64,000 bases of DNA from Syntrophaceae bacterium (GTDB lineage Bacteria; Desulfobacterota; Syntrophia; Syntrophales; PHBD01), in contig JABLXX010000003.1 of NCBI GenBank assembly GCA_013177825.1, positions 1 through 64,000 on the forward strand, written 5' to 3'. How positions within the stretch are numbered: the stretch's first letter is position 1; each line of letters opens with the position of its first letter. Made by a program: the position numbers and the translations under genes. The notes below the pieces were generated by a model. The model did no database searches. It saw only the letters and a program-made list of their open reading frames with translations, and was not told the DNA's origin. Of this stretch, positions 1 through 64,000 are shown piece after piece.

Positions 1-125
1 CCGAACTTCTCCTGGCGGTGCCGGACCTCGAACACCGAGAGCCCGCGTTCGGGGTCGGTGTCCAGGAAATCGGCCACGTCCCCGGACCGGCAATGGTGCC
101 AGTGTTTGCAGAGCAGGGTTTCCAT
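1..125 (-). CDS. P-type cation-transporting ATPase, N-terminal fragment cut by the window edge
   Basis: Only about 41 residues are visible. They match the start of P-type cation ATPases: the cation-ATPase N-terminal domain with a TDPERGLS segment followed by VFEVRHRQEKFG. Members of this family are membrane ion pumps. Two ATGs are possible, ending at 134 and 125. The AGGAGG Shine-Dalgarno sequence abuts the first and lies 9 bases before the second, so 125 is preferred. The ion cannot be inferred because the transmembrane and phosphorylation domains are outside the window. Confidence 0.7.
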   Translation of the reverse strand, partial: METLLCKHWHHCRSGDVADFLDTDPERGLSVFEVRHRQEKF

Positions 126-424
126 TGTCGGCATCCTCCTGTCGAGAAAAGAGCGGAATTGAATTTTACATACGGAGAACCATCAAGTCAATCAAAGGCG
201 CTTGGATGGCGGATGTGTGATGGGGTTAAAGACAGTATTTCATGAGAATGAAGTTGCCTATGGGACCGCGGAAAGCCATGCTGTGCCCAATGGACTTAGC
301 GGCTGGTTCTAGGCACTGGTTGAGAGGCATATGGCAGGTTCTTTCAAGCTTAAAAAGGTTCTCATTTCGGAGGAAAGAAATTTCACGGCCGCCGCCTTCC
401 AAGGTCCGGTTGCAAGTTGTCCTC
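126..424. other. Intergenic stretch without a recognisable gene
   Basis: This separates the ATPase start from the phosphotransacylase end, both on the minus strand, so it must hold the ATPase promoter. Open frames here have no recognisable protein content and no convincing ribosome binding site. No clear hairpin with a T-run was seen. Confidence 0.5.
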
Positions 425-1405
425 CTAAGATATGGCGGGGTGTCGGCCGGACCGCCCTGCCTGGGCGATGACGGCCATGACGGCTGCAGAGGCCAGCCGC
501 GTTCGTACCGAGTCTGCCCGGCTGGTAAGGATGACTGGAACCCGGGTTCCCAGAACAATTCCCGCACCCTCCGCGCCCGCCAGGTATGTAAGCTGCTTGA
601 GAAGCATGTTGGCTGACTCGAGATCGGGGGCCAACAGGATGTCCGCTTCGCCGCTCACGGGAGATTCGATGCCCTTGGTTCTTGCAGCTCGGGCGCTGAT
701 GGCGTTGTCAAAACCTAAAGGGCCATCCAGGATGCCGCCCCGAATCTGTCCGCGGTCGGCCATCTTGCAAAGGGCCGCCGCGTCCAGGGTGGAAGGAATC
801 CGGGAGGTGACCGTCTCCACGGCTGAGAGAATGCCCACCCGGGGTGTCGGTACTCCCAAGACCTGTGCCAAGTCGATGGCGTTCTGGACAATGTCCCGCT
901 TGTCCTCAAGGGAGGGAGCGATATTAACGGCCGCATCGGTCATCATGAGCATCTTGGGGTAGGTGGGGACATCCAATACAAAGGCATGACTTATCCGCCG
1001 CGAAGTCCTGAGCCCCGAGGTGGAGGATACGACAGCTCCCATGAGTTCTTCCGTGTGCAGGCTTCCCTTCATGATCGACTCCACCTCCCCGCCGCGGGCC
1101 ATCTCGACAGCCCTGCTCGCCGCTGCGTGGCTGTGGGGGACGGAAACAATCCGGACATTGTCAAGGTCGATGCGGGCCTCATCAGAGATATGCCGGATCT
1201 TGTCCTCCGGACCGACCAGGGTGGGCACAATGATACCGCGGCGGGCCGCCAGCATTGCTCCGCCCAGGGAATCCGCATCGCATGGATGCACGACCGCGCA
1301 GGTGACAGGACCACAGGTGTTGCAGGCCCGGAAAAGGCTCACAAAGACGTCCCGCCGCCTCAGCTCCAGATGATCCGGTGCGACTTCATCGTAGGCGAGA
1401 CTCAT
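425..1405 (-). CDS. Phosphate acyltransferase (phosphotransacetylase/phosphotransbutyrylase family)
   Basis: A 326-residue PTA/PTB-family protein that would interconvert acyl-CoA and acyl phosphate, typically feeding an acyl kinase for ATP formation. Family features include the early DADSLGGAMLAARRG region, the IMKGSLHTEELM segment near residue 113 and the GGILDGPLGFDNAIS segment near residue 220. The sequence most resembles the C-terminal half of the bifunctional enoyl-CoA hydratase/phosphate acetyltransferase type. No kinase gene lies beside it. Its own Shine-Dalgarno sequence is weak and it overlaps a short upstream frame (1386-1529) that carries the missing MaoC-like start, so translational coupling is possible. 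The acyl chain preference cannot be read from sequence. Confidence 0.85.
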   Translation of the reverse strand: MSLAYDEVAPDHLELRRRDVFVSLFRACNTCGPVTCAVVHPCDADSLGGAMLAARRGIIVPTLVGPEDKIRHISDEARIDLDNVRIVSVPHSHAAASRAVEMARGGEVESIMKGSLHTEELMGAVVSSTSGLRTSRRISHAFVLDVPTYPKMLMMTDAAVNIAPSLEDKRDIVQNAIDLAQVLGVPTPRVGILSAVETVTSRIPSTLDAAALCKMADRGQIRGGILDGPLGFDNAISARAARTKGIESPVSGEADILLAPDLESANMLLKQLTYLAGAEGAGIVLGTRVPVILTSRADSVRTRLASAAVMAVIAQAGRSGRHPAIS

Positions 1406-1529
1406 TATCCCCGGAGACGAGAGTCATCAGGTCGACCTGCGTCCGGTTCAGGACGACGGTCCACTCCTCGGCCGCACCGACCTGGATCTGGTCAAAGGGG
1501 ACATTCGTGACGCTCCGGTCCGAGTGCAT
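1386..1529 (-). pseudogene. Remnant of the MaoC-like domain that normally precedes this phosphotransacylase
   Basis: A 47-codon frame with a good GAAGGAA ribosome site. Its residues VPFDQIQVGAAEEW and VDLMTLVSGD match the first 35 or so residues of the MaoC (hydratase) domain of bifunctional hydratase/phosphotransacylase proteins. The rest of that roughly 150-residue domain is missing. The frame then shifts into the phosphotransacylase, which begins 20 bases before this frame stops. I infer a deletion plus frameshift in an ancestral fusion gene. Confidence 0.5.
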
Positions 1530-2400
1530 CTCGTTGTTTCCTTCTTCCGATTTGCCGTCGGGTACGACTTCGGCATCGCCATCGCCATGTTATGCTACGT
1601 CTTAATCCTCGGGCTCTCTGCAGAACAAACGCGATTTGAATATACCGCTTCGTGGATGGGATCCCGACGTTCGGTTCTGGAAGCACCGGAAGATCTCATA
1701 GTTGACCTGCGCCCGAATGATATGAACATCCAGCATTGGCATTCTGCTAAGTCAACATCCTTCTCCGATGCTCATAATTACAAATATTTTTTTGAGAAAT
1801 CCACACTGAAAGCGGACATGACCAATCAACTAGCTGGTAAAGAAGTCGCGAGATTCTGCCATTCAAACAGGTGATTTCCGGAACTCCGTTGCCATCCTGA
1901 TCAATAGTTCATCCGGTGTTTAGCCACATCCAAGGCTTGTTTCATGACCTGCACACAACAGCCGTCACCGGGCAACCGGATGAAACAACAGCGGGATATG
2001 GATAGCCTTGATGGGACGCCCCTCGAACAGAGACCCTATGATGTCCCCGGTGGTGACTCTCAAGGTGAATCTGCTAAAGAGATTGCACTGTAAGAGGGGA
2101 AGTGGAGGGGAGGTCCAGAAAAGCGAAGGCCGGATGGCGACCTCCCCCTTTGGGTTTTGTGACAAAATGTGTCAAGGATTGTTTCTATTGCTTCTAGTGT
2201 TTCTACACGCTGACCCCAAAAAATCAGATACATGAGAATTTCCACGTGGGTGTTCCGCCCCCTGGATCCGTCTCCGGAACCAAAGGCCCCGCGGTCGAGT
2301 CGCGGATCGCCCACCATTAAAATCAGGGGGTCAGGCAGATAGCCTGACCCCCTGATTTTTCTGAAGTGTAAAAAATGTCTAAATTGTTCTCGTTTTCGCC
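1530..2400. other. Long intergenic region with one repeat element at its right end
   Basis: About 870 bases with no frame that looks like a protein. The middle (about 1730-1830) is clearly AT-richer than the neighbours. The right end holds the tRNA-like repeat and strong hairpin listed separately. Open frames of 60 to 116 codons here lack family motifs and were not called. Confidence 0.5.
2260..2361 (+). repeat. tRNA-3'-like repeat plus long terminator hairpin, copy 1
   Basis: The left part resembles the 3' half of a tRNA: an anticodon-loop-like CTCCGGA (2272-2278), a T-arm-like stem CCGCG/CGCGG around GTCGAGT, seven more bases and ACCA ending at 2316. It is followed by a near-perfect 17-bp inverted repeat (2320-2336 with 2342-2358, loop AGATA) running into T's. 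The hairpin would terminate transcription from both sides and sits just past the end of the acyl-CoA synthetase gene. Related copies occur at 4359 and 9781. No complete tRNA can be folded because the 5' half is missing. Confidence 0.6.
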
Positions 2401-3951
2401 TTACTGCTTTCCCTGCTCCTCCAGAAGGATCTTCCGCAGGGTCATCTTCTCCAGTTTTCCCGTTACCGTTTTCGGCAAAGTCTCGAAGAAGCGGATGTAC
2501 TTCGGCACTTTGTATGAGGCCAGGTTCTTCCGGCAGAACAGGATGACATCCTCCTCGGTAGTCTTATTTCCCGGCTTCAGAGCCAGGCAGGCCACAACCT
2601 CCTCTCCCTTGACCAGATCGGGAATGCCGACGACCTGAACCTCTGCAACGGCCGGATGGGTATAGAGGACGTCTTCGAGTTCCTTCGGATATATATTGAA
2701 GGCCGAGCGGTTGATCATGTCATTCTTGCGGTCCCGGATATAATAATAACCGTCCTCGTCAAAACTGACCATGTCCCCCGTATAGAGCCACCCGTCCCGG
2801 AGGCTTTTGGCTGTTGCCTCCGGTTTGTTCCAGTACCCCTTCATTACGTTCGGCCCCTGGATGATCAACTCGCCCACCTCTCCGACAGCCACGGGCTTGC
2901 CGTCTTCGTTGACAACGCCGACTTTGATTTCCGGAACAATGGGAACACCGCAGGACATAACCTTCTGCACGCCCTTTCCGGGAAGCGGGTTCATGAACAC
3001 CACGGGCGACGCCTCGGTGAGGCCGTACCCCTCACTCAAGGGCGTAAACTTGGCGTTCCAGGCCTGGAGGATCGGCTCGGGGGTCACCGCCGCGCCGGTC
3101 ACGCAGTACCGCAGGCGGATCTTCCGGGCGTACTCATCAACGTTGGGATGGTTCACCAGCGCATAGTACATCGTGGCGACGCAATGGCAGGCAGTTGCAC
3201 GATGACTGGCCATGGCTTCCAGGAAGGACGTCGGGTCGAAGCGCTTCAGCCAGACCACCGCCCCGCCCTCGATGAAGAGTTCGCCCACAACGTGGGAGAG
3301 GGCATAGGAATGGAAAAGCGGGAGGGCACAGACGGTGATGTCGTTATACGTTGTCTCCGCCCAGTCCGCGCAATGCCGGGCGTTCGTCCAGAGGTTCAAA
3401 TGGGTCAGCATGACGCCCTTCGGCTGCCCCGTCGTTCCGGATGTGTAGAGGATGGCGGCGAGATCGTCCTGCTCGACGGAAGTCATATTAAAAATCGGGG
3501 GATATCGCTTCACCCACGTTTCGTTGGCGAGGATCCCGTCTTCGTCTTTCCCTTTGACCACGATCATCTTCTTGATACCAATCCCAGGCAGTCCATAAAC
3601 GTGACGCGGAACTGCCGCCAGTTCTTCCGCGGTAACCAGGACCTTCGGAGCGCAGTCCCGGATCACATATTCCAGTTCCCTCTCCTTGAGCATCGTATTG
3701 ATCGGATTGACGACGGCCCCCATCTTCAGGGCGCCGAAATACCAGAATAGGAACTCCGGGCAGTTCGGAAGAAAGAGCGACACCCGGTCCCCCTTTTCAA
3801 CGCCTAGATCCACAAGACCGTTGGCGATCCGGTTGGCTTCGGCGTCAAACTCTCTGAACGTCCAGCGCTCCTCTTCGAAGATCAAAGCCGCTTTCCCTGG
3901 GTGGGCATGTACGGAATGCTCCAGATAACTCGCCAAATTGACTCCCTTCAT
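2401..3951 (-). CDS. AMP-forming acyl-CoA synthetase (long-chain fatty-acid-CoA ligase type)
   Basis: A 516-residue member of the ANL adenylating superfamily, which converts a carboxylic acid plus CoA and ATP to acyl-CoA, AMP and PPi in the cytoplasm. The P-loop-like motif LYTSGTTGQPKGVM is near residue 175. The A5 region has EGYGLTEASPV, the A7 region has LYTGDMVSFDEDGYYYI, the A8 region RDRKNDMINRSAFNIYP, and the C-terminal lysine motif is PKTVTGKLEK. Length is usual. The start at 3951 follows an AAAGGAGG site. The acid used is not evident; in this kind of anaerobe fatty or aromatic acids are plausible (inference). Confidence 0.9.
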   Translation of the reverse strand: MKGVNLASYLEHSVHAHPGKAALIFEEERWTFREFDAEANRIANGLVDLGVEKGDRVSLFLPNCPEFLFWYFGALKMGAVVNPINTMLKERELEYVIRDCAPKVLVTAEELAAVPRHVYGLPGIGIKKMIVVKGKDEDGILANETWVKRYPPIFNMTSVEQDDLAAILYTSGTTGQPKGVMLTHLNLWTNARHCADWAETTYNDITVCALPLFHSYALSHVVGELFIEGGAVVWLKRFDPTSFLEAMASHRATACHCVATMYYALVNHPNVDEYARKIRLRYCVTGAAVTPEPILQAWNAKFTPLSEGYGLTEASPVVFMNPLPGKGVQKVMSCGVPIVPEIKVGVVNEDGKPVAVGEVGELIIQGPNVMKGYWNKPEATAKSLRDGWLYTGDMVSFDEDGYYYIRDRKNDMINRSAFNIYPKELEDVLYTHPAVAEVQVVGIPDLVKGEEVVACLALKPGNKTTEEDVILFCRKNLASYKVPKYIRFFETLPKTVTGKLEKMTLRKILLEEQGKQ

Positions 3952-4358
3952 GATCGTCTCCTCCTTTTTCCGCTCTATGAATGCCGACTCGCCCGCCGAT
4001 GGGGGGTGCCCCAACGTAGCAGAATATCAACTCTAAGTGATAAATAAATGTGGGGCAGATCAGAGCCGCGGGTTTCAATGTGAGTGGAGGGCGCTTTGGT
4101 AAAGGAGAGCCCCGGCGGGATACGGCAGCTCGGATCAGAAAGGCAGGGAGTGGATTCAACACGGCAAGAAAAGCGAAAGCCCGAACCATGTTCCCGCATG
4201 GCCGGGCTTTCTGAATCGCGTTCCAGGGTTTTGAACACATAACGTGGATAAGAAGAACGTCCGGAACGAATCTGTGGGCATTCATACCAAACCTGAAATA
4301 TCCGTCAAGATGCTTCCTTCAAATATTCTGTTAAGTTTTGTAACGGCAAGATAGCAAA

Positions 4359-4427
4359 AGGATCCGGAACCAAAGGTCCCGCGCTCGAGTCGAAGATCGC
4401 CTCGCATGCCAAAAAGGGGTCCGGCGG
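4359..4427 (+). repeat. tRNA-3'-like repeat, decayed copy 2
   Basis: The segment from 4360 matches copy 1 closely: GGATCC, then GGAACCAAAGG, CCCGCG, TCGAGTCG and ATCGCC in the same order, with a six-base deletion in the anticodon-like loop. The following hairpin is incomplete because the segment runs into the 3' end of the AEC permease gene at 4428. Apart from this element the 3952-4427 gap shows nothing recognisable. Confidence 0.5.
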
Positions 4428-5381
4428 CTAGGCAAGAGACGAGAAAACGGCCGGTACCAGTACCGGGCTGATGACGATATGCGTAAAGGTGAGCATGGTG
4501 GCGGTTTTCGCCGCGCAGTTGTAGCGTGAGGCGAAAACGGGCCCCAGGATCGCGGCGGGCATGGTGCTGATCAGGATCAGGATCTGCCTGTTTTCCGCCC
4601 CCACCTCCAGGAGGTTCGACACCGTATTGCACATCCAGGGCTGAAACAGCATCTGCACGACAATGGACACCACGATCAGCGCCCAGAAGCCGCGCGGCGG
4701 CTGCACGGAAAGCTGAAGGCCCAAAATGATCGCGGAAACCACCACTGTCGCGCCCTGGGCCATCTTCAGGGCTTCCCTGAGCGTATCGACCACCGGCATT
4801 CCGTCCGGAATGCGCATCTGGGCTCCGGCCAGCCCCAGGACGACCGCGATCAATATGGGCGACGTGAAATACTCTTTCGCCAGTTTTTTCAGGTCCTCCG
4901 TCCCCCGGAAGGTCCCCCCGAAGTACATGGCCACGGCCGGGCAAAAGATAAAGATCGGCAGGCCCACGCCCAGCTCGCTGATGACGATGCCTTCGGCGAG
5001 CGCCCAGGTGTTGTTCTCGAAGGCGAACTGGATGATGGGATAACCGATCAGTGCCGAGGAGCCGAAAGACGAGACGATCATCAGCGCCCCCGTGCTCTCG
5101 CGGTCGAATTTCAGAAGGACTCCCGCAAGCCAGCTGATGACGAGAGCGGCCGTTCCCGATAGGAACATGACCAGCACGGGCGTGAAGCTTTCGCTCGACA
5201 TGGGATGTGTCCACAGCTGGTACAGGATGGTGGCGGGCAGCACGGCCTGGGTGAGCAGCCTCGCGAACACAGGACTGTCTTCCTGCTTCAGCACGCCCTT
5301 TCTCTTCATCCAGTAGGTCGCCAGGACCAGCAGGGTAAACGCGATCACCGTTTCAGCCACACATAGACCGACCTTGGACAT
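4428..5381 (-). CDS. AEC-family (auxin efflux carrier-like) permease
   Basis: About 317 residues and strongly hydrophobic throughout, with about ten membrane segments as in the AEC family. These are inner-membrane carriers, often for malate or other organic acids in bacteria. The N-terminal pattern (helix, then TYWMKRKGVL, then a helix with FARLLTQAVLPATILYQLW) is typical, and the half-molecule repeat reappears at LYNCAAKTAT-like sequence near the C-terminus. Two in-frame ATGs end at 5387 and 5381; the AAAGGAG site fits 5381 better. The substrate is unknown. It is alone between the acyl-CoA synthetase and a divergent cytochrome gene. Confidence 0.8.
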   Translation of the reverse strand: MSKVGLCVAETVIAFTLLVLATYWMKRKGVLKQEDSPVFARLLTQAVLPATILYQLWTHPMSSESFTPVLVMFLSGTAALVISWLAGVLLKFDRESTGALMIVSSFGSSALIGYPIIQFAFENNTWALAEGIVISELGVGLPIFIFCPAVAMYFGGTFRGTEDLKKLAKEYFTSPILIAVVLGLAGAQMRIPDGMPVVDTLREALKMAQGATVVVSAIILGLQLSVQPPRGFWALIVVSIVVQMLFQPWMCNTVSNLLEVGAENRQILILISTMPAAILGPVFASRYNCAAKTATMLTFTHIVISPVLVPAVFSSLA

Positions 5382-5595
5382 GAGCATTGTCTCCTTTCGC
5401 ACGGGAACGATGGTCTATTCGCATCTCCGAAAACGTGACCTTCGGAAGGGGCACTATAGAAAAACAGCCTGCATTTTCCAAGACAAGAATGTTGACTTTC
5501 TCTCCGGATAAAATGCGTGCCGGACAGTCTGTGTGGAGGCTGGGGTGCGCTTCGCTCTGGGAGGGGAGTTCTTCTCACACGGATGCCATTCTTCC

Positions 5596-5624
5596 TTGAC
5601 ACTCAAAGCGGTCAATCGTACCAT
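5596..5624 (+). promoter_or_regulatory. Sigma70-type promoter for the cytochrome c'-like gene
   Basis: A perfect -35 box TTGACA (5596-5601), a 17-base spacer and a -10-like TACCAT (5619-5624) lie about 80 bases before the cytochrome start. Confidence 0.5.
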
Positions 5625-5704
5625 CCTGCAACAAGACAGAGCGTTTCTGGTCGACGTCACTTTCACTAAACCCAACCATTACATCATACTGAAAGGAGCG
5701 TCCG

Positions 5705-6094
5705 ATGAAAAAGACCGTTGCCGCGCTAGCCGTCGTATTCTTTGCCGTCACTTTTATTGCCTTTGCTGCCGACGATACCAAACCGGAACTTCGTCCTGCT
5801 CAGAAGATCATGCAGGCCCGACAAGCCTGGCTGACCGCAATGAGCGAAAATCTTCGTGCCGACAGGTTTGAAGCTGTTGCCAGGGATGCAGACGCATTGG
5901 CGGTCCAGACCAGGAAAGCTGGTGAAAATCTTCCAAACCCCCTTGCCAAAGAACTGACTCTGGCCATTTCATTCCTGGCCAAAGACGTCTCTGCGGCAGC
6001 CGGCAAAGGGGATGGCAAAACCGTGAATGTCAAGCTGGGAGAGATCAAAGGCAAGTGTGGCGAGTGCCATGCCAAGATCCGTGACAAGAAATAA
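5705..6094 (+). CDS. Periplasmic monoheme cytochrome, cytochrome c'-like
   Basis: A 129-residue protein with a clear signal peptide (MKKTVAALAVVFFAVTFIAFAA) and one heme-binding motif, CGECH, six residues from the end. A C-terminal CxxCH after a helical region is the layout of class II cytochromes c (c', c556 type), which carry electrons or bind small gases in the periplasm. The start follows GAAAGGAGC and it has its own promoter and terminator, so it is monocistronic. The heme's sixth ligand, and hence its role, cannot be deduced by eye. Confidence 0.8.
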   Translation: MKKTVAALAVVFFAVTFIAFAADDTKPELRPAQKIMQARQAWLTAMSENLRADRFEAVARDADALAVQTRKAGENLPNPLAKELTLAISFLAKDVSAAAGKGDGKTVNVKLGEIKGKCGECHAKIRDKK

Positions 6095-6120
6095 CCTGCC
6101 CAACAGGTATAAGAAAACAA

Positions 6121-6148
6121 ACGGCCGGAGTCAATGCCGGCCGTTTTT
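6121..6148. terminator. Hairpin terminator between convergent genes
   Basis: AACGGCCGG and CCGGCCGTT arms around an 8-base loop, followed by a T-run on the plus strand. It lies between the cytochrome stop and the end of the minus-strand sensor kinase. Confidence 0.8.
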
Positions 6149-6161
6149 AAAGGAATGACGG

Positions 6162-9074
6162 CTACATCTTATCAAGCTCTTTCCTGACAGCCATGCCCAA
6201 TCTCTCGATAACATAAGGTTTCATCACGTATTCCCCCGCTCCCATGGCCTGGGCCATTTTTACCCGTTCGGTCCTGGCGAAGCCGCTGACGATGATCGCC
6301 TTCTGCCGCGGCCTGATTTCAAGAATCCGGCAGTATGTCTCCAGGCCGTCGATTCCCGGATCCATGATCATGTCCAGGACGATCAGGTCCGCCTTGTTTG
6401 TCCGGAGATATTCCACGGCCTCCTCGCCGCTCGCCGCCGATGCCACACGGTAACTCAGGCCTTCCAGAATCACGGCAGCCAGGGACCGCTGCTCTTCCAC
6501 ATCGTCGACAATCAGAATGCTCTCGCCCCGGCCCCGATATTCGCTTTCGGACAGAGCCTGATCCGTTTTCGACAGGGCCTCTCGTGTCACAGGGAAATAC
6601 AGGACAAACGAACTGCCTTTGTCTTCTTCCGTCCGGACATCGATATATCCGCCATGGTCCTTGACGGTTCCCCAGACGACCGCCAACCCCAGGCCCGTCC
6701 CGCTCCGGCCCATGACCTTCTTCGTGTAGAACGGCTCAAAGATCCGTTCCATGTCTGCCGGAGAAATTCCCGAGCCCGTATCCGTAACCGTCAAAACGAC
6801 ATACTCCCCCTCCCGGGTGTTTTCATAGCCGGGGATGGCTACATCCACATAGCGGTTCTCCGTTGTTATCGTGACCACACCCTTGCCGTGTATCGACTCC
6901 GCGGCATTGGACAGGAGATTCATGATCGACTTGCTGAGGTGAACGGGCGACCCTTTGATGTTGAACAGGTCCTTTTCCATATGACTCTGGAACAGGACGT
7001 CGGGATGATGGGTTTTGACAAGCTCGAATTCGGGAGTCTTGAAAGCATCGGCCGCGATCCGGTTCAGGTTCACCGTTTCTGAAACGGACACGCCCCGTCG
7101 GGCCATGGTCAGCAAATCCTGGATGATGGCTGCCGCTCTTCCCCCTCCCTGCAGAATGCTTTTCGCGTATTTTTCTGCTCGGCTCCCCTCCTGAACATCC
7201 CGCAACAGCAATTCGGAGTAACCGACGAGAACACCCAGCACATTGTTCAGATCATGAGCCACGCCGCCGGCCAGGATTCCCAGGGATTCCATCTTTTCCG
7301 CACGTTGCAGGCGCTCCTCCATGTTCTTTCGATCGGTGTAATCACGAATGCACTCGATGGCGCCGACAATATTGCCTTCGGAATCCCTGAGCACAGAGGC
7401 CGTTCCGGATAAATGAACATTTCCGGGAGCGAGTGCGGGGGTGTGCGCATCTCCCAACAAGAGATCGTCCATTCTACGTACGGTTAAATACTCCTTTTCC
7501 TTCTTCGGATCCGGATGCAGCGCAAGGTCTATAAGAATAGGTCTCCTTTCTCCATAAAACGGGATGGAATACTCATAATTACCCTTGCCCAGCATCTCCT
7601 CCTTCTTGACCCCGGTCATGGCTTCGATGGCCCGGTTCCAGGCAATTACCTTGCCTTCGCTGTCGATGACCAGGGTGGCATCGGGGAGAAACTCGATAAT
7701 GTCCGACAATCTCCTCTGGGATTCATGCAGCCCCTCTTCCGCTTTCTTTCGTTCGGAAATGTCCCGCGAACTCATGATTACGGCTGACGCTTCGCCCCGA
7801 TCGTCCCTGAGAAGATCCGCCACCGTTTCCAGCCAGACATAGTGGCCGTCCGCATGCTTGATCCGATATTCGGTGGTAACGCGTCGATTGCCGAAAAAAC
7901 CCTCTATGAATTCGTTCGACATCCTTTCCACATCGTCGGGATGCACAAGGTCAAAGGAAGACTTTCCGATCCGATCTTCCGCCCGGTAACCGAGACCTTT
8001 GAAATGAGACGGACTCGAATACAGATTGCGGCCCTGCAAATCGGTTATCCTGATCATGTCGGACATGTTTTCCGTGATCAGACTCAACAAGTCTTCTTTT
8101 TCCCGCAGCGCATCCTCCGCTCGCTTGCGCTCAGTGACATCGCGGATGATCATGCTGGTCTTCTGCTGTCCGCTCGTATCGGCGAAGACCGTCGATGTGA
8201 TTTCCGCAGGAAACTTGTCGCCATTGGCACGAAGCATCGTGATTTCGGCCATTCCTCCGCCCGTGTGCGCTCGTTCGCTCAAGGCCTCGTTCAGTCTTGG
8301 ATCCGTGACATCCACCAGCCCGTTTCGCCCGACGCTCCGAATGCCTTCCAGGGACCTGCCGAACATCTCGCAGGCAGACGGATTGGCGTCGAGGATGAAG
8401 CCATCCGGCCTGGTCAGAAGAATCGCATCCCTTGAATGATCGAACAGAGAACGATATTTTTCCTCCCGTTCCTGCAGTTTCTCATCCGCCTGTTCGCGCT
8501 GCAGACGGTTGACCATCAGCATTCCCAGCAAGGCGGTTCCCGGAGGATAGATCAACAGGACCGGCAGGGTAATTCTTGAAAGCGTCCACAGGGCGATCTC
8601 CAGGGGCAGCGTGAACGTCAGGCCCAGCATGACAAGGTGTGTCGCGATGCCGAAAAGGTAGAGCTCGCGCCATGACATTTCGGCCAGGGAACGCCGGCGC
8701 AGATGACGCCAGAGGATCCCGACCGTTCCCGTGGCAGCGATGACACTGACGCCCATGACGGCGCCCGGTCCTCCCTGATAAATGCGAAACGCGGCGGTCA
8801 TCGCCATCGCAATGACGGTGGGGATGGAACCGAAAAAGAGACCTGATACGCTCAGCAGGACGGAGCGCGTGTCAAAAATGAGTCCCGGTGTGAGCGCCCA
8901 CGACGTCATCATGACCGTGATGCCGACTGCACCGATGACAATGCCGAAGGGTACCTGCGGGAACAGCGTTCGGTCTGTCTTCCAACGGGCCGCGCTCACG
9001 TCGAAAAAGTATGCGACCGCCAGAAGCAGTGCTGCATTGTGAACAAGACCGAGAAAGGGGGAGATTTCATTCAT
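6162..9074 (-). CDS. Membrane hybrid sensor histidine kinase with LytS-type membrane sensor, PAS domains and receiver
   Basis: 970 residues. Residues 1-190 form a 5TM LytS/YhcK-like membrane sensor, with several helices and a GGPGAVMGV loop. Three PAS domains follow between about 205 and 590; each of the first two ends in an RDVTERK or RDISERK linker. The dimerisation/phosphoacceptor box is GGVAHDLNNVLG with its histidine. The ATPase domain has the glycine motifs DTGSGIS and GRSGTGLGLA, and the C-terminal receiver has VDD and the phosphoacceptor in VLDMIMDPG. It should autophosphorylate and relay to its own receiver. No DNA-binding partner is adjacent; the two stand-alone receivers at 14 and 22 kb are candidate partners (inference only). 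Confidence 0.92.
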   Translation of the reverse strand: MNEISPFLGLVHNAALLLAVAYFFDVSAARWKTDRTLFPQVPFGIVIGAVGITVMMTSWALTPGLIFDTRSVLLSVSGLFFGSIPTVIAMAMTAAFRIYQGGPGAVMGVSVIAATGTVGILWRHLRRRSLAEMSWRELYLFGIATHLVMLGLTFTLPLEIALWTLSRITLPVLLIYPPGTALLGMLMVNRLQREQADEKLQEREEKYRSLFDHSRDAILLTRPDGFILDANPSACEMFGRSLEGIRSVGRNGLVDVTDPRLNEALSERAHTGGGMAEITMLRANGDKFPAEITSTVFADTSGQQKTSMIIRDVTERKRAEDALREKEDLLSLITENMSDMIRITDLQGRNLYSSPSHFKGLGYRAEDRIGKSSFDLVHPDDVERMSNEFIEGFFGNRRVTTEYRIKHADGHYVWLETVADLLRDDRGEASAVIMSSRDISERKKAEEGLHESQRRLSDIIEFLPDATLVIDSEGKVIAWNRAIEAMTGVKKEEMLGKGNYEYSIPFYGERRPILIDLALHPDPKKEKEYLTVRRMDDLLLGDAHTPALAPGNVHLSGTASVLRDSEGNIVGAIECIRDYTDRKNMEERLQRAEKMESLGILAGGVAHDLNNVLGVLVGYSELLLRDVQEGSRAEKYAKSILQGGGRAAAIIQDLLTMARRGVSVSETVNLNRIAADAFKTPEFELVKTHHPDVLFQSHMEKDLFNIKGSPVHLSKSIMNLLSNAAESIHGKGVVTITTENRYVDVAIPGYENTREGEYVVLTVTDTGSGISPADMERIFEPFYTKKVMGRSGTGLGLAVVWGTVKDHGGYIDVRTEEDKGSSFVLYFPVTREALSKTDQALSESEYRGRGESILIVDDVEEQRSLAAVILEGLSYRVASAASGEEAVEYLRTNKADLIVLDMIMDPGIDGLETYCRILEIRPRQKAIIVSGFARTERVKMAQAMGAGEYVMKPYVIERLGMAVRKELDKM

Positions 9075-9087
9075 CGGGGATCTTCCT

Positions 9088-9127
9088 AAAAAACAAGGGG
9101 TCGGGTTGAATGCCCGACTCCCTGTTT
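9088..9127 (-). terminator. Terminator after the small secreted protein gene
   Basis: Read on the minus strand, AACAGGGAGTCGGG pairs with CCCGACCCCTTGTT around a six-base loop and is followed by T's. It separates the 9190-9552 gene from the kinase gene. Confidence 0.7.
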
Positions 9128-9189
9128 CGTTTCATGACAGGAACGATCCGGGTGAGCGACGTCCATTCAGGTTATGACGGCATTCAGGG

Positions 9190-9552
9190 TCAATTCCACC
9201 CGTCCCTGCAGACGCCGCACAACTTGTTACAGACAGACTTCATGTCCTGAAAAAGGTTGTTCGGAATGATGATTGTATCCGCGCAGAGCCAGTTGTAGTC
9301 CTTCACCCCCGTCCACGTGTAGCCGGGAAGCGGCGAGAAGATGATCTTGCAGACAATGTCGGAAGGCGGAGCACCCCCGGCGGGGCGGCATGAAATATTG
9401 CTCGGTCTGTCGCTCGTGGAGTTGTAGTCTACAGTGCAATAGGCCGTCTGTTTCGGTATATCCTCGCATTTGTATGTCTGCGCCCGGGAAAGCTGCCAGG
9501 ATCCCGAGATGAAACCGGCGATCAGAATCGCCATGCAGAGTTTCCGTCCCAT
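9190..9552 (-). CDS. Small secreted cysteine-rich protein of unknown function
   Basis: 120 residues with a signal peptide ending near SRAQ. The mature part has nine cysteines, including a C-terminal CNKLCGVC cluster, suggesting disulfides outside the cytoplasm. The ATG at 9552 is preceded by a GAGGCGGAAG site; the open frame runs further upstream but those residues lack a signal sequence. I do not recognise the family. It lies immediately upstream of the hybrid kinase gene on the same strand, with a terminator between them. Confidence 0.55.
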   Translation of the reverse strand: MGRKLCMAILIAGFISGSWQLSRAQTYKCEDIPKQTAYCTVDYNSTSDRPSNISCRPAGGAPPSDIVCKIIFSPLPGYTWTGVKDYNWLCADTIIIPNNLFQDMKSVCNKLCGVCRDGWN

Positions 9553-9780
9553 CGTCTTCCGCCTCTCCGTGATTCCCCGGCAAGGTCCGGACATGCCATC
9601 GATGTCTTCGCTTGCGGGAGCATTCATCCAATGCAAGGTACTGGAACAGAGAACGTTTCGAATGTACTCATCTTCCCGTGATTCTGCAATCGGAAATGCA
9701 GGGCAGGGTACGAGGGGACAAACCGGTGGACACGGTGCCGCCCGCATTCACTGCCGCGTCACGCCGGCTTGTTTCTCTCC

Positions 9781-9886
9781 CCGGACCCCTTTCCGGAACC
9801 TCAGGCCCCGATTGCGAGCCACGGACCGTCCGCCATCAACAACAGGGCGGCGGGCGGATTGCCTGGCCGCCTGTTTGATTTTTTGT
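9781..9886 (+). repeat. tRNA-3'-like repeat plus hairpin, copy 3 (divergent)
   Basis: CGGAACC, GGCCCCG, CGAG, CGG and a final GCCA align in order with copy 1, about two thirds identical. A hairpin (AACAGG-CGGC with GCCG-CCTGTT, 9840-9877) ending in a T-run follows, as in copy 1. The rest of the 9553-9997 gap shows nothing else. Confidence 0.45.
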
Positions 9887-9997
9887 ATTGAGTTTTCCTC
9901 CGAATTCCATCAGGTTGATCGGCAAGTCGCATTCCCCGGAAGGGCGGGATCGTCTTTGCACGGTTCGACATCTCAACAAAACCATAAGGAGGGTGCC

Positions 9998-10996
9998 TTG
10001 TTCGACGGAACGATCATTGCGGGATACAGACATCAGCCGGGATTTCACTGCGCCTCCAGCGCCATCCGCAACGTCCTGGCCTTTCACGGCCTCAGGGTCA
10101 GCGAGCCCGCCGTCATCGGCCTGGGGCGGGGGCCGGGTTTCTCCTACCACGTCACTGATCAGCGCCCCTCCCGCCTGGTTCACATGCGCAACCTCAACCT
10201 GGAAGACAATTTCTTCCGGACCGTGAGCCTGACGTTCCGGTGGCGGGAGACGGACGACGCCGCGGAGGCAACGGCCCATGCGAAGGCGTCGGTGGACCGG
10301 GGCCTGCCGGTCCTCGTTCAGACCGACATCATCGATCTTCCCTACTTCAACACGGACCAGCACTTTCCCGGCCACGCCGTGGTCATCTGCGGCTACAGTG
10401 ACGAAAAGCAGGAATTCTATGTCTCGGACACCCTCCATCCGGAGGCCCTGGCCGTGGCGATCCCGGACATGGAGCGGGCGCGGACGTCCGTATTCCCGCC
10501 GTTCGCCCTGAGGAACCGGTCCTTCGTCCTCGAGGACCTCTCGGGATTCCACATCGACGAGGCCGTCGTGCGGGGAGCCATCCGCCGGTGGGCCGGGGAG
10601 AACCTGGACGGCCTTCCGGAGCTGCCCGTGGCTTACGGCGTCCGGGCACTGGAGGAGCTGATCGGGGATCTGTCCAACTGGAAGGAGGCGGCGGACTGGC
10701 AGTGGTCGGCGCGCTTCACCTACCAGATCATCGAGCGGCGGGGGACGGGGGGCGCCGGCTTCCGCACCCTCTACCGGCAGTTCCTGGAGGAAATGGAGGA
10801 CGCGCATCCGTCGCTCCGGAACCTGCGATTCTCGCAGGACCTGGAGGTCATCGAAGGCCTCTACCACGACATGGCCTCGGTATTCCGGCGGATCAGCGAG
10901 GGGGAGGCGCCGGACTTTTCCCCCGCCCGGCCGGTACTCGAAAACATCTTGGAGCGGGAGACGGCTTTCTACCGGAATATTCTGCGTGCCCTCTGA
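9998..10996 (+). CDS. BtrH N-terminal domain protein (DUF4872-like), cysteine-protease-fold acyl transfer or peptidase candidate
   Basis: 332 residues from a TTG start with an AAGGAGGG site seven bases upstream. The N-terminus GYRHQPGFHCASSAIRN supplies a candidate catalytic Cys18. The segment HFPGHAVVICGY supplies a histidine near residue 127, and VSDT follows. This is the layout of BtrH-type proteins, related to papain-like C39 peptidases; the founding member transfers an acyl chain from a carrier protein to butirosin. The C-terminal half matches the helical DUF4872 type. It is 21 bases upstream of a CoA-ligase/GNAT fusion and probably co-transcribed, hinting at acyl transfer. The substrate is unknown. 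Confidence 0.7.
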   Translation: MFDGTIIAGYRHQPGFHCASSAIRNVLAFHGLRVSEPAVIGLGRGPGFSYHVTDQRPSRLVHMRNLNLEDNFFRTVSLTFRWRETDDAAEATAHAKASVDRGLPVLVQTDIIDLPYFNTDQHFPGHAVVICGYSDEKQEFYVSDTLHPEALAVAIPDMERARTSVFPPFALRNRSFVLEDLSGFHIDEAVVRGAIRRWAGENLDGLPELPVAYGVRALEELIGDLSNWKEAADWQWSARFTYQIIERRGTGGAGFRTLYRQFLEEMEDAHPSLRNLRFSQDLEVIEGLYHDMASVFRRISEGEAPDFSPARPVLENILERETAFYRNILRAL

Positions 10997-11017
10997 AACG
11001 GGACATCGGAGCGAGCC

Positions 11018-13675
11018 ATGATTCGAAATCCTTTCGAACCGAAAACCATTGCGGTCATCGACGCCACGGACCGGGTAGACAGCCCGGTGTTCGCCCTCCA
11101 GGAGAACATCCTTGCCTCCGGGATCCGGCTGTATCCCGTCCATCCCGAACGGGCGGCCGTCTCCGGTATCGCGTGTTATCCAACGATCGGCGACGTCCCG
11201 GAGGCCGTCGACATGGCCGTGATCGCGACCCCGGCTGCCGATCTGCCCGGGATCGCTGCGGAGTGCGGGCGTGCGGGCGTGGGAGAGGCGCTGGTCGTGA
11301 CACCGCTTTCCCCCGACCGAAACGAATCTGTCGCTGTGGAGGAGGCGCTCCTGGAGGTCCGCAAGGTGCACGGCATGCGCATTCTCGGCCCCGGGAGCCT
11401 CGGCTTCATCCGGCCCTCAACGGGGCTGAACCTGACGCCCTTCCGGAGCATTCCGGAGGAGGGCGCCATCGCCCTGGTGGCACAGGGAGTCGCTTTCGGC
11501 AGGACGCTCTTCGAATGGGGGATGAGCTCCCGGATCGGCTTCAGCATGTTCATCTCCTTGGGATCCATGCTGGACGTCGACTTCGGGGACGTGATCGACC
11601 TGTTGGGGAACGATCCCCGGACGCGCAGCATCATGATCTACATGGAGGACCGCATCGGCGACGTGAAAAAGTTCATGAGCGCCGCCCGCGGCTTTTCCAG
11701 AAACAAGCCCGTCGTTCTGCTCAAGCCCCCGCATCCGGCGGACGGCGAGGAGGACTCGAAGTCCCACACCGGCGCCCTGGCGGGTCCCGAGGAGGTATAT
11801 GACGCGGTCTTCCGGAGAGCCGGCGTGGTCCGGGTCGGGGAGATCAAGGACCTGTTCAACACGGCCGGCGTCCTGTATGCGCGGCGGCTGCCGAAAGGCC
11901 CGCGGCTGGCGGTAGTCTCCAATTCCGGAGGGGCCGCCGCGATGGCGGTGTCGAGGCTGCTGCGCTCGGGGGGACAGCTCGCCCGGCCGGCGCCGGCGAC
12001 GGAGGAGGCTCTGCGGCCCCTTTTGCCGAGGGGAAGCGACGTCGCGAATCCCCTGGACATCTTCCCCGATGCGGACGTCGAGCGGTATGTGGAGTCTGCG
12101 CGGCTATGCATCGGCGACGATAATACGGATGGCGCGCTGGTCATCTTCACCCCCCAGGAAGGGATCCGTTCGGAGGATCTCGCGGCCGCTCTCGCGGACC
12201 TGGCCGGGAAGGTTGCCAAGCCGGTGATCGCGACCTGGCTGGGGGACCGTGAACAGGGGCGCGAAAGGGCTTTCCTGGCGGGCAGGGGCGTGCCGTCATA
12301 CGACACGCCCGAGGAGGCCGTCCGCACGTATCTCTACATGTACCGGTACGAGCGGAACCTGGAGCTGCTGTACGAGACGCCGGCGGAGCTGACCACGGAG
12401 GAGGCGCCGCCCAAGAATCATCTCCGGAACCTGATCCGCAGGCGCTGCGGCTCCGGGATTACCGTCCTGACGGAGGACGAGTCGCGGAAGTTCCTCGCCA
12501 GCTACGGGATCCGGACGGTCGGGACCGCCATGGCCCGGTCCCTGGACGAGGCGGTCCTGCAGGCCGAGCGGATCGGTTATCCCGTGGTGCTCAAGGTCGT
12601 CTCGCCGGACGTCATCTTCCGGCCGGACGTGGGGGGTATCGCGGTCAACATCACCTCCGTCAATGTTCTCCGGGAGGAGTACGAGAGCATCATGGAGCGG
12701 GTCCGCCGGTTCGCCCCCCGGGCGGAGATCCGAGGCGTCACGGTCCAGAAGATGATCCAGCCCGTGGACTTCGAGCTGATCCTGGGATCCAGGAAAGACA
12801 AAACCTTCGGGGCCGTCATTCTCTTCGGGATGGGAGGGGTGGGAGTCCGGGTCTACCGGGACTTTTCCCTGGCCCTGCCGCCGCTGAACCAGGCCCTGGC
12901 GCGCCGGCTCATGGAAGACACCCGGATCTTCCGGATGCTCCAGGGGTACCGCGGCAAGCCTCCTGCGGACCTCCGGCAGCTGGAAGAGATTATTGTGAAC
13001 TTCTCCAACCTCGTCGTGGACTTCCCCGAGATCATGGAGATGGACGTCAACCCCATCGTTGTCAGCCGTGGAACGCCCTACGCGCTGGGGGCACGCATCA
13101 TCCCCGACCCGGACTGCCTGTCCATCGCGTCTCCCTATGCGCACCTGTCCATCACCCCCTATCCGTCCCGCTACGTCATGCGCTGGAATCTCCCGGACGG
13201 CCTGGAAGTCGTCCTGCGTCCCATCCGTCCTGAGGACGAACCCCTGGAGCGGGAGATGTTCGCCTCCGCTTCCGAGGCCACGCTCCGGGAGCGTTACTAC
13301 CACACCGTCCGGGACGTCGGGCACATGGAGCACGCCCGCTCCTGCAACATCGACTACGACCGCGAAATGACCCTGGTGGCGGAGATCCGGCAGAACGGGC
13401 AGCGCCGTCTCATCGGCACGGGCGGCATCGTCATCGAGCCGCATACGAAGCGTTGCGAGTTCGCCATTCTCGTCCACGACGAGTTCCAGGGGCGCGGCCT
13501 GGCCTACAAGATGCTGGACGTCCTGATCGGCATCGCCGGCGAGAAGGGCCTGCGGGAATTTTTCGGATACGTCGAGAAGCGCAATCTCCGGATGCTCCGG
13601 CTGTGCGAAAAACTGGGCATGGTCCGCGATCCGCGGTCCGACGATCCGGTCCGGGTTGTGCTGGCACTGGCGTGA
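11018..13675 (+). CDS. ADP-forming acyl-CoA synthetase-like protein fused to a GNAT acetyltransferase (PatZ/Pat-like)
   Basis: 885 residues. Residues 1-450 are the CoA-binding and succinyl-CoA-ligase-like domains of the NDP-forming acyl-CoA synthetase family; the site that carries the phospho-His in true ligases is in the KSHTGALAGP region. Residues 480-700 are an ATP-grasp domain containing FGMGGVGV and MDVNPIVV. Residues 725-885 are a GNAT acyltransferase with the acetyl-CoA loop VHDEFQGRGLAYKM. This order and length match PatZ/Pat lysine acetyltransferases, which acetylate metabolic enzymes such as acetyl-CoA synthetase. An AMP-forming acyl-CoA synthetase at 2.4 kb is a conceivable target (inference). 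Confidence 0.88.
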   Translation: MIRNPFEPKTIAVIDATDRVDSPVFALQENILASGIRLYPVHPERAAVSGIACYPTIGDVPEAVDMAVIATPAADLPGIAAECGRAGVGEALVVTPLSPDRNESVAVEEALLEVRKVHGMRILGPGSLGFIRPSTGLNLTPFRSIPEEGAIALVAQGVAFGRTLFEWGMSSRIGFSMFISLGSMLDVDFGDVIDLLGNDPRTRSIMIYMEDRIGDVKKFMSAARGFSRNKPVVLLKPPHPADGEEDSKSHTGALAGPEEVYDAVFRRAGVVRVGEIKDLFNTAGVLYARRLPKGPRLAVVSNSGGAAAMAVSRLLRSGGQLARPAPATEEALRPLLPRGSDVANPLDIFPDADVERYVESARLCIGDDNTDGALVIFTPQEGIRSEDLAAALADLAGKVAKPVIATWLGDREQGRERAFLAGRGVPSYDTPEEAVRTYLYMYRYERNLELLYETPAELTTEEAPPKNHLRNLIRRRCGSGITVLTEDESRKFLASYGIRTVGTAMARSLDEAVLQAERIGYPVVLKVVSPDVIFRPDVGGIAVNITSVNVLREEYESIMERVRRFAPRAEIRGVTVQKMIQPVDFELILGSRKDKTFGAVILFGMGGVGVRVYRDFSLALPPLNQALARRLMEDTRIFRMLQGYRGKPPADLRQLEEIIVNFSNLVVDFPEIMEMDVNPIVVSRGTPYALGARIIPDPDCLSIASPYAHLSITPYPSRYVMRWNLPDGLEVVLRPIRPEDEPLEREMFASASEATLRERYYHTVRDVGHMEHARSCNIDYDREMTLVAEIRQNGQRRLIGTGGIVIEPHTKRCEFAILVHDEFQGRGLAYKMLDVLIGIAGEKGLREFFGYVEKRNLRMLRLCEKLGMVRDPRSDDPVRVVLALA

Positions 13676-13768
13676 GCATGCAGGAGGCGACTGGCAGGCA
13701 GGCGCGGGCATCGTCCGGAGCGGTGCGGGAAAGAGGGCCGGCAGTAGCCTCCGCAGGCGAGGAATTCA

Positions 13769-13797
13769 TTGACACCCGGGGGTGTTCTTCGTATAGT
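13769..13797 (+). promoter_or_regulatory. Consensus sigma70 promoter upstream of the first receiver gene
   Basis: TTGACA (13769-13774), a 17-base spacer and TATAGT (13792-13797). It lies about 200 bases before the receiver gene, so a long leader is implied. The -35 box is followed by CCC, as in two other promoters of the window. The rest of the 13676-13997 gap shows nothing clear. Confidence 0.6.
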
Positions 13798-13997
13798 TTC
13801 CGGCAATCAACAGGTCCATATCCGCTGTAATCACGGTCATCTTTTCTCTACGGTTCCTGGCGCCGGCCGATTGGTCGGCAACGTCGTTATCAGAATGGTT
13901 CAAACATGTCCGGAAGCCGGATTTCCGGGATCGAAGCCATGAAGCGCGCCGGCCGGTCTTTTCCAAGGGCTTTTTCAACGAACAAGGGAGGCGAGAC

Positions 13998-14447
13998 ATG
14001 TCAGACAGCCTGGATGTGATCATTGTCGATGACGACCCGATGGTTTGTTCCGTGATCAGGGACATGATCCAGTCGTTCTATGTCTGGGGGGATGTCCGGG
14101 CGTTCACGAACGTCGACGAGGCCTATACCTACTGTTACCAGAAAAAAGCGGGGGTGGCCGTCTTCGTCCTCGACGTGTTCATGGGATCGGATACGGGGTT
14201 CAGCTTCCTGGACGCCATCGTCGAGAAGTTTCCCATGGCGTATGAAGACGCCATCATCATGACCGGCCATGCCAGCGACGACGTCGTGAACATGTGCATC
14301 GCCTCCAACATCACCTACCTCATTGAAAAGCCCATCCGGTCCTATTCGCTGCAGTTGGCCGTCCGTGCAATCGTGGGCAAATACCTCCGCTTTGCCAAGA
14401 GGATTCTGGAGGATCCGGTACTGGCCGAAACGATTTCCGGCTTCTAG
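13998..14447 (+). CDS. Stand-alone response-regulator receiver protein
   Basis: 149 residues, a single receiver domain with no output domain. The acidic pocket is VDDDP at residues 10-14, the phosphoacceptor is Asp53 or so in VFVLDVFMG, the conserved threonine/serine is in IIMTGHAS, and the lysine is in IEKPIRS. A short C-terminal tail follows (AIVGKYLRFAKRILEDP). It is clearly paralogous to the receiver at 22174-22629. The two flank the PrkA-YeaH-SpoVR-PrkA cluster and run convergently toward it, which suggests a shared pathway but does not prove it. The start has GGGAGGCG before it. Confidence 0.9.
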   Translation: MSDSLDVIIVDDDPMVCSVIRDMIQSFYVWGDVRAFTNVDEAYTYCYQKKAGVAVFVLDVFMGSDTGFSFLDAIVEKFPMAYEDAIIMTGHASDDVVNMCIASNITYLIEKPIRSYSLQLAVRAIVGKYLRFAKRILEDPVLAETISGF

Positions 14448-14450
14448 AGG

Positions 14451-14588
14451 CGACCTCGAAAAAGCCCGGATGCTGCGTTGTGCTGCATCCTTCGTCGCTG
14501 CGGCGTACCAGTAGTACGCCTCGCGGCTCGGGATTTCGGGGGCCTTGCATCCGGGCATTTTTGAACGGCCCGCCGACGACCTCGAAAA
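14451..14588. repeat. MITE-like structured repeat flanked by a 12-bp direct repeat
   Basis: CGACCTCGAAAA occurs at both ends (14451-14462 and 14577-14588). Inside, GAAAAAGCCCGGATGC faces GCATCCGGGCATTTTT in inverted orientation, and a central hairpin GGCGTAC/GTACGCC lies at 14502-14520. It has no coding content. It has the look of a dispersed palindromic element between two convergent genes. Confidence 0.5.
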
Positions 14589-14596
14589 CGAAAAAG

Positions 14597-14620
14597 GGGA
14601 CAGAGTTCAAATCTGTCCCC
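14597..14620. terminator. Bidirectional terminator between receiver and PrkA-like genes
   Basis: GGGGACAG and CTGTCCCC arms around AGTTCAAAT. It lies between the convergent ends of the receiver gene and the second PrkA gene. Confidence 0.6.
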
Positions 14621-14650
14621 CGTTCCCAGGACTCCCTTTCCGGCCCTGCA

Positions 14651-16942
14651 TCAGGGCGTCGAGAACGTGTTCGCCAGGTCGCTGTCGAGGACGTAGATGC
14701 TGATCTCCCTGGCTCCCTGTTCGCAATAGCCGTATCGGTTCATCAGGTTCCGGATGAGGAAGCGGACCTCGTGCCGGATCCGCTGGTCGTACGTCTTGAA
14801 GGCTTCCGTGCCGTAGTCCTTGATGCCCCTCCGGAAATTCTCGTTCTTCAGGAAGGGATCCATCACGTTCTCCTTCAGGTTGTGAATATAGCGTTCCCTC
14901 AGGGAGGCATAGATCATCGTCTCGGTGATGCTCTTTCGCTCCAGCAGCATCTCCTGCGTGAGGGTTTTTGAGGTGTACTGGTTCTGGGTTTCCTTACGGA
15001 AGGCATGCCGCTGATTGAATGCGGCCTGGGAACCCAGGATGCGGCGCTCGATGCCGGCAAAGAATTCTTCTGTCAGATCGATGGTTTCCCCGGTGTAAAT
15101 ACACTTTTCCGTCCGCCCCGGCTCGAAGTTGACGGCAAACAGGTAATTCTGGACGTCCCTGGAAATCCGTTCCTCGTTGTAATCGTAGAGCGATTCCTTG
15201 ACTTCCTGCAGTACGGCGTAATTATAAGAATCGACGAGTGAATCCAGAAAGCCTTCGGGGATGTCCTCGGCATGGTCCTTCTGGTGCTGACGGAAGAAAT
15301 TGCAGACCATGGCCATGGAGATCAGGGCGCCCTCCTTCGCATAGGCGGAGTAGAAATCATCGAAGATCTTGATGGAATCCCTTCCTGAAAATCCCTTTTC
15401 GCCTTCCGTCTCCGAGTCGGCAATGACGGCCTTCCGCTTTTTCGCCGAGAAATTCTTCCGGTCCTCCTGGGTCAGCCAGGACGGGATGAAACCGGCGTAG
15501 ATGTCCATTTTCAGCAGCTGCAGATTCCGGTCGCAGTAGAGCGTGTATTTCTCCGGATCGCCGATCCATTCGAGGAGATTGTCCGATTTCTCTTTCAATC
15601 GGGTCGCGATGATGACCTTGGCGAAGTTCTGCAGGACCCTCGGGAGAAACATGTTCTCGATCCGGTCGCCGAAGATGTTCTTGTAGATTTTTACTTCCGT
15701 ATTGTAATCCAGTACATAGGGGATCTTGATGAAGCTGATCCGGTCGAGGAACGACTGGGTGCCCACGATGTTCACACGGTCTTCCGGGTTCATGAGGGCC
15801 AGGAAGAGGGAGTTCACGTTTTCCTCGATGTCCTCCACCTTGTGCACGCCTTCGCTGATGATCCCGTGAAGGTTCGCGAACCGCTCCTTGTTGTTGTCCT
15901 TCACGTCCATGATGGCGTAGATGCCGTTGTTCGTGTTCGCGTAGCGGGAATAGATGTACCGGACGCGGTTGCTGTCCTTGATCAGATTGTTGATCTGGCT
16001 CTGGAGCAGCTCGTTGGTCAGGACGCTGGTCTTGGTGATCCGGTCTCCCGGGTTGAAAACGCTGATGCCCTGGCCCAGCCGCCGGTTGAATTCGTACGGC
16101 CGCGCGAAGATCATTTCGAGGACCTTCTCGGGCGAATTGACGATGTCCAGGAGCGCCATATAGAGCGAAACGCAGATGGTGCAGGGGCTGTCGCGGAATA
16201 TCCACTCGTACTGCTTCTCCGTGAACAGCTTCTCCTTGAACGCCTCATCCTCGATCAGCTGACCGTAGACCTCCTTCCGGTAGGCTTTCGGAACCAGGAT
16301 CAGGGGGCTGTCATGGCTGGGGCAGGGCACCTCCAGGTATTCTTTCATCGGCGTATACAGGGGGCCGTCCCGGGTGGGCTTTTTCGGCATCAGGTCGGAC
16401 TCGTCGGCCAGGTGCCTCAACTGCTGCAGGATGACGGGGGTCTCATGTCCCGTCATGACGCCCAGGGCCTTTTTGTTCAGGCGCCAGACCGTCTCGTAGG
16501 TCGTCCCCTCGGGGGTCTTTGTGTACTGCTCGAACTTCATGAGGAGGTTGTTCAGGAACGTGCTCTTGCCGCACCCGTGGGGGCCCTCGAAGATGTAGAT
16601 CCGGTTCTGCTGGCTTCCGGACCGGAAGGACGCGAACTGCTTGATCAGGCGGTTGGCGAAGAGCTGGTCGGCGAAGAACGGATGGTCCGTCCCCTCGACG
16701 AAGAGTTTCGTGCAGTCGTACAGGACGTAGTGAATCGATTCGGGATCGTCGGGATATTCGTCAGTGCCTTCGCCCACGTAGCTCCGGATCATGTCGTAGA
16801 GCATCTGGAAGGTGTTGCGGAAAACCATGGTCGGATTCCGGGCGGCAAAAGAGACGAAGTCCGTCAACGGCACGGCCGCGCGGTGTCCCCGTTCGGCGAT
16901 CCGTTTCGACAGGCTGCTGATGATGCTTTGTTCGGTATTCAT
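14651..16942 (-). CDS. PrkA-family AAA+ serine kinase/protease-like protein, second and divergent copy
   Basis: 763 residues, last gene of the four-gene minus-strand operon. The Walker A motif is GPHGCGKST at 120-128. The PrkA-type middle region has IPYVLDYNTEVKIYKNIFGD, matching the IVKVPYCLRISEEIKIYEKL-type segment of E. coli YeaG. The C-terminus keeps the family's final helical domain with GYCEQGAREISIYVL. PrkA proteins have AAA+ motor and kinase-like parts and act in stationary-phase or sporulation stress responses. This copy is about 120 residues longer than E. coli YeaG and has an extra charged loop near 500-520 (AKKRKAVIADSETEGEKG). It may form mixed rings with the first copy (inference). 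Confidence 0.8.
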   Translation of the reverse strand: MNTEQSIISSLSKRIAERGHRAAVPLTDFVSFAARNPTMVFRNTFQMLYDMIRSYVGEGTDEYPDDPESIHYVLYDCTKLFVEGTDHPFFADQLFANRLIKQFASFRSGSQQNRIYIFEGPHGCGKSTFLNNLLMKFEQYTKTPEGTTYETVWRLNKKALGVMTGHETPVILQQLRHLADESDLMPKKPTRDGPLYTPMKEYLEVPCPSHDSPLILVPKAYRKEVYGQLIEDEAFKEKLFTEKQYEWIFRDSPCTICVSLYMALLDIVNSPEKVLEMIFARPYEFNRRLGQGISVFNPGDRITKTSVLTNELLQSQINNLIKDSNRVRYIYSRYANTNNGIYAIMDVKDNNKERFANLHGIISEGVHKVEDIEENVNSLFLALMNPEDRVNIVGTQSFLDRISFIKIPYVLDYNTEVKIYKNIFGDRIENMFLPRVLQNFAKVIIATRLKEKSDNLLEWIGDPEKYTLYCDRNLQLLKMDIYAGFIPSWLTQEDRKNFSAKKRKAVIADSETEGEKGFSGRDSIKIFDDFYSAYAKEGALISMAMVCNFFRQHQKDHAEDIPEGFLDSLVDSYNYAVLQEVKESLYDYNEERISRDVQNYLFAVNFEPGRTEKCIYTGETIDLTEEFFAGIERRILGSQAAFNQRHAFRKETQNQYTSKTLTQEMLLERKSITETMIYASLRERYIHNLKENVMDPFLKNENFRRGIKDYGTEAFKTYDQRIRHEVRFLIRNLMNRYGYCEQGAREISIYVLDSDLANTFSTP

Positions 16943-16953
16943 GACGAGCGCTT

Positions 16954-18612
16954 TCAGGTCACGGACCTTGTGAGCTTCCTGTTCTCCATCGTGTAGACGA
17001 CCTGCCGCAGCTTGGCTTTCTGTGCTTCCGCCTCCGCCTCCGATGACGCCTGCGGCATGTAGAACGGCTGCAGGTCGTCGTATGCCGACGAGAGATCCGC
17101 CTCCGCTTCCGTCGTCTCCAGCCGGACCGCTCCCCCCCAGAGGTATTCGATCCCCAGCATGGTGTTGGCGATATACTCCCGGACCAGCGGCTTCCCTTCA
17201 TGGACATGGCGAAGGGAAAGCGTGCCCTCCTTGGTCTTCTCCTCGTCCACATGGATGGACGGCGGGTGATAAAGGGATTCCAGGATCATCTTTTTGTATT
17301 CTTCGGCATTCCTGCTCTTGACGAAGAATTCCCACACGCCCTTCTGGCTGTTGAGACGTCGTCCCGCGACGAACAGCCGGTTGGCATTCACGAAATCCTG
17401 ATCGACAAAGGTGTGGATAAAGGTGAAGTCGTTGAAGTTCTCCCTCACGTCGAAGACAAATGCCAGCCCCTTTCCGGTATTTTGATCGTACTGCCGGCGC
17501 TCTTCGCCGTCCGCCAGGCGCTGGTAGTCGTAGGAGATCCTCCCCTTGTCGGCCATTTCCTCCAGGTGCTGGAACAGGCGCATCCCCAGGGCATACGGGT
17601 TGATGCCCACCCGGGGCAGGGAGGTCACCTTGGCGTTGACCCGGGCGTAGTTTACCTCGTTTCCCCGGATCCGGTCGTCGGAGAGGAAGAGCTTCTCGTG
17701 CCAGTAGCTGGCCCAGCCCTCGTTGAGGATCTTCGTCCGGATCTGCGGCTGGAAATAGAGAGACGTCCTCCGGACGATCTCCATGACGGTCTTCATCCAC
17801 TGATTTTCGGGCTGCTGCAGCCAGGGCGAGTGCTCCTGCAGATGCTGGATCAGGTCCTGGGCCGGCGCCTTCTCCTCCCGTTTCCACTTCTCGTACAGGG
17901 CGTCGAATTCCGGGTGCTTCTTCCGGGTTTCGGCGAAGAAAACGGATTCCGCCATCGGGTCGTATTCCCGGACGGTCTGGTTGTAGCGCTCGATCTCCTT
18001 CAGATAGTCCGGGACGCCGCCGCCATGGCCGGACTGGAGAAAGACGTCGAAATAGTAATCCAGGCGCGTGGACGGCCGCGTCCCTGCCGGACGGCTCATC
18101 CGCGACAGTTCCGCGAAATGGTCGACCAGGTTGTCGATTCCCCTCGTGAATTCGATCACGTAATCGACCCATCGCCCCTTTTCGGACCGGAGCGCGGCGA
18201 TCGCCCGCTTGTCGGAGAGGGCCTGGCCGGCAAAGTCCTCGTCCCAGGTGTTCCGGTAGTAAAGGTTGTTCTGGAAAAAGTCGATGTGGGCCAGGACATG
18301 ATAGAAAATCATGACGTTGAGCCAGTCGGGGTTGTTGTCGTTGTAAAAGGAGATGGCCGGCCGGGTGTTGATGACGGTCTCGTAGGGGTTGGTGGGATAT
18401 AGCTCGTACTTTCCCTTTTCCCGGAGCACTTCGACGTCGTGAACCCAGTAGTCGTAGAGGGTGGGAATCATGTTCTTCGGGCCCAGCTCCAGGAGGTCCC
18501 GGTTGGTCACGATGTACTCGAGGCTCTCGTCCTGGAAGCGCAGTCCCGCTTCGCGGGCCCTGGTCTTGCAGCCTTCCATGATCTCTTTCGTATGCTGGCT
18601 GATGAGCTCCAT
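16954..18612 (-). CDS. SpoVR/YcgB family protein
   Basis: 552 residues, the usual size for SpoVR/YcgB. Family-typical segments include the N-terminal YPTNPYETVINTRPAISFYN, the histidine-rich VMIFYHVLAHIDFFQNN, and the LNEGWASYWHEKLF motif, which looks like a metal-ligand region. In Bacillus SpoVR is needed for spore cortex formation; in enterobacteria YcgB works with the PrkA homologue YeaG and with YeaH, with an unknown biochemical role. Here it sits between YeaH and the second PrkA, 11 bases upstream of the latter, so co-translation is likely. Confidence 0.93.
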   Translation of the reverse strand: MELISQHTKEIMEGCKTRAREAGLRFQDESLEYIVTNRDLLELGPKNMIPTLYDYWVHDVEVLREKGKYELYPTNPYETVINTRPAISFYNDNNPDWLNVMIFYHVLAHIDFFQNNLYYRNTWDEDFAGQALSDKRAIAALRSEKGRWVDYVIEFTRGIDNLVDHFAELSRMSRPAGTRPSTRLDYYFDVFLQSGHGGGVPDYLKEIERYNQTVREYDPMAESVFFAETRKKHPEFDALYEKWKREEKAPAQDLIQHLQEHSPWLQQPENQWMKTVMEIVRRTSLYFQPQIRTKILNEGWASYWHEKLFLSDDRIRGNEVNYARVNAKVTSLPRVGINPYALGMRLFQHLEEMADKGRISYDYQRLADGEERRQYDQNTGKGLAFVFDVRENFNDFTFIHTFVDQDFVNANRLFVAGRRLNSQKGVWEFFVKSRNAEEYKKMILESLYHPPSIHVDEEKTKEGTLSLRHVHEGKPLVREYIANTMLGIEYLWGGAVRLETTEAEADLSSAYDDLQPFYMPQASSEAEAEAQKAKLRQVVYTMENRKLTRSVT

Positions 18613-18646
18613 GCCCCTGTCCCTGTTCGCCGCCCCGGAACCGGAC

Positions 18647-19876
18647 TCAGGAAATGAGTTTCCGGATTCCTTCGATCAGGCGGAGGTCCGCCGCGTCTTC
18701 GTCGATCGTGTCGAGCCGGATTTCCTGGGGATGCTCCTCCAGGATCGACGAGTCCCGGATGTATCGTTCCGCCGTCGTCATGTTTTCCATGGAAGCCGGG
18801 GTCAGGGTGATCCCGATCCGGCTGCAGTACCCGATCAGTTTCCGGAGCTGTTCGATGGCCGTCTTGCCGTCCCGCTCCCAGTCGTCCCCGTCGCTGCCGT
18901 GGAAGACGTAGATGTTGTAGTCCCGGTCCAGGCTGTCGGCCTCGACGATCTCGTTGATCAGCCGATAGGCCGACTCCATCTTCGTTCCCCCGGCGACCTT
19001 GAGGCTGTAATACGTGTAGAAGTCGGACACTTCCCTTGCCGTTGTGTCGTGGAGGATGAAACGCGTGACGACCTGCCGCTCGTACTGGTACATCAACCAG
19101 CTGTAGATCAGGACATGCTGCGCCACGACCAGCTCCGTCGGCTTTCCCCACATCGAGCCGGAGTAGTCCCGGACGAAGAAAACCAGGGCCTGGGACTCCA
19201 GGTCCTTTTCCCTGGAGAGGATGCGGTACACGCTGTCCTCGGGGGAGACCAGGAGCTGTGTCAGGTCGATGTCGTAGACGTCGGGAATCTTGTCGAGCCC
19301 GATGTTCGTCTCGATGATCTTCCGCAGGGTGGCCTTCTTGTCCAGGAGCTGGCCGAATCCCTCGTGCCGGTCCGTCAGCTCGTAGCTGTACTTTTTCAGA
19401 AAGCGCCGCCGGCCCTTGGTCTTCAGGTTCGGCAGCTCGAACTGCTCCGAGATGATGCGACCCAGGTCGTATGCGCCGGCCTCGATTTCGTGCTCGCCGC
19501 CTTCTCCCTGGCCGGGTCCGCCCTGCCCGGATTCGCTCTCGCCGTGGACGGGGGCCTCGCCGATGACCTCCCCCTCGTCTCCCTCGCCGGACCCTCCGGA
19601 CTGTCCCGGCTCTTCCTGCTCCTGTTCCCTCGTGTCGTGGATGAACTTTTCCTCCACCGTCGTGGGAACGATGACGATCTTCTCCTTCAGGCCGCGTCCC
19701 GGCTTGACGATCCGGCCGATCCGGATCTTCCTGGGGAAGCCGTCCTTCTCCCGCTGGCTGTCCCGTTCGAGGAGGTCGCCGATGGAGGCGAGCCTCTGCG
19801 AGGCGGGCACCTCCGGGAGGGAGTCTTCCTGCAGCTCGGAAAAATCCGCGTAGTCGGAGAAGGGTTTAATTTTCAT
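18647..19876 (-). CDS. YeaH/DUF444 family protein with von Willebrand A domain
   Basis: 409 residues. The N-terminal 80 residues are basic, then a Gly/Glu/Ser low-complexity linker spans about 86-130 as in YeaH. The C-terminal half is a von Willebrand A-like fold with an intact metal-ion-dependent adhesion motif DYSGS at 237-241 and GGTKM later. YeaH partners PrkA (YeaG) and YcgB in the nitrogen- and stationary-phase response. The ATG overlaps the end of the upstream prkA by 11 bases, so the two are translationally coupled. Confidence 0.93.
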   Translation of the reverse strand: MKIKPFSDYADFSELQEDSLPEVPASQRLASIGDLLERDSQREKDGFPRKIRIGRIVKPGRGLKEKIVIVPTTVEEKFIHDTREQEQEEPGQSGGSGEGDEGEVIGEAPVHGESESGQGGPGQGEGGEHEIEAGAYDLGRIISEQFELPNLKTKGRRRFLKKYSYELTDRHEGFGQLLDKKATLRKIIETNIGLDKIPDVYDIDLTQLLVSPEDSVYRILSREKDLESQALVFFVRDYSGSMWGKPTELVVAQHVLIYSWLMYQYERQVVTRFILHDTTAREVSDFYTYYSLKVAGGTKMESAYRLINEIVEADSLDRDYNIYVFHGSDGDDWERDGKTAIEQLRKLIGYCSRIGITLTPASMENMTTAERYIRDSSILEEHPQEIRLDTIDEDAADLRLIEGIRKLIS

Positions 19877-21932
19877 CGACCTTGGTGCAGAAGTATTCGA
19901 TCGTCTTCTGGGCGCAGGTTCTGCAATACCCGAGCTTGTCCAGCATGGTGTTGGTCATCCGGTCGTAGAGCTTCTGGTTTTCCTCGTTGGTCCGGTTGGC
20001 CAGGGCGCCGATGAGGCTTCCCGCCCCGACGATGTCCGACTTCAGCCGGACGTCGGTGACCGCCTTCACCAGCTCCACGTTGTCCATGAAGTCGTACGTC
20101 GCGTCGACGGAGATCTTCTGGCCGTAAATCTTGCGGATCGAGGTCCGGAAGGATTCCCGCTGCTCTTTCGTCTTGAGCCCCAGGCGTTCTTCCACGCTCT
20201 GGACGTAGCGCTCGTCGATCTTCAGGGCCTTGAGCTGCCCCGTCTGCGGGTCCCGGTACTTCCACATCCGGTCGGGGCCCAGGTTCTCCGCGTCGACGCC
20301 GATGATCATGTTGACGTAGTTCATGACGTCCTTCTTCACCGCGTGGGGCTCGTCCATGTAGGCATTGAACATCTCCGTCATGATCCGCTCCCGGTAGAGC
20401 CCGCGGGCCGTCTTGAGATCGTCGAAATACTTCGTCCGCTCCCCCGCGTCCGACACGTAGTCGAGAATGACCTTTTCGATGGCCTTGAAGATGTCTTCGG
20501 CGAACATGCAGCGGCCCTCGTTCGTCTCGGAAGTCTCGATCAGGAGCTGGAGCGCGCGTCCGAGCGCCCGCTGGCCCAGGCCCTTCTGCCCGAACCGCTT
20601 GGTGATATCCGGTTCGTGGTTGAGGATGTCGATCACCTCGGCCAGGGCCTTGATGCTTTTCTCTCCGGCCACTTCCCCGGCAGCCAGCTTCATCATCTCG
20701 ATGGAGGTCAGTTTTTCAGACCGGGGCAGCCGCGACATCACGACGGCCAGGGAGGCGGCGTAATTGAGGTTCGGATCCTGGTGGAGATGCTCCCTCGTCA
20801 GGGTCGTCTTCATCTCGCTGCCGATGGCGTAGTCGGTCAGGTGCTTCTGCATCCGGTAATTCGTGTTGTGGGCGACGTAGCAGACCCGGCACCGGTCGAC
20901 GATGGGCGCCTCTTCCTTCTCCGCCAGGAAGCGGTTGAACTCCGAGTTGTTGCTGGTGGCGAGGATCAGGGTGTCGATGGGCCAGCGGAATCCGTCCATC
21001 TCGATGTTCCGGTTCTGGATCACACCGAGATAGACCTGCACGAGATCCTTCTTGTTCTTGAAGATCTCGTCGCTGAAGTGGATGCCCCCGCCGGCGACCC
21101 TGGCCAGGGCACCGCGCCTCAAGTCGAACCGGTACGGGTTGTTGGGATCGCTCAGGTGGAGCAGGCGCTGGATGGATTCGTCTCCGAGGAGGTCCACGGC
21201 CGACGAGGTGATCTTGTCCTTGGCCGAGTATTTCCCGGTGATGGTGCCGAGGCTTTCGCTCAGGGGGACGGGGACGATCTCGAAGAAATCCAGCATCTTT
21301 TCGAGGTTGCCTTCGGTTTCGTTCCGGATGTCGTTGAGGATGTAGTCGCTGCAGGCGCCCAGCGGCCGATACGAGGCAAAGAATCGCTCCACGTCGCTGT
21401 CGGAGAAGCCCATGGCGCCGGACAGCCAGGCCATGCTCTCCTTGCGGGAAGGATGAAGGTTCATTGCGAGGATCATCGGGTCTTCGAAGGTCTGCGACTG
21501 GATCATCCGGATTTTTCCGTAGTTTTCCAGGCGGTCGATGTGCCGGAAATTGAAGGTATAGCGGCGGTTGCCTTCCTGGGCGACAAACTGCCGGTAGAGG
21601 GAGCACAGGGTGTCGACGAAGAAAGTCTTGCCGTTCCCGGGTTCGCCGACGAGGACGAAGGCCATTTCGCTGGAGGAGCCCCCCTCGGCGGCGTCCTTGA
21701 CGAAGGAGACGAAGCTGTTGATCTCGTCGAACATGCCGATGACATGCTTCTGTCCCACTCGGAAGACCTTGAAGTCGTATGTGCTCTTCCCGTTTACAAC
21801 CACCTTTTCGATGCTGTTCGCGTCATCCAGGATCATCCGGGCCACGGACTGAAAGCAGTTTTCAAATCGCCGTTTCCCCGCCTTCACCTGAGCGAGATGA
21901 AACGCCAGTGTGTTCGAGTTTTTCTCTGTCAT
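19866..21932 (-). CDS. prkA: PrkA-family AAA+ serine protein kinase
   Basis: 688 residues, first gene of the operon. The Walker A motif is GEPGNGKTF at 96-103, with the PrkA-specific segments HPSRKESMAWLSGAMGF, GGIHFSDEIFKNKKDLVQVY and ILATSNNSEFNRFLAEKEE. The C-terminal domain ends GYCRTCAQKTIEYFCTK, equivalent to the E. coli YeaG end. It should couple ATP hydrolysis to protein phosphorylation or remodelling in stress. The ATG at 21932 follows GGAGGTTGATC; a TTG two codons upstream is less likely. The receiver gene lies 240 bases upstream on the same strand, and no promoter was clear in the gap. Confidence 0.9.
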   Translation of the reverse strand: MTEKNSNTLAFHLAQVKAGKRRFENCFQSVARMILDDANSIEKVVVNGKSTYDFKVFRVGQKHVIGMFDEINSFVSFVKDAAEGGSSSEMAFVLVGEPGNGKTFFVDTLCSLYRQFVAQEGNRRYTFNFRHIDRLENYGKIRMIQSQTFEDPMILAMNLHPSRKESMAWLSGAMGFSDSDVERFFASYRPLGACSDYILNDIRNETEGNLEKMLDFFEIVPVPLSESLGTITGKYSAKDKITSSAVDLLGDESIQRLLHLSDPNNPYRFDLRRGALARVAGGGIHFSDEIFKNKKDLVQVYLGVIQNRNIEMDGFRWPIDTLILATSNNSEFNRFLAEKEEAPIVDRCRVCYVAHNTNYRMQKHLTDYAIGSEMKTTLTREHLHQDPNLNYAASLAVVMSRLPRSEKLTSIEMMKLAAGEVAGEKSIKALAEVIDILNHEPDITKRFGQKGLGQRALGRALQLLIETSETNEGRCMFAEDIFKAIEKVILDYVSDAGERTKYFDDLKTARGLYRERIMTEMFNAYMDEPHAVKKDVMNYVNMIIGVDAENLGPDRMWKYRDPQTGQLKALKIDERYVQSVEERLGLKTKEQRESFRTSIRKIYGQKISVDATYDFMDNVELVKAVTDVRLKSDIVGAGSLIGALANRTNEENQKLYDRMTNTMLDKLGYCRTCAQKTIEYFCTKVDEN

Positions 21933-22173
21933 GATCAACCTCCGTGGCCATCGTAATGGGTCCGTCTATCCATTCCTGAAAACGGGCAACTATCCCCGAT
22001 TATGCTTCAAGCAAACGACATGCCAGGCAGTTTTTTCTGCAATGCAGCCCCGTTTGCCGACCCCTCCGGAGGAGCATGCGAAAGCCCGGGCCGGCGATGG
22101 ATGCACGGAGCAGTGATCCGGGGTTCAAGGCAAAGGGCCGGCTCGATCCTGCAGCGGGAGACCTGCCGGGAGA

Positions 22174-22629
22174 TCAGTCGGTGAACTTGGCTACGCTCTC
22201 CATCAGGCCGGGGTTCAGATACAGTTTTCTGGCGAAGTGCACGTATTTTGACACGATGGCGCGCACGGCCAGTTGCAGGGCGAAGGGACGGATGGGCTTT
22301 TCCAGGAGATAATTGATTCCGGCGACCAGGCACATGTTCACGACGTCGGCGCTGGCGTTGCCGGTGATGATGATCGTGTCCTCGCAGGCCATCGGGAACT
22401 TGTCCGCGATGGATTCCAGGAACGAAAAGGCATTCCTGCCGGACAGGTAGACGTCGACGATAAAAATGGCGACGTTGCCTTCCCTCTTCAGGCAGTGCTC
22501 GATCGCCAGGTTCTCGTCCGTGAAGGCGTGGACGTTCCCCCAAGTGTGGAAATCCCGGACGATTTCCGTCAGAACGTCGCAGACGGCCGCGTCGTCGTCG
22601 AGGATGATGACATCGAGGTTGTCAGCCAT
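22174..22629 (-). CDS. Stand-alone response-regulator receiver protein, paralogue of the one at 13998
   Basis: 151 residues, receiver domain only. The acidic triad is LDDDA at 10-14, the phosphoacceptor is in FIVDVYLSG, then IIITGNAS and LEKPIRP. It shares long identical stretches with the other receiver, such as FPMA-EDTIIITG, DVVNMC, and LQLAVRAIV-KY, and the same C-terminal tail. The ATG at 22629 is preceded by GGGAGGTACGAA. It is upstream of and co-directional with the PrkA operon, so it may be the regulator or a regulated partner of that module (inference). Confidence 0.9.
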   Translation of the reverse strand: MADNLDVIILDDDAAVCDVLTEIVRDFHTWGNVHAFTDENLAIEHCLKREGNVAIFIVDVYLSGRNAFSFLESIADKFPMACEDTIIITGNASADVVNMCLVAGINYLLEKPIRPFALQLAVRAIVSKYVHFARKLYLNPGLMESVAKFTD

Positions 22630-22782
22630 TTCGTACCTCCCGATGGAAGGTCTGGCGGTCTCATGAACGGCCACGGAAAAAAAGTCTGTTTCGGAAATCA
22701 GCAGGAAATCGAGTGTTTACCGGATTCAGGCGTGCCGCCACGGTGATTGGCAGGCGGAAGATGAATTCACCGACGTTGATTT

Positions 22783-22812
22783 ATCATTAAAAGATGAACG
22801 CATGGGTGTCAA
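22783..22812 (-). promoter_or_regulatory. Probable promoter for the second receiver gene
   Basis: On the minus strand TTGACA (22812-22807), an 18-base spacer and AATGAT. The -10 is weak. As at 13769, the -35 box is followed by CCC. The -35 overlaps the last codons of the PHA-synthase-like gene. Confidence 0.35.
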
Positions 22813-24626
22813 GGTGCATGTCCCGGATCGGGGGCTCCGGACGGTTCCGCCTGGGGCGGAGCGTCGGATGCCTGCAGGAAATCCTTCACCGCGGAGAGAA
22901 ATTCCGAGAGCAGTTTTCTGCTGACGACGAAAATATGGCCGATGTCTTTCTCGATCGTCCGGTTGCCGTTGCCCGTCCGGCCCCAAGTCTCGCTGGCGAT
23001 GCAGGAGCCGGCCGGCGCGATGGGGTCGCGGGAGCCCCGGTAGTCGAAGACGGCCACGTCGGCTTTTCGCAGCGCGTCCATGTTCACGGGTTTCCCGTCC
23101 AGGTCCGGGTCCGTCGAGGGAAGGCGGAACCGGCCGTCCATCAGTTCGTTCCCGATGAAAAACTTGTCCAGCCATTCCTGGTGGGCCCTGGCGGGAAACC
23201 GGGTCCCGTGGGTCAGCCAGTACAGAAACGGCGCGGCGTCCGCGATGGCGTCGGCGTCGATGGCCCGGTCGTAGAAGCCCATCATCACGCTGTACTGGAC
23301 ACCCGGCTGGATCTCGCTGACCCCTTCGTCGATCACCTGCGGCGGGACGCTGGCGCTGCCGAACAGCTGTGTCATGACGTAGGAGTTGTAATGCTTCCGG
23401 ATGTAGGACCGCATGGGCCCGTGGCCGCTTTCCCCGTCGTCGAACCGGACCGGCGCGGCCATGAGGCAGATCTTCCGGATGTCCATGGGGATGTCGGCGG
23501 CCAGCCTTTCCTCGGCGCGGCGGGCCAGAAAGGGCAGAATCAGGGAGCCCCCCATGCAGTATCCGACGACGTCGACGGTGCTGCCGGGGTGCCGGATGGC
23601 GATCAGGTTCAGGTAATAGTCGTGAACCGTCTTGGCGTAGAAGTCGAGACCGAGCCGGCCTTCTCCGGAGAGAGGCTGCCCGTAATCGACCATGTAGACA
23701 TGGTAGCCCTCCGCCAGGAGTCCCTCGATGACGGATTTCCCGGGCGCCAGGTCGAAGATCTCCGGCTTGTTGATCAGGGGCGTGGAGAGGTAGAGGACGT
23801 TGCCGTTCGGCCGGACGCCCTCGGGGACCGCGTAATGGCGGAGCAACACCGAGTGCATCTGCGACTCCTCCAGGATTTCATAGCCGGAACATCCGATCTT
23901 GCCGCGGGTCGCCCGTTCGGAATAACCCTTGGGATCGAAGGCGTCCGCCCGGTAGAGGTTCTCGATCCGTTTCCGGCTCTGCACCAGGTATTCCTGAAAG
24001 GTCATGGCGGCCGACCCGTCGGGACGGCATTTCATGAACGGCAGGTCGGAATCGTTGAGGGATGTCTCCGTAATCACGGCGAGGAGGCTCCGCACCAGGT
24101 TCTTCTGGGCCTTCAGCTTCGTAAGGCCTTGTGACGAAAACATTTTTTCCAGTTTGGAAAACTCGCTGACAAAGAACCGGAGGACCTCCCTCCCCTTGAC
24201 GGTGTCGGTTAATTGACGGGCTTTCTCCGGATCGAAGCGGTCGTCCGACATGACCTGCGACGTGAGGCGACAGGTCAGGTGGGCGTACTTCTCCGATATC
24301 CAGTTGTCCGTCTCCCGGAACATGTCCGGGTCCTTCCGCAGGCGCAGGGAAACCTGGACGTTTTTCCGGATCGGATCCGTGACCAGGGTCCTGAACAGAG
24401 CCTGCTGCAACAGCACCGGCCCGGAAAACGGCCACCAGAACAGGGCATAACGGGAGCCGTAATCGAGCATTTCCTGATATTGAAAAATCTTCTCCAGGTA
24501 CCAGGCGGAGGTCTCCCTGTTCAGCCAGGGTGAAGACACCGAAAAATGCTCGGCAAAGCTCCCCGGTCTTTCCTCCACCAGTTCCAGCAGATCGCCCAGT
24601 GGCGCCACGGATTCCTGAACGGTCAT
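22809..24626 (-). CDS. Polyhydroxyalkanoate synthase-like alpha/beta hydrolase (PhaC family)
   Basis: 605 residues from an ATG after AGAGG. The PhaC lipase-like box with catalytic cysteine is GYCMGG; the aspartate is in RGSRDPIAP and the histidine in EKDIGHIFVV, completing a Cys-Asp-His triad. The segment NVLYLSTPLINKPEIFDLAPG and the N-terminal domain with LFWWPFSGPVLLQQALFRTL fit class I/III synthases, which polymerise 3-hydroxyacyl-CoA into storage granules. The tail is Pro/Gly-rich. No phasin, PhaE or reductase gene is adjacent, so a true polymerase role is likely but not certain. Confidence 0.8.
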   Translation of the reverse strand: MTVQESVAPLGDLLELVEERPGSFAEHFSVSSPWLNRETSAWYLEKIFQYQEMLDYGSRYALFWWPFSGPVLLQQALFRTLVTDPIRKNVQVSLRLRKDPDMFRETDNWISEKYAHLTCRLTSQVMSDDRFDPEKARQLTDTVKGREVLRFFVSEFSKLEKMFSSQGLTKLKAQKNLVRSLLAVITETSLNDSDLPFMKCRPDGSAAMTFQEYLVQSRKRIENLYRADAFDPKGYSERATRGKIGCSGYEILEESQMHSVLLRHYAVPEGVRPNGNVLYLSTPLINKPEIFDLAPGKSVIEGLLAEGYHVYMVDYGQPLSGEGRLGLDFYAKTVHDYYLNLIAIRHPGSTVDVVGYCMGGSLILPFLARRAEERLAADIPMDIRKICLMAAPVRFDDGESGHGPMRSYIRKHYNSYVMTQLFGSASVPPQVIDEGVSEIQPGVQYSVMMGFYDRAIDADAIADAAPFLYWLTHGTRFPARAHQEWLDKFFIGNELMDGRFRLPSTDPDLDGKPVNMDALRKADVAVFDYRGSRDPIAPAGSCIASETWGRTGNGNRTIEKDIGHIFVVSRKLLSEFLSAVKDFLQASDAPPQAEPSGAPDPGHAP

Positions 24627-24828
24627 TTTAAAAGCCTCTCTTTTTTCCCATGGAAAAAGCAATCGGTGTGCCAGGAGCGGAGTGCTCCATTTTTCCTGAC
24701 GGGATTCGACGATGACGGGCGGGGGGTCGTGAGGGGAAGGGGACAACCGCCAGGGATTTGACGTGGTCCGGATTTCAGTCCGCCGGCCGGCGCCCGTCGG
24801 GCTCCGGTCGGCGATAACCAGAATGAAA

Positions 24829-24857
24829 TTGACACCCAAGACCATTACCCATATACT
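24829..24857 (+). promoter_or_regulatory. Consensus sigma70 promoter facing the flavoprotein-cytochrome genes
   Basis: TTGACA (24829-24834), a 17-base spacer, TATACT (24852-24857). It implies a leader of about 270 bases before the flavoprotein start. TTGACACCC is shared with two other promoters. No recognised riboswitch was found in the leader. Confidence 0.55.
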
Positions 24858-25138
24858 GCCTGGGCGTAAAAGGCAGTTATATCAATCAAGATTACGGCTC
24901 CCGGCGATTCCCCGATTCCGGTGAATCAGCGTTATGTCGTTCAATCCATTGTCCACGGTTCCATCCTGATTGTTGTTCAGCCCGGAAAAAACTCCGGATT
25001 GTCCCCCCGAAAACCCCAAGACAGGCATTTTCAATCTGAGTCGATTCGGCATTACGGCAGGCGGTTTCGCTCTGGCCGGGATGCCGGGAAGGTTGTCCGT
25101 TTCGTAGGGTCTTTCAGTGTTCGAAAGGAGGTCTATCC

Positions 25139-26854
25139 ATGGCAAAGGGGCGAATCAGCAGGCGCGACTTCATCAAGGGAACCGTCGTGGGGACGGGTGC
25201 CTTGGCGCTGGCGGGACTGACCGCAACCGAGGCAAAGGCGAAAGGGGGCGTACCCAGGAGATGGAACGCCGACGCCGACGTTGTCGTTCTCGGGTTTGGA
25301 GGTGCCGGTGCCTGTGCGGCCATCGAAGCCGCCGGAAGCGGAGCGAAGGTCCTTGTACTGGAGAAGCAGCCCGAGGCAAAACTCATCAACAACACCAGGA
25401 TGTCGGGAGGGATTTATCACTGTCCGGACCCGGCGGGAGACCGGGCGGCCCTGAAGGAATACGCCAAGGCCATGTTCAGCGGGGAGAACATTCCCTGGAA
25501 ACTGGAGGGGGAGCAGCCGGAATGGTCCGACGGCCTGGCCGAGGCCTGGGCCGAGTATTCCCCCCAAAATGTCGATTTCCTCATGAAACTGGATCCGCAG
25601 TACAAGACCGTTTCGTTTTCGGCGTTTGCCGGCGCGGCGTTTCCCAAATTCCCGGGGGCGAAAGACAGCAAGTACCGCGTGTTCGGGAGTACATTCACCG
25701 GGAAGGCCAGTTTCGACGAAGCGACCATGAACAAGCCCAAAATGGAGAAGATGAACGGGGAGGCCTTCTTCTATGTATTGGCCGAGGGGGCCAGGAAGAA
25801 AGGGGCCAAGGTCATGTACGAGACGCCCGCCAAGAGGCTCGTGCAAAACGACAAGGGAGAGATCCTGGGCGTGATCGCGACCGGAAAGGGCGGCAGGGAG
25901 ATCGCGGTGAGAGCCCGGAGGGGCGTGATCATCACGACGGGCGGCTACGAGTACAACAAGGCCATGAGAAAGGCCTTCCTGGAGGGACCGGGGGCCGAGG
26001 GCTGGGCTTTTTACGGATCTCCGGATAATACGGGAGACGGCATTTCCATGGCCATGGCCGCGGGCGCCGGGCTGGCCAAGGTGGGGAAGGCGGCCTCCAG
26101 AATCATCATGGCCGTTCCTGTCCGCTACCACGGCCTGAAGGCGGGTCTGATCACACCCGCCGTGGGACGGCCGAATTCGATCGTCGTCGACAATTACGGC
26201 AATCGCTACGCGGCGGAGCATCTCGTGACGAAGGACCCGAGCCGCTACTTCTTCTACAAGGAGGCGGTGAAGTTCGACATCCTCGAGCTCATCTACCCCA
26301 GGGTGCCGAGCTGGCTGATCTTCGACGAGACCCTTCGCTCGACGGTCACCATCACGAACCTCGGGATCTCGACCGCCGGCTTCGGTATCGTTCCCTGGTC
26401 GAAAGACAACATGGACGCCGTACAGAGGGGATGGATCCTCCGCGGGAACAGCATCGAGGAGATCGCCGACAAGATCAGGAGCCACCCGGAAAACAGAAAA
26501 CTCATGGAATCACAGAAGCTTGCCGCCGCTGTGGCGGGCTTCAACGAGGCCTGTGCAAAGGGAAAGGACGAGACTTTCGGCAGGCTGGCCGCCACGCTGA
26601 AACCCGTGGAGAAGGCGCCGTTCTATGCGCTGCCCCTGTACCCGGGAGGGCCGAACACGAAGGGCGGGATCGCCGCCAACGCCGCGCGCGAAGTCCTGGA
26701 CTGGGAGGGCAAGCCGATTCCGAGACTCTTCACGGCCGGGGAGATCTCCTCCGCCCTGAAGTTCGTCTACCAGGGAGGAGGCAACCTGACGGAGTGCATC
26801 GTCTTCGGCCGGATTGCCGGGAAAAACGCCGCGGCCATGAAGCCCTGGAAATGA
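25139..26854 (+). CDS. Tat-exported FAD-dependent oxidoreductase (fumarate reductase/flavocytochrome c flavoprotein family)
   Basis: 571 residues. A twin-arginine signal RRDFIKG occurs at residues 7-13, followed by a hydrophobic stretch and an A-x-A site. The FAD-binding Rossmann motif is VVLGFGGAGACAAIEAA with a following LEKQP. The second nucleotide segment GVIITTGGYEYN and the C-terminal AGEISS, YQGGGNLTECIVFGRIAG complete the FAD_binding_2 fold. Such enzymes reduce fumarate-like alpha,beta-unsaturated acids, urocanate or related compounds, with electrons from c-type hemes. The tetraheme protein encoded 73 bases downstream is the likely partner, giving a split flavocytochrome c in the periplasm. 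The substrate is not predictable by eye. Confidence 0.85.
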   Translation: MAKGRISRRDFIKGTVVGTGALALAGLTATEAKAKGGVPRRWNADADVVVLGFGGAGACAAIEAAGSGAKVLVLEKQPEAKLINNTRMSGGIYHCPDPAGDRAALKEYAKAMFSGENIPWKLEGEQPEWSDGLAEAWAEYSPQNVDFLMKLDPQYKTVSFSAFAGAAFPKFPGAKDSKYRVFGSTFTGKASFDEATMNKPKMEKMNGEAFFYVLAEGARKKGAKVMYETPAKRLVQNDKGEILGVIATGKGGREIAVRARRGVIITTGGYEYNKAMRKAFLEGPGAEGWAFYGSPDNTGDGISMAMAAGAGLAKVGKAASRIIMAVPVRYHGLKAGLITPAVGRPNSIVVDNYGNRYAAEHLVTKDPSRYFFYKEAVKFDILELIYPRVPSWLIFDETLRSTVTITNLGISTAGFGIVPWSKDNMDAVQRGWILRGNSIEEIADKIRSHPENRKLMESQKLAAAVAGFNEACAKGKDETFGRLAATLKPVEKAPFYALPLYPGGPNTKGGIAANAAREVLDWEGKPIPRLFTAGEISSALKFVYQGGGNLTECIVFGRIAGKNAAAMKPWK

Positions 26855-26927
26855 GTCTGCTTAGAGGGGATTGCGAGGATCGTGCAGGCAGAGGCGATGC
26901 CTGGAAAGGAGCTGCCCGGGGGAGAAC

Positions 26928-27290
26928 ATGAAAAAAGGACTTGGTGTCATTCTGTTGCTGATCGCGGTCATGGCGGCCTTTTGTCCCGGCGGATGGAATC
27001 GCGAACGCTCCTGGGCCGCCGAGCAAGAGTTTCTGGCGGACAGGCACAAGGCAAAAGAGATTCCGTGTGAAGGCTGCCACAAGGAAACCCCGCCCAAGGC
27101 CGTCGAGATGAAAACCTGCCTGGGGTGCCACGGAGAATACAAGGCGCTCGCGGCCAAGACGCAGCACGTGGAGCCGAATCCCCACGCATCCCATGAGGGA
27201 GAGCTGGCGTGCGGCGCCTGTCACCACGGCCACAAGCCGGGCGAAGACTACTGCGCAAAATGTCACAGTTTCGGATTTAAAGTCCGGTAA
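26928..27290 (+). CDS. Periplasmic tetraheme cytochrome c (cytochrome c3-like)
   Basis: 120 residues with a signal peptide and four heme motifs: CEGCH, CLGCH, CGACHH and CAKCH. Extra histidines (DRHKAKE, QHVEPNPHASHEG) can serve as distal ligands. The size and spacing match the small tetraheme domain that in Shewanella flavocytochrome c is fused to the flavin domain. Here it is a separate gene directly after the flavoprotein and before a strong terminator, so the two form a two-subunit periplasmic reductase operon. The start at 26928 has GGGGGAGAAC just upstream. Confidence 0.9.
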   Translation: MKKGLGVILLLIAVMAAFCPGGWNRERSWAAEQEFLADRHKAKEIPCEGCHKETPPKAVEMKTCLGCHGEYKALAAKTQHVEPNPHASHEGELACGACHHGHKPGEDYCAKCHSFGFKVR

Positions 27291-27298
27291 CCGGACAA

Positions 27299-27327
27299 GG
27301 GCGCCGCGTCTGCGGCGCCCTTTTTTT
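27299..27327 (+). terminator. Strong rho-independent terminator of the flavoprotein-cytochrome operon
   Basis: GGGCGCCGC and GCGGCGCCC form a perfect 9-bp stem around GTCT, followed by seven T's. Confidence 0.92.
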
Positions 27328-27621
27328 CGGCACGAAGTTCATGATGCACAATGCAGGAAAAACATCATCCCCCCGGCATGTTTCTCACTGGACCCCGTTT
27401 TGTCGGATCGCCGATCGGCAGACGGGAAAAAGACGAGTGTTGCGCCTCGCGGTTTGTTTTTTTGCGTGCCAGCCTGTATGCTCTCCGGGCGCATGAAAGC
27501 GCCGTCACGGCCGGGCGCAGCGCCCTGCCCGGCAGGCGAGACCGAATTCAGCGCTTATTGCGAGAGACTGAAAAAGATCATGGAAAAGGTTGTTAACAAA
27601 ATCGAGGAGTGAGTACGTCCA
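27328..27621. other. Intergenic region before the old-yellow-enzyme gene
   Basis: Nearly 300 bases without a recognisable gene. Open frames of 80 to 139 codons that cross it have no family features. The promoter of the downstream gene must be here but I could not define its boxes. Confidence 0.4.
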
Positions 27622-29628
27622 ATGAAATTTGTCAAGTTATCGGAATCCGTCAAAATCCGCCGCCTGACCGTCCCGAACCGGATGGTCATGCCGTCCATGG
27701 GGATGCACTTTACGGATCACTATGAATTCAACCGGCGCTACCAGGACTTCTACCGGGCTCGCGCCGAAGGAGGCGTCGGGCTGATGATCGTCGGTCCCGT
27801 CGCCATTGACCGCGTCGGCGGGGGTCCCTGGATGCCGGGGCTGTTCGAGGACCGCCAGATCGAGGAGTTCCGGCCCTTCCTGGCGGAACTGCACCGGGAC
27901 ACGAAGAGCGCATTGGGAACCCAGCTTTTCCATGCGGGGCGCAACGCCACGGCCCCGTTTTTCGAGGGCGTACCCGCCCTGGCCCCCTCCGCCGTTCCCA
28001 GCCGCCTGATGAAGCAGGTGCCCCGGGCGATGACCGCGGAGGACATCGAGACCGTGAAGGAGTCCTTCGCCCGGAGCGCCGTCCGCGCCCGGGAGGCGGG
28101 ATTCGATTTCATCGAGATCATCGCCTGCACGGGATACCTGATCAGCCAGTTCCTCTCCCCCGTCACGAACCTCCGGGCCGACGCCTACGGCGGGTCCTTC
28201 GAGAACCGGATGCGCTTCGGCCTGGAAGTGTTCCGGCGGGTCCGGGAGGCCGTCGGGCCCGACACGGCCCTGGGGATCCGCGTAGCCGGGAACGACTTCA
28301 TGGACGGGGGCTGCGCGAACCGGGAGATCGCCCTGTTCTGTGCGGAGGCCGAGAAGGCGGGGATCGACGCGATCAACGTGACCGGCGGCTGGCACGAGAC
28401 GAACGTGCCCCAGCTCACCTGCCACGTCCCGCCGGGGGCTTACGTCTACCTGGCCCGGGGGGTGAAAGATCGCGTGGGGATTCCCGTCTTCGCCTCGAAC
28501 CGCCTGGGCGACCCGGAGCTGGCCGAGCGGGTCCTGCGGTCCGGCGCGGCGGACCTGGTCTGCCTGGGGCGGCCCCTGCTGGCGGACCCGGACCTGCCGC
28601 GGAAGGTCCTGGAGGGGCGGACGGAGGAGATCGTCCACTGCATCGCCTGCCAGAACTGCTTCGACAGCATCGCCACCGGCGGGGCGGTCTGCTGTGCCCT
28701 CAATCCGCTTATGGGGCGGGAAGGGGAGTTTCGTCTGGAAAAAGCGGCGGTCCCGAAAAGGATCTTTGTCGCCGGCGGCGGGCCGGCGGGGATGGAATTC
28801 GCGGCCGTCGCCGCCGGGCGTGGACACGACGTCACCCTCTTCGAGAAGGAGGACCGCCTGGGCGGGCAGATCGAGCTGGCATCGGCACCCCCGGGGAAGC
28901 AGGCCTTCGGGAGCGTGTCACTGGACCGCGAGAAGAGGCTGAAATTGGTGGGGGTCAAGATCCGGCGGAAGTCGCCGCTTACCATGGCGAAGATCCGCAG
29001 GGGAAAGCCCGATGTCCTGGTCGTGGCGACCGGGGCGGTTCCCATGGAGATCCGTGTTCCGGGGATCGACCGGCCCCACGTGGTCGGTGCCTGGGACGTG
29101 CTCCGGGGAAGGATTCCCGACATCGGACGGCGGGTGGTCGTGGTCGGCGGAAACGCCGTGGGGTGTGAAACCGCCGAGTGGATCGCCTCCCAGGATATCC
29201 CCGATCCGGAGACCTTCACCTTCCTGGCCTACCACGGGGCGGAGAATCAGGAGGAGCTGCAGGCGCTCCTGTACCGCCACCGCCGGCAAATCACCGTCAT
29301 CGACATGGTGGAGAAGATGGCCGCGGGCACGGGACGCGCGTCCCGGTGGGTCCTGATGAAGAACCTGAAGCTCTGCGGGATCGAGCTCCGCCCGGGGGTG
29401 AAGCTCCTCGAGATTACAGACGACGCGGTGATCGTGGAGACGGGCGGCGGGAAGGAGAGCATCCCCGCGGACACCGTGGTCATGGCCGTCGGTTCGCGGC
29501 CGGTGGATGACCTGATGCGTCAGGATGGGATCAACGGGCTCCGAGTGGTCACCATCGGCGATGCGAAGGCCCCCCGTAAGATCGTCGATGCGATCCGCGA
29601 GGGCTTCGAGGAGGCCATGAAGATCTGA
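27622..29628 (+). CDS. NADH:flavin oxidoreductase, 2,4-dienoyl-CoA reductase/enoate reductase type (old yellow enzyme family)
   Basis: 668 residues. Residues 1-350 are an FMN TIM barrel, with the OYE segments CTGYLISQFLSPVTNLRADAYGGS and LGRPLLADPDLPRK. A [4Fe-4S] cysteine cluster CIACQNC with CC further on lies near 337-355. Residues 375-668 are FAD/NAD(P) Rossmann domains with FVAGGGPAGMEFAAVAAGRG and VVVGGNAVGCETAEW. Relatives reduce enoates, 2,4-dienoyl-CoA or bile-acid intermediates using NAD(P)H through the Fe-S cluster. It is alone in its transcription unit and ends before a palindromic terminator. The substrate is unknown. Confidence 0.9.
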   Translation: MKFVKLSESVKIRRLTVPNRMVMPSMGMHFTDHYEFNRRYQDFYRARAEGGVGLMIVGPVAIDRVGGGPWMPGLFEDRQIEEFRPFLAELHRDTKSALGTQLFHAGRNATAPFFEGVPALAPSAVPSRLMKQVPRAMTAEDIETVKESFARSAVRAREAGFDFIEIIACTGYLISQFLSPVTNLRADAYGGSFENRMRFGLEVFRRVREAVGPDTALGIRVAGNDFMDGGCANREIALFCAEAEKAGIDAINVTGGWHETNVPQLTCHVPPGAYVYLARGVKDRVGIPVFASNRLGDPELAERVLRSGAADLVCLGRPLLADPDLPRKVLEGRTEEIVHCIACQNCFDSIATGGAVCCALNPLMGREGEFRLEKAAVPKRIFVAGGGPAGMEFAAVAAGRGHDVTLFEKEDRLGGQIELASAPPGKQAFGSVSLDREKRLKLVGVKIRRKSPLTMAKIRRGKPDVLVVATGAVPMEIRVPGIDRPHVVGAWDVLRGRIPDIGRRVVVVGGNAVGCETAEWIASQDIPDPETFTFLAYHGAENQEELQALLYRHRRQITVIDMVEKMAAGTGRASRWVLMKNLKLCGIELRPGVKLLEITDDAVIVETGGGKESIPADTVVMAVGSRPVDDLMRQDGINGLRVVTIGDAKAPRKIVDAIREGFEEAMKI

Positions 29629-29647
29629 CGAAATGGGGGAAACGGGA

Positions 29648-29670
29648 GGAACGGATTTCAAATCCGTTCC
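29648..29670. terminator. Palindromic terminator, left copy
   Basis: Perfect 11-bp arms GGAACGGATTT and AAATCCGTTCC around a single C. It lies 20 bases after the reductase stop. The same palindrome with a central G lies at 30109-30131. Confidence 0.6.
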
Positions 29671-30108
29671 CCTTCCTTAATCCCTTTTTAATAACCAGAA
29701 CCAGCCGCTGATCGGGGGTCGGATGACAGGAGGGGGACTTCCCTCGCGCTCAGGAGCGTTTTTTCGACCCTGCAGCGTCTCGCTCCGCTGCAAAGGCAAA
29801 ACTCGCGCCTGCGGCGCTCAGACATTGCCTTTGCGGCCGCTGCGCTGCGACGGCAGGGTGCCCCGAAAAAGCCGCTATTCGCGCCCCGGGAAGCCCCCCT
29901 CCCCGACCGACGTTCGCGGGGGCGCGACCGGGGGTTTCCAGAGGAGCAATTAGGACTTTTTTTCCATCCCTCCAGCCTTCCTGGCCGCCGACGAGGGATC
30001 GTGGAAAAAAAGGCCGCGACGGCGGAAGCCCCCGTGGCAGCCACCGCGCCACGACGCTCGTGGAAAGAAGAGACTTCCTTTTTTTTCAGGAGAAGAGGTG
30101 CGAAAGGG
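29671..30108. other. Structured non-coding interval between two copies of one palindrome
   Basis: About 440 bases with no convincing gene on either strand. Inverted segments are visible, for example GCAAAGGCAA facing TTGCCTTTGC (about 29788-29833) and CCTGCAGCG with CGCTGCG nearby. There are several T- or A-runs. It may be a decayed mobile element or a structured RNA; nothing decides this. Confidence 0.4.
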
Positions 30109-30131
30109 GGAACGGATTTGAAATCCGTTCC
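30109..30131. terminator. Palindromic terminator, right copy
   Basis: The same 11-bp arms as at 29648, here around a central G. It follows the end of the minus-strand YeeE/YedE pair. Confidence 0.55.
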
Positions 30132-30177
30132 ATCGCATCGTTCCCCGTGACGGTTCGAGCCCGCTCCCTTTCATCCG

Positions 30178-30705
30178 TCAGAGTCCCTTCCTCTCGAACA
30201 GGCGGAAGACGCCGAGGAAGGCGGCGATCAGGACGATGATGACGATCCAGTGGTTGACGCCGAGAGCAGAGGGGATCGTGATCTTGCCGAAGTTGCCCCA
30301 GGTCAGGACCGTCTCCTTGAGAAACGGGAACACCTCGGCGTAGAGGCCCGCCCCGAGAACCATTCCCAACAGGCCGAAAAGGCTGTCGTAGCGCCCCTCG
30401 CCGAGGGCTGCCGAGCCGGTGGTGGGACAATAGCCGACGATGGCCCAGCCGATGCCGAAGATGAGCCCTCCGAGGATGTTTGCCCCCAGGATCGTCGTTT
30501 TGATGGAGAGTTTCGCCATCCCGAGATCCAGGAGCAGGTAAATGCCCACCATGGCTACCAGGATGGCGCTCAGCATGAACTTTACGATGGTCATGTCCTT
30601 CAGACGCATGGCCCCCAGCTGTTTGTCGTAGCGGATGACCTGGGCCTTCTGCATGATGAATCCGAAGAGGAGACCCGTAACGGCTCCGGTCAGCAGTTCG
30701 TTCAT
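30178..30705 (-). CDS. YeeE/YedE (thiosulfate/sulfur transporter-like) membrane protein, second half-type subunit
   Basis: 175 residues with about four or five membrane helices. The signature IVGYCPTTGSAALGEGRYD near residue 92 matches the GYCPGT motif of the second repeat in TsuA/YeeE proteins, including its cysteine. TsuA-type proteins pass thiosulfate through the membrane by relay between cysteines. Full-length proteins carry two such repeats; here each half is a separate gene. The ATG overlaps the upstream gene's stop (ATGA), and AGGAGGTGATC precedes it, so both halves are made together and probably assemble as a heterodimer (inference). Confidence 0.85.
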   Translation of the reverse strand: MNELLTGAVTGLLFGFIMQKAQVIRYDKQLGAMRLKDMTIVKFMLSAILVAMVGIYLLLDLGMAKLSIKTTILGANILGGLIFGIGWAIVGYCPTTGSAALGEGRYDSLFGLLGMVLGAGLYAEVFPFLKETVLTWGNFGKITIPSALGVNHWIVIIVLIAAFLGVFRLFERKGL

Positions 30706-31226
30706 CGCCGATCACCTCCTCCGTACAGGATTCCGGCCACGATGATGCCGGCCAGGAAGAAGCATATGAGGGAAACGTAACCGCTGACGGCTACCTGAGC
30801 CAGACCGCTCAGGCCGTGGCCGCTGGGTCACCCGTCCGCGAGGCGCGCCCCGAACATCGCCACCGTCCCGCCGAAGAAGGCCACTGTCCAGCGCCGGGCG
30901 CGGGAAGGACCGAACCGGGCCTCCCACATGGGCGGCACCGGGACGGCACGCCGTTCCCCCGACAGGGAAGCCGACGCCAGGGATCCGAAGAGAACACCGA
31001 GAACGAACATTCCCTGCCAGTCCAGTTTGATTTTCTCCTTGATGAAGTACTCCATGCCGGCCACCCTTTCGGGTGCCGCCGCCTGCTCGACGAAACCGGC
31101 GATGCGCACGAAAGTCGTCGAGGCTCCGAAGTACTTTCCCGTCAGGAAGACGGACAGGATCAGGAGCAGGCCGGCAACGGCACCGGCGGCATAGGGGGAC
31201 CATGTCTTCTGCGTCAGTACGTTCAT
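30702..31226 (-). CDS. YeeE/YedE transporter-like protein, first half-type subunit, with a probable selenocysteine (UGA at 30828-30830)
   Basis: Read through one UGA, the frame encodes 174 residues. The UGA is codon 133 and falls in ARLADG-U-PSGHGLSG, which aligns with the family motif ending GGC-TSGHG, where the residue is a conserved transport cysteine. Downstream of the UGA the frame stays open for 41 codons with typical transmembrane sequence and ends in a stop that overlaps the next gene by four bases. A SECIS-like hairpin follows the UGA. Established: selenocysteine replaces cysteine in many Desulfobacterota redox proteins. Inferred: the protein contains Sec. The start at 31226 has GAGGTGAACGGAAC before it. 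The alternative is a nonsense mutation, which the preserved downstream motif argues against. Automated annotation would truncate it to 132 residues. Confidence 0.82.
30789..30830 (-). promoter_or_regulatory. Bacterial SECIS-like element directly after the in-frame UGA
   Basis: On the minus strand, CCTGAGC (30813-30807) pairs perfectly with GCTCAGG (30800-30794) around the six-base loop GGTCTG. The loop's G-G-T starts 22 bases after the UGA, inside the range known for bacterial SECIS elements that bind SelB, and G at the top of the loop is the conserved feature. A lower stem GGC/GCC (30821-30819 with 30791-30789) extends it. Confidence 0.75.
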
Positions 31227-31406
31227 GTTCCGTTCACCTCCATTTCTTTTTTTGCCGGCTGATGGACATGCAACCGGACGGTTCCGGACTTGGTTCAGTG
31301 GACGGGGGGGAGAAAGGAAACAACGCGGTTCGCTCGCTTGGTACTTCATGGTAAGCGAAGCATTCATCGCGTGTCAACCGCGGAGTGAAGCTGTGGCCGC
31401 GCGTCG
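31226..31406. other. Host-prophage junction region
   Basis: Upstream region of the YeeE/YedE pair running into the probable phage end. An inverted pair GTTCGCTCGCTTGG... CC-less GTAAGCGAAGC is visible near 31330-31360. No gene was recognised. Confidence 0.3.
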
Positions 31407-31480
31407 TGAGATTCGCCAAAAACTGTCATAACTCACTTCCGAAATCCTTTTGACTGTGTCAATCTTCTTTTGATTGTTCG
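31407..31480. repeat. Candidate phage terminus with transposase-binding-site-like repeats
   Basis: CTTTTGACTGTG (31447-31458) and CTTTTGATTGTT (31467-31478) are direct repeats spaced exactly 20 bases apart in an AT-rich stretch just outside the last phage gene. Mu-type ends carry several such sites. A 5' TG that could be the end dinucleotide occurs at about 31407 (TGAGATTCGCC). The matching end is outside the window. Confidence 0.4.
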
Positions 31481-31490
31481 TTCCCTACCT

Positions 31491-32261
31491 TCAATAATTC
31501 ATAATGAGGAGCTCATTCACCCGCTTCTTATGATTGGCGCCTCCAGCCGAATATGACGTCTGAACAGATTCGATATTGTAGCCTCTAAATAATTCTCGGA
31601 TCTCATCGACGTCATTGATCGACATGATGAATTTACCTCTGATGTCGGATAAAACGTCTCTGAGCTTCAAAAAATCCTCCCGGAAGAAGATGTCCTTTCC
31701 GTAATAGTCCTCACACCCATAATACGGTGGATCGATATAATAAAAGGTGTCAGGTTTATCAAAGCGTGTGATTACGTCTGCATAAGGCTTGTTCTCGATG
31801 TATACCCTTGTTAAGCGAAGGTGAACCGCTGACAATTCCTCCTCGATGCGCAAGAGGTTAAGCCTCGGTTTTGATGTTGTTGCAATGGAGAACGAGGGAG
31901 ATTTGATCCGGGCCGCATAGCCCAACTTCAGGAGGTAGTAAAAGCGAACAGCTCTCTGGATATCTGTCAGCGTTTCTGGCGCTTCTTTGAAAAAGCGCTG
32001 GAACTCGTCACGCGCAACCAATATCCATTTAAAGTACCGTATAAACTCTTCCAAGTGGTGTTTGACCACCCTGTATAGGGTAACCAAATCCAGATTTATG
32101 TCATTGATGATCTCGACATCAGAAGCATCTTCGTTTTTTTCAAACAGAAGCCATGCTGCACCAGCAAATACCTCAACATAGCATTTGTGTTCCGGAATTC
32201 TCGGAATGATCTTTTTTGCCAATAACGACTTACCACCCATGTACGCCAAAAAACTTTTCAC
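31491..32261 (-). CDS. DNA adenine N6-methyltransferase (Dam/D12 class)
   Basis: 256 residues. The SAM-binding start is FLAYMGGKSLLAKKIIPRIP, motif I is VEVFAGAAWLLF, and the catalytic motif IV is YIDPPYYG near residue 170. These place it in the D12 class, which methylates adenine N6, GATC in the best-known members. It is the last gene before the phage end, where Mu keeps its mom DNA-modification gene, so protection of phage DNA against host restriction is the likely job (inference). It is lower in GC than its neighbours. Confidence 0.92.
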   Translation of the reverse strand: MKSFLAYMGGKSLLAKKIIPRIPEHKCYVEVFAGAAWLLFEKNEDASDVEIINDINLDLVTLYRVVKHHLEEFIRYFKWILVARDEFQRFFKEAPETLTDIQRAVRFYYLLKLGYAARIKSPSFSIATTSKPRLNLLRIEEELSAVHLRLTRVYIENKPYADVITRFDKPDTFYYIDPPYYGCEDYYGKDIFFREDFLKLRDVLSDIRGKFIMSINDVDEIRELFRGYNIESVQTSYSAGGANHKKRVNELLIMNY

Positions 32262-32542
32262 CAGATCCTCCCCTTAAATTGATTTGCGGGACGGACCCTG
32301 CTATAAACCGCGCGCGTGCCAACGCACAGCGGATGGCAGCGGGTCATCCCGTCATGTGCTCGATACACATGGTCTGGGGAGGTGGCTCTCCCTGGAATGC
32401 TGTCCGCTTCTTTCTATCCTACGTTCTTCTCCGTTCCCTCATTAATAGGCTTCAAGGCATCCAGTTTTTCCCGAGATAGCCGCTGGCCCCGACGAGCCAG
32501 TCCCATGATGATCCAGACCTTCCAGTAGGTTAGCGGTTTCAC

Positions 32543-32571
32543 TTGACATGCTCCCCGGTCGCCGCTACCCT
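32543..32571 (+). promoter_or_regulatory. Promoter driving the plus-strand SGNH hydrolase, predicted leaderless
   Basis: TTGACA (32543-32548), a 17-base spacer and TACCCT (32566-32571). The ATG at 32578 is seven bases after the -10 box, where transcription should begin. There is no Shine-Dalgarno sequence. The remaining 32262-32542 gap shows nothing else. Confidence 0.6.
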
Positions 32572-32577
32572 ATCCCC

Positions 32578-33570
32578 ATGAAAATCAAGGTGGTTATCGT
32601 CAACATCGTCTTGATCGTGGCCGTCGTGCTGGTGGCTGAGTGGTTCGCATGGTTGTGGCCGTATTGGGGAGAAGTCGAGCAGACGGCGGCGAGGTACGAA
32701 GGCACCTGTGATCAGAATTACTTCAGATCGAACGTTCCTTTTCTCGGATACGCCCCCGGTCCCGGATCGTCTTGCACGGTGAGGATGCTCTACGGAGAGA
32801 GGGTCATTTACGACGCCCAACGCACAATCGGGAGCGATGGGCTCCGAATCACTCCCGCATCCAAAAGCCCCAACGCCCCAGGAATCGCGTTCTTCGGTTG
32901 CTCCATTACCTTTGGAGACGGAGTCAACGATAACGAATCCATGCCCTATCGATTCGCCGAATTGACCGGATACAAAGTTTGGAACTTCGGCTTTTCTGGC
33001 TACGGTCCCCACCAGATGCTGTCCGCCCTGGAACACGGAATCGCTGACCGGGTTGTCGGGAACGTCGCGCCGAAGGTCGTCGTGTATCAGGCGATCCCGC
33101 ATCACGTTACAAGAGTGGAAGGGGACCTTGTGTGGTATCCGGACGGTCCCCGCTATGTCTCTGACGGTAACGGAGGGGTTAACTTCGCCGGGAACCTTCA
33201 CGGCTCGATCTCGTCGTGGATCATGGATCAATCCATGAAGACGAACATCGGCAGACGCTACTGGATATGGAAAGCCCAGGGCGGAGGGGGTGACATTGAC
33301 TTGACCGTAAAAATTGTTGCCCGCTCCCGAGATCTCGTTAAGCAGAAATGGCCGGATGCTCGGTTTGTTGTTCTCTACTGGCCTGTTGATTCCGAGACCA
33401 GCACAAGACTTGAGGAAGGTTTTCGACGGGCGGGGATGACCGTTCACCGCGTAACCGAAGCCATCCCTGATTGGCGTCTCCTGCATGTCAAATACTCCAT
33501 TCCCCATGACGGACACCCAAACGCCCTCGCGCACAACATGATTGCTGAGTATCTCGCAAAAAACCTGTAA
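32578..33570 (+). CDS. Membrane-anchored SGNH (GDSL-like) hydrolase, phage cargo gene
   Basis: 330 residues on the strand opposite to all other phage genes. An N-terminal membrane segment (KVVIVNIVLIVAVVLVAEWFA) is followed by an outside domain. The SGNH block I is FFGCSITFGDGVND with the nucleophile serine; a Gly-rich WNFGFSGYGPHQ gives block II; the C-terminal DGHPNALAH gives the Asp-x-x-His pair. SGNH enzymes add or remove acyl groups, often on polysaccharides. With its own promoter and inverted direction it is a typical lysogenic-conversion cargo gene (moron). It may modify surface glycans of the lysogen (inference). Confidence 0.75.
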   Translation: MKIKVVIVNIVLIVAVVLVAEWFAWLWPYWGEVEQTAARYEGTCDQNYFRSNVPFLGYAPGPGSSCTVRMLYGERVIYDAQRTIGSDGLRITPASKSPNAPGIAFFGCSITFGDGVNDNESMPYRFAELTGYKVWNFGFSGYGPHQMLSALEHGIADRVVGNVAPKVVVYQAIPHHVTRVEGDLVWYPDGPRYVSDGNGGVNFAGNLHGSISSWIMDQSMKTNIGRRYWIWKAQGGGGDIDLTVKIVARSRDLVKQKWPDARFVVLYWPVDSETSTRLEEGFRRAGMTVHRVTEAIPDWRLLHVKYSIPHDGHPNALAHNMIAEYLAKNL

Positions 33571-33574
33571 GCCT

Positions 33575-34762
33575 CTACGGCAGCCGGAAGATCGCTGTTA
33601 TCCCGAGGCCCTTTGCCACCGTTCCGGAATGCACGGTCAAGATCACCGCATTGAGTGTGTCCCCCTCCGCGATATCGTCATAGTCGGTATTGATTACTGC
33701 GGGCGTTTCGGCGGTCTTGCTGGTAAATTCAAGGCTGTCAATTGAGACCATCGTTGACAGCATGCCCCGGTTCTTCGTTACAACGATGGAGCCTGTACCA
33801 ATAGTCTTGTTCGCCTCGGCACTGGAACCTGCATCGGTCGTCTCAAAATAGTTGGCCCCCACAGCCGTGATCGACTTGAATCCATTGTTTCCTGCCGCAA
33901 AATTCTGCGCCTGGATTGAAATACCATCGTTGACTTGCAGGGAGGCGGCAGAGGAGGAGATTCCCGGGTCGGTGCCGGTTCCATCATATGTATAGCGCGT
34001 GGTGTTCGCGTCCGGCGCCCCAGGTCTGGTAATGTCAAACTGAGTCGTACTGTCCCCGAGCGTTACAGGCCTGTTTCTCCCGAGCGTAACTGCCATGGTC
34101 CCGGTGGTCCCGGGCTGAGTCCCTACCCCGGCCAGGACACCTACAAGATTCATCCCCGCCAGAGACGAAGGGATCGGTGAAGACATTGCAAAGGCATACT
34201 GAGCACAATCGGTAGTCGGAGCGACGACCTGGAAATAAATCTCCTTCGTCCCCAGGTTCGACCCCGCCAGCGCATCGGGCGTGACGGCCTCATCGGTCGC
34301 CGTGCCGGTGTTGACGGTGGCGGAAGTGGAATATTTGATGGGGGCATTCAAGTAAACCGGGTAAAAATCATCGCTGGCGGCATTCCGATACCCCAGGACA
34401 AGCCGGTTGTAAGCCAGGATGTTCGATGCTGCCCCTGTCGTGATGCTCCCTGCGGATACAGTTAGGGCCGTTCCGTCCGACTCGTTCAAATCGACGTAGG
34501 CGAATTGGCCGTCCGTAAGGGCGATGCTCCCGGCAGCGATCGTGTTTTGAACCAAGTTTCCGGCCGCCGTGTTGAAGTGGATCCGGATCGCGCCCGACCA
34601 TGAAAGCGTTCCGGTGGATGCATTCCAGGAAATCGCCCCATCGCAACTGACAATGACATTTTTAAGATAGGTGATCGCCTTATCCAGTTCATTGAACGGA
34701 ATGTTCATGTGGGTATATTTCCACAGCGTTTCCGCCGTAAGGGCCGTGAAGAAATTCCCCAT
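33575..34762 (-). CDS. Tail fibre-like structural protein
   Basis: 395 residues rich in Thr, Ser, Ala and Gly with beta-type sequence. The N-terminus MGNFFTALTAETLWKYTHMNIPFNELDKAITYLKN looks like an attachment segment, followed by a repetitive beta body (NAPIKYSTSATVNTGTA, TPDALAGSNLGTKE). Position downstream of the baseplate genes suggests a distal tail or receptor-binding part. No enzymatic motif was seen. Confidence 0.6.
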   Translation of the reverse strand: MGNFFTALTAETLWKYTHMNIPFNELDKAITYLKNVIVSCDGAISWNASTGTLSWSGAIRIHFNTAAGNLVQNTIAAGSIALTDGQFAYVDLNESDGTALTVSAGSITTGAASNILAYNRLVLGYRNAASDDFYPVYLNAPIKYSTSATVNTGTATDEAVTPDALAGSNLGTKEIYFQVVAPTTDCAQYAFAMSSPIPSSLAGMNLVGVLAGVGTQPGTTGTMAVTLGRNRPVTLGDSTTQFDITRPGAPDANTTRYTYDGTGTDPGISSSAASLQVNDGISIQAQNFAAGNNGFKSITAVGANYFETTDAGSSAEANKTIGTGSIVVTKNRGMLSTMVSIDSLEFTSKTAETPAVINTDYDDIAEGDTLNAVILTVHSGTVAKGLGITAIFRLP

Positions 34763-34764
34763 GA

Positions 34765-34971
34765 TCAGACCCCTCCCTTCGTCATTTTATCGACCATGTC
34801 CCGCATATTCGGGGGAACGAGCCCCCCCAGGGCCGAAAGTGCATGACTCACCTGATCCCTGTTAGCCCTCATGGCCGCCTCCGCATTGGCCTGCGATTGT
34901 GCGGCATGAGCGTTCAGTGTCTTCAACTCGGCCACGATCTGCCGGAGCAGCCCCTTTACCTCTTCCATCAT
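34765..34971 (-). CDS. Small coiled-coil phage protein of unknown function
   Basis: 68 residues, mostly helical (LLRQIVAELKTLNAHAAQSQANAEAAMRA), with AGGACATG context typical of a ribosome site. It lies two bases before the fibre gene and six after the baseplate protein, so it belongs to the same operon. It may be a fibre chaperone or trimerisation factor (inference). Confidence 0.5.
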   Translation of the reverse strand: MMEEVKGLLRQIVAELKTLNAHAAQSQANAEAAMRANRDQVSHALSALGGLVPPNMRDMVDKMTKGGV

Positions 34972-34977
34972 GTCCTC

Positions 34978-36042
34978 CTAAGACGGGTAGCAGATGATGC
35001 TTGCCATCGCCTCGATGGCGATATTGACGTGCAGCGCAAACTTGAAGATCGCAAAATCAGTTGTGCCCTTTGTGTAAGTGAACGTCGTTGATGAAAATAT
35101 GCCGGTCCTGGTGGCGGTCGACCCGGGGCCGTCATCGCCGGTGAGAGTGCCGTTGTCCTCATTGTAGATCTCGGCGGTGAGCACATACGGTGCCGAGGAC
35201 GAAACGGCATTCCCGTACTGATCCAGGACCGTAATGGTGATGACGGATGTGGTGTCCGCCGGATGCAGATGATCCGGGGCCAGGGACACGGACAGGCTCT
35301 TCGCCACCGGTGCAGCGAATTTCCCGGCGATATTGATCGAGGTGATTTCCGTCGTTCCCGAATGCAGGAAAATATATGTGGGTTCGCCGCCGACCTGTAG
35401 ATGATCGGCGCTCACCACAGGATAAACCGGAGTCGTTTGGAACGGCGTCCCTGCTACATAATCAAGAACCCCGTCCGCCCCCACCTGGATCAGATCGAAC
35501 CGGAAATAACCGGCAGCCGGGGAAGCCGGGACAGTCAAGGCTCCGGCGATGGTATTGATGACGCCGCCCATCGATGCCTTGTAGACGTCGGAATTACAGG
35601 CGATGGCATCAAGGGTATAAGTGACGCCGCCGATCCGGTACGTGCCGACCTTCACCAGGACGACCATGTCTGGGTCATTATAGGCCGGGACCAGATTGCA
35701 GCCGGTTAGGATGGCATCAACCGCCGTTGGGGCCGTCGGGGCTGCCGATCCGCCCGCCACCGGAGTGGGAACGATCAACCCGCAGCCCACAACCTCGATC
35801 CGCCCCCGGATGCCCCGATTGAATGCAATGCGGACAGCATTCCCCGGTTTCAGCCATGCCGGTGTCTGCTGCCAGTTCTCCGGGTAATAGGCCGTAATCT
35901 GATTGTTGCTGCCCTGGATTTTTACGCGGCACGTCCTGGTCGACGCCTCAACACTCCACAAAATCCCGTCCATCGACTCGCCGCGGGCCGCAATCTGCCG
36001 GTCAACCTTAGATCTTATGAACTGCCTGCTGTATAGTCTCAC
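34978..36042 (-). CDS. Baseplate/tail-tip protein with OB-like start and Ig-like C-terminal domain
   Basis: 354 residues. Residues 20-80 (DGILWSVEASTRTCRVKIQGSNNQITAYYPENW... KPGNAVRIAFNRGIRGRIEVVG) resemble the OB-fold of phage spike or baseplate proteins. Residues 235-345 contain a bacterial Ig-like pattern (DHLHPADTTSVITITVLDQYGNAVS). Its ATG overlaps the preceding large hub gene by four bases. A role in the tail tip or in adhesion is inferred from location and fold clues. Confidence 0.6.
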   Translation of the reverse strand: MRLYSRQFIRSKVDRQIAARGESMDGILWSVEASTRTCRVKIQGSNNQITAYYPENWQQTPAWLKPGNAVRIAFNRGIRGRIEVVGCGLIVPTPVAGGSAAPTAPTAVDAILTGCNLVPAYNDPDMVVLVKVGTYRIGGVTYTLDAIACNSDVYKASMGGVINTIAGALTVPASPAAGYFRFDLIQVGADGVLDYVAGTPFQTTPVYPVVSADHLQVGGEPTYIFLHSGTTEITSINIAGKFAAPVAKSLSVSLAPDHLHPADTTSVITITVLDQYGNAVSSSAPYVLTAEIYNEDNGTLTGDDGPGSTATRTGIFSSTTFTYTKGTTDFAIFKFALHVNIAIEAMASIICYPS

Positions 36043-39000
36043 GACACATACCAGCCTTCGATTTTATCCACACAGGATGCCTCTTCCTTGACTCCGGACG
36101 GCACCCTGTAGGTCCGCTTGAGGTCCGTAATGAAAACCGTCATGGCCTGTCCTGAATAAGGATGGATAACGCTGATCGTGTCGCCTTCCTCATCCTGCAG
36201 GTGTGATACTTTATCGAACGTCAACCGCTTTCGCTGGCCCTTCAAGACGTCCCGCTCGTGGTTCGCCACCAGTTGGCAATCTTCCGTGGTGTAACAGAAC
36301 TCGCTCTCGATCTTCGTTGAGATGACTTTCCCAATCTGCCCCTGGAGCTCAAAATCATTGGCAGTTGCCTGGACGGAACGGCGGACGTAGCCGACGGGCA
36401 GGCCATGTATTTCATATTGGAAGTTTCCGATTGAACTTGTGATGTTGAGGATGATGACCATCGCCAGCGCCTGAACGAACCGCCCGACGGGAATGGTGAA
36501 CCCTCCATTCGCTATGAAGCCGAACGCCACAACGATGTCGGGAATCCAGGCCGCCGCCAGATAAATGGATACCTGGATCACCAGGGGCGGCCTCAGATCC
36601 GGGGCGCTAACTGTTACGACACAGTATTTTTCATTCGTGTCAACGGACGTAATGCTCTCATCAACGCCCCCTGCCAAATCGAATGCGATGGTGCTTGCCG
36701 ACTCAACAATGAACAGTCGGGGGGACCGGAACCGGGCGGATTGGTCGTCGGAATAATAGACGATGAAGTCATTTTCAAACCCATACCATCCACAGGTTCC
36801 GCTCAACGTCTTTATCAATTCCTCGGCATAGACAACCTCCGTGTAGGCCCGCTCCTGACCCACAACGGCGACTTGATTCGTGAAGTCGGAAAAGGTGTCA
36901 TCAGGGGTGAAATTAAGGATCTGCGTTGAGTCGCCATAGGTATGGGTGATCGCGTTGTCCAGGGCGATCTTCCCGGCAGCAATCTTGTCATCCCGGGTGA
37001 TCTTGAGAAAATAGCCGTACCTATCAAGGATCTGCTGGATGGCATCCAGGAGCGCCGTTTCAACCCATTGATGGTAAAGAGTGGTCTCGTTGTCGATGGT
37101 CGGCCAGGAGAAATCCCCCGCGTCAACGGTACTGTCCGCAGCTATGATGAGCCCTTCGATAATGTCCGTCGGGTCGTCAGAATATTCAGCGGATGCAATG
37201 ATCTCCTTGAACTTCCACAGGGTCCGCATGTCCTCGGCGGTGATCTTGAGCGTCGGCAGCTTGCCCCTTTGGTAGCCTTCCATCTTCCGCTCGATGATCC
37301 AGTACGTGCCCTGGTTTTCCCAATACTCCACACCGCCGATCAACTCCCCCAGGCGCACAGAGATCTTGCGCCCCTTGTCGACATACTTCCGATAAAGGGA
37401 TGCCAGGTTGTAGGGATCGAACAGGTGGCCGTGGGTGATTGTGAATTCCAGCTTTCCGGGATCTCCGTCAATCGTCCAGGTCAGTTCAAGGCCGGAATCA
37501 CGCATCCAGAAAGGCGCCAAATCGAATGCCGGGGCTTCCGTATCCCACCAGATCGAGGTTTCCTCGATGTCTTTGAAAACACCGAAGGCGTAAAGGGTCC
37601 CCGATTCGGAATCCATCGCGGCTTCAAGGTCATAGGTATTGTTTTCCAGGACCATGTTGTCAGCCTTCCCCCAGGTCCAGGCTCCGGCTGAATAGGTGCC
37701 GATCTTATAAAAGGATTCTTTGAAGGCGCCATAGGTGGAAATGGCCAGGACTCCTTCCTGATCAGTAAGAGCCCCGAACGTGGTAAAGATCAATTCGCCT
37801 GTTTCGTCGTATTCCAGGAGATTGAATTCGTCATCTGCCGGCGTGGTAAATCCCGGATTGTTCGCGTTGCTATAATTTACCCATGTGTTCAAAGCCGGAT
37901 CATAAATGATTAAACCATAGACGGATGACGTGATCAGCATCCTTCCATCAGCCATTACTTTAATGTCTGTGAATCCATAATCATCAACCGTCGCAAAAGT
38001 CGGCCTATGGCAAATCATTGCATCGGTGGTTAGATCAATGACCACCAATCCATAATTGCTTCCCTGGCTGTAATACGTTGAATGGTCAAATCCAGCATAG
38101 ATCTTCCCGTTATAGATTTCCGCGCATTCCAAACCTCTTTCAGGAAAACCGGGATAAGCCGCAACGTAATAATTCTTAATAAGAACACCGGTTGCTAGAT
38201 TATAAACAGAACAGAATCCGGCTCCCTGCTGGACATTGGTGTCATTCCCATAAACAAGGATATAACCATATTCCGGATAAACCTTGAACTTAACATTCAA
38301 ATAAAGCTTCGCGGTCCCGGCAACGCCAGGATTGCAATCTGCACAAACAATATGCTCGGTATAAGTCAGGGATCCGGTACTGAAAGGAATATATCCGATG
38401 ATGAATTGCCAATTCAAATGACTGAAAAACCATACCTTATCGCTTGTCAGATCAATCTGAACAGCGCACAGAGTCAATCCGTAAGTATGGGTCGCCGTGA
38501 CGTTTTGAGTGATTGAATAAACGGGCCATGATCCAAAGGCATAATTCCGGATGATTAAATCATTTTCCCCATCCAGGATCTGAACGAAAATCCTATTCAT
38601 CTGGCCCAGGGTATGGACGGCGATATAATGGCCTGAATTGATCGATCCAAGAGAATATCCAAATGCAGGACCGCCGAAGATCTGATGAAAATCCCCGTTC
38701 GGGTATGACCATGCTGCATCAATTTCCCAAGCATCAACGTCAACCCGATTCACGGCAATTCCCGAATAACCGCAGGCCGTGATATAGAGTTTCCGGTTTG
38801 TCGCATCAAAATGAAGTTGTGAGATAACACCGATGCCTCCGCCTGTACTCGGGGAAAGCCATCCATCGGCATTCTCGTTGACCATCAAGGATTTCTGTTC
38901 CTGGGTCCAGATCGCATACATTTCAGTGGCTGATTTCATGACAGACCGACCGTGATTCCCGATTGTCGCAAAATCATCATAGGCGGTCATGGCCCCGCCC

Positions 39001-39785
39001 AGGGTCCATGTCGCTCCATCAGGGGAAGTGGCATAATAAACATTTGTCCGTTCTTCCCCCGATCCCCCGACACCATCCACAACCGTGATCCAAAGCCAAA
39101 ATGTTGCGTGAGACGCATCATACATCAGGGCGGGGGAAGACCATTTTAAAGGGGTTGCATCGGCCACAATGCCCCGATCTCCCCAAGTCTGGAAATCCGT
39201 GCTGGTGATCGTATAAACAACATATTCGGTTGGCGTCTCATATTCCCCGGCTGTTACAACCAGATATTCATTTGCCAGCGGATTATAAATGACGGCAATT
39301 CCATCAGAATAATAATCATGCAACCATGAATCAATGGTTCCATTAGAAACCTTTGTCCCGGTAACCGTGAGGATCTGATATTTGATGTAGTAGTTATGAT
39401 CAGATTGATTATCTTCAAGCCATACAATAGCGATATTTCCATTTGCCATTTCACATATGGAAACATTTTTGATTACGATTGCATCAGAGCCGTTATAAAG
39501 GCTCATGGGAACTATGGTGAAAGTCGTTTTCCCGGCATCGGTATAAAAATATCGAATGTCATAAATATTATTTAAAGACCCGGATGGACCATAGATATAA
39601 CAACCCACCAGGCGGCCCAGGGAATGAACCAGGACACAAGGATCAGATTCGTTGATGGTCTCGGTGGTCAGGACTGTTCCGTCAAAAGGAATGGCATTGG
39701 TCGGATCCCCGGAAAGGATCTCGACCAGGGGTGACCGCCGGTTTCCGTCCTGGTTGGCCTGCAAGGTCGCGTTCAAGGTCCGCAT
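36039..39785 (-). CDS. Baseplate hub-like protein fused to an Asp-box (sialidase-like) beta-propeller
   Basis: 1248 residues. The N-terminal 740 or so are beta-repeat sequence with Asp-box motifs, STDFQTW at 195-201 and SPDGATW at 254-260, as in sialidase and related propellers. The C-terminal 480 residues (from about FDLAPFWMRDSGLELTWTI) look like a tail hub: a long alpha/beta domain with LYRKYVDKGRKISVRLGELIGG, an ILDRYGYFLKIT segment and a final DLKRTYRVPSGVKEE. DNA for about residues 50-700 is clearly AT-richer than the rest of the operon, suggesting an acquired host-recognition module. No catalytic sialidase residues could be verified, so binding is safer than hydrolysis as a role. Confidence 0.65.
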   Translation of the reverse strand: MRTLNATLQANQDGNRRSPLVEILSGDPTNAIPFDGTVLTTETINESDPCVLVHSLGRLVGCYIYGPSGSLNNIYDIRYFYTDAGKTTFTIVPMSLYNGSDAIVIKNVSICEMANGNIAIVWLEDNQSDHNYYIKYQILTVTGTKVSNGTIDSWLHDYYSDGIAVIYNPLANEYLVVTAGEYETPTEYVVYTITSTDFQTWGDRGIVADATPLKWSSPALMYDASHATFWLWITVVDGVGGSGEERTNVYYATSPDGATWTLGGAMTAYDDFATIGNHGRSVMKSATEMYAIWTQEQKSLMVNENADGWLSPSTGGGIGVISQLHFDATNRKLYITACGYSGIAVNRVDVDAWEIDAAWSYPNGDFHQIFGGPAFGYSLGSINSGHYIAVHTLGQMNRIFVQILDGENDLIIRNYAFGSWPVYSITQNVTATHTYGLTLCAVQIDLTSDKVWFFSHLNWQFIIGYIPFSTGSLTYTEHIVCADCNPGVAGTAKLYLNVKFKVYPEYGYILVYGNDTNVQQGAGFCSVYNLATGVLIKNYYVAAYPGFPERGLECAEIYNGKIYAGFDHSTYYSQGSNYGLVVIDLTTDAMICHRPTFATVDDYGFTDIKVMADGRMLITSSVYGLIIYDPALNTWVNYSNANNPGFTTPADDEFNLLEYDETGELIFTTFGALTDQEGVLAISTYGAFKESFYKIGTYSAGAWTWGKADNMVLENNTYDLEAAMDSESGTLYAFGVFKDIEETSIWWDTEAPAFDLAPFWMRDSGLELTWTIDGDPGKLEFTITHGHLFDPYNLASLYRKYVDKGRKISVRLGELIGGVEYWENQGTYWIIERKMEGYQRGKLPTLKITAEDMRTLWKFKEIIASAEYSDDPTDIIEGLIIAADSTVDAGDFSWPTIDNETTLYHQWVETALLDAIQQILDRYGYFLKITRDDKIAAGKIALDNAITHTYGDSTQILNFTPDDTFSDFTNQVAVVGQERAYTEVVYAEELIKTLSGTCGWYGFENDFIVYYSDDQSARFRSPRLFIVESASTIAFDLAGGVDESITSVDTNEKYCVVTVSAPDLRPPLVIQVSIYLAAAWIPDIVVAFGFIANGGFTIPVGRFVQALAMVIILNITSSIGNFQYEIHGLPVGYVRRSVQATANDFELQGQIGKVISTKIESEFCYTTEDCQLVANHERDVLKGQRKRLTFDKVSHLQDEEGDTISVIHPYSGQAMTVFITDLKRTYRVPSGVKEEASCVDKIEGWYVS

Positions 39786-40159
39786 TATGTGGCCTCGCTC
39801 ATGATCAGGAGCGTCAACTTGACGTTCTTCCGGTAGTGGCCTGTGTCGTCATCGAGATACAGGTGATATTCTCCATCCAGGGCCAGGATCTCCACGTTGA
39901 AAGTCTTTCCGGAGTCGTCCTGGGGATCAAAAACAACCTGCGCGTCGGCATCCTGGATGTCCTCCAGGTCGTCAAATTCGCTCGTCTCCATGTAGCTCCA
40001 TGCCAGATCGAGCTTCTTTCCCTCGTAGCTGCTGCCCCAGGTGAAAATGGCGACGGAGGTATAAGTCTTTACCCAGGCCACATCCCGATCCTTTTTGATC
40101 AGGGTCATCGTGTCCGGGTTCTGGGCAAAGGTGAGGGTTCCCAATGTGGCGTTAGGCAT
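39785..40159 (-). CDS. Small tail protein between tape measure and hub
   Basis: 124 residues of beta-type sequence (MPNATLGTLTFAQNPDTMTLIKKDRDVAWVKT, then DLAWSYMETSEFDDLEDIQDADAQVVF). It overlaps the tape measure gene by eight bases and touches the hub gene. The position matches distal tail adaptor proteins in other phages. I do not recognise the sequence family with certainty. Confidence 0.6.
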   Translation of the reverse strand: MPNATLGTLTFAQNPDTMTLIKKDRDVAWVKTYTSVAIFTWGSSYEGKKLDLAWSYMETSEFDDLEDIQDADAQVVFDPQDDSGKTFNVEILALDGEYHLYLDDDTGHYRKNVKLTLLIMSEAT

Positions 40160-43115
40160 TGGCGTATTTCCTCACAAGGGCCGCCACCAGGGTTTCCACT
40201 TCGTTGCGGAAGGCGGGTGACTTCCAGATCCGTTCAGACGTGTCGCTGCCAGTGACCGACACCGGGACGCTGATCCCAATGGAGGTATGCTGTGAGCCGG
40301 TCGCCTGAACGCCCAGGTTGCCGTTGGAGAGCCTTTTCAGGGGCAGGACTGCCTCCGGCCCGGCCTCGCCCATGAGGCCCGTTCCATTGGCCATTGGGAA
40401 GAAAGTGGGGTTGAAAACGATAGTGCCGCCCTTGGCAAAAGGGGTGATTCTACCGCCGGAAACAACTCCACCCTTGGCCATACCGCCGAGGAGTTCCGGG
40501 TCTGTTTCCCCGCCCGTATTGTATGAAGACCCGCCGAACATCGACCCGATCAAGCCGATGGCAGATGTGATCCAGCTTCCACCACCTCCACCACCCAAGG
40601 AGGAAGTAGCCTGCCCGGTGATGAGGGCTTGGATTTCAATTTTCAGCAGCTGCTTGAGGATTGACTTTGCGAACGATTGAAAATCTGCCTCTCCGTCAAC
40701 CAGGAGGTCCGTTAGCTGCTCGGAAAGCCCATCCATTGCATTCTTGAATACATCCTTCACCTTGCCGGCTGTCTTCCCGGCTTCATCCTGCATTTCCATC
40801 CAGCCGGCCTTGATCCCGACGAACCAGTCATCGGACGTCTCGGCCATCTTGAGATAGGCCTTCCTGTTCTGGTCGGCCACCCAGGCACCGACGGCGGCGG
40901 CGTCATCACCGGCCTCCCGATGCTTTTCCGCCTGCTTTTCGATCACATCGAGACGGTATTGATAGGCAACCTCCGAGTAACCGGGGATCTGGTCATAAAA
41001 TGAAGCCTGGTCCGTTGCCTTGCCTTCTTCCTGCTGGCGGATCTTCTCCCTCAGCCAGGCGGCGGCCCCGGACTGGTCTTTCGTCTTCTTGATGTATTCA
41101 TCTGCCTCCAGCTGCCACAATGCGATTTGTGCAGCCGTCGCCTCCGATGCATTCTTGTTAATCTCGGCATAGAATGATTGCTGGGCGCTGAGTATTGTCT
41201 TGTCCCGATTGGTAAAGATGATCTGCTCGTCAACGGCCCTCGCCCTGGCCAGCAATTCAGAGTCTTTTGTGTAGCGCGCCAGCTCCCTGTATTTTTCATC
41301 GAGGTTGGCGATTTCTGCAGCGACCGACTCATCCGAATAATCGGCGATGATCTTGTAAAGTGCCGCCGTGGTTGAAATTGCCTTTTTCGCATAATTTTCA
41401 ACCGCGATTGCCTTTGTGTTCTCGTTTTCGCTCCACCTCTTGGAATATTCCAGGTACAGCGCATGCAGCTTTTCCTGCTTGACCCGGTCGGCCTTGAATG
41501 TTCGGTTGATGATATCGGCCTGCTTTTCATACCAGTCATTCAGGGCGGTCTGCTCTTTCGCATAGAGTTCAATCACGACGTCGAGCTCGTTCTCCCCGAT
41601 TTTCCTCTTCAGCTCGGCCGCGCTCTTGGCCTCCTTGACCACCGTCTCGTAATAGGTCTTATTCTGCTCCGTGAGGGACGCAAGGATGGCCTCTTCTTCC
41701 CTCTGGGCCTGTTTTGCAGCCTTCTTCTCTTCGGCGGTCAGCCCGGAGATTGGCTTCGCTTTGAATTTCTTCGATGCGGCATCACTTCCCGGTCCTGCAT
41801 CGGCCTCCAGCGCCTTTTTCGCCAGAGCCTCATACTTGGCGATCGATTCGTCAATACCTTTCGTGACGATGTCCGTCTGCCTCAGGCTCAGCTGCTCGAC
41901 CTTGGTATAGCTCTTCTTCGCCTCTTCCCATGCGACCTTGGCCACTTCCGGCTGCATGGCCGCGAGGGCACCGGCCGCAACAATGGCATTTCCGAACATC
42001 TTGACGAGTTCATAGGTCAGTGAGATCTGGTTCCCGATCAATTCACCGATCGGCCTGAGGACACCGAAGACGACGTACCATTTTGAAACGACAGCACCCA
42101 CGCCGGAAGTGATATCCTTGATCATCGGCCCGAAGCCGCCCAGGAACTCTTTTACGCCACCGACGATCTCCTTGACGGTGATCCATCCGACCTTCATTCC
42201 TCCCTGGATCGAGCCCTTGTGCTCCTCCAGGAAGGAATTGATATCCTTCGTCTGCTTGATGATGTCTTCATAGACGGGGAACATCCCGCCGCGGAGGGTT
42301 TGCGTAACAGTTGTGTCGATGGTGGACTTGACGGCCTGCCACTGATTTTCGAGGAGAGCCGTTGCCGGGCCGAATCCTTCCAGCAAGTTTCCGATGTTTT
42401 CGAGGACGGTTCCCTCAGCGCGCCATGCCTTGAGATGCTTTTCAATCTCCGGATCAATCGCCTTGAGGGTCTGCAGCATCATGGACGTGGCTTCATTTTG
42501 CCCTGTCATGAGCGCGCGGATCTCGGTATTGATTTGCCGCATGATCTCCTGGCCCTGGGTCATCAGGGGCAGTGCGTTCGAGATCCGCGTGAAGCTTTCG
42601 ACCTGTTTTGCATTTCCGGCATCGAGGAAAACGCCCGTGCGGGCGAAGGCGTTGGCCAGGGCCGTTGTTTCCTGGCCAGAGAGAAGGGTCTTGGCCGCGA
42701 TGTTCTCCAGGATGGGAACGATGGCCTGGGAATAGGACAGGGCTTCTTTCCATTGATCGGAAAGGCTCGCTCCCTTCTGCCTTTCCGTGAACGTGGCAAC
42801 CATCGCGGCCATCGAGGCTACGGTCTGGCTGTATTCCTCAACGCCCCGGAAGCCTTTTTCAAAGATGTCCTTCCCGATCTGGACGGTCTTATAGGCGACG
42901 GCCAGGGCGATCACATTCGTAGCCAGGCCCTTGACGTATCCAGAGGCTCTCCCGGCCATCTCGGGGATCTGCCCGAAATGCTCCTTCGCCGCCGCCCCCA
43001 TCTGCTGGGTTTCCGACGTGACCTTCTCGATACGGCCCTTGAGGTCCGTCAACTTCGCGTTGATGTCCGCGACGTCGCCCCGGATATGGATAAGTACGGC
43101 GTTTGTATCACCCAT
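40152..43115 (-). CDS. Tail tape measure protein
   Basis: 987 residues, the largest helical protein of the operon. The start GDTNAVLIHIRGDVADINAKLTDLKGRIEKV is typical. Hydrophobic segments occur near 65-90 and 330-385, long Lys/Glu-rich helices at 440-760, and a Gly-rich region with QATSSLGGGGGGSW near 860. The C-terminus has the GLMGEAGPEAVLPLKR motif that many tape measure proteins share. It fixes tail length and moves with DNA during ejection. At roughly 0.15 nm per residue it predicts a tail near 150 nm (rule of thumb). It follows the frameshifted chaperone pair as expected. Confidence 0.9.
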   Translation of the reverse strand: MGDTNAVLIHIRGDVADINAKLTDLKGRIEKVTSETQQMGAAAKEHFGQIPEMAGRASGYVKGLATNVIALAVAYKTVQIGKDIFEKGFRGVEEYSQTVASMAAMVATFTERQKGASLSDQWKEALSYSQAIVPILENIAAKTLLSGQETTALANAFARTGVFLDAGNAKQVESFTRISNALPLMTQGQEIMRQINTEIRALMTGQNEATSMMLQTLKAIDPEIEKHLKAWRAEGTVLENIGNLLEGFGPATALLENQWQAVKSTIDTTVTQTLRGGMFPVYEDIIKQTKDINSFLEEHKGSIQGGMKVGWITVKEIVGGVKEFLGGFGPMIKDITSGVGAVVSKWYVVFGVLRPIGELIGNQISLTYELVKMFGNAIVAAGALAAMQPEVAKVAWEEAKKSYTKVEQLSLRQTDIVTKGIDESIAKYEALAKKALEADAGPGSDAASKKFKAKPISGLTAEEKKAAKQAQREEEAILASLTEQNKTYYETVVKEAKSAAELKRKIGENELDVVIELYAKEQTALNDWYEKQADIINRTFKADRVKQEKLHALYLEYSKRWSENENTKAIAVENYAKKAISTTAALYKIIADYSDESVAAEIANLDEKYRELARYTKDSELLARARAVDEQIIFTNRDKTILSAQQSFYAEINKNASEATAAQIALWQLEADEYIKKTKDQSGAAAWLREKIRQQEEGKATDQASFYDQIPGYSEVAYQYRLDVIEKQAEKHREAGDDAAAVGAWVADQNRKAYLKMAETSDDWFVGIKAGWMEMQDEAGKTAGKVKDVFKNAMDGLSEQLTDLLVDGEADFQSFAKSILKQLLKIEIQALITGQATSSLGGGGGGSWITSAIGLIGSMFGGSSYNTGGETDPELLGGMAKGGVVSGGRITPFAKGGTIVFNPTFFPMANGTGLMGEAGPEAVLPLKRLSNGNLGVQATGSQHTSIGISVPVSVTGSDTSERIWKSPAFRNEVETLVAALVRKYANA

Positions 43116-43407
43116 TGCCGATCACCGTGATGTTTCTCAGGCAGGTGGAGCAGTCCTTATTCCGTTTTGTTTTTCTGCATGCCTCGCAATACTCGCGTTC
43201 TTGCCGGCTTTGCTTCTCTGCTTCCGACTCGCCGACGAGGATCCCGAGGATTGCTTCACGGAACAGGACCTGGCGCAGTTGGTATTCCAAATACGGTTTG
43301 CATGCCGCGGGGGTGAATCCCCACAGAATGGCGTCACACCTGGTCAGGTCTCCGGCTGTCAGGATGCAGACGAGGTTTTCGATCCAGTCTCCTCGCCCTC
43401 GTTTTTC
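43108..43407 (-). CDS. -1 frame extension of the tail assembly chaperone (gpGT-like), reached by frameshift
   Basis: After the A-run at 43402-43406, the -1 frame is open for 99 codons. It reads IENLVCILTAGDLTRCDAILWGFTPAAC, then KPYLEYQLRQVLFREAILGILV and a Cys-containing tail (CEACRKTKRN, CSTCLRN). The middle resembles the second chaperone product of siphophages. It has no good start codon of its own, and it overlaps the 3' end of the upstream gene by about 50 bases, so it is made as a fusion to the 43359-43808 product. The stop lies inside the start of the tape measure gene. Confidence 0.65.
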   Translation of the reverse strand, partial: EKRGRGDWIENLVCILTAGDLTRCDAILWGFTPAACKPYLEYQLRQVLFREAILGILVGESEAEKQSRQEREYCEACRKTKRNKDCSTCLRNITVIGNG

Positions 43408-43808
43408 AAGGCCACCGCCAGGTTTGTCATCATTGACCCGAGTGCCCCTCTCATCCCCGCCAAAAGCGAAGAGATCGGGTTGCAGGCGAAAAAATCGTTG
43501 ACGACCTGCAGCGCCATTTCCGCCGTGATGGAGAATTCGAGATCCGCTGCCAGGGCGGCGATGTCTTTGTCCCTGGGAGACTTGCCCTCTTCCGTGAGGA
43601 CGACGGCCAGGGCGGCCGGAAGACGGTCCGGGCCGAGCAACTCCATTAGCTGGGGTGCCGTAAATTCCTCCGGCAAACGAAAATCCTTCAGGACTTCCAG
43701 CAGCTGCCGAACCTGCCCCAATACCAGGGGAGTCTGGACATAGGTCTTATCGTTGATGAGGTAACGCGGCGCGGACTTGTAATCGAAAAGCCTTGTCGTC
43801 TTATCCAT
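43359..43808 (-). CDS. Tail assembly chaperone (gpG-like)
   Basis: 149 residues, mostly helical, starting MDKTTRLFDYKSAPRYLINDKTYV and continuing LVLGQVRQLLEVLKDFRLPEEFTAPQLMELLGPDRLPAALAVVL. It lies between tail tube and tape measure genes, the standard place for the chaperone that coats the tape measure protein during tail assembly. The ATG overlaps the tail tube stop. The last 16 codons follow the slippery run where ribosomes are expected to move into the -1 frame. Confidence 0.7.
   Translation of the reverse strand: MDKTTRLFDYKSAPRYLINDKTYVQTPLVLGQVRQLLEVLKDFRLPEEFTAPQLMELLGPDRLPAALAVVLTEEGKSPRDKDIAALAADLEFSITAEMALQVVNDFFACNPISSLLAGMRGALGSMMTNLAVALKNEGEETGSKTSSAS
43401..43407 (-). promoter_or_regulatory. 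Candidate -1 ribosomal frameshift heptamer
   Basis: On the minus strand the zero-frame codons TTG AAA AAC give the heptamer G AAA AAC. It is not the most efficient bacterial sequence but lies at the right place, 43 bases before the zero-frame stop. Another site within the following 40 bases cannot be excluded. Confidence 0.45.
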
Positions 43809-44977
43809 CAGACCGTCGCCTCCGCATTCTTCAGGATGGCCTGAATGGTGGATACCTGGGCCGAATCGTTGTAATAGGCTTCGAACGGTCCCTTGTAGAG
43901 GATGCCCCCGGGACCGTCGATCACCGGCGTCTCTTTCGACAGTTTCAATTCTGGAACCAGGATCTCCAGGGATTCGTTGCCCGCAGTCCCAGCCCCGGTG
44001 CCGAGCGTCCAGATGATTTTCAGGCTGGATTCCGCGAAGGAGATGGCCTTCCGGTAAAGCGCCATGCTCTCAAAAAGGGCCGTGATCGTACCCGACACTT
44101 TGGCTAGGCCTTCCGGGATCTCCCTGCGGATCCCGCCGCCCCCGATCACGTAGGAATTGCCGTCCAGGTTGTTTTCGAGGATGAGATCAACCGCCGACAG
44201 ATAGGCGATATCAGATCCGCCTTCCTGGATCGTGGAGATGGAGAATCCGTCGAATGGCGTATGGCCGGGATCCGTATGCGAGGAGTCGATGGACGAGTCG
44301 CCAAGGGTGCCGTCCACGACCGCCGCACCCGTTCCGGTATCGGTGAGCGCCTCGTTGTTCTGGAAGACGCCGGTGGAATCGATCAGGACGAGCGTACCGG
44401 ATACCCCGCCGTCATTGTCTCCCTTGATCCGGCCCGTATGCAGGCTCGTTCCTCCTGACGCCATGAGACCCGCAGCAAAATTCCCGGTCTGCCCGTCATA
44501 TTTCAGGGCCTGGGCCTCATATGCCCCAAGGAGATCGAAGGAGACCTCCTGATACCCTGTCGGCCTCACGGAAATACTCATCTTATTGACCTTGCAGCCC
44601 AGGTAGAGGAGATACGCCGCCAATCCCGTGAAGCCCTTTTCGAAGATCAGCGACGGGAGTGTGCCGACCTTCATGGTGTGGGTATAGGGAGACGTTTCGC
44701 CGGTTGTCGTGTTGCTTCCAATGGCCGCCCTGAGGAGCGTCCCGATCTGGGGGGAAAGCTCCGTCTTGATGGAGGCAGAAACGTCACGCGCCCCTCGGGT
44801 GGGCATGACCGGATTCCGGCTGTTGCGGATCACGTTTGATGCATTCACGGCGATCTTTTCCGCGAAGTTCTCCGACGCGAAATAAAGCGTTTTCAGGGCC
44901 GGGGAAGCGGGAATCGTCGCAAACGTGGTTTCCTCCTGATAACCGACCTGGGTATTCGAACCTCTTGCCTGTGTCAT
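43808..44977 (-). CDS. Phage tail tube protein
   Basis: 389 residues from an ATG with AAGGAGG upstream. The N-terminus GSNTQVGYQEETTFATIP with TLYFASENF, later RGARDVSASIKTELSPQIGTLLRAAIGS, is the pattern of long tail tube proteins in siphophages and transposable siphophages. The C-terminal VSGTITALFESMALYRKAISFAESSLKI also fits. No sheath gene precedes it. The tube is a stack of hexameric rings around the tape measure protein. Confidence 0.75.
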   Translation of the reverse strand: MTQARGSNTQVGYQEETTFATIPASPALKTLYFASENFAEKIAVNASNVIRNSRNPVMPTRGARDVSASIKTELSPQIGTLLRAAIGSNTTTGETSPYTHTMKVGTLPSLIFEKGFTGLAAYLLYLGCKVNKMSISVRPTGYQEVSFDLLGAYEAQALKYDGQTGNFAAGLMASGGTSLHTGRIKGDNDGGVSGTLVLIDSTGVFQNNEALTDTGTGAAVVDGTLGDSSIDSSHTDPGHTPFDGFSISTIQEGGSDIAYLSAVDLILENNLDGNSYVIGGGGIRREIPEGLAKVSGTITALFESMALYRKAISFAESSLKIIWTLGTGAGTAGNESLEILVPELKLSKETPVIDGPGGILYKGPFEAYYNDSAQVSTIQAILKNAEATV

Positions 44978-44990
44978 GGCTCTGTCCTCC

Positions 44991-45479
44991 TTATCTTGCG
45001 TTTCGTTCCTGGACGCTGAGTCTAAGTTCCGCGTAATGGCACAACACGTTCCCGAACATCCGTTCCTCAACCAGACTGATCTGAACGCCTTCTTCACCTT
45101 CAGTCGGTCCGAAGCCGGGATTGATGGTCTCGCAGGTACCATTCAGTGTTTTATAACCTTCGAACGCCTCCTCGACTGCAGCCAGATCATCGTCGAAAGA
45201 GACAGCCGTGGCCTGGGCATCATTCAGCCCCCTGATGCAGATGATCTTGAAGATGTGGATCCTGTGCGGCTGGCTGCTTGGATTGCCGAGGATGATCCTG
45301 CGCTTGATCATTTTCTCCCGGCGGAACATGCAGGTATTGATTCGATCGTCATCCTTGAACAGGTCCAACATCTTCTGCCAATCCACCGCAAATCGCTGAT
45401 AATCATGCACAATCCCTATTCCCGTCACCGAGGAAAGGATCACCTTGATCTGAGCTCGTATGGCCGCCAAGGGTGTCAT
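44991..45479 (-). CDS. Tail terminator/tail completion-like protein
   Basis: 162 residues. The start MTPLAAIRAQIKVILSSVTGIGIVHDYQRFAVDW and the later VSFDDDLAAVEEAFEGYKTLNG... fit tail completion proteins that cap the tube at the head side. It overlaps the preceding 41-residue frame by four bases (ATGA) and lies 13 bases before the tail tube gene. Assignment rests mainly on position. Confidence 0.55.
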   Translation of the reverse strand: MTPLAAIRAQIKVILSSVTGIGIVHDYQRFAVDWQKMLDLFKDDDRINTCMFRREKMIKRRIILGNPSSQPHRIHIFKIICIRGLNDAQATAVSFDDDLAAVEEAFEGYKTLNGTCETINPGFGPTEGEEGVQISLVEERMFGNVLCHYAELRLSVQERNAR

Positions 45480-45601
45480 TTCCGCAGTCTCCGGATAATG
45501 TCGGCGTCATTCACCCTGATACAGGCGATATCCCATCCCCTGATCTGCTGCGATCCGTCATGGGGAGTCCAGACACAAAGGATCGCCAGATAATTGTTCA
45601 T
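45476..45601 (-). CDS. 41-residue translationally coupled phage protein
   Basis: The frame starts MNNYLAILCVWTPHDG and ends DADIIRRLRK. Its ATG overlaps the stop of the gene upstream (TTATGA) and its stop overlaps the ATG of the gene downstream (ATGA). Such perfect packing in both directions supports translation. No family is recognised. Confidence 0.5.
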   Translation of the reverse strand: MNNYLAILCVWTPHDGSQQIRGWDIACIRVNDADIIRRLRK

Positions 45602-46107
45602 AACCAGACCCCGCCAAGCTTCTTGGAGATCTCGAATCCCGCCTTCATGAAGATCCTCCGAACCGCATCTTCTTTTTCCATCGCCGCCGATTCGAACATG
45701 TACCGTCCCTCGGTTCCCCGTTTGGCAATGGCCTTGGCCAGGGCGAACGCGACGCGATCTGCTTTCTTTCCTTCATAACCCAGAAACTTCTTTACCCAGG
45801 GGACCAGGGCGGAGGACGGCGGCATATGGGGTTTCGTCCCCAGCTCCACAGGGCGGCCGTATTTGGATGTGGTGGCGACAATGCCAATACTAACGGGCGT
45901 ACCCTTGCCGATGATATCGCTCTGGATCGTGGACAGGAGCCCTCCTTCCGCCCCTCGCACGCCCACGGGAGTGTCCTTTTTCACCTCGCGGAGGAGTAGG
46001 TTGACGGCCAGTTCCATTGCCCGGTCCAGCTCCGCCTGCACGATCTCCGGCCCCTTCCCGGTAAGGATGGGGCCGCTCTGCAGGATCTCGAACCGGAGAT
46101 CGCTCAT
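45598..46107 (-). CDS. Head-tail joining/virion morphogenesis protein (HK97 gp10-like)
   Basis: 169 residues. MELAVNLLLREVKKDTPVGVRGAEGGLLSTIQSDI and the following YGRPVELGTKPHMPPSSALVPWVKKFLG are the hallmark of the HK97-gp10/phage virion morphogenesis family (TPV, then RPVE-G-KPH-PP). This protein joins head and tail. The ATG overlaps the stop of the previous gene (TGATG type). Its end overlaps the 41-residue frame. Confidence 0.75.
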   Translation of the reverse strand: MSDLRFEILQSGPILTGKGPEIVQAELDRAMELAVNLLLREVKKDTPVGVRGAEGGLLSTIQSDIIGKGTPVSIGIVATTSKYGRPVELGTKPHMPPSSALVPWVKKFLGYEGKKADRVAFALAKAIAKRGTEGRYMFESAAMEKEDAVRRIFMKAGFEISKKLGGVWL

Positions 46108-46793
46108 CAGCGTCGCTCCCTCGCCCAACGTGGGTGTGTCAGCCGTTCCAATCCGCCCGGGTACTTCTGATCAAAATCCGCGACGGCGGACGCCGGGGGC
46201 GTCGTGTCATCTTCCTTCAGGCCCAGGTGATCCTTGTAGAGCTGCATCAGCCGTTTCGCCCGGGAGGCGAATTCCCCGGATTTGGTGCGGTAATTGACCA
46301 CGTCCGCATTGATGGTCGAATCGGCCGTCTGAACCGCTGCATTCGCCAGGTCTTCCAGGCACAGGGCGGCCGCCAGGCTGCAGACGGCCTCGACATCGAC
46401 GGCCGGCACGTTGGTCGCGCTCCGCGGAACCGTATAGGCGACCCGGACGACTTCCGTCGCCGCCGGGGCATTGTTTCTCAGTCGGATCTTCTCCCCGTCC
46501 GGAGACTGGTAAAGGGCGTACTCGTCCGCATCGAGGATGCTCTCCGGATTGTCGCCCACGGGATACTCGATGCTCTTGACGGTGGAAAATTCATCGACCC
46601 AGCCCTCGGGCAGGTCCAGGTCACAGGTGCCGCTGCCGGCGACGTCCTCCACCAGCTTGTCCGGCCGCAATTTCGAGTAGCGATTGAGCGCCGCCGCAAT
46701 CTTCGCATCGTAATCGGTCGGATTGACGAGCTTCTCCGACGTGTCCTTCACGATCGCAATGACCTTTGTTCTCAGGTCTGCCTGGGTGCTCAT
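46107..46793 (-). CDS. Head completion/connector-like protein
   Basis: 228 residues. MSTQADLRTKVIAIVKDTSEKLVNPTDYDAKIAAALNRYSKLRPD is followed by a beta segment and then helices with VCSLAAALCLEDLANAAVQTADSTINADVV and KSGEFASRAKRLMQLYKDHLG. Helical head-completion proteins have this look and this position. It overlaps the O-antigen-ligase-like gene by four bases (ATGA), so the ligase-like gene cannot be a loose insertion. Confidence 0.6.
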   Translation of the reverse strand: MSTQADLRTKVIAIVKDTSEKLVNPTDYDAKIAAALNRYSKLRPDKLVEDVAGSGTCDLDLPEGWVDEFSTVKSIEYPVGDNPESILDADEYALYQSPDGEKIRLRNNAPAATEVVRVAYTVPRSATNVPAVDVEAVCSLAAALCLEDLANAAVQTADSTINADVVNYRTKSGEFASRAKRLMQLYKDHLGLKEDDTTPPASAVADFDQKYPGGLERLTHPRWARERR

Positions 46794-47902
46794 CGATCTT
46801 CCCTTCTCCGGCTTTCAGAAAGCCCCAGCCAGGCGCTGCCCAGCAGCGCCGTGGGGGCAACATGAAAGACATGCCAGCCGAAACAGATTGCAAAAAGGAT
46901 CGTCATGCCCATCGCCACGTGCGGGGCAATCGTCCCGCGAAGGATCGCCCAGGCCGTCGCGGTCATGAACGCGGCGATCAGCAACAAGGCCGGGATCCCC
47001 AACTCAAATGCCGTTTGAACGTATTCGTTGTGGGCTTCGGCAAAGATGTCGTTCATCACCAAAGTCCGACCTTCGTTTCGTACATCCCCCAGACGCCGGT
47101 CTCCGGAGGCAAGCAGGGGGAAAACGGTTTGCCAGGTGCCGATGCCCCGGCCAAGCGCCTCCGACCGGAGCGACCAGGCTGCATGCTTCCAGGCGGTCCA
47201 GCGTTCCCCCTGGATCATGTTTCCGAAGGATCTCACCTGGCTGAACCAGATCCCGGTGAGCACGATCAGGACGAGGAGGACGGCAAACCCGCTCCGGGCG
47301 GTGAAGCGTTTTAAAAATCCCTGATCCCGATACCTCCTGAAGACGAAGCAGAGGGTTCCCGCAACCGCCGCCAGAAACGCCGTGGATGACCCGGTCATCA
47401 TGATCCCCCAGGCAATGCAGGGGATCAGGAGCAGCCGATCCTCCCGCATGCAGGCGGGCAGGCAAAGCGCCAGGAAGACGCCGCCGGAGACCGGATTGAA
47501 CGGCCCGGCGATCCGCTCGGGACCGAACCAGGTCTTTGCCCATCCGCACTGCTGCAGGGACATCCACAGCAAAAGAACAATTGCAGCCAGGCACATGCCG
47601 TCCATTATCCGGTCCGGATCGATCCGCCGAAATCCTTCCGCTGCAGCAAGAAACAGGGCGATCATTAAAAGTCCAAGATAGGCTTCGTACGCCGGCGGAA
47701 GGATTGTCGCCGTCCTGGCCAGGGCCAGAAGAAAGAAGCCTTTCCACCACCAGCTGGAGAGGACGGCCGTGAAGGCCAGTCCTCCCAGCCAGATAGCGGC
47801 CAGTTGCCAGGACAGCCGGAGCTCCATCCCGGTTACCGGAACGATGCAGAACATCAGCCCCGGAACGGCTGCCAGCAACAGGATTTCATGGATCTTCTTC
47901 AC
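46790..47902 (-). CDS. O-antigen ligase/polymerase-like membrane protein (Wzy_C type) inside the head gene operon
   Basis: 370 residues with ten or more hydrophobic segments and a large outer loop near 215-290. The loop ends in EAHNEYVQTAFELGIPALLL, which matches the WaaL/Wzy_C signature H-N-x-Y-x(4)-E-x-G near the C-terminus. Such proteins join or polymerise O-antigen in the inner membrane facing the periplasm. The GTG start at 47902 lies right after the previous stop (TGA-C-GTG), and the end overlaps the connector gene, so it is co-translated with virion genes. It probably alters the lysogen's surface polysaccharide and so excludes related phages (inference). A Shine-Dalgarno sequence is not obvious, consistent with coupling. 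Confidence 0.75.
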   Translation of the reverse strand: MKKIHEILLLAAVPGLMFCIVPVTGMELRLSWQLAAIWLGGLAFTAVLSSWWWKGFFLLALARTATILPPAYEAYLGLLMIALFLAAAEGFRRIDPDRIMDGMCLAAIVLLLWMSLQQCGWAKTWFGPERIAGPFNPVSGGVFLALCLPACMREDRLLLIPCIAWGIMMTGSSTAFLAAVAGTLCFVFRRYRDQGFLKRFTARSGFAVLLVLIVLTGIWFSQVRSFGNMIQGERWTAWKHAAWSLRSEALGRGIGTWQTVFPLLASGDRRLGDVRNEGRTLVMNDIFAEAHNEYVQTAFELGIPALLLIAAFMTATAWAILRGTIAPHVAMGMTILFAICFGWHVFHVAPTALLGSAWLGLSESRRREDR

Positions 47903-47903
47903 G

Positions 47904-48380
47904 TCAGTAGCCCGCACTCGGAGACTTCTTCGCTTCAACCCGGATAAAATAGGTGGTGGACGACGAGCTCCCCGCTGTCCCGGGCAGGACCCATCCGATG
48001 GTCTGCTCGTTCGTGGGAGCCGTGGTCGTGAACGCGCCGGCCGTCGTTGCCAAGTACAGTGTCGCCCCGGGGCTCTTGGCCGTCATCCCGGAGATGACGC
48101 CGTCCACGACGATCTCGACCGTGGAACCGGATGCCCCCCCTTTGTCGATTACCCCCACGGCCGGACGGAGGCTGGAATCGTCCGCATCGGCTTTGTAGGC
48201 CTCGCCGTCGGATCCTTTGATGCAGACGACGTCCCCGGTGGTGAGGGTTTCTCCCGCCGTTGCCGAATACCGGACATACTTCTGTGTCCACCAACTCGCG
48301 GCATCCGCCGTCTGCACCAGCAGAAGCAGGAACAGCCCGGCAAAGAGCAGCGCGAAAAATCCCTGATGACGCTTTTTCAT
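47904..48380 (-). CDS. Decoration-like beta protein with an N-terminal signal peptide
   Basis: 158 residues. The first 28 are a classical signal peptide (MKKRHQGFFALLFAGLFLLLLV, then TADAA). The remainder resembles DUF2190-type capsid cement proteins: TAGETLTTGDVVCIKGSDGEAYKADADDS, AVGVIDKG, and VDGVISGMTAKSPGATLYLATT. A good GAGGAGGAAACC site precedes the ATG. It follows the capsid gene where a decoration protein is expected, yet a secreted capsid protein makes little sense. It may have been repurposed together with the next gene. Confidence 0.65.
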   Translation of the reverse strand: MKKRHQGFFALLFAGLFLLLLVQTADAASWWTQKYVRYSATAGETLTTGDVVCIKGSDGEAYKADADDSSLRPAVGVIDKGGASGSTVEIVVDGVISGMTAKSPGATLYLATTAGAFTTTAPTNEQTIGWVLPGTAGSSSSTTYFIRVEAKKSPSAGY

Positions 48381-48443
48381 GGTTTCCTCCTCAATCGTAG
48401 AGGGGAGGATCGGATCCTCCCCGTTGGTTGCAAGGTTCCGGAC

Positions 48444-50855
48444 CTATCCGGCGCAGACCGACTTGTCGAATCCGCGATAGTCCGCGATCTCCCACTCATA
48501 CTCGTGGCGCTGCTTGTACTGGATCTTGTCGCCCACGAACATCTGCCCCACCAGGGGATTGTCCGCCACGAACAGCTCCGGCTCTTCCTGTCCGTTCAGG
48601 AAGGCCACTTCCAAGAGCTCCGCGTCGGCCGGGTCGGCGATCAGGCCCCAGTCATTGGTGTCCGTCGCCAGCTTGTTCACGAGGATCCGCTCATGATTCA
48701 CGCCGAACTTGCCTGCATGGGGGTTGACCGTTCCGGCGATGGGCCAGGGGCTGTTGAGGGCCTTTGCGATTTCCAGGTAGGAGCGGGCCACCCACAGATA
48801 CTTGGGATCCAAAGCCAGGACCTCCCCGGAATCCTTCTCCGTCTGGTTGAACATGGCCACCAGGCGGTTGGTCAGCGTGGTGATGCCCGTGGCATCGTTG
48901 GTGAGGGCCACACTGCCGAGGTTCCCGTGATCCGAGTGGAACATGGCCTTGCTGTCCCCCTTATAGGTGGCGTTGTCTTTGATCTTGTTCCAGCCGCGCC
49001 GGGCATAGGTCCGGCGTGCTGCCCGCCCGAGCCTGGCGATCAGGGTCTGGACCGTCCGGAGATCGTCGTTGATGATGACGATGCGGTTCACCGTGAGGAT
49101 CACCCCCTTCTGGTTGAGGGCATAGGAGATCTCCTCATCGGTCACCATCGAGATCTCTTCGTAGTCCTTCGCCTGCGGATCGACGTCGGGAAGGTCGCCG
49201 AAGTACCCGATGCGGACGGACTCCATCGTCTTGAAGTCCTTCGCGTTCCGCTTGTAGCTGATCAGGGCCTGCTCCCCGTAATCCACGGCCCGGTAATCCT
49301 GGATGAGCCTCCGGTAAAGGGTATTCCCCAGGGCATAGCTGAAGGAACTGGTGCTGTACGCGGCGGGCATGCGCTGATAGCCCATGAAGGCTTCGCCGAA
49401 GCGGATTCCTTCCGGCGTCAGAGTGCCGCGCACCTCGGCATCACCCGTGATCCGGGTATAGGCGGCCCGGATCGAGGAGAAGGGGGCGACGTCTTTGAAC
49501 CGGTCGTCCACGGTTACGCCAAAGAGCTTATCCATCGCCGCCTGGATCCGTTCCGGCTCCTCGTTTCCCACCCGGGCCTGTCCGGATCCGGTCACCGATC
49601 CCGATCCCGTGAGCTTGTCCACGTACTCTTTCTCGTCCTTGATCGCCGCCCGCAGGACCTCCAGCTCGAAAACCTTTTCTCCGAACTGCTTCCGCAACCG
49701 TTCCTGGGACAGATCGGGGAGCCCGGACTCCTTGAGCTCGTCCTTGAGGGTGAGGGAGCAGGCGACAATCCGGGCGTCCTGAAGCGCCTTCTGAACATCC
49801 GCACCGTTTCCGCCGGCATCGGCCAGGGCGGTCTTCACCGCCGCCGCGATCCGCTCGTTCATGTCTTTGTCTCCGGAGGGAGCCAGCCCTTTCGTGAGCA
49901 GGGTCAGGACCTCCTCTTCCGTTACCGTTCCGCCTGTCACCTTTGCCTCGATGGTCGCATACAGATCGGGCCTCTGCGCCCTCAGGGCGGCCAACAGTCT
50001 TTCCAGCATCTCTGCCTCCTTTCGGCCCGCCGTCTTGGCTGCGGCCATTCTCAAGAACTTGCCCCCGGCAATGGGGTCGTACACCACGTCCACCGAGTCG
50101 ACCCGGACGATCTTCTCCACCTTCTTCGGCCCCAGCCTGTTGCCGGTTGCCGTCTTCGCGAGGACGTCGTGAGAGAGGCCGATCAGATCCCGCTTGCCCC
50201 GCTTCCAGGCGTCCAGCGCCATGTCCCGCAGCCAGGATGCGCTCTTCAGGATGTTGAGCGTTCCCTCCAGGCCTGTCGCATTCGGAACCACATCCGAGAG
50301 CCAGCCCACCAGGTCCCGCACCGATTTTCCGTAGGGATTGGCGTCCGAGGCATGCTGTCCCTGGGAGAGGGCAAAGACCCTTACGCCTTCATATAGGGGA
50401 GCCGCCGCCTTCAGCACATCGAGGGAATAATCCGCGATCTTCTGCAGATCGACGCCCGCTTCGTTGATCTGCACGCGCCACCGGTAGCCATAATCGCCGT
50501 CCGCATCCGTCCCCATCGCCGCCGACAGGCGGGAGGCCGCCTGGACCTTCACATACTGGCGTTCCACCTCCACCCGCTGCCCCAGGGTCACCTGGTCATC
50601 CGTAATCGTGTACGGGTATTGCCAGTACTTGTCCCCAGGATCGTCCTGGGCAATGACATGATCCGGGAACACCTCGCAGATCCAGACATAGTTCGGTAGG
50701 GCCTGCCGGAGCATGTCCCGGATATCCTCAAAGCTCTTTTGACCATCGGCGGATCCCGCCGCCACGAGCCGGCAAATCTCCGACTGGAGACCGACGATAT
50801 CGCCAGGCGAGGATCCCACAACCATCACTCTCATGACGCCGCTCTCACGATGCAT
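48444..50855 (-). CDS. Fused prohead protease-scaffold and major capsid protein
   Basis: 803 residues. The N-terminal 250 or so match the prohead protease/scaffold type (QKIADYSLDVLKAAAPLYEGV, then KRDLIGLSHDVLAKT with a Ser-His pair). Residues 270-430 are a helical Lys/Glu/Ala-rich scaffold. The C-terminal part from about 470 is capsid-like (SSFSYALGNTLYRRLIQDYRA, ARRTYARRGWNKIKDN, HGNLG, ALDPKYLWVA, RILVNKLATDTNDWGLIADP). Cleavage by its own protease would release the capsid protein. The ATG at 50855 overlaps the previous gene by 11 bases and has an AGGGAGGG site. A separate capsid gene is not present. Confidence 0.8.
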   Translation of the reverse strand: MHRESGVMRVMVVGSSPGDIVGLQSEICRLVAAGSADGQKSFEDIRDMLRQALPNYVWICEVFPDHVIAQDDPGDKYWQYPYTITDDQVTLGQRVEVERQYVKVQAASRLSAAMGTDADGDYGYRWRVQINEAGVDLQKIADYSLDVLKAAAPLYEGVRVFALSQGQHASDANPYGKSVRDLVGWLSDVVPNATGLEGTLNILKSASWLRDMALDAWKRGKRDLIGLSHDVLAKTATGNRLGPKKVEKIVRVDSVDVVYDPIAGGKFLRMAAAKTAGRKEAEMLERLLAALRAQRPDLYATIEAKVTGGTVTEEEVLTLLTKGLAPSGDKDMNERIAAAVKTALADAGGNGADVQKALQDARIVACSLTLKDELKESGLPDLSQERLRKQFGEKVFELEVLRAAIKDEKEYVDKLTGSGSVTGSGQARVGNEEPERIQAAMDKLFGVTVDDRFKDVAPFSSIRAAYTRITGDAEVRGTLTPEGIRFGEAFMGYQRMPAAYSTSSFSYALGNTLYRRLIQDYRAVDYGEQALISYKRNAKDFKTMESVRIGYFGDLPDVDPQAKDYEEISMVTDEEISYALNQKGVILTVNRIVIINDDLRTVQTLIARLGRAARRTYARRGWNKIKDNATYKGDSKAMFHSDHGNLGSVALTNDATGITTLTNRLVAMFNQTEKDSGEVLALDPKYLWVARSYLEIAKALNSPWPIAGTVNPHAGKFGVNHERILVNKLATDTNDWGLIADPADAELLEVAFLNGQEEPELFVADNPLVGQMFVGDKIQYKQRHEYEWEIADYRGFDKSVCAG

Positions 50856-51123
50856 CGGACCCTCCCTCCTTCTTCCCCGTGCCCTTCTTTTCATCGGCCG
50901 CAGCATCTGCCTTTCCCCCCTTCGAAACCTTGTGCTTCTGCCCGTCGCCCGCCACGATCACGACGGAGTCGCCGAGATCCTTCCAGTCCAGGACGTCCGC
51001 CTCGGCCAGGGGCCGTTCCGTCGGGATGTTCTGTGTGACCGGCCTGCCGTCTTTCACGGTCTTCTTTTTTTCGGAACTGAGGTACGTCAGGCCCTCCAGC
51101 CACTTCTGATCGAATCTCGCCAT
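50845..51123 (-). CDS. Small charged phage protein between head morphogenesis and capsid genes
   Basis: 92 residues. The N-terminal WLEGLTYLSSEKKKTVKDGRPVT and a folded middle (LAEADVLDWKDLGDSVVIVAGDGQKHKV) are followed by a Lys/Ala/Gly-rich tail. The position and the middle segment suggest a minor head component. No firm family. Confidence 0.5.
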   Translation of the reverse strand: MARFDQKWLEGLTYLSSEKKKTVKDGRPVTQNIPTERPLAEADVLDWKDLGDSVVIVAGDGQKHKVSKGGKADAAADEKKGTGKKEGGSDAS

Positions 51124-51156
51124 CTCTGATCCTCCTCGTGTGTTTGATGTGATCGG

Positions 51157-51960
51157 TTATTCCCAGTCGGGATGATACGGCACATGATCGCAGCCGCAGT
51201 TCATCGTCTCCTTGAGCGGTGCCTTCGGGTCCCGGGGAAACATCATCGGCACGCCGCCGATGACAAACGACTCGTTTACGGGCACATGCTTCCCGTGGGC
51301 CGTGATGTGCGACGGCCGCGGCCGGAAGGGATGTCCCGCATGGATCCACTGCTTCTCCATCTCAGGGACGCTCTCGGCCGCCTGCTCCATCCGGAGCTGG
51401 GACGCCTTGGAAAACACGGTCCCCATCTCGTGCCGGGTGATGGTCTCCGCCCGGGCTGCGATGTTCTTGAACTGTCCGGCATCCATGGTTTTCCCGATGC
51501 TCTCCGCCACTTCCTGGGGTGTTTTCCCCCCGACGACGCCCAGGGTGATCTCGCCCTTCACCTTGTACCAGGCGTCGCCGAACAGGTTCTGTAGGTAGTC
51601 GTTGCTGTAGTCCTTGAGCGTATCCAGAACGGCCGTGGAGAGATGATAGCTCCCCATGCGGATGCCCGAGACCGCCAGGGGTAAATCGACCAGGTTCGTC
51701 CCCAGGTTCCAGGCCTCGCTCAAGCGGTCTGACAATTCCGCCTTTGCTCGCAGGGTGTAATTCGCGACCTGGTATTCGATGGAATCCAACATCTGGCGGA
51801 GGTGGTATGCATCGAAGGATCCCAGGGCCGCCTTCCCGAGCTCCGTCATCACCTGGCCATGCAGATCCGAGAGGATCGCGAGCATTGATTCCGTCCCCGA
51901 AAGGATGCCCTGTTCCTTGGCCTGGAGAGCCTTCTTGATCGCGGTGGACGCCGTGAGCAT
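51157..51960 (-). CDS. Mu F-like head morphogenesis protein
   Basis: 267 residues. Helical N-terminus, then the SPP1 gp7/Mu gpF family block: ETITRHEMGTVFSKASQLRM, KQWIHAGHPFRPRPSHITAHG, NCGCDHVPY at the end. In Mu-type phages this minor head protein is bound to the portal. The ATG is at 51960. A 114-base spacer with an inverted repeat (GTTGACA/TGTCAAC at about 51998-52024) separates it from the portal gene. Confidence 0.88.
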   Translation of the reverse strand: MLTASTAIKKALQAKEQGILSGTESMLAILSDLHGQVMTELGKAALGSFDAYHLRQMLDSIEYQVANYTLRAKAELSDRLSEAWNLGTNLVDLPLAVSGIRMGSYHLSTAVLDTLKDYSNDYLQNLFGDAWYKVKGEITLGVVGGKTPQEVAESIGKTMDAGQFKNIAARAETITRHEMGTVFSKASQLRMEQAAESVPEMEKQWIHAGHPFRPRPSHITAHGKHVPVNESFVIGGVPMMFPRDPKAPLKETMNCGCDHVPYHPDWE

Positions 51961-52074
51961 CCGAGAGCCCCTTCAAATGTCGTTTCTGAGGCCCGTTGAC
52001 ATGTTTATAAAACGTGTCAACGGCATATTCGGGTATTGGGTCATTCGGACGTCCAAACGCCTTACAGGGCATTT

Positions 52075-53580
52075 TCAGGCGTCGTTCCCAACCTCCGCTT
52101 TCTTGGTCCTGGAATAGTCTCTGTAACCCTTCGTCTCTTTCTGCTCTTTGATGGCCTCTTTGACCTGGTCGAGATCGATGTCGACGCCGATGAAAGCCGT
52201 GATGGCCGCAAAGATCTGCCGGGCCGTGTCCTTGTCGATCCATTCCTGGTTCTCCGCCCCGATCAGGGCCGCGCCCACCTGCTGCACCACCGTCCCCAGC
52301 TTTGCGACATCCTTGGTCTCCATCTGGGGCAGCATGACGGAATACTGTCCGGCCTCCTCGTCGCCCACCCTCAGGTAGCGGGCGGCTCTCGCCTGGCGGA
52401 TCTGATAGGCGCACATGTCCTCCAGGATGTATTTCACGGTGAACTGCTTCCGCTTGAGCATCTTGATGGCCGGGGAGGACATCTCCGCAGCCGTGGCGCG
52501 GTTGACGTCTCCGCCGCCGCCGTACCAATGCTCCGGATAGCCGAAGCGCCCGAGGATGTGATTGCGGAAGAGCCGCGCTCCCTCGCCGGCCTCGATGGAT
52601 TCCAGCTTGGGCGCGGAAGGCGTGAGCGTGACCTTTTCGTTGTGGCCGTAGACGGTTCCCGATTTCTTGGTGAAGGCTTTGATATGCTCCTTGATCTGGG
52701 CGTCATCCGCACCATCCACCATCAGGTCCCACACGAAGCTGTTGAGCAGCGGCCACTTGTCCGCATAGTCGAACAGGTACTGCTCGTATGCGTCCAGCCA
52801 GTCCGCCACGGGGAGCAGTGACGAGCGGCCCCGGGGCGAGTTGGAGACGTTGTTGATGGACCAGTAAAAACAATCCCCGTCGGTGAAATGCTCGCGCAGC
52901 ATCTGCGCCGCGGGGGAGAGAACATAGTCCGCTTCGGGCGGAAGGATCGTCCGGTACTTCTTCGCCTCCGTGGCGATGGAATAGCCCGCCACTTCCCCGA
53001 TCCATCCCTTGGTCAGGACGCCGATCTGGACCTTCACGTTCTCCGGATCCGTGATGACATCCATGATCTGGGCCGGGTCGATGTAGCCGAAACGCACCCG
53101 TCCGGTCTGGGCGGCCGTGAACGCGGGCAGGCAGAGCTCTCCAAAGATATGGAGCTCGTCCACGTGCTTGGGAAAGAAGAGAGGCATGCGGTTGATGGGA
53201 TCGTTCCAGAAACCATCCAGGACCGCCTTCACGTCCGGATGCTTCGCCTCGTACGGGAGTCCTTCCGCCAGGATGAAAGCCGTTGTGATGTCGATCAGCC
53301 ACCCGGCCAGGGGGTTTGTCTCCCACAGCCAGTAGGCGATCTCGATCATGCGATCCTGCATGACCGGGATCAGGTCCCGGTTGGGATTCGTCGTGAGCCG
53401 TCGCCAGACCGTGCCGTCGGCGTCCGGGGCACCGAGACTATCCGATACGCTCGCCGCACGGATCCGCTCCGGCTGAGAGGCGACCCGTTCTTCCTGCAGG
53501 GTGGCCTTCTCCTCGGCGATCCGCCGGGCTACCCTGAATTCCAGCTCGTTATTCAGATGCCTGGAAATGGCTCCGCTCAC
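52075..53580 (-). CDS. Portal protein (DUF935, Mu gp29-like)
   Basis: 501 residues, typical for DUF935 portals. Features include PVMQDRMIEIAYWLWETNPLAGWLIDITTAFIL, YGHNEKVTLTPSAPKLESIEAGEG, and FGYPEHWYGGGGDVNRATAAEMSSPAIKMLKRKQ, which is the usual portal helix region. It forms the dodecameric DNA gate of the head. The ATG overlaps the terminase stop by four bases. Confidence 0.9.
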   Translation of the reverse strand: MSGAISRHLNNELEFRVARRIAEEKATLQEERVASQPERIRAASVSDSLGAPDADGTVWRRLTTNPNRDLIPVMQDRMIEIAYWLWETNPLAGWLIDITTAFILAEGLPYEAKHPDVKAVLDGFWNDPINRMPLFFPKHVDELHIFGELCLPAFTAAQTGRVRFGYIDPAQIMDVITDPENVKVQIGVLTKGWIGEVAGYSIATEAKKYRTILPPEADYVLSPAAQMLREHFTDGDCFYWSINNVSNSPRGRSSLLPVADWLDAYEQYLFDYADKWPLLNSFVWDLMVDGADDAQIKEHIKAFTKKSGTVYGHNEKVTLTPSAPKLESIEAGEGARLFRNHILGRFGYPEHWYGGGGDVNRATAAEMSSPAIKMLKRKQFTVKYILEDMCAYQIRQARAARYLRVGDEEAGQYSVMLPQMETKDVAKLGTVVQQVGAALIGAENQEWIDKDTARQIFAAITAFIGVDIDLDQVKEAIKEQKETKGYRDYSRTKKAEVGNDA

Positions 53581-55142
53581 GCCGCCCTCCTGGAAAACCG
53601 GCCCAGCACGCCCGTTCTGTGCGCCCGGTAATCGTTTTGCTCTGGTTCGCTGCTCACGCCGGCCGGCTTCACCAGCCCGCTCTGCAGTTTCCTGATCGCC
53701 ATCTCTGCGGAATCCGGCCCGTCGTCATGAACCGTCTGGTTGTAGATGTAGACGAACTGCTCGATCAGAACCCTCTGGTCGCTGTGGTTCTTCTCAAAGA
53801 GGATCCTCCCGTGTTCCCACAGGTAGGAGCAGGTGCCGACGATCCGGGCGATCTTCTTGGTGTTGTGCTGGATCGGGGACCAGGGGAGAAACCGGTTCAC
53901 CTCCTTGGCGTAATTCTGGATCGCTTCATGAAGGAAGTCCTTGAACATGTTTTCCTCGATGACCACGATCCCCGGATATGTATCGTTCTGCTGGTAGGCG
54001 GCGGCGAACATGTCGCCGATGGAGCGACGCTTGATCCAGGCATGCATGCACGGGAAGATCATCTCTTTGGGATCCAGGCCGAATGTGACAACAGCCCGGA
54101 AGTCGCTGCCCCTGGTGGAGGTTCCGGAAGGGTCGACGGCCGTCGCAAAAAGAAGCTCGCGGTTGACCACCTCGATCCGCTCGAAGTACCGGACCTGCTC
54201 TTCCGGGAACGGGGAATCTTCGGTACCGACCTTGTTGCGGTATTCCTTGTTGAAGGTATAGGTTCCGACGTCATGCTTCTTCTTCAGGATCCGTTCCATC
54301 GGCCAGGCTGCCGGCCACAGGGACCGCTCGTCGGGCGTTCCTTCATCGAGGATGAGATCGTAGACCCTGGATTCATAACGAGGCAGGCCGTCCTCGTCCT
54401 CCTCGGCGATCAACTGGGAGATCGCGGACAGCGGAGAAAAGAGGTTCCCCACCATGATCGCGGAATATCCCCGGCCCAGAGAACCCAGCACCGCGCCGCG
54501 AATGAAGTTCTTTATCTTCTTCGTGGTATGCGGGTTTTCCACCGTCTCGTCGTTCTCCATGTCGTCGAAGATCACCATGTCCGGTCGGTGTTGCCGATAC
54601 CGGATCCCGCGCACCTTGTCGCCGCGTCCCCTGGCCATCACCATGACGCCGTTGGACGTCTCAAACTCGTCATCGCTCCATGACTTCGTCTTCAGGTTGC
54701 CGAAGTCATGCTTGATGCGGGGGTTCTCCTCCAACTCCAGCTTGATCTGCAGGGAGAACGCGGCCGCCTGGTCATGGGTATCGGAACACGGCCAGATAAA
54801 GCGTTTGAGCCCGTAGACGATCTTGTGAACCGGATTCCCCAGGGTGAAGAAGGTGGACTTGGCCAGCTCGCGGGGAGCCCCGACCAGAGCGAGCTGATCT
54901 TTCAGCTCTGTGATGAACTGCCACTCCTGATGGCACTCGGCGAAATCGACGCTGAAGTAATGCGGCAGGTAGGTGCGGAAGAAATAGAGCAGGTCGGTCC
55001 TTCCCCGCTCTTTGCGGGCGGCCTGCCTGGCCGGCGTGTCCCGTTCGAAGGGCGAAACGGATTCGCGGATCCATTTCTTCAGCTCATCGACCTGCTTGTC
55101 GAACTGCCCCTCGGTCAGGTTCGGCCGCTTACGCATTGCCAT
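53577..55142 (-). CDS. Terminase large subunit
   Basis: 521 residues. An ATPase domain has an atypical Walker A, GAPRELAKST, near residue 84, and Walker B VIFDDMEND. The nuclease domain begins at TAVDPSGTSTRGSDFRAVV and includes VIEENMFKDFL with acidic residues. It packages DNA by translocation and cuts it. Overlaps with genes on both sides show a tight operon. Confidence 0.9.
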   Translation of the reverse strand: MAMRKRPNLTEGQFDKQVDELKKWIRESVSPFERDTPARQAARKERGRTDLLYFFRTYLPHYFSVDFAECHQEWQFITELKDQLALVGAPRELAKSTFFTLGNPVHKIVYGLKRFIWPCSDTHDQAAAFSLQIKLELEENPRIKHDFGNLKTKSWSDDEFETSNGVMVMARGRGDKVRGIRYRQHRPDMVIFDDMENDETVENPHTTKKIKNFIRGAVLGSLGRGYSAIMVGNLFSPLSAISQLIAEEDEDGLPRYESRVYDLILDEGTPDERSLWPAAWPMERILKKKHDVGTYTFNKEYRNKVGTEDSPFPEEQVRYFERIEVVNRELLFATAVDPSGTSTRGSDFRAVVTFGLDPKEMIFPCMHAWIKRRSIGDMFAAAYQQNDTYPGIVVIEENMFKDFLHEAIQNYAKEVNRFLPWSPIQHNTKKIARIVGTCSYLWEHGRILFEKNHSDQRVLIEQFVYIYNQTVHDDGPDSAEMAIRKLQSGLVKPAGVSSEPEQNDYRAHRTGVLGRFSRRAA

Positions 55143-55626
55143 GGCTCATGCACTCCGTCTTGAACTGCATCGTCATTGCGTCGAAGTCCGCCGCCAGGAT
55201 CTTCAGTCCCTCCGGATCGTTCTCCCGCAGCCAGGCGACGATCCACTGCATATTCTCCAAGAACACCTGGGCTCGGTCGTATCCGGCCCCCTGGTTTTCA
55301 ACCGCCCGGAACTTAACGACCAGGGCACCCAGCTTCGAAAGGTTGTCGAGGGTCGCTCCTTCGATTGCGCCGGGCTCCCGCTCCTCGGCAAAGCTCAGTT
55401 CCCGCTCCAGAAGGGCCTCCATCCGGAGTCCAAACGTGGCCTTCCTCGCCCGGGCCTTGTCCCATTCATCGAACTCCTCACCGGGCTTCTTCGTCCGCGC
55501 CTTCCAGGCGGACAGCGTCTGCCGGGAAACGCCCAGCACGGTTTCGATGGCCGTCAGGGACTGACCGTCGATGAACATCTGCCGGGCCACAGCCTCCAAC
55601 TCAATGCGGGCACCCTTTTCGGCCAT
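55129..55626 (-). CDS. DUF3486/Mu gp27-like protein (small-terminase position)
   Basis: 165 residues with a helix-turn-helix (ARQMFIDGQSLTAIETVLGVSRQTLSAWKARTK) and a helical C-terminal oligomerisation part. In transposable phages this protein precedes the large terminase and probably recognises the phage end for headful packaging. The ATG at 55626 overlaps the previous stop (TAATG). It overlaps the large terminase by 14 bases. Confidence 0.8.
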   Translation of the reverse strand: MAEKGARIELEAVARQMFIDGQSLTAIETVLGVSRQTLSAWKARTKKPGEEFDEWDKARARKATFGLRMEALLERELSFAEEREPGAIEGATLDNLSKLGALVVKFRAVENQGAGYDRAQVFLENMQWIVAWLRENDPEGLKILAADFDAMTMQFKTECMSHGNA

Positions 55627-55871
55627 TACCCCAACTCCGTCTTCAGCCGCTGGATATTCGACGAGACGACGGCAAGCTCTGCCCATTTGGATTTCAGGTC
55701 GTCCCACTGGCTGTCCACTTCCTCAACGGGTAATTCGTCGGGACGCTTCAGGCTGCAATCCAGGTTGATGCAGATGATCCTGGCCAGGTCTTCGATCTCC
55801 ATCCGGAGCCGCTTCGCGGTATGCTCCAGATTGGTGAGCTGTACCCTCCGCATCTCGTTTTGCAGGCTCAT
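55626..55871 (-). CDS. Small coiled-coil phage protein (Mu gp26-like position)
   Basis: 81 residues, almost entirely helical with heptads (RRVQLTNLEHTAKRLRMEIEDLARIIC, DDLKSKWAELAVVSSNIQRLKTEL). It is coupled by overlapping stop-start to genes on both sides. The function is unknown; position matches the small helical proteins before the Mu terminase genes. Confidence 0.6.
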   Translation of the reverse strand: MSLQNEMRRVQLTNLEHTAKRLRMEIEDLARIICINLDCSLKRPDELPVEEVDSQWDDLKSKWAELAVVSSNIQRLKTELG

Positions 55872-56194
55872 TTGCCAAACCTCTCGGCGATCCGCTCGTG
55901 GCAGGGGATTCGATTTTTCAGGTACGTCGTCAACTCCGTGGTAGCCGCGGTACTGAGCCGGATGGTGTCCACATGCTCGCTGGCTATCTTCTCGTAATGC
56001 TGCACCAGCTTGACATTGCTCTCGTACATCTGCACCGCTGCATTGTGGCGTTTCTCAATGGATCGCGAGACCAGGTACATCATGACCCAGGGACCGAGTA
56101 CGACGACGGCGATGATGACTTCTATCGGCCAGGTGCCGATCTTCGAGATGATGTCCGCCAGGGACGAAAGCGCCGAGACATGTTCAGGACTCAT
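55868..56194 (-). CDS. Single-span membrane protein, possible holin or lysis accessory
   Basis: 108 residues. One strong membrane segment (PIEVIIAVVVLGPWVMMYLVS) at about 23-43 is followed by a coiled-coil region. Some phage holins and Rz-like spanins have this size, and the endolysin and lipoproteins are 1 to 2 kb upstream in the same operon. Evidence is topology and location only. Confidence 0.5.
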   Translation of the reverse strand: MSPEHVSALSSLADIISKIGTWPIEVIIAVVVLGPWVMMYLVSRSIEKRHNAAVQMYESNVKLVQHYEKIASEHVDTIRLSTAATTELTTYLKNRIPCHERIAERFGK

Positions 56195-56224
56195 CGGTCA
56201 ACCTCCCTCAACCGCGTTGCAACC

Positions 56225-56524
56225 TTACCCCGCATGCCGAATCCTCCATTCCAGCTTCGTTTGGCAGTCGATGCATCGGACGGCCTCGGGAACAGCCTTC
56301 AGGCGTTCCGGCTCGATCTCGCCCTCGCAGTCGATGCAGATCCGTCCATCCGTCCCAGCGCCGGGCTCCGGCCCTCCCCGGGATTCTGGGTGAGGGCCGG
56401 AGTTTCCAGCCTCGCTATGCGTCCCATGAAATGGGGTGGTGTTCGGTCGCCGGCGGAAATAGGCGTCCAATGCCTGCCGCCGGAAAAACTCATCGTTCTG
56501 CTGGGCCTGGTCGATATCGTCCAT
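56225..56524 (-). CDS. TraR/DksA-type C4 zinc-finger protein
   Basis: 99 residues starting MDDIDQAQQNDEFFRRQALDAYFRRR. The C-terminal finger is CIDCEGEIEPERLKAVPEAVRCIDCQ, the TraR/DksA signature with four cysteines. TraR-like proteins bind the RNA polymerase secondary channel without ppGpp and adjust host promoters. Phage copies are common. The larger frame in which it sits was rejected upstream of this ATG. Confidence 0.85.
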   Translation of the reverse strand: MDDIDQAQQNDEFFRRQALDAYFRRRPNTTPFHGTHSEAGNSGPHPESRGGPEPGAGTDGRICIDCEGEIEPERLKAVPEAVRCIDCQTKLEWRIRHAG

Positions 56525-56529
56525 GCTTC

Positions 56530-57063
56530 TCAGTCTGGGATAAACCTCCCGTACACATCGTAGATGCCCCGGGAATCCAGCCAGCGGTTCACGTCGGCCG
56601 GATCCGGATGTGCCAGGCGGTATTCGGGATCCACCAGCGAGAGGTAACTCGCCCGGTCGGAACAGATCGAGGCCCAGGGGACCTGGATCCAGTCCATGTG
56701 CAGGGCCTGACCGACGATAGCCAGGACATCGTACGCGCGGCGATACCAAGGCAGACGGAGATCCGATTCGATGGCCTGAAGAAGCCGTTGGCGCTCCTCG
56801 AATGTCCACCGGGGGTTTGTCCAGAATTTCAGACGATGGCCGCCCTGCAGATACTCGGACAGCGGTGCCCGATGAAACAGGGCGTCCTGGGATGCCACGA
56901 CGCCCGGCGCGATCAGCCACATCGCATGGTTGTAGGACCACTGCTGGTGCTCTTTGATGGCCGCCGAGATCCAGGAACGGAGGTTGTCCGAGAAGACGAC
57001 CATCGGAAACGACGATATCCGCTGGCAATCCTCGATGGATAAGACACGGTTGGGGTCGCTCAT
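56530..57063 (-). CDS. Permuted papain-fold (NlpC/P60-like, YiiX-type) hydrolase candidate
   Basis: 177 residues. SYNHAMWLIAPG gives the histidine that comes first in the permuted family and WASICSDRASYLS gives the later cysteine. Such folds are amidases or peptidases. It lies between a lipoprotein gene and the TraR/DksA-like gene and overlaps the former by four bases. The order of His before Cys is the key clue; substrate is unknown, and cell-wall processing is only a guess from the nearby lysis genes. Confidence 0.5.
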   Translation of the reverse strand: MSDPNRVLSIEDCQRISSFPMVVFSDNLRSWISAAIKEHQQWSYNHAMWLIAPGVVASQDALFHRAPLSEYLQGGHRLKFWTNPRWTFEERQRLLQAIESDLRLPWYRRAYDVLAIVGQALHMDWIQVPWASICSDRASYLSLVDPEYRLAHPDPADVNRWLDSRGIYDVYGRFIPD

Positions 57064-57266
57064 CTCGCAGGCCCCCATCGGTATTTTCCGTCGTCGTATT
57101 TCAGGCATACCTGGCTCTGGTGATGAACGCCGACCGTATCGACGTCACAGACAGGGGTGGGAGCGGCCGGCTGCGGCTTGTCGGACAGAATATCCAGGAC
57201 CGCCATCGTCTCGGCACAGCCCGACAGCAGAACGGCGACAACCAGGATCGCGAGGGCGCGTTTCAT
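57060..57266 (-). CDS. Small lipoprotein, possible outer-membrane spanin (Rz1-like)
   Basis: 68 residues with a lipoprotein signal ending LLSGC (Cys17). The mature part is short, Pro-containing (DKPQPAAPTPVC), as in Rz1-type spanins. It overlaps the next gene in the operon and the larger lipoprotein gene upstream by four bases each. The spanin role is an inference from size and lysis context. Confidence 0.55.
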   Translation of the reverse strand: MKRALAILVVAVLLSGCAETMAVLDILSDKPQPAAPTPVCDVDTVGVHHQSQVCLKYDDGKYRWGPAR

Positions 57267-57658
57267 TTCGTCACTCCCAGCTGGATCCCGGCGATAAATC
57301 CCTCCAGGGCGGATACGACCTGGCTGTTTACCGTTCCGGTCTGGATCTCTACGGTGATGGCGCTGGTTGCAGCCACGATCAACGTAGTCAGCTCGGCATC
57401 ATCGCCGATCTGACCGTACAGGGCCGTGAGTGCGGCGGTAACCTGATCCGAGGTGAGGTTCCCCTCCTGGGCCACCTGCAGCAGGCCTTTGGCATAGGGG
57501 AGGATCGTGCTTGTTGCCGCCGGATACTTGCTGGCGACATAAACACCGGCGATCTTTCCGGCCACCTTTGCGGAATCATTTGTCGCTACGCTCACCCCGG
57601 CACATCCCATCAGCATCATCACGGCCAGGACCATCGTCAGTCTCGCCAGTTTCCTCAT
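57263..57658 (-). CDS. Phage lipoprotein of unknown function
   Basis: 131 residues with lipobox MLMGC (Cys19). The mature protein is helical and small-residue rich (AKVAGKIAGVYVASKYPAAT, TSDQVTAALTALYGQIGDDAELTTLIVAATSAI). A second lipoprotein next to the first may be another lysis factor or a superinfection-exclusion protein. GGAGGAACCGAC precedes the ATG. Confidence 0.6.
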   Translation of the reverse strand: MRKLARLTMVLAVMMLMGCAGVSVATNDSAKVAGKIAGVYVASKYPAATSTILPYAKGLLQVAQEGNLTSDQVTAALTALYGQIGDDAELTTLIVAATSAITVEIQTGTVNSQVVSALEGFIAGIQLGVTK

Positions 57659-57686
57659 GTCGGTTCCTCCCGTTCTCTTGAAATGA

Positions 57687-58109
57687 TCAGTCTCGCTGAA
57701 TCTTCAGCCAAAGATTGATGACCCGGTTTACCCATCCCCGGAAATACTTGGCCATCTTCGGGTTCTTTCTCACGACCTCCGAGTAATGCTTGATCCGCCG
57801 GACCATGAACTCTTCCCAGTGCCTGGTTACCTTCAGCAGCGCGATGGCATCGCCGGGAGCTGAGGTAACGGCAAAATCGAAGGCGGCAATGTCAAGGGGG
57901 GAGGGAAGATCGTCCGCTCCGATGGCGTCCCAGTATTCCTTCCGGTAGACCTGCTTGGCGTAGTCGATGGGGGTGTTCGCGTCGATCTCGGGGTGGTAGT
58001 GCTTCGCCAGGCCCCAGATGGTGAAGCCGCCCGGATCATCGGGGTCGTTGGTGGGTTTCCCCTCCGCTCCGATGACCAGGAGGAATGCCCTGTCGAAGTT
58101 CTCTCTCAT
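57687..58109 (-). CDS. Endolysin, glycoside hydrolase family 108 (N-acetylmuramidase)
   Basis: 140 residues. The catalytic start FLLVIGAEGKPTNDPDDPGGFTIWGLAKHY matches the GH108 signature E-G-x(4)-D-P-x-D-P-G-G-x-T-x-x-G, with the glutamate as catalytic acid. AAFDFAVTSAPGDAIALL follows. No signal peptide is seen, so release to the wall needs a holin. It is the first gene of the late operon, about 200 bases downstream of Mor. Confidence 0.85.
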   Translation of the reverse strand: MRENFDRAFLLVIGAEGKPTNDPDDPGGFTIWGLAKHYHPEIDANTPIDYAKQVYRKEYWDAIGADDLPSPLDIAAFDFAVTSAPGDAIALLKVTRHWEEFMVRRIKHYSEVVRKNPKMAKYFRGWVNRVINLWLKIQRD

Positions 58110-58311
58110 CGCGAACCCTTGCCAATTTGGGCCGGCACGGACTGCGGCAACGGTTACCGCAGCCCGGCCGGGAAAAGGAGGTGAACGTGTCGGGGGGAAC
58201 TATAGGAAATCGTGGAGAGGGAAATCTACCAAAGCACTTGAGAAAATTACTTGAATTGCCTTTGAACGGATCCCGCCCCCACGGGGATGTGAGGGCAGGA
58301 TTGTCCGGGAT

Positions 58312-58656
58312 TTACAGATTCTCGGCGGGGTCGCTTCGTTCTTCGAACAGATTTGCCTGCGTGTAGGGAGGCTTGCGCTGGACGATTGCACGGATCCAGG
58401 CCTCCGTAAGATCGTATTTCCGGGCCAGATCCCGGTGATTGTTCCCCGTGAACTCCGCCCGGATCCGCTCGTCCCGCTTGTCCCGAAACAGGCTGTCGAG
58501 CTTCGGATAATAAATCCTCATCCCGCCGATATGCCGGGCAAGCCGGAGAGTCGGCTCCATCCCGATGATCCGGGCGACGTCCTGGTAGCTGTCGGGAAGG
58601 CAGTCCAGGGAGATCTCTTTTGCAATCTCGGTCAGCCAATCCACATCCATCGTCAT
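58312..58656 (-). CDS. mor: Mor-family transcription activator
   Basis: 114 residues. The Mor/C family pattern is clear: WLTEIAKEISLDCLPDSYQDVARIIGMEPTLRLARHIGGMRIYYPK, followed by the helix-turn-helix NNHRDLARKYDLTEAWIRAIVQR. In Mu, Mor activates middle or late transcription. The late operon starts right after it, so it probably acts at a promoter within 58110-58311. That interval contains an AT-rich stretch (about 58215-58260) but no boxes I can define. Confidence 0.92.
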   Translation of the reverse strand: MTMDVDWLTEIAKEISLDCLPDSYQDVARIIGMEPTLRLARHIGGMRIYYPKLDSLFRDKRDERIRAEFTGNNHRDLARKYDLTEAWIRAIVQRKPPYTQANLFEERSDPAENL

Positions 58657-58660
58657 GTCC

Positions 58661-59131
58661 TCATTGCTGATGAGCCAGGAGCCCCTTCAGACCCTCGATG
58701 GTATCGCTGGCCTGCTGCGCCGTTTTGATCCTCGGGATCTTTATGTATTTCTCAAGCCAACGTTGATATCCATCCTCATAGCGCCAGGCGATCTTTTTCT
58801 GCAGGACATTGATCATCTCGATTTGATCGCGAGAGGGCAGCATGATGACGTTTGCCGGATTCTGCCTTGCACGCTTGCGGTCGTTTATCGGCTGCCACCG
58901 GGAGCGCCTGGCCTGGCCACGGGTGCGGATGTAGTTGGATTGGATTTTGAAACCGAGGGTTCGGAAATAATTGATCAGCCCGTCCGCCTCGAAATACGTC
59001 AGACCGGCGCTTGAGCGCTTCTTCCCTTTTGTCTGTGCTCCAATGGCCAGCCTGTACTCTTCGTCCGACAGGCCGAGTTGCTTCTTCGCGATATGAATCA
59101 ACTGAATCTGAACCGGTTCAATCATTTTCAT
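58661..59131 (-). CDS. gemA: GemA regulatory protein (DUF1018)
   Basis: 156 residues. QIQLIHIAKKQLGLSDEEYRLAIG and the following SSAGLTYFEADGLINYFRTLGFK are the DUF1018 hallmark, and MLPSRDQIEMINVLQKKIAWR with the YQRWLEKYIKI segment completes it. In Mu, GemA affects host gene expression and DNA topology, and lies just before mor, as here. It overlaps the previous gene by four bases. Confidence 0.92.
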   Translation of the reverse strand: MKMIEPVQIQLIHIAKKQLGLSDEEYRLAIGAQTKGKKRSSAGLTYFEADGLINYFRTLGFKIQSNYIRTRGQARRSRWQPINDRKRARQNPANVIMLPSRDQIEMINVLQKKIAWRYEDGYQRWLEKYIKIPRIKTAQQASDTIEGLKGLLAHQQ

Positions 59132-59637
59132 GACACGGACACCCCCAATTTTTTCTTTAAGCTGTTCAAGGCTTGCTGGTTCGCCTCGGACATGGGCTCC
59201 GGCTGGTCATCCGTCTCGCGGGTGATTCCCCGCCGTGCAGCCTCCCGCTCTACCTCCGCCTTTGCTGCCACTCCGGCCGCCATCTCCCAGGCAACATGCC
59301 GCAGGTAATTGTTGTTCTTGAGCCCCTTCGGGCCGCTCTGAAGAGTTGCCTCCATTGCCTTGCCCCAGATCTCGGGCGGGCAGGGCCTGGTCTCTCCACC
59401 CTGCCAGTGGACGTTCCCGGTCTCCACCAGGTCATTCAGGTTCCTGATAATTGCCTGGGCTCTTCGCCAGGGGAGTGCTTTTGTCCCCTGGCGGAAGAGT
59501 CCCAGGTAAGCGAGAGCCTGTCTCAAAACGGGCGGCGGCAGCTTCACCAGGGCATCGAAGGTGTTCCGACAAAACGTATCGTTCTGCCAGGCCTCCGCAC
59601 TGGCCACAGCCCCGCAACTCGGACAGACAAGCCGCAT
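59128..59637 (-). CDS. Conserved transposable-phage protein with N-terminal zinc-finger-like CPSC
   Basis: 169 residues. An N-terminal CPSCGAVAS with a second cysteine at FCRN may form a small zinc site. The middle has ALPWRRAQAIIRNLNDLVETGNVHWQGGETRPCPPEIW and YLRHVAWEMAAGVAAKAEVE. I have seen this type of protein as an uncharacterised neighbour of gemA, but no function is known to me. Confidence 0.6.
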   Translation of the reverse strand: MRLVCPSCGAVASAEAWQNDTFCRNTFDALVKLPPPVLRQALAYLGLFRQGTKALPWRRAQAIIRNLNDLVETGNVHWQGGETRPCPPEIWGKAMEATLQSGPKGLKNNNYLRHVAWEMAAGVAAKAEVEREAARRGITRETDDQPEPMSEANQQALNSLKKKLGVSVS

Positions 59638-60312
59638 CTATATCCCCTCTCTGCTCGGGATATCGTCGAACACGACGGGGATCTTCATCGTCAAATCCAG
59701 CAGGAGGGGCATCATCAATTCACGCATCTGGGGATGCGCGGCGGCGGATGTCCGCAACTTGAGTACGTGTCGCCACTCACGCAGATTGGATGTCATGACG
59801 ATCTCCGTCTTCAGGCTGTTGGGGAGAACGGCTCTGGCGCTTTGAGGGCTCCACTCGTGCTGCCTCAGCGTTGCATAGTATCGTTCGGCATCAAGCATTG
59901 CCCATGCCCAGTAATGATCGCTGTTCCAGGCAGTGGAAAATTCATCAGGTGTATGGTATTCCCCCGGTGCAATCTCGACCCAGGGCGGAATGATAAATGT
60001 AACCTGGGGAGCCTCATCTTTCCCAACATAATCACAGTACCTGGTTGATTCCTGGCTGAATGCGGCCAGGCGATGACGGACCAGCTCGTGCGTCACTCCG
60101 CGATCACAAATAAATCGGACCGATATGGACTCATGCTCGATCACCGACTCGTGGCTGTTTTTGATGATACTGCGAACAAAAGGGACAGCAGACTCAGTGG
60201 TGATTTTTCGTTCTGACTTGTAGCAAGTCCGGCCGGCAGCCTCGATCCGCTGCAGGATCTCGCCACTATTGATCGTCGTAAGGATTTCATGGCTTGGTTT
60301 CATCAAGATCAT
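59638..60312 (-). CDS. thyX: Flavin-dependent thymidylate synthase ThyX
   Basis: 224 residues. The ThyX motif RHR-x7-S is RHRLAAFSQES at 79-89 followed by TRYC. SHESVIEHESISVRFICDRG precedes it, and LREWRHVLKLRTSAAAHPQMRELM gives the C-terminal substrate and FAD-binding arginines. The enzyme makes dTMP from dUMP using FAD, NADPH and methylene-tetrahydrofolate. The ATG at 60312 has AAAGGGGTGC upstream. Nucleotide synthesis genes are usual in lytic phages with large genomes but unexpected in a replicative-transposition phage. Confidence 0.93.
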   Translation of the reverse strand: MILMKPSHEILTTINSGEILQRIEAAGRTCYKSERKITTESAVPFVRSIIKNSHESVIEHESISVRFICDRGVTHELVRHRLAAFSQESTRYCDYVGKDEAPQVTFIIPPWVEIAPGEYHTPDEFSTAWNSDHYWAWAMLDAERYYATLRQHEWSPQSARAVLPNSLKTEIVMTSNLREWRHVLKLRTSAAAHPQMRELMMPLLLDLTMKIPVVFDDIPSREGI

Positions 60313-60326
60313 AATCAGCACCCCTT

Positions 60327-60560
60327 TCAGGTCAGCGGCACATAGGTCGTTTTCTGGACATCACAGGTGTAATCTCCGCGGATCCGGAACATCCGTCCGG
60401 GTTTATCACCAATGACTTTACAGCGGCCGTCCGGAATCACTGTATCCTTAACCCTTCCTTGCTTGATGAAGGATTCACACCATTGGCAGTTCCTCGTTTC
60501 GCATGTCGATCCCTTGCGATAGCGGAGCTCGACCTTCTTCTTCAGTCTCGGGACTCCCAT
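60327..60560 (-). CDS. Small cysteine-containing phage protein
   Basis: 77 residues. MGVPRLKKKVELRYRKGSTCETRNCQWCESFIKQGR carries C-x4-C-x2-C, with two more cysteines later, so a zinc site is plausible. The ATG follows AAAGGAGGCATCC. Its first bases and upstream site are duplicated around 62275. Function unknown. Confidence 0.6.
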   Translation of the reverse strand: MGVPRLKKKVELRYRKGSTCETRNCQWCESFIKQGRVKDTVIPDGRCKVIGDKPGRMFRIRGDYTCDVQKTTYVPLT

Positions 60561-60571
60561 GGATGCCTCCT

Positions 60572-61282
60572 TTATCCCAACAGGGCAGCCTGCAGCCCGT
60601 TACCGTTGCAGGATCGGTTTAGCTGAGCCTGCCTTCCCGCTGCCATCCCGTTCAGGTAGTCCCGCCATTCATGTTCTCTCAGCGTTTCTCCGCCGTTCCT
60701 TCGTATGGGCATAACTTCCACGGTTTTCGGATAATGGTTTGCCACATAGGCATCAATGGACCGGCTGTTCCCATATATCCCCGCAAATGCTTCGACCTTC
60801 TTTTTGACGACCGTTACCCATGCCTCACAGAAAATATCGGCTCTCTGGGTCTTCCTTGCCGGTTTGCACCGTTTCAGATGCTTTCCGATGTAGATCCCCC
60901 GAGCGCGTCTGATTTGGCGCATGAGCACGATGTGCGCGTATTGTGCGACTTCCGGGGCCGGATCACACCCGATGAAGAGCCATTCACCGTTACTCTCCCA
61001 GGTGATGGGAGGAGAAAAGATAACCCGGCAGCCGAACGCCTGCCCGATGATCCGTACAAGTGCCGTCTCCCAGGCAACAGGGTTCTCTTTAGCCCTTGAT
61101 TTCCCCCTGCACTCCGTCGCTTCGGCGGCAAGCATATCGCCATCGGAGATGGCATATTTATCCATCAGCGTACGGGCATGTTTTAGGGCCGCCGCTGCCT
61201 CGTGTTCATTGCTGCTTCCCGCCAGGGCAAAGCATTTCTTGATCTTGTCGATGATCCGTGCACGTTCCTCCTGTGTCATCAT
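60572..61282 (-). CDS. DUF2786 domain protein
   Basis: 236 residues. The N-terminal DUF2786 domain reads IIDKIKKCFALAGSSNEHEAAAALKHARTLMDKYAI, and the rest (FGCRVIFSPP, FIGCDPAPEVAQYAHIVLMRQIRRAR) is the companion domain usual in phages. The function is unknown; it lies among early genes. The start overlaps the Gam stop (TAATG) with AAGGAGG eight bases before. Confidence 0.8.
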   Translation of the reverse strand: MMTQEERARIIDKIKKCFALAGSSNEHEAAAALKHARTLMDKYAISDGDMLAAEATECRGKSRAKENPVAWETALVRIIGQAFGCRVIFSPPITWESNGEWLFIGCDPAPEVAQYAHIVLMRQIRRARGIYIGKHLKRCKPARKTQRADIFCEAWVTVVKKKVEAFAGIYGNSRSIDAYVANHYPKTVEVMPIRRNGGETLREHEWRDYLNGMAAGRQAQLNRSCNGNGLQAALLG

Positions 61283-61812
61283 TATGCCGCCTCCTTTGCC
61301 TTCTCCGGATCCTCCTCTTTGAGCAGGGCGTCCACGAACTTGTCGATCTCCGAGTCCGTGCTCTTGATCACGACCTGGTCGCTGGTCTCCTCGACAGTGA
61401 CTCCGATCCGCTTGAGATCTGCGGCGGGAAGGTTTTCCAGGGCGTTTTTGAGTGGCTTCTCCGTCGTTTTGATCAGGACGTCCGCCTGGTCGGGCAGGTG
61501 CTTCTTGATCAACTTCACCACCTGGTCATCATCCGCCCAGGAGATCTTGCCCTTGGCCTTCTGAAACCCAACCTTGACACCGTGGAAAATCATCGTCTTG
61601 GGCTTCACAAACAACTCCCGGCCTTCCTCCAGGGCGACCTTCAGAATGGAATGACGCTCCATCACGGTTTTGACGCTCTGTTTGATGGATGGAAGACGCC
61701 GACGCTTGGCCGCGTTGATCTCGTCTTCCAGGGACCGGACCAGGGTGGAGAGCCTCTCGCGGCTCTCGGAAAATTCCTTGGTCCGCTTCTCGATATCGCC
61801 GATAGATGGCAT
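61282..61812 (-). CDS. Gam-like host nuclease inhibitor (Mu Gam family)
   Basis: 176 residues. A coiled-coil N-terminus (DIEKRTKEFSESRERLSTLVRSLEDEINAAKRRR) is followed by a KTMIFHGVKVGFQKAKGKISWADDDQVVKLIKKH beta-alpha segment and a repeat-like PEKPLKNALENLPAADLKRIGVTVEE part. This is the architecture of Mu Gam, a Ku-like dimer that binds DNA ends and protects them from exonucleases. The start at 61812 follows AAGGAAAGGTG. Position between B and gemA matches Mu. Confidence 0.75.
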   Translation of the reverse strand: MPSIGDIEKRTKEFSESRERLSTLVRSLEDEINAAKRRRLPSIKQSVKTVMERHSILKVALEEGRELFVKPKTMIFHGVKVGFQKAKGKISWADDDQVVKLIKKHLPDQADVLIKTTEKPLKNALENLPAADLKRIGVTVEETSDQVVIKSTDSEIDKFVDALLKEEDPEKAKEAA

Positions 61813-61817
61813 CTGAT

Positions 61818-62042
61818 TCACCTTTCCTTTCGGAAACGCCCGCATTCCCGGCACTTGTCGGGATGGCGGGACTGTTGTACAATGCATACCGCCGTGTCGA
61901 TCCGTTCGTTACGCACAAGGCAGTGGGTTCCATTGCTGCAGGGCGTTCGGCCCGTGGTATCTTCGCGAGAGAGACCGGGCTGATTCGTTTCGGTTCGACG
62001 CGGCATTTTCTTTCCCCGTCGATGTCTGTTTTTCCTTGCCAT
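61818..62042 (-). CDS. Small basic cysteine-containing phage protein
   Basis: 74 residues, MARKNRHRRGKKMPRR at the start and HPDKCRECGRFRKER at the end, with four cysteines between. It may bind nucleic acid through the basic head. An alternative start 18 bases upstream overlaps the previous stop (ATGA). The 3' end is five bases before gam. Confidence 0.45.
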   Translation of the reverse strand: MARKNRHRRGKKMPRRTETNQPGLSREDTTGRTPCSNGTHCLVRNERIDTAVCIVQQSRHPDKCRECGRFRKER

Positions 62043-62056
62043 TGCCGACTCCACCG

Positions 62057-62209
62057 TCATTCTGCATCGAGGAATTCATCCGCCTGGATGAACGTGAATA
62101 TCGAGGCTTCACACCCAGGACACGTCACCGACACTTCAACTTCGTTCTTGCCAACATCCACTTTGAAATCGCTTTCATTCAGTTCCGCATCACACCTCGG
62201 GCATTTCAT
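62057..62209 (-). CDS. Zinc-ribbon protein
   Basis: 50 residues. MKCPRCDAELNESDF and later VTCPGCEASIF form a two-knuckle zinc ribbon (C-x2-C ... C-x2-C). The ATG at 62209 follows AAAGGAGAAG. The frame continues upstream to 62275 as MGVLRRKWCWSFIKQG, a fragment that duplicates the 60327-60560 gene, so a longer 72-residue version is possible. Confidence 0.6.
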   Translation of the reverse strand: MKCPRCDAELNESDFKVDVGKNEVEVSVTCPGCEASIFTFIQADEFLDAE

Positions 62210-62296
62210 TTTTTTTATCTTCTCCTTTCCTTGCTTGATGAAGGACCAACACCACTTCCGTCTCAGGACTCCCATGGACGTCTCCTTTATCCCAAC

Positions 62297-62449
62297 TCAC
62301 CTCAGGATAATCCCCAGGCAGCGCGGGCCAAAGTAGATCACAGCGAAGATGATGATGACCCAACAGATTGCCTTCAGGTACGGTTCCCGCGTCAGCAGCG
62401 TCTCGTCCCAGGGTTCATTCTCGATGTACGCTTTGAAACGTTCGATCAT
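62297..62449 (-). CDS. 50-residue membrane protein
   Basis: An ATG with GAAAGGAGCTGTGGAGCC upstream opens MIERFKAYIENEPWDETLLTREPYLK, then a membrane segment AICWVIIIFAVIYFG and a short tail RCLGIILR. It lies between the B and zinc-ribbon genes on the same strand. A Shine-Dalgarno site, a membrane span and operon position support it; function unknown. Confidence 0.5.
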   Translation of the reverse strand: MIERFKAYIENEPWDETLLTREPYLKAICWVIIIFAVIYFGPRCLGIILR

Positions 62450-62487
62450 GGCTCCACAGCTCCTTTCGGGATTCGAGGGCCATCCGT

Positions 62488-63738
62488 TTACAATCTGTCG
62501 CTGCTTTCAATGGCCATGATGATCTTTTCCGTAACCTTCGGTTCTCCAAGCTCATAGGCCTCGTTCATTGCCCTGGCCGCATAGTTGTTCACGATCAGCG
62601 GGTAGGCGTGAGAGATGGTCTTGTTCTGTCGGTCCTTCGTCGTAAGGCGCCGGCTGAGGGCCGCGAAGGCGCTCTCATCAAAGATGTCATCCACCTTGGC
62701 TCCGATGCGCTTGAACTTCAGCGTCAGATATTCCCTGATGTTCCCGTTCAACCCCCGGATCTCCGCCGTCTGGATCCGCCGGATGACCTCCCGCATATCG
62801 ATATGGAGTGTCTCATTGAAAAGGTTCTTGAGCTCCACCTGGCCAACCAGGATGATACCCAACAGCTTCCGGTAGCCATCCTCCAGCTCGTAAAAGCGTT
62901 TCAGGTATTTCAGGGTGTTGGTGTGCAGATCGTGGGCCTCCTCGACAATGAGCACGGACCGGAAACCCTGCTTGGCCCGCTCCAGAAGAAGTTTGTGGAC
63001 CTGTCTGGTTTTCGTCTCCAGTTTGATGGCCGGCTTCTGTTCCGAGAGATCCATGATGATCGCGTCGCAGATACTGCCGGCATTGACGCGGGTCTTGTCG
63101 ATCATCTGGGGGAAAATGACGATGACGTCCCCGTCCTTCTTGAGTTGCTCCACCACCTTCCGCCGCATGACCGATTTCCCCGATCCCACCTCGCCGATGA
63201 CGGCCAGGAATCCCCCATGACGCGCCGCGTCGATCATGGCCGCCTCGATGTACCGGTGCTCCTCGCTCATGAAAATGTCCGAATCCTTCTGAATGTCATC
63301 GATAAAAGGATTCCGGAAGATCTTGAAATACTGCAGAGCCTCCTGCTTGATCATTTCACCCTCCACGTGATTGATGAATTGTTCCGGATCTCCCGGAACC
63401 ATCGCCTTCTGTTTCCGGATCGCCCAGAGCCTCGCGCTCTGCCCCCTCGGGAGAATGTTCCGCAGGGTCTTCCCCAGAGGTTGCCAGACGTCCGAAATCT
63501 TCATCTGTCGGGAAATCAGCCAATGCATGGCGTTTGGATGATCCTGCAGCAACTTCTCCACGGCGGACTTCACTTCCGGGTGGTCGATAGGCATGTACCC
63601 GCGATTGAGCATCAGATTGATCGTCGGGCGGGACATGCCCGTTTCCTGGGCGATCCAGGACTGCTTGATGTCACAGTCCAGGACCAGTTCTTTGAGGACG
63701 ATCGGTGCAAATTCCATTTTGTACGCCGTTGCCGTCAC
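62488..63738 (-). CDS. Transposition target-selection AAA+ ATPase (MuB-like)
   Basis: 416 residues from GTG with AGGAGG six bases upstream. An N-terminal helix-turn-helix (IKQSWIAQETGMSRPTINLMLNRG) is followed by an AAA+ core with Walker A GEVGSGKS near residue 185 and Walker B SVLIVEEAHDL near 263. The C-terminal helical domain has LTLKFKRIGAKVDDIF. MuB-type proteins form ATP filaments on DNA and deliver target DNA to the transposase. The N-terminal HTH and the early-operon position separate it from ExeA-type secretion ATPases of the same family. Confidence 0.88.
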   Translation of the reverse strand: MTATAYKMEFAPIVLKELVLDCDIKQSWIAQETGMSRPTINLMLNRGYMPIDHPEVKSAVEKLLQDHPNAMHWLISRQMKISDVWQPLGKTLRNILPRGQSARLWAIRKQKAMVPGDPEQFINHVEGEMIKQEALQYFKIFRNPFIDDIQKDSDIFMSEEHRYIEAAMIDAARHGGFLAVIGEVGSGKSVMRRKVVEQLKKDGDVIVIFPQMIDKTRVNAGSICDAIIMDLSEQKPAIKLETKTRQVHKLLLERAKQGFRSVLIVEEAHDLHTNTLKYLKRFYELEDGYRKLLGIILVGQVELKNLFNETLHIDMREVIRRIQTAEIRGLNGNIREYLTLKFKRIGAKVDDIFDESAFAALSRRLTTKDRQNKTISHAYPLIVNNYAARAMNEAYELGEPKVTEKIIMAIESSDRL

Positions 63739-63749
63739 GTTTCACCTCC

Positions 63750-64000
63750 TTACCCTGTCGATCCAATCACGCGGCGATCATTCGCCGCCCACGTTCCGTT
63801 TTGGATTGCCGTGATCACCTCCTCCCACGTTCCGTCTTTCATTGCCGCGATCACCTCCTCTGCTTCTTTGATTTCGATGCCCTCGCCATACAGATCCCGC
63901 AGGACCTGGTTTCGCTCCGGCGAGATTCTTCCGGTTTCCGCCCGGAGGCGCCTCAGGAATTCCATAAATGATATGCGCCGTGCGGCGATGCTCCGCGACA
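63750..64000 (-). CDS. C-terminal end of a phage protein running off the window, probably the transposase A
   Basis: The frame is open to the window edge, reading SRSIAARRISF before MEFLRRLRAETGRISP. The ATG at 63965 has no ribosome site, so it is more likely internal. Two short repeats occur near the end: IAAMKDGTWEEV and ITAIQNGTWAAN. It lies just upstream of the B-like gene where Mu-type phages have transposase A. The call rests on position only, because no catalytic region is in the window. Confidence 0.45.
   Translation of the reverse strand, partial: SRSIAARRISFMEFLRRLRAETGRISPERNQVLRDLYGEGIEIKEAEEVIAAMKDGTWEEVITAIQNGTWAANDRRVIGSTG

Follow-up and report, generated by a model that had tools for sequence, protein, structure and literature searches.

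A UGA codon almost certainly read as selenocysteine in a putative split YeeE/YedE transporter of a Syntrophaceae bacterium

An in-frame UGA at codon 133 of a YeeE/YedE gene in the window, the 64,000-nucleotide stretch of Syntrophaceae DNA analysed here, almost certainly encodes selenocysteine (Sec), and there is very little doubt that this residue belongs to a YeeE/YedE unit split between two genes. A previous, sequence-only reading had regarded the codon as probable Sec, and this is supported by a codon column that contains only TGA and cysteine codons, a SECIS hairpin, the presence of the sel genes and constraint on the sequence that follows the UGA. The best reading of the gene pair, judged from sequence, is a putative transporter made of a Sec-containing PmpA and a cysteine-containing PmpB. 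The relevant features are:

30705..31226, minus strand: Sec-containing YeeE/YedE C-terminal-half (PmpA-like) subunit, 174 aa with UGA133 as Sec
30828..30830, minus strand: in-frame UGA, codon 133, selenocysteine, aligned with Cys293 of StTsuA
30793..30814, minus strand: bacterial SECIS hairpin, stem CUGAGC/GCUCAG plus two further pairs
30704-30702, minus strand: terminal UGA stop (codon 175) of the Sec gene, overlapping the partner start as ATGA
30178..30705, minus strand: gene for the PmpB-like partner of 175 aa, the N-terminal half of YeeE/YedE, its start overlapping the Sec gene as ATGA

The frame runs from 31226 to 30702 on the minus strand and is split by the TGA in the context LADG-TGA-PSGHGLSG, as had been reported, and the four-base overlap with the partner, whose ATG lies at 30705, was likewise confirmed; a plus-strand reading of 30702-31226 was dropped. 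Shine-Dalgarno-like sequences (GGAGGT / GGAGGTG) lie directly 5' of the ATGs of both genes. With the UGA taken as Sec, the product is MNVLTQKTW...GARLADG-U-PSGHGLSGLAQVAVSGY...GGGDRR, of 174 residues, and the match to Sulf_transp (PF04143) spans the UGA, extending over residues 4-161 with 74.0 bits against a curated cut-off of 27. On the 310-position Pfam profile this match occupies the second half (172-309) and that of the partner the first (14-148, 64.7 bits, cut-off 27), so that a single YeeE/YedE unit is made up jointly by the pair. Wherever a homologous locus extended far enough, a PmpB-like partner was found to follow. The same genome has a further PmpB-like N-half gene (G000:C12:51735-52139, minus strand; L003 1471-1998); it has no adjacent Sec half, and an additional ORF fragment upstream is cut by the contig end.

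The residue concerned can be placed by reference to TsuA of Spirochaeta thermophila (StTsuA), in which the relay cysteines are, from first to third, Cys293, Cys91 and Cys22 (PMC11073785), Cys91 and Cys293 being indispensable (PMC11582611). Alignments to the structures 6LEO and 8J4C pair U133 with Cys293, which bears out the earlier suggestion that the UGA occupies the position of a transport cysteine, here the first of the thiosulfate relay. The invariant Cys93 of the partner (GYCPTTG) aligns with Cys91, and no equivalent of Cys22 was found in the alignment of the partner to StTsuA, the window protein having Ile there. The description of the protein as TsuA-like thus holds at the level of the family (PF04143) and fails for a complete TsuA, the gene encoding just the C-terminal portion of a PmpAB-type, split transporter: there are two chains, the Cys22 equivalent is missing and the scores lie below the cut-offs of the TsuA models (46-47 bits against 400 and 27-41 bits against 645 for NF052577 and NF041049). 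AlphaFold models of the two halves (pLDDT 72 and 62) were too weak to be used, and no structure in the PDB matched that of the partner.

UGA in bacteria is by default a stop codon, and the simplest rival to Sec is that UGA133 is a real stop, leaving a truncated pseudogene or a gene with a 132-residue product, or else an assembly error. The metagenome-assembled genomes (MAGs) concerned are not free of errors or nonsense mutations: in one homologous locus (L100) the Sec gene has, besides the Sec codon, another in-frame TGA near codon 103, where Arg or Lys is normal (MWEURFG), and this is probably a nonsense mutation or an assembly error. At codon 133 itself, the column was examined in 86 distinct homologous loci, drawn from genomes of the order and from a scan of named bacterial genomes, and it holds TGA in 64, TGC in 16, TGT in six and nothing else. 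This is the in-frame UGA aligned with cysteine of homologues by which bacterial selenoproteins are recognised, and it agrees with the prediction that the site is normally cysteine in the family. The TGA-bearing form is present in approximately 40 genomes of the order and is common to most relatives within it, the named close relatives being MAGs of Syntrophales/Syntrophaceae-type deltaproteobacteria; in another genome of the genus the gene is 95% identical and has TGA at the same codon (L017). Retention of the UGA in independent genomes does not bear out a misread TGC or TGT. Nor was there the decay around the UGA that would be expected of a pseudogene, as both flanks are conserved in homologues and the sequence beyond the codon is under purifying selection (pooled pN/pS 0.23). 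In some close relatives (L021 and L026) synonymous change also drops from 0.56-0.59 on the 5' side of the UGA to 0.28 on its 3' side, as expected if a SECIS element lies inside the frame. Together with the SECIS and the full sel gene set described below, these observations make a stop or an error very improbable.

The hairpin that would direct Sec insertion starts 13 nt downstream of UGA133 and has a 6-nt apical loop, GGUCUG (30806-30801), the first nucleotide of which lies 21 nt after the UGA. The bacterial SECIS model as set out in PMC13188914 has a loop of 3-9 nt with G in the first two positions at a distance of 16-37 nt from the UGA, and the window hairpin fits in loop size, G position and distance. 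Among the loci the element takes two forms, one with a 6-nt loop GGUCUx and one with a short loop within GGUUC and a bulge in the 3' arm, and a complete stem of either form was found in 62 of the 64 UGA genes but in only three of the 22 Cys genes (Fisher p 5e-14, kinship ignored). Random synonymous recoding of the window sequence yielded the full stem in 0.6% of trials (p 0.006), and the mean recoding p was 0.014 over UGA genes compared with 0.36 over Cys genes, relatedness again being ignored. One stem pair connects the synonymous positions of a Leu and a Gln codon and covaries in the UGA genes between CUG-CAG and UUG-CAA (54 C-G, nine U-A and one U-G); no such covariation was seen in the 22 Cys loci. 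Compared with dinucleotide shuffles the hairpin is predicted to be only moderately stable (z -2.6 and -1.9) and it is therefore the comparative evidence that carries the weight for a SECIS.

The machinery for Sec insertion was sought in the whole genome (4.24 Mb in 25 contigs), as the earlier reading had proposed, and selA (606 bits), selB (363 bits), selD (392 bits) and a tRNA-Sec (selC) with anticodon UCA were all found, which excludes absence of selB or selC. A second Rfam tRNA-Sec match above cut-off (G000:C5) was identified by ARAGORN as tRNA-Ser. The selD gene has a single in-frame UGA of its own (AGUACK), which on sequence grounds points independently to UGA coding for Sec in this genome. 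It might still be argued that UGA133 is read as some other amino acid, through suppression or a recoding of TGA, since any form of readthrough would keep the frame open. Such a reading is less probable still than a genuine stop: TGA ends genes here, the Sec gene included, the alternatives at the site are cysteine codons only, the tRNA with the UCA anticodon is tRNA-Sec, selD contains just one in-frame UGA and the hairpin tracks the UGA. Across the homologue genomes the presence of selA did not separate those with UGA from those with Cys, as 53 of 57 have it; the four that lack it are 77-88% complete.

Residue 133 being almost certainly Sec, its exchange with cysteine appears to have occurred repeatedly. 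A tree built from the part of the protein upstream of Sec requires 10 Sec/Cys changes, at least seven of which are forced by well-supported branches, the tree being based on few columns and unsure in its details. Three Cys genes (L018/L050, L027/L046 and L087) are placed among UGA genes and still possess a complete SECIS stem, which fits recent changes in the presumed direction from Sec to Cys. In a sample of the phylum the closest homologues mostly contain one TGA, and the more distant ones are mostly without an internal stop. A search of viral contigs for relatives found none, and plasmids yielded one distant, partial relative.

A Sec form of YeeE/YedE is not new. The family (PF04143) is listed among selenoprotein families, with WP_012471001.1 as reference, in reviews of 2022 (PMC9312934) and 2026 (PMC13188914), the latter giving the motif as GUxSG. 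The window gene shares both the family and the Sec motif, its G-U-P-S-G being an exact fit, and thus represents a further member of a known, predicted selenoprotein family as these entries define it. The name YeeE/YedE does not occur in the main text of either of the two references cited by PMC13188914, so the family is citable from the reviews alone, and no experiment on the Sec form is described in the literature found. The table row and the remark that make up the reviews' entries mention no split partner, SECIS or repeated Sec/Cys exchange; what is added by the present analysis is the split architecture, the exact SECIS, the repeated exchange and a lineage-specific link to a CoA-disulfide-reductase-like gene. 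The closest known parallel in architecture is PmpA/PmpB of Serratia, likewise two short subunits that match the C-terminal and N-terminal halves of TsuA and each contain a single conserved relay residue; a heterodimer has been proposed for them (PMC11582611). Their relatives move zero-valent sulfur. The window pair shows the same division, with separate C- and N-halves that carry the Cys293 and Cys91 positions respectively, but its PmpA-like half has Sec in place of Cys and the subunits are longer (approximately 175 vs 130 residues). StTsuA/YeeE (PDB 6LEO, 8J4C, 8K1R), in contrast, is a single chain (330-350 aa being the TsuA criterion) that has three relay cysteines, of which Cys22 contacts the YeeD partner, and the window operon has no adjacent YeeD gene.

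On the preferred reading, the two-gene operon encodes a split PmpAB-type membrane transporter for reduced sulfur species, the two halves presumably forming one heteromeric pore. SelB and tRNA-Sec would decode UGA133, guided by the downstream hairpin, and Sec would replace the first relay cysteine on the substrate-entry side, with the partner providing the second. The substrate is likely to be thiosulfate or zero-valent (sulfane) sulfur, as these are moved by members of the YeeE/YedE family. Sec may speed a reversible contact or sulfur transfer at the entry site, although any particular chemistry there can be put forward only tentatively. The earlier reading's ideas on the use of selenium, that Sec might make the relay more nucleophilic or more redox active or tune it to selenium or polysulfide species, are equally conjectural. 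A more specific and rather more doubtful proposal has zero-valent or sulfane sulfur bound covalently to the Sec of the entry site, as a selenenyl-sulfide intermediate, and passed on from there to Cys93 of the partner; if so, sulfur would be relayed covalently, in place of a relay of thiosulfate through hydrogen bonds, and in some lineages the split Sec transporter would feed a CoA-disulfide/polysulfide reductase.

Genes for TusA/YeeD, rhodanese or CoA-disulfide reductase were not found adjacent to the window operon, which stands alone, so that its own context gives no pointer to substrate. Elsewhere a CoA-disulfide-reductase-like gene lies directly 3' of the YeeE pair on the same strand in approximately 11 loci, mostly of one clade (L074, L078, L082, L087, L092, L105, L106, L108, L109, L117 and L120), and in several of these it is followed by a gene for a cyclic-nucleotide-binding-domain protein. 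The product is a pyridine-nucleotide-disulfide reductase, the closest models being those for CoA-disulfide reductase, although the two that were scanned scored 435-447 bits and so fell below the cut-offs of 458 and 579. In L079 a gene lying upstream encodes such a reductase fused with rhodanese, TusA and DsrE2 domains. As for the surroundings of the operon in the window, a Dam-type DNA adenine methyltransferase (above the TIGR00571 cut-off) lies beside large ORFs at 31491-39785 on the minus strand, directly upstream, and these ORFs may be part of a prophage. On the plus strand at 25139-29628 there is a TAT-signal FAD_binding_2 flavoprotein, followed by a small tetraheme-type cytochrome c and then an old-yellow-enzyme/FAD-NAD oxidoreductase, and together these may form an extracytoplasmic reductase set.

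The recurrence of the reductase-like gene, where present, suggests sulfur and bears on a further alternative, that the pair transports a selenium compound, as YedE/FdhT or seleno_YedE are proposed to do, and that Sec itself acts in sensing or handling selenium. A link between YedE-like proteins and selenium has been made in work cited in PMC11582611, and both TIGR04112 and NF033796 give weak matches of 32-33 bits, but these are far under the curated cut-offs (200 and 350 bits respectively) and a TsuA model with 46-47 bits scores higher on both halves. The seleno_YedE and YedE-FdhT proteins belong to the same superfamily, are distant from the window proteins and are proposed selenium transporters, not selenoproteins. 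A role in selenium transport is accordingly improbable, and transport of thiosulfate or sulfane sulfur by the split pair remains the probable function.

Selenoproteins of known function are mostly redox enzymes, and Sec in a membrane transport pore would thus be unusual. There is also a problem of annotation, since standard annotation would end the gene at residue 132 and the motif would be lost. Natural Sec/Cys pairs at a single relay position would open the chemistry of YeeE transport, whether a hydrogen-bond relay or a covalent transfer of sulfur, to experimental test.
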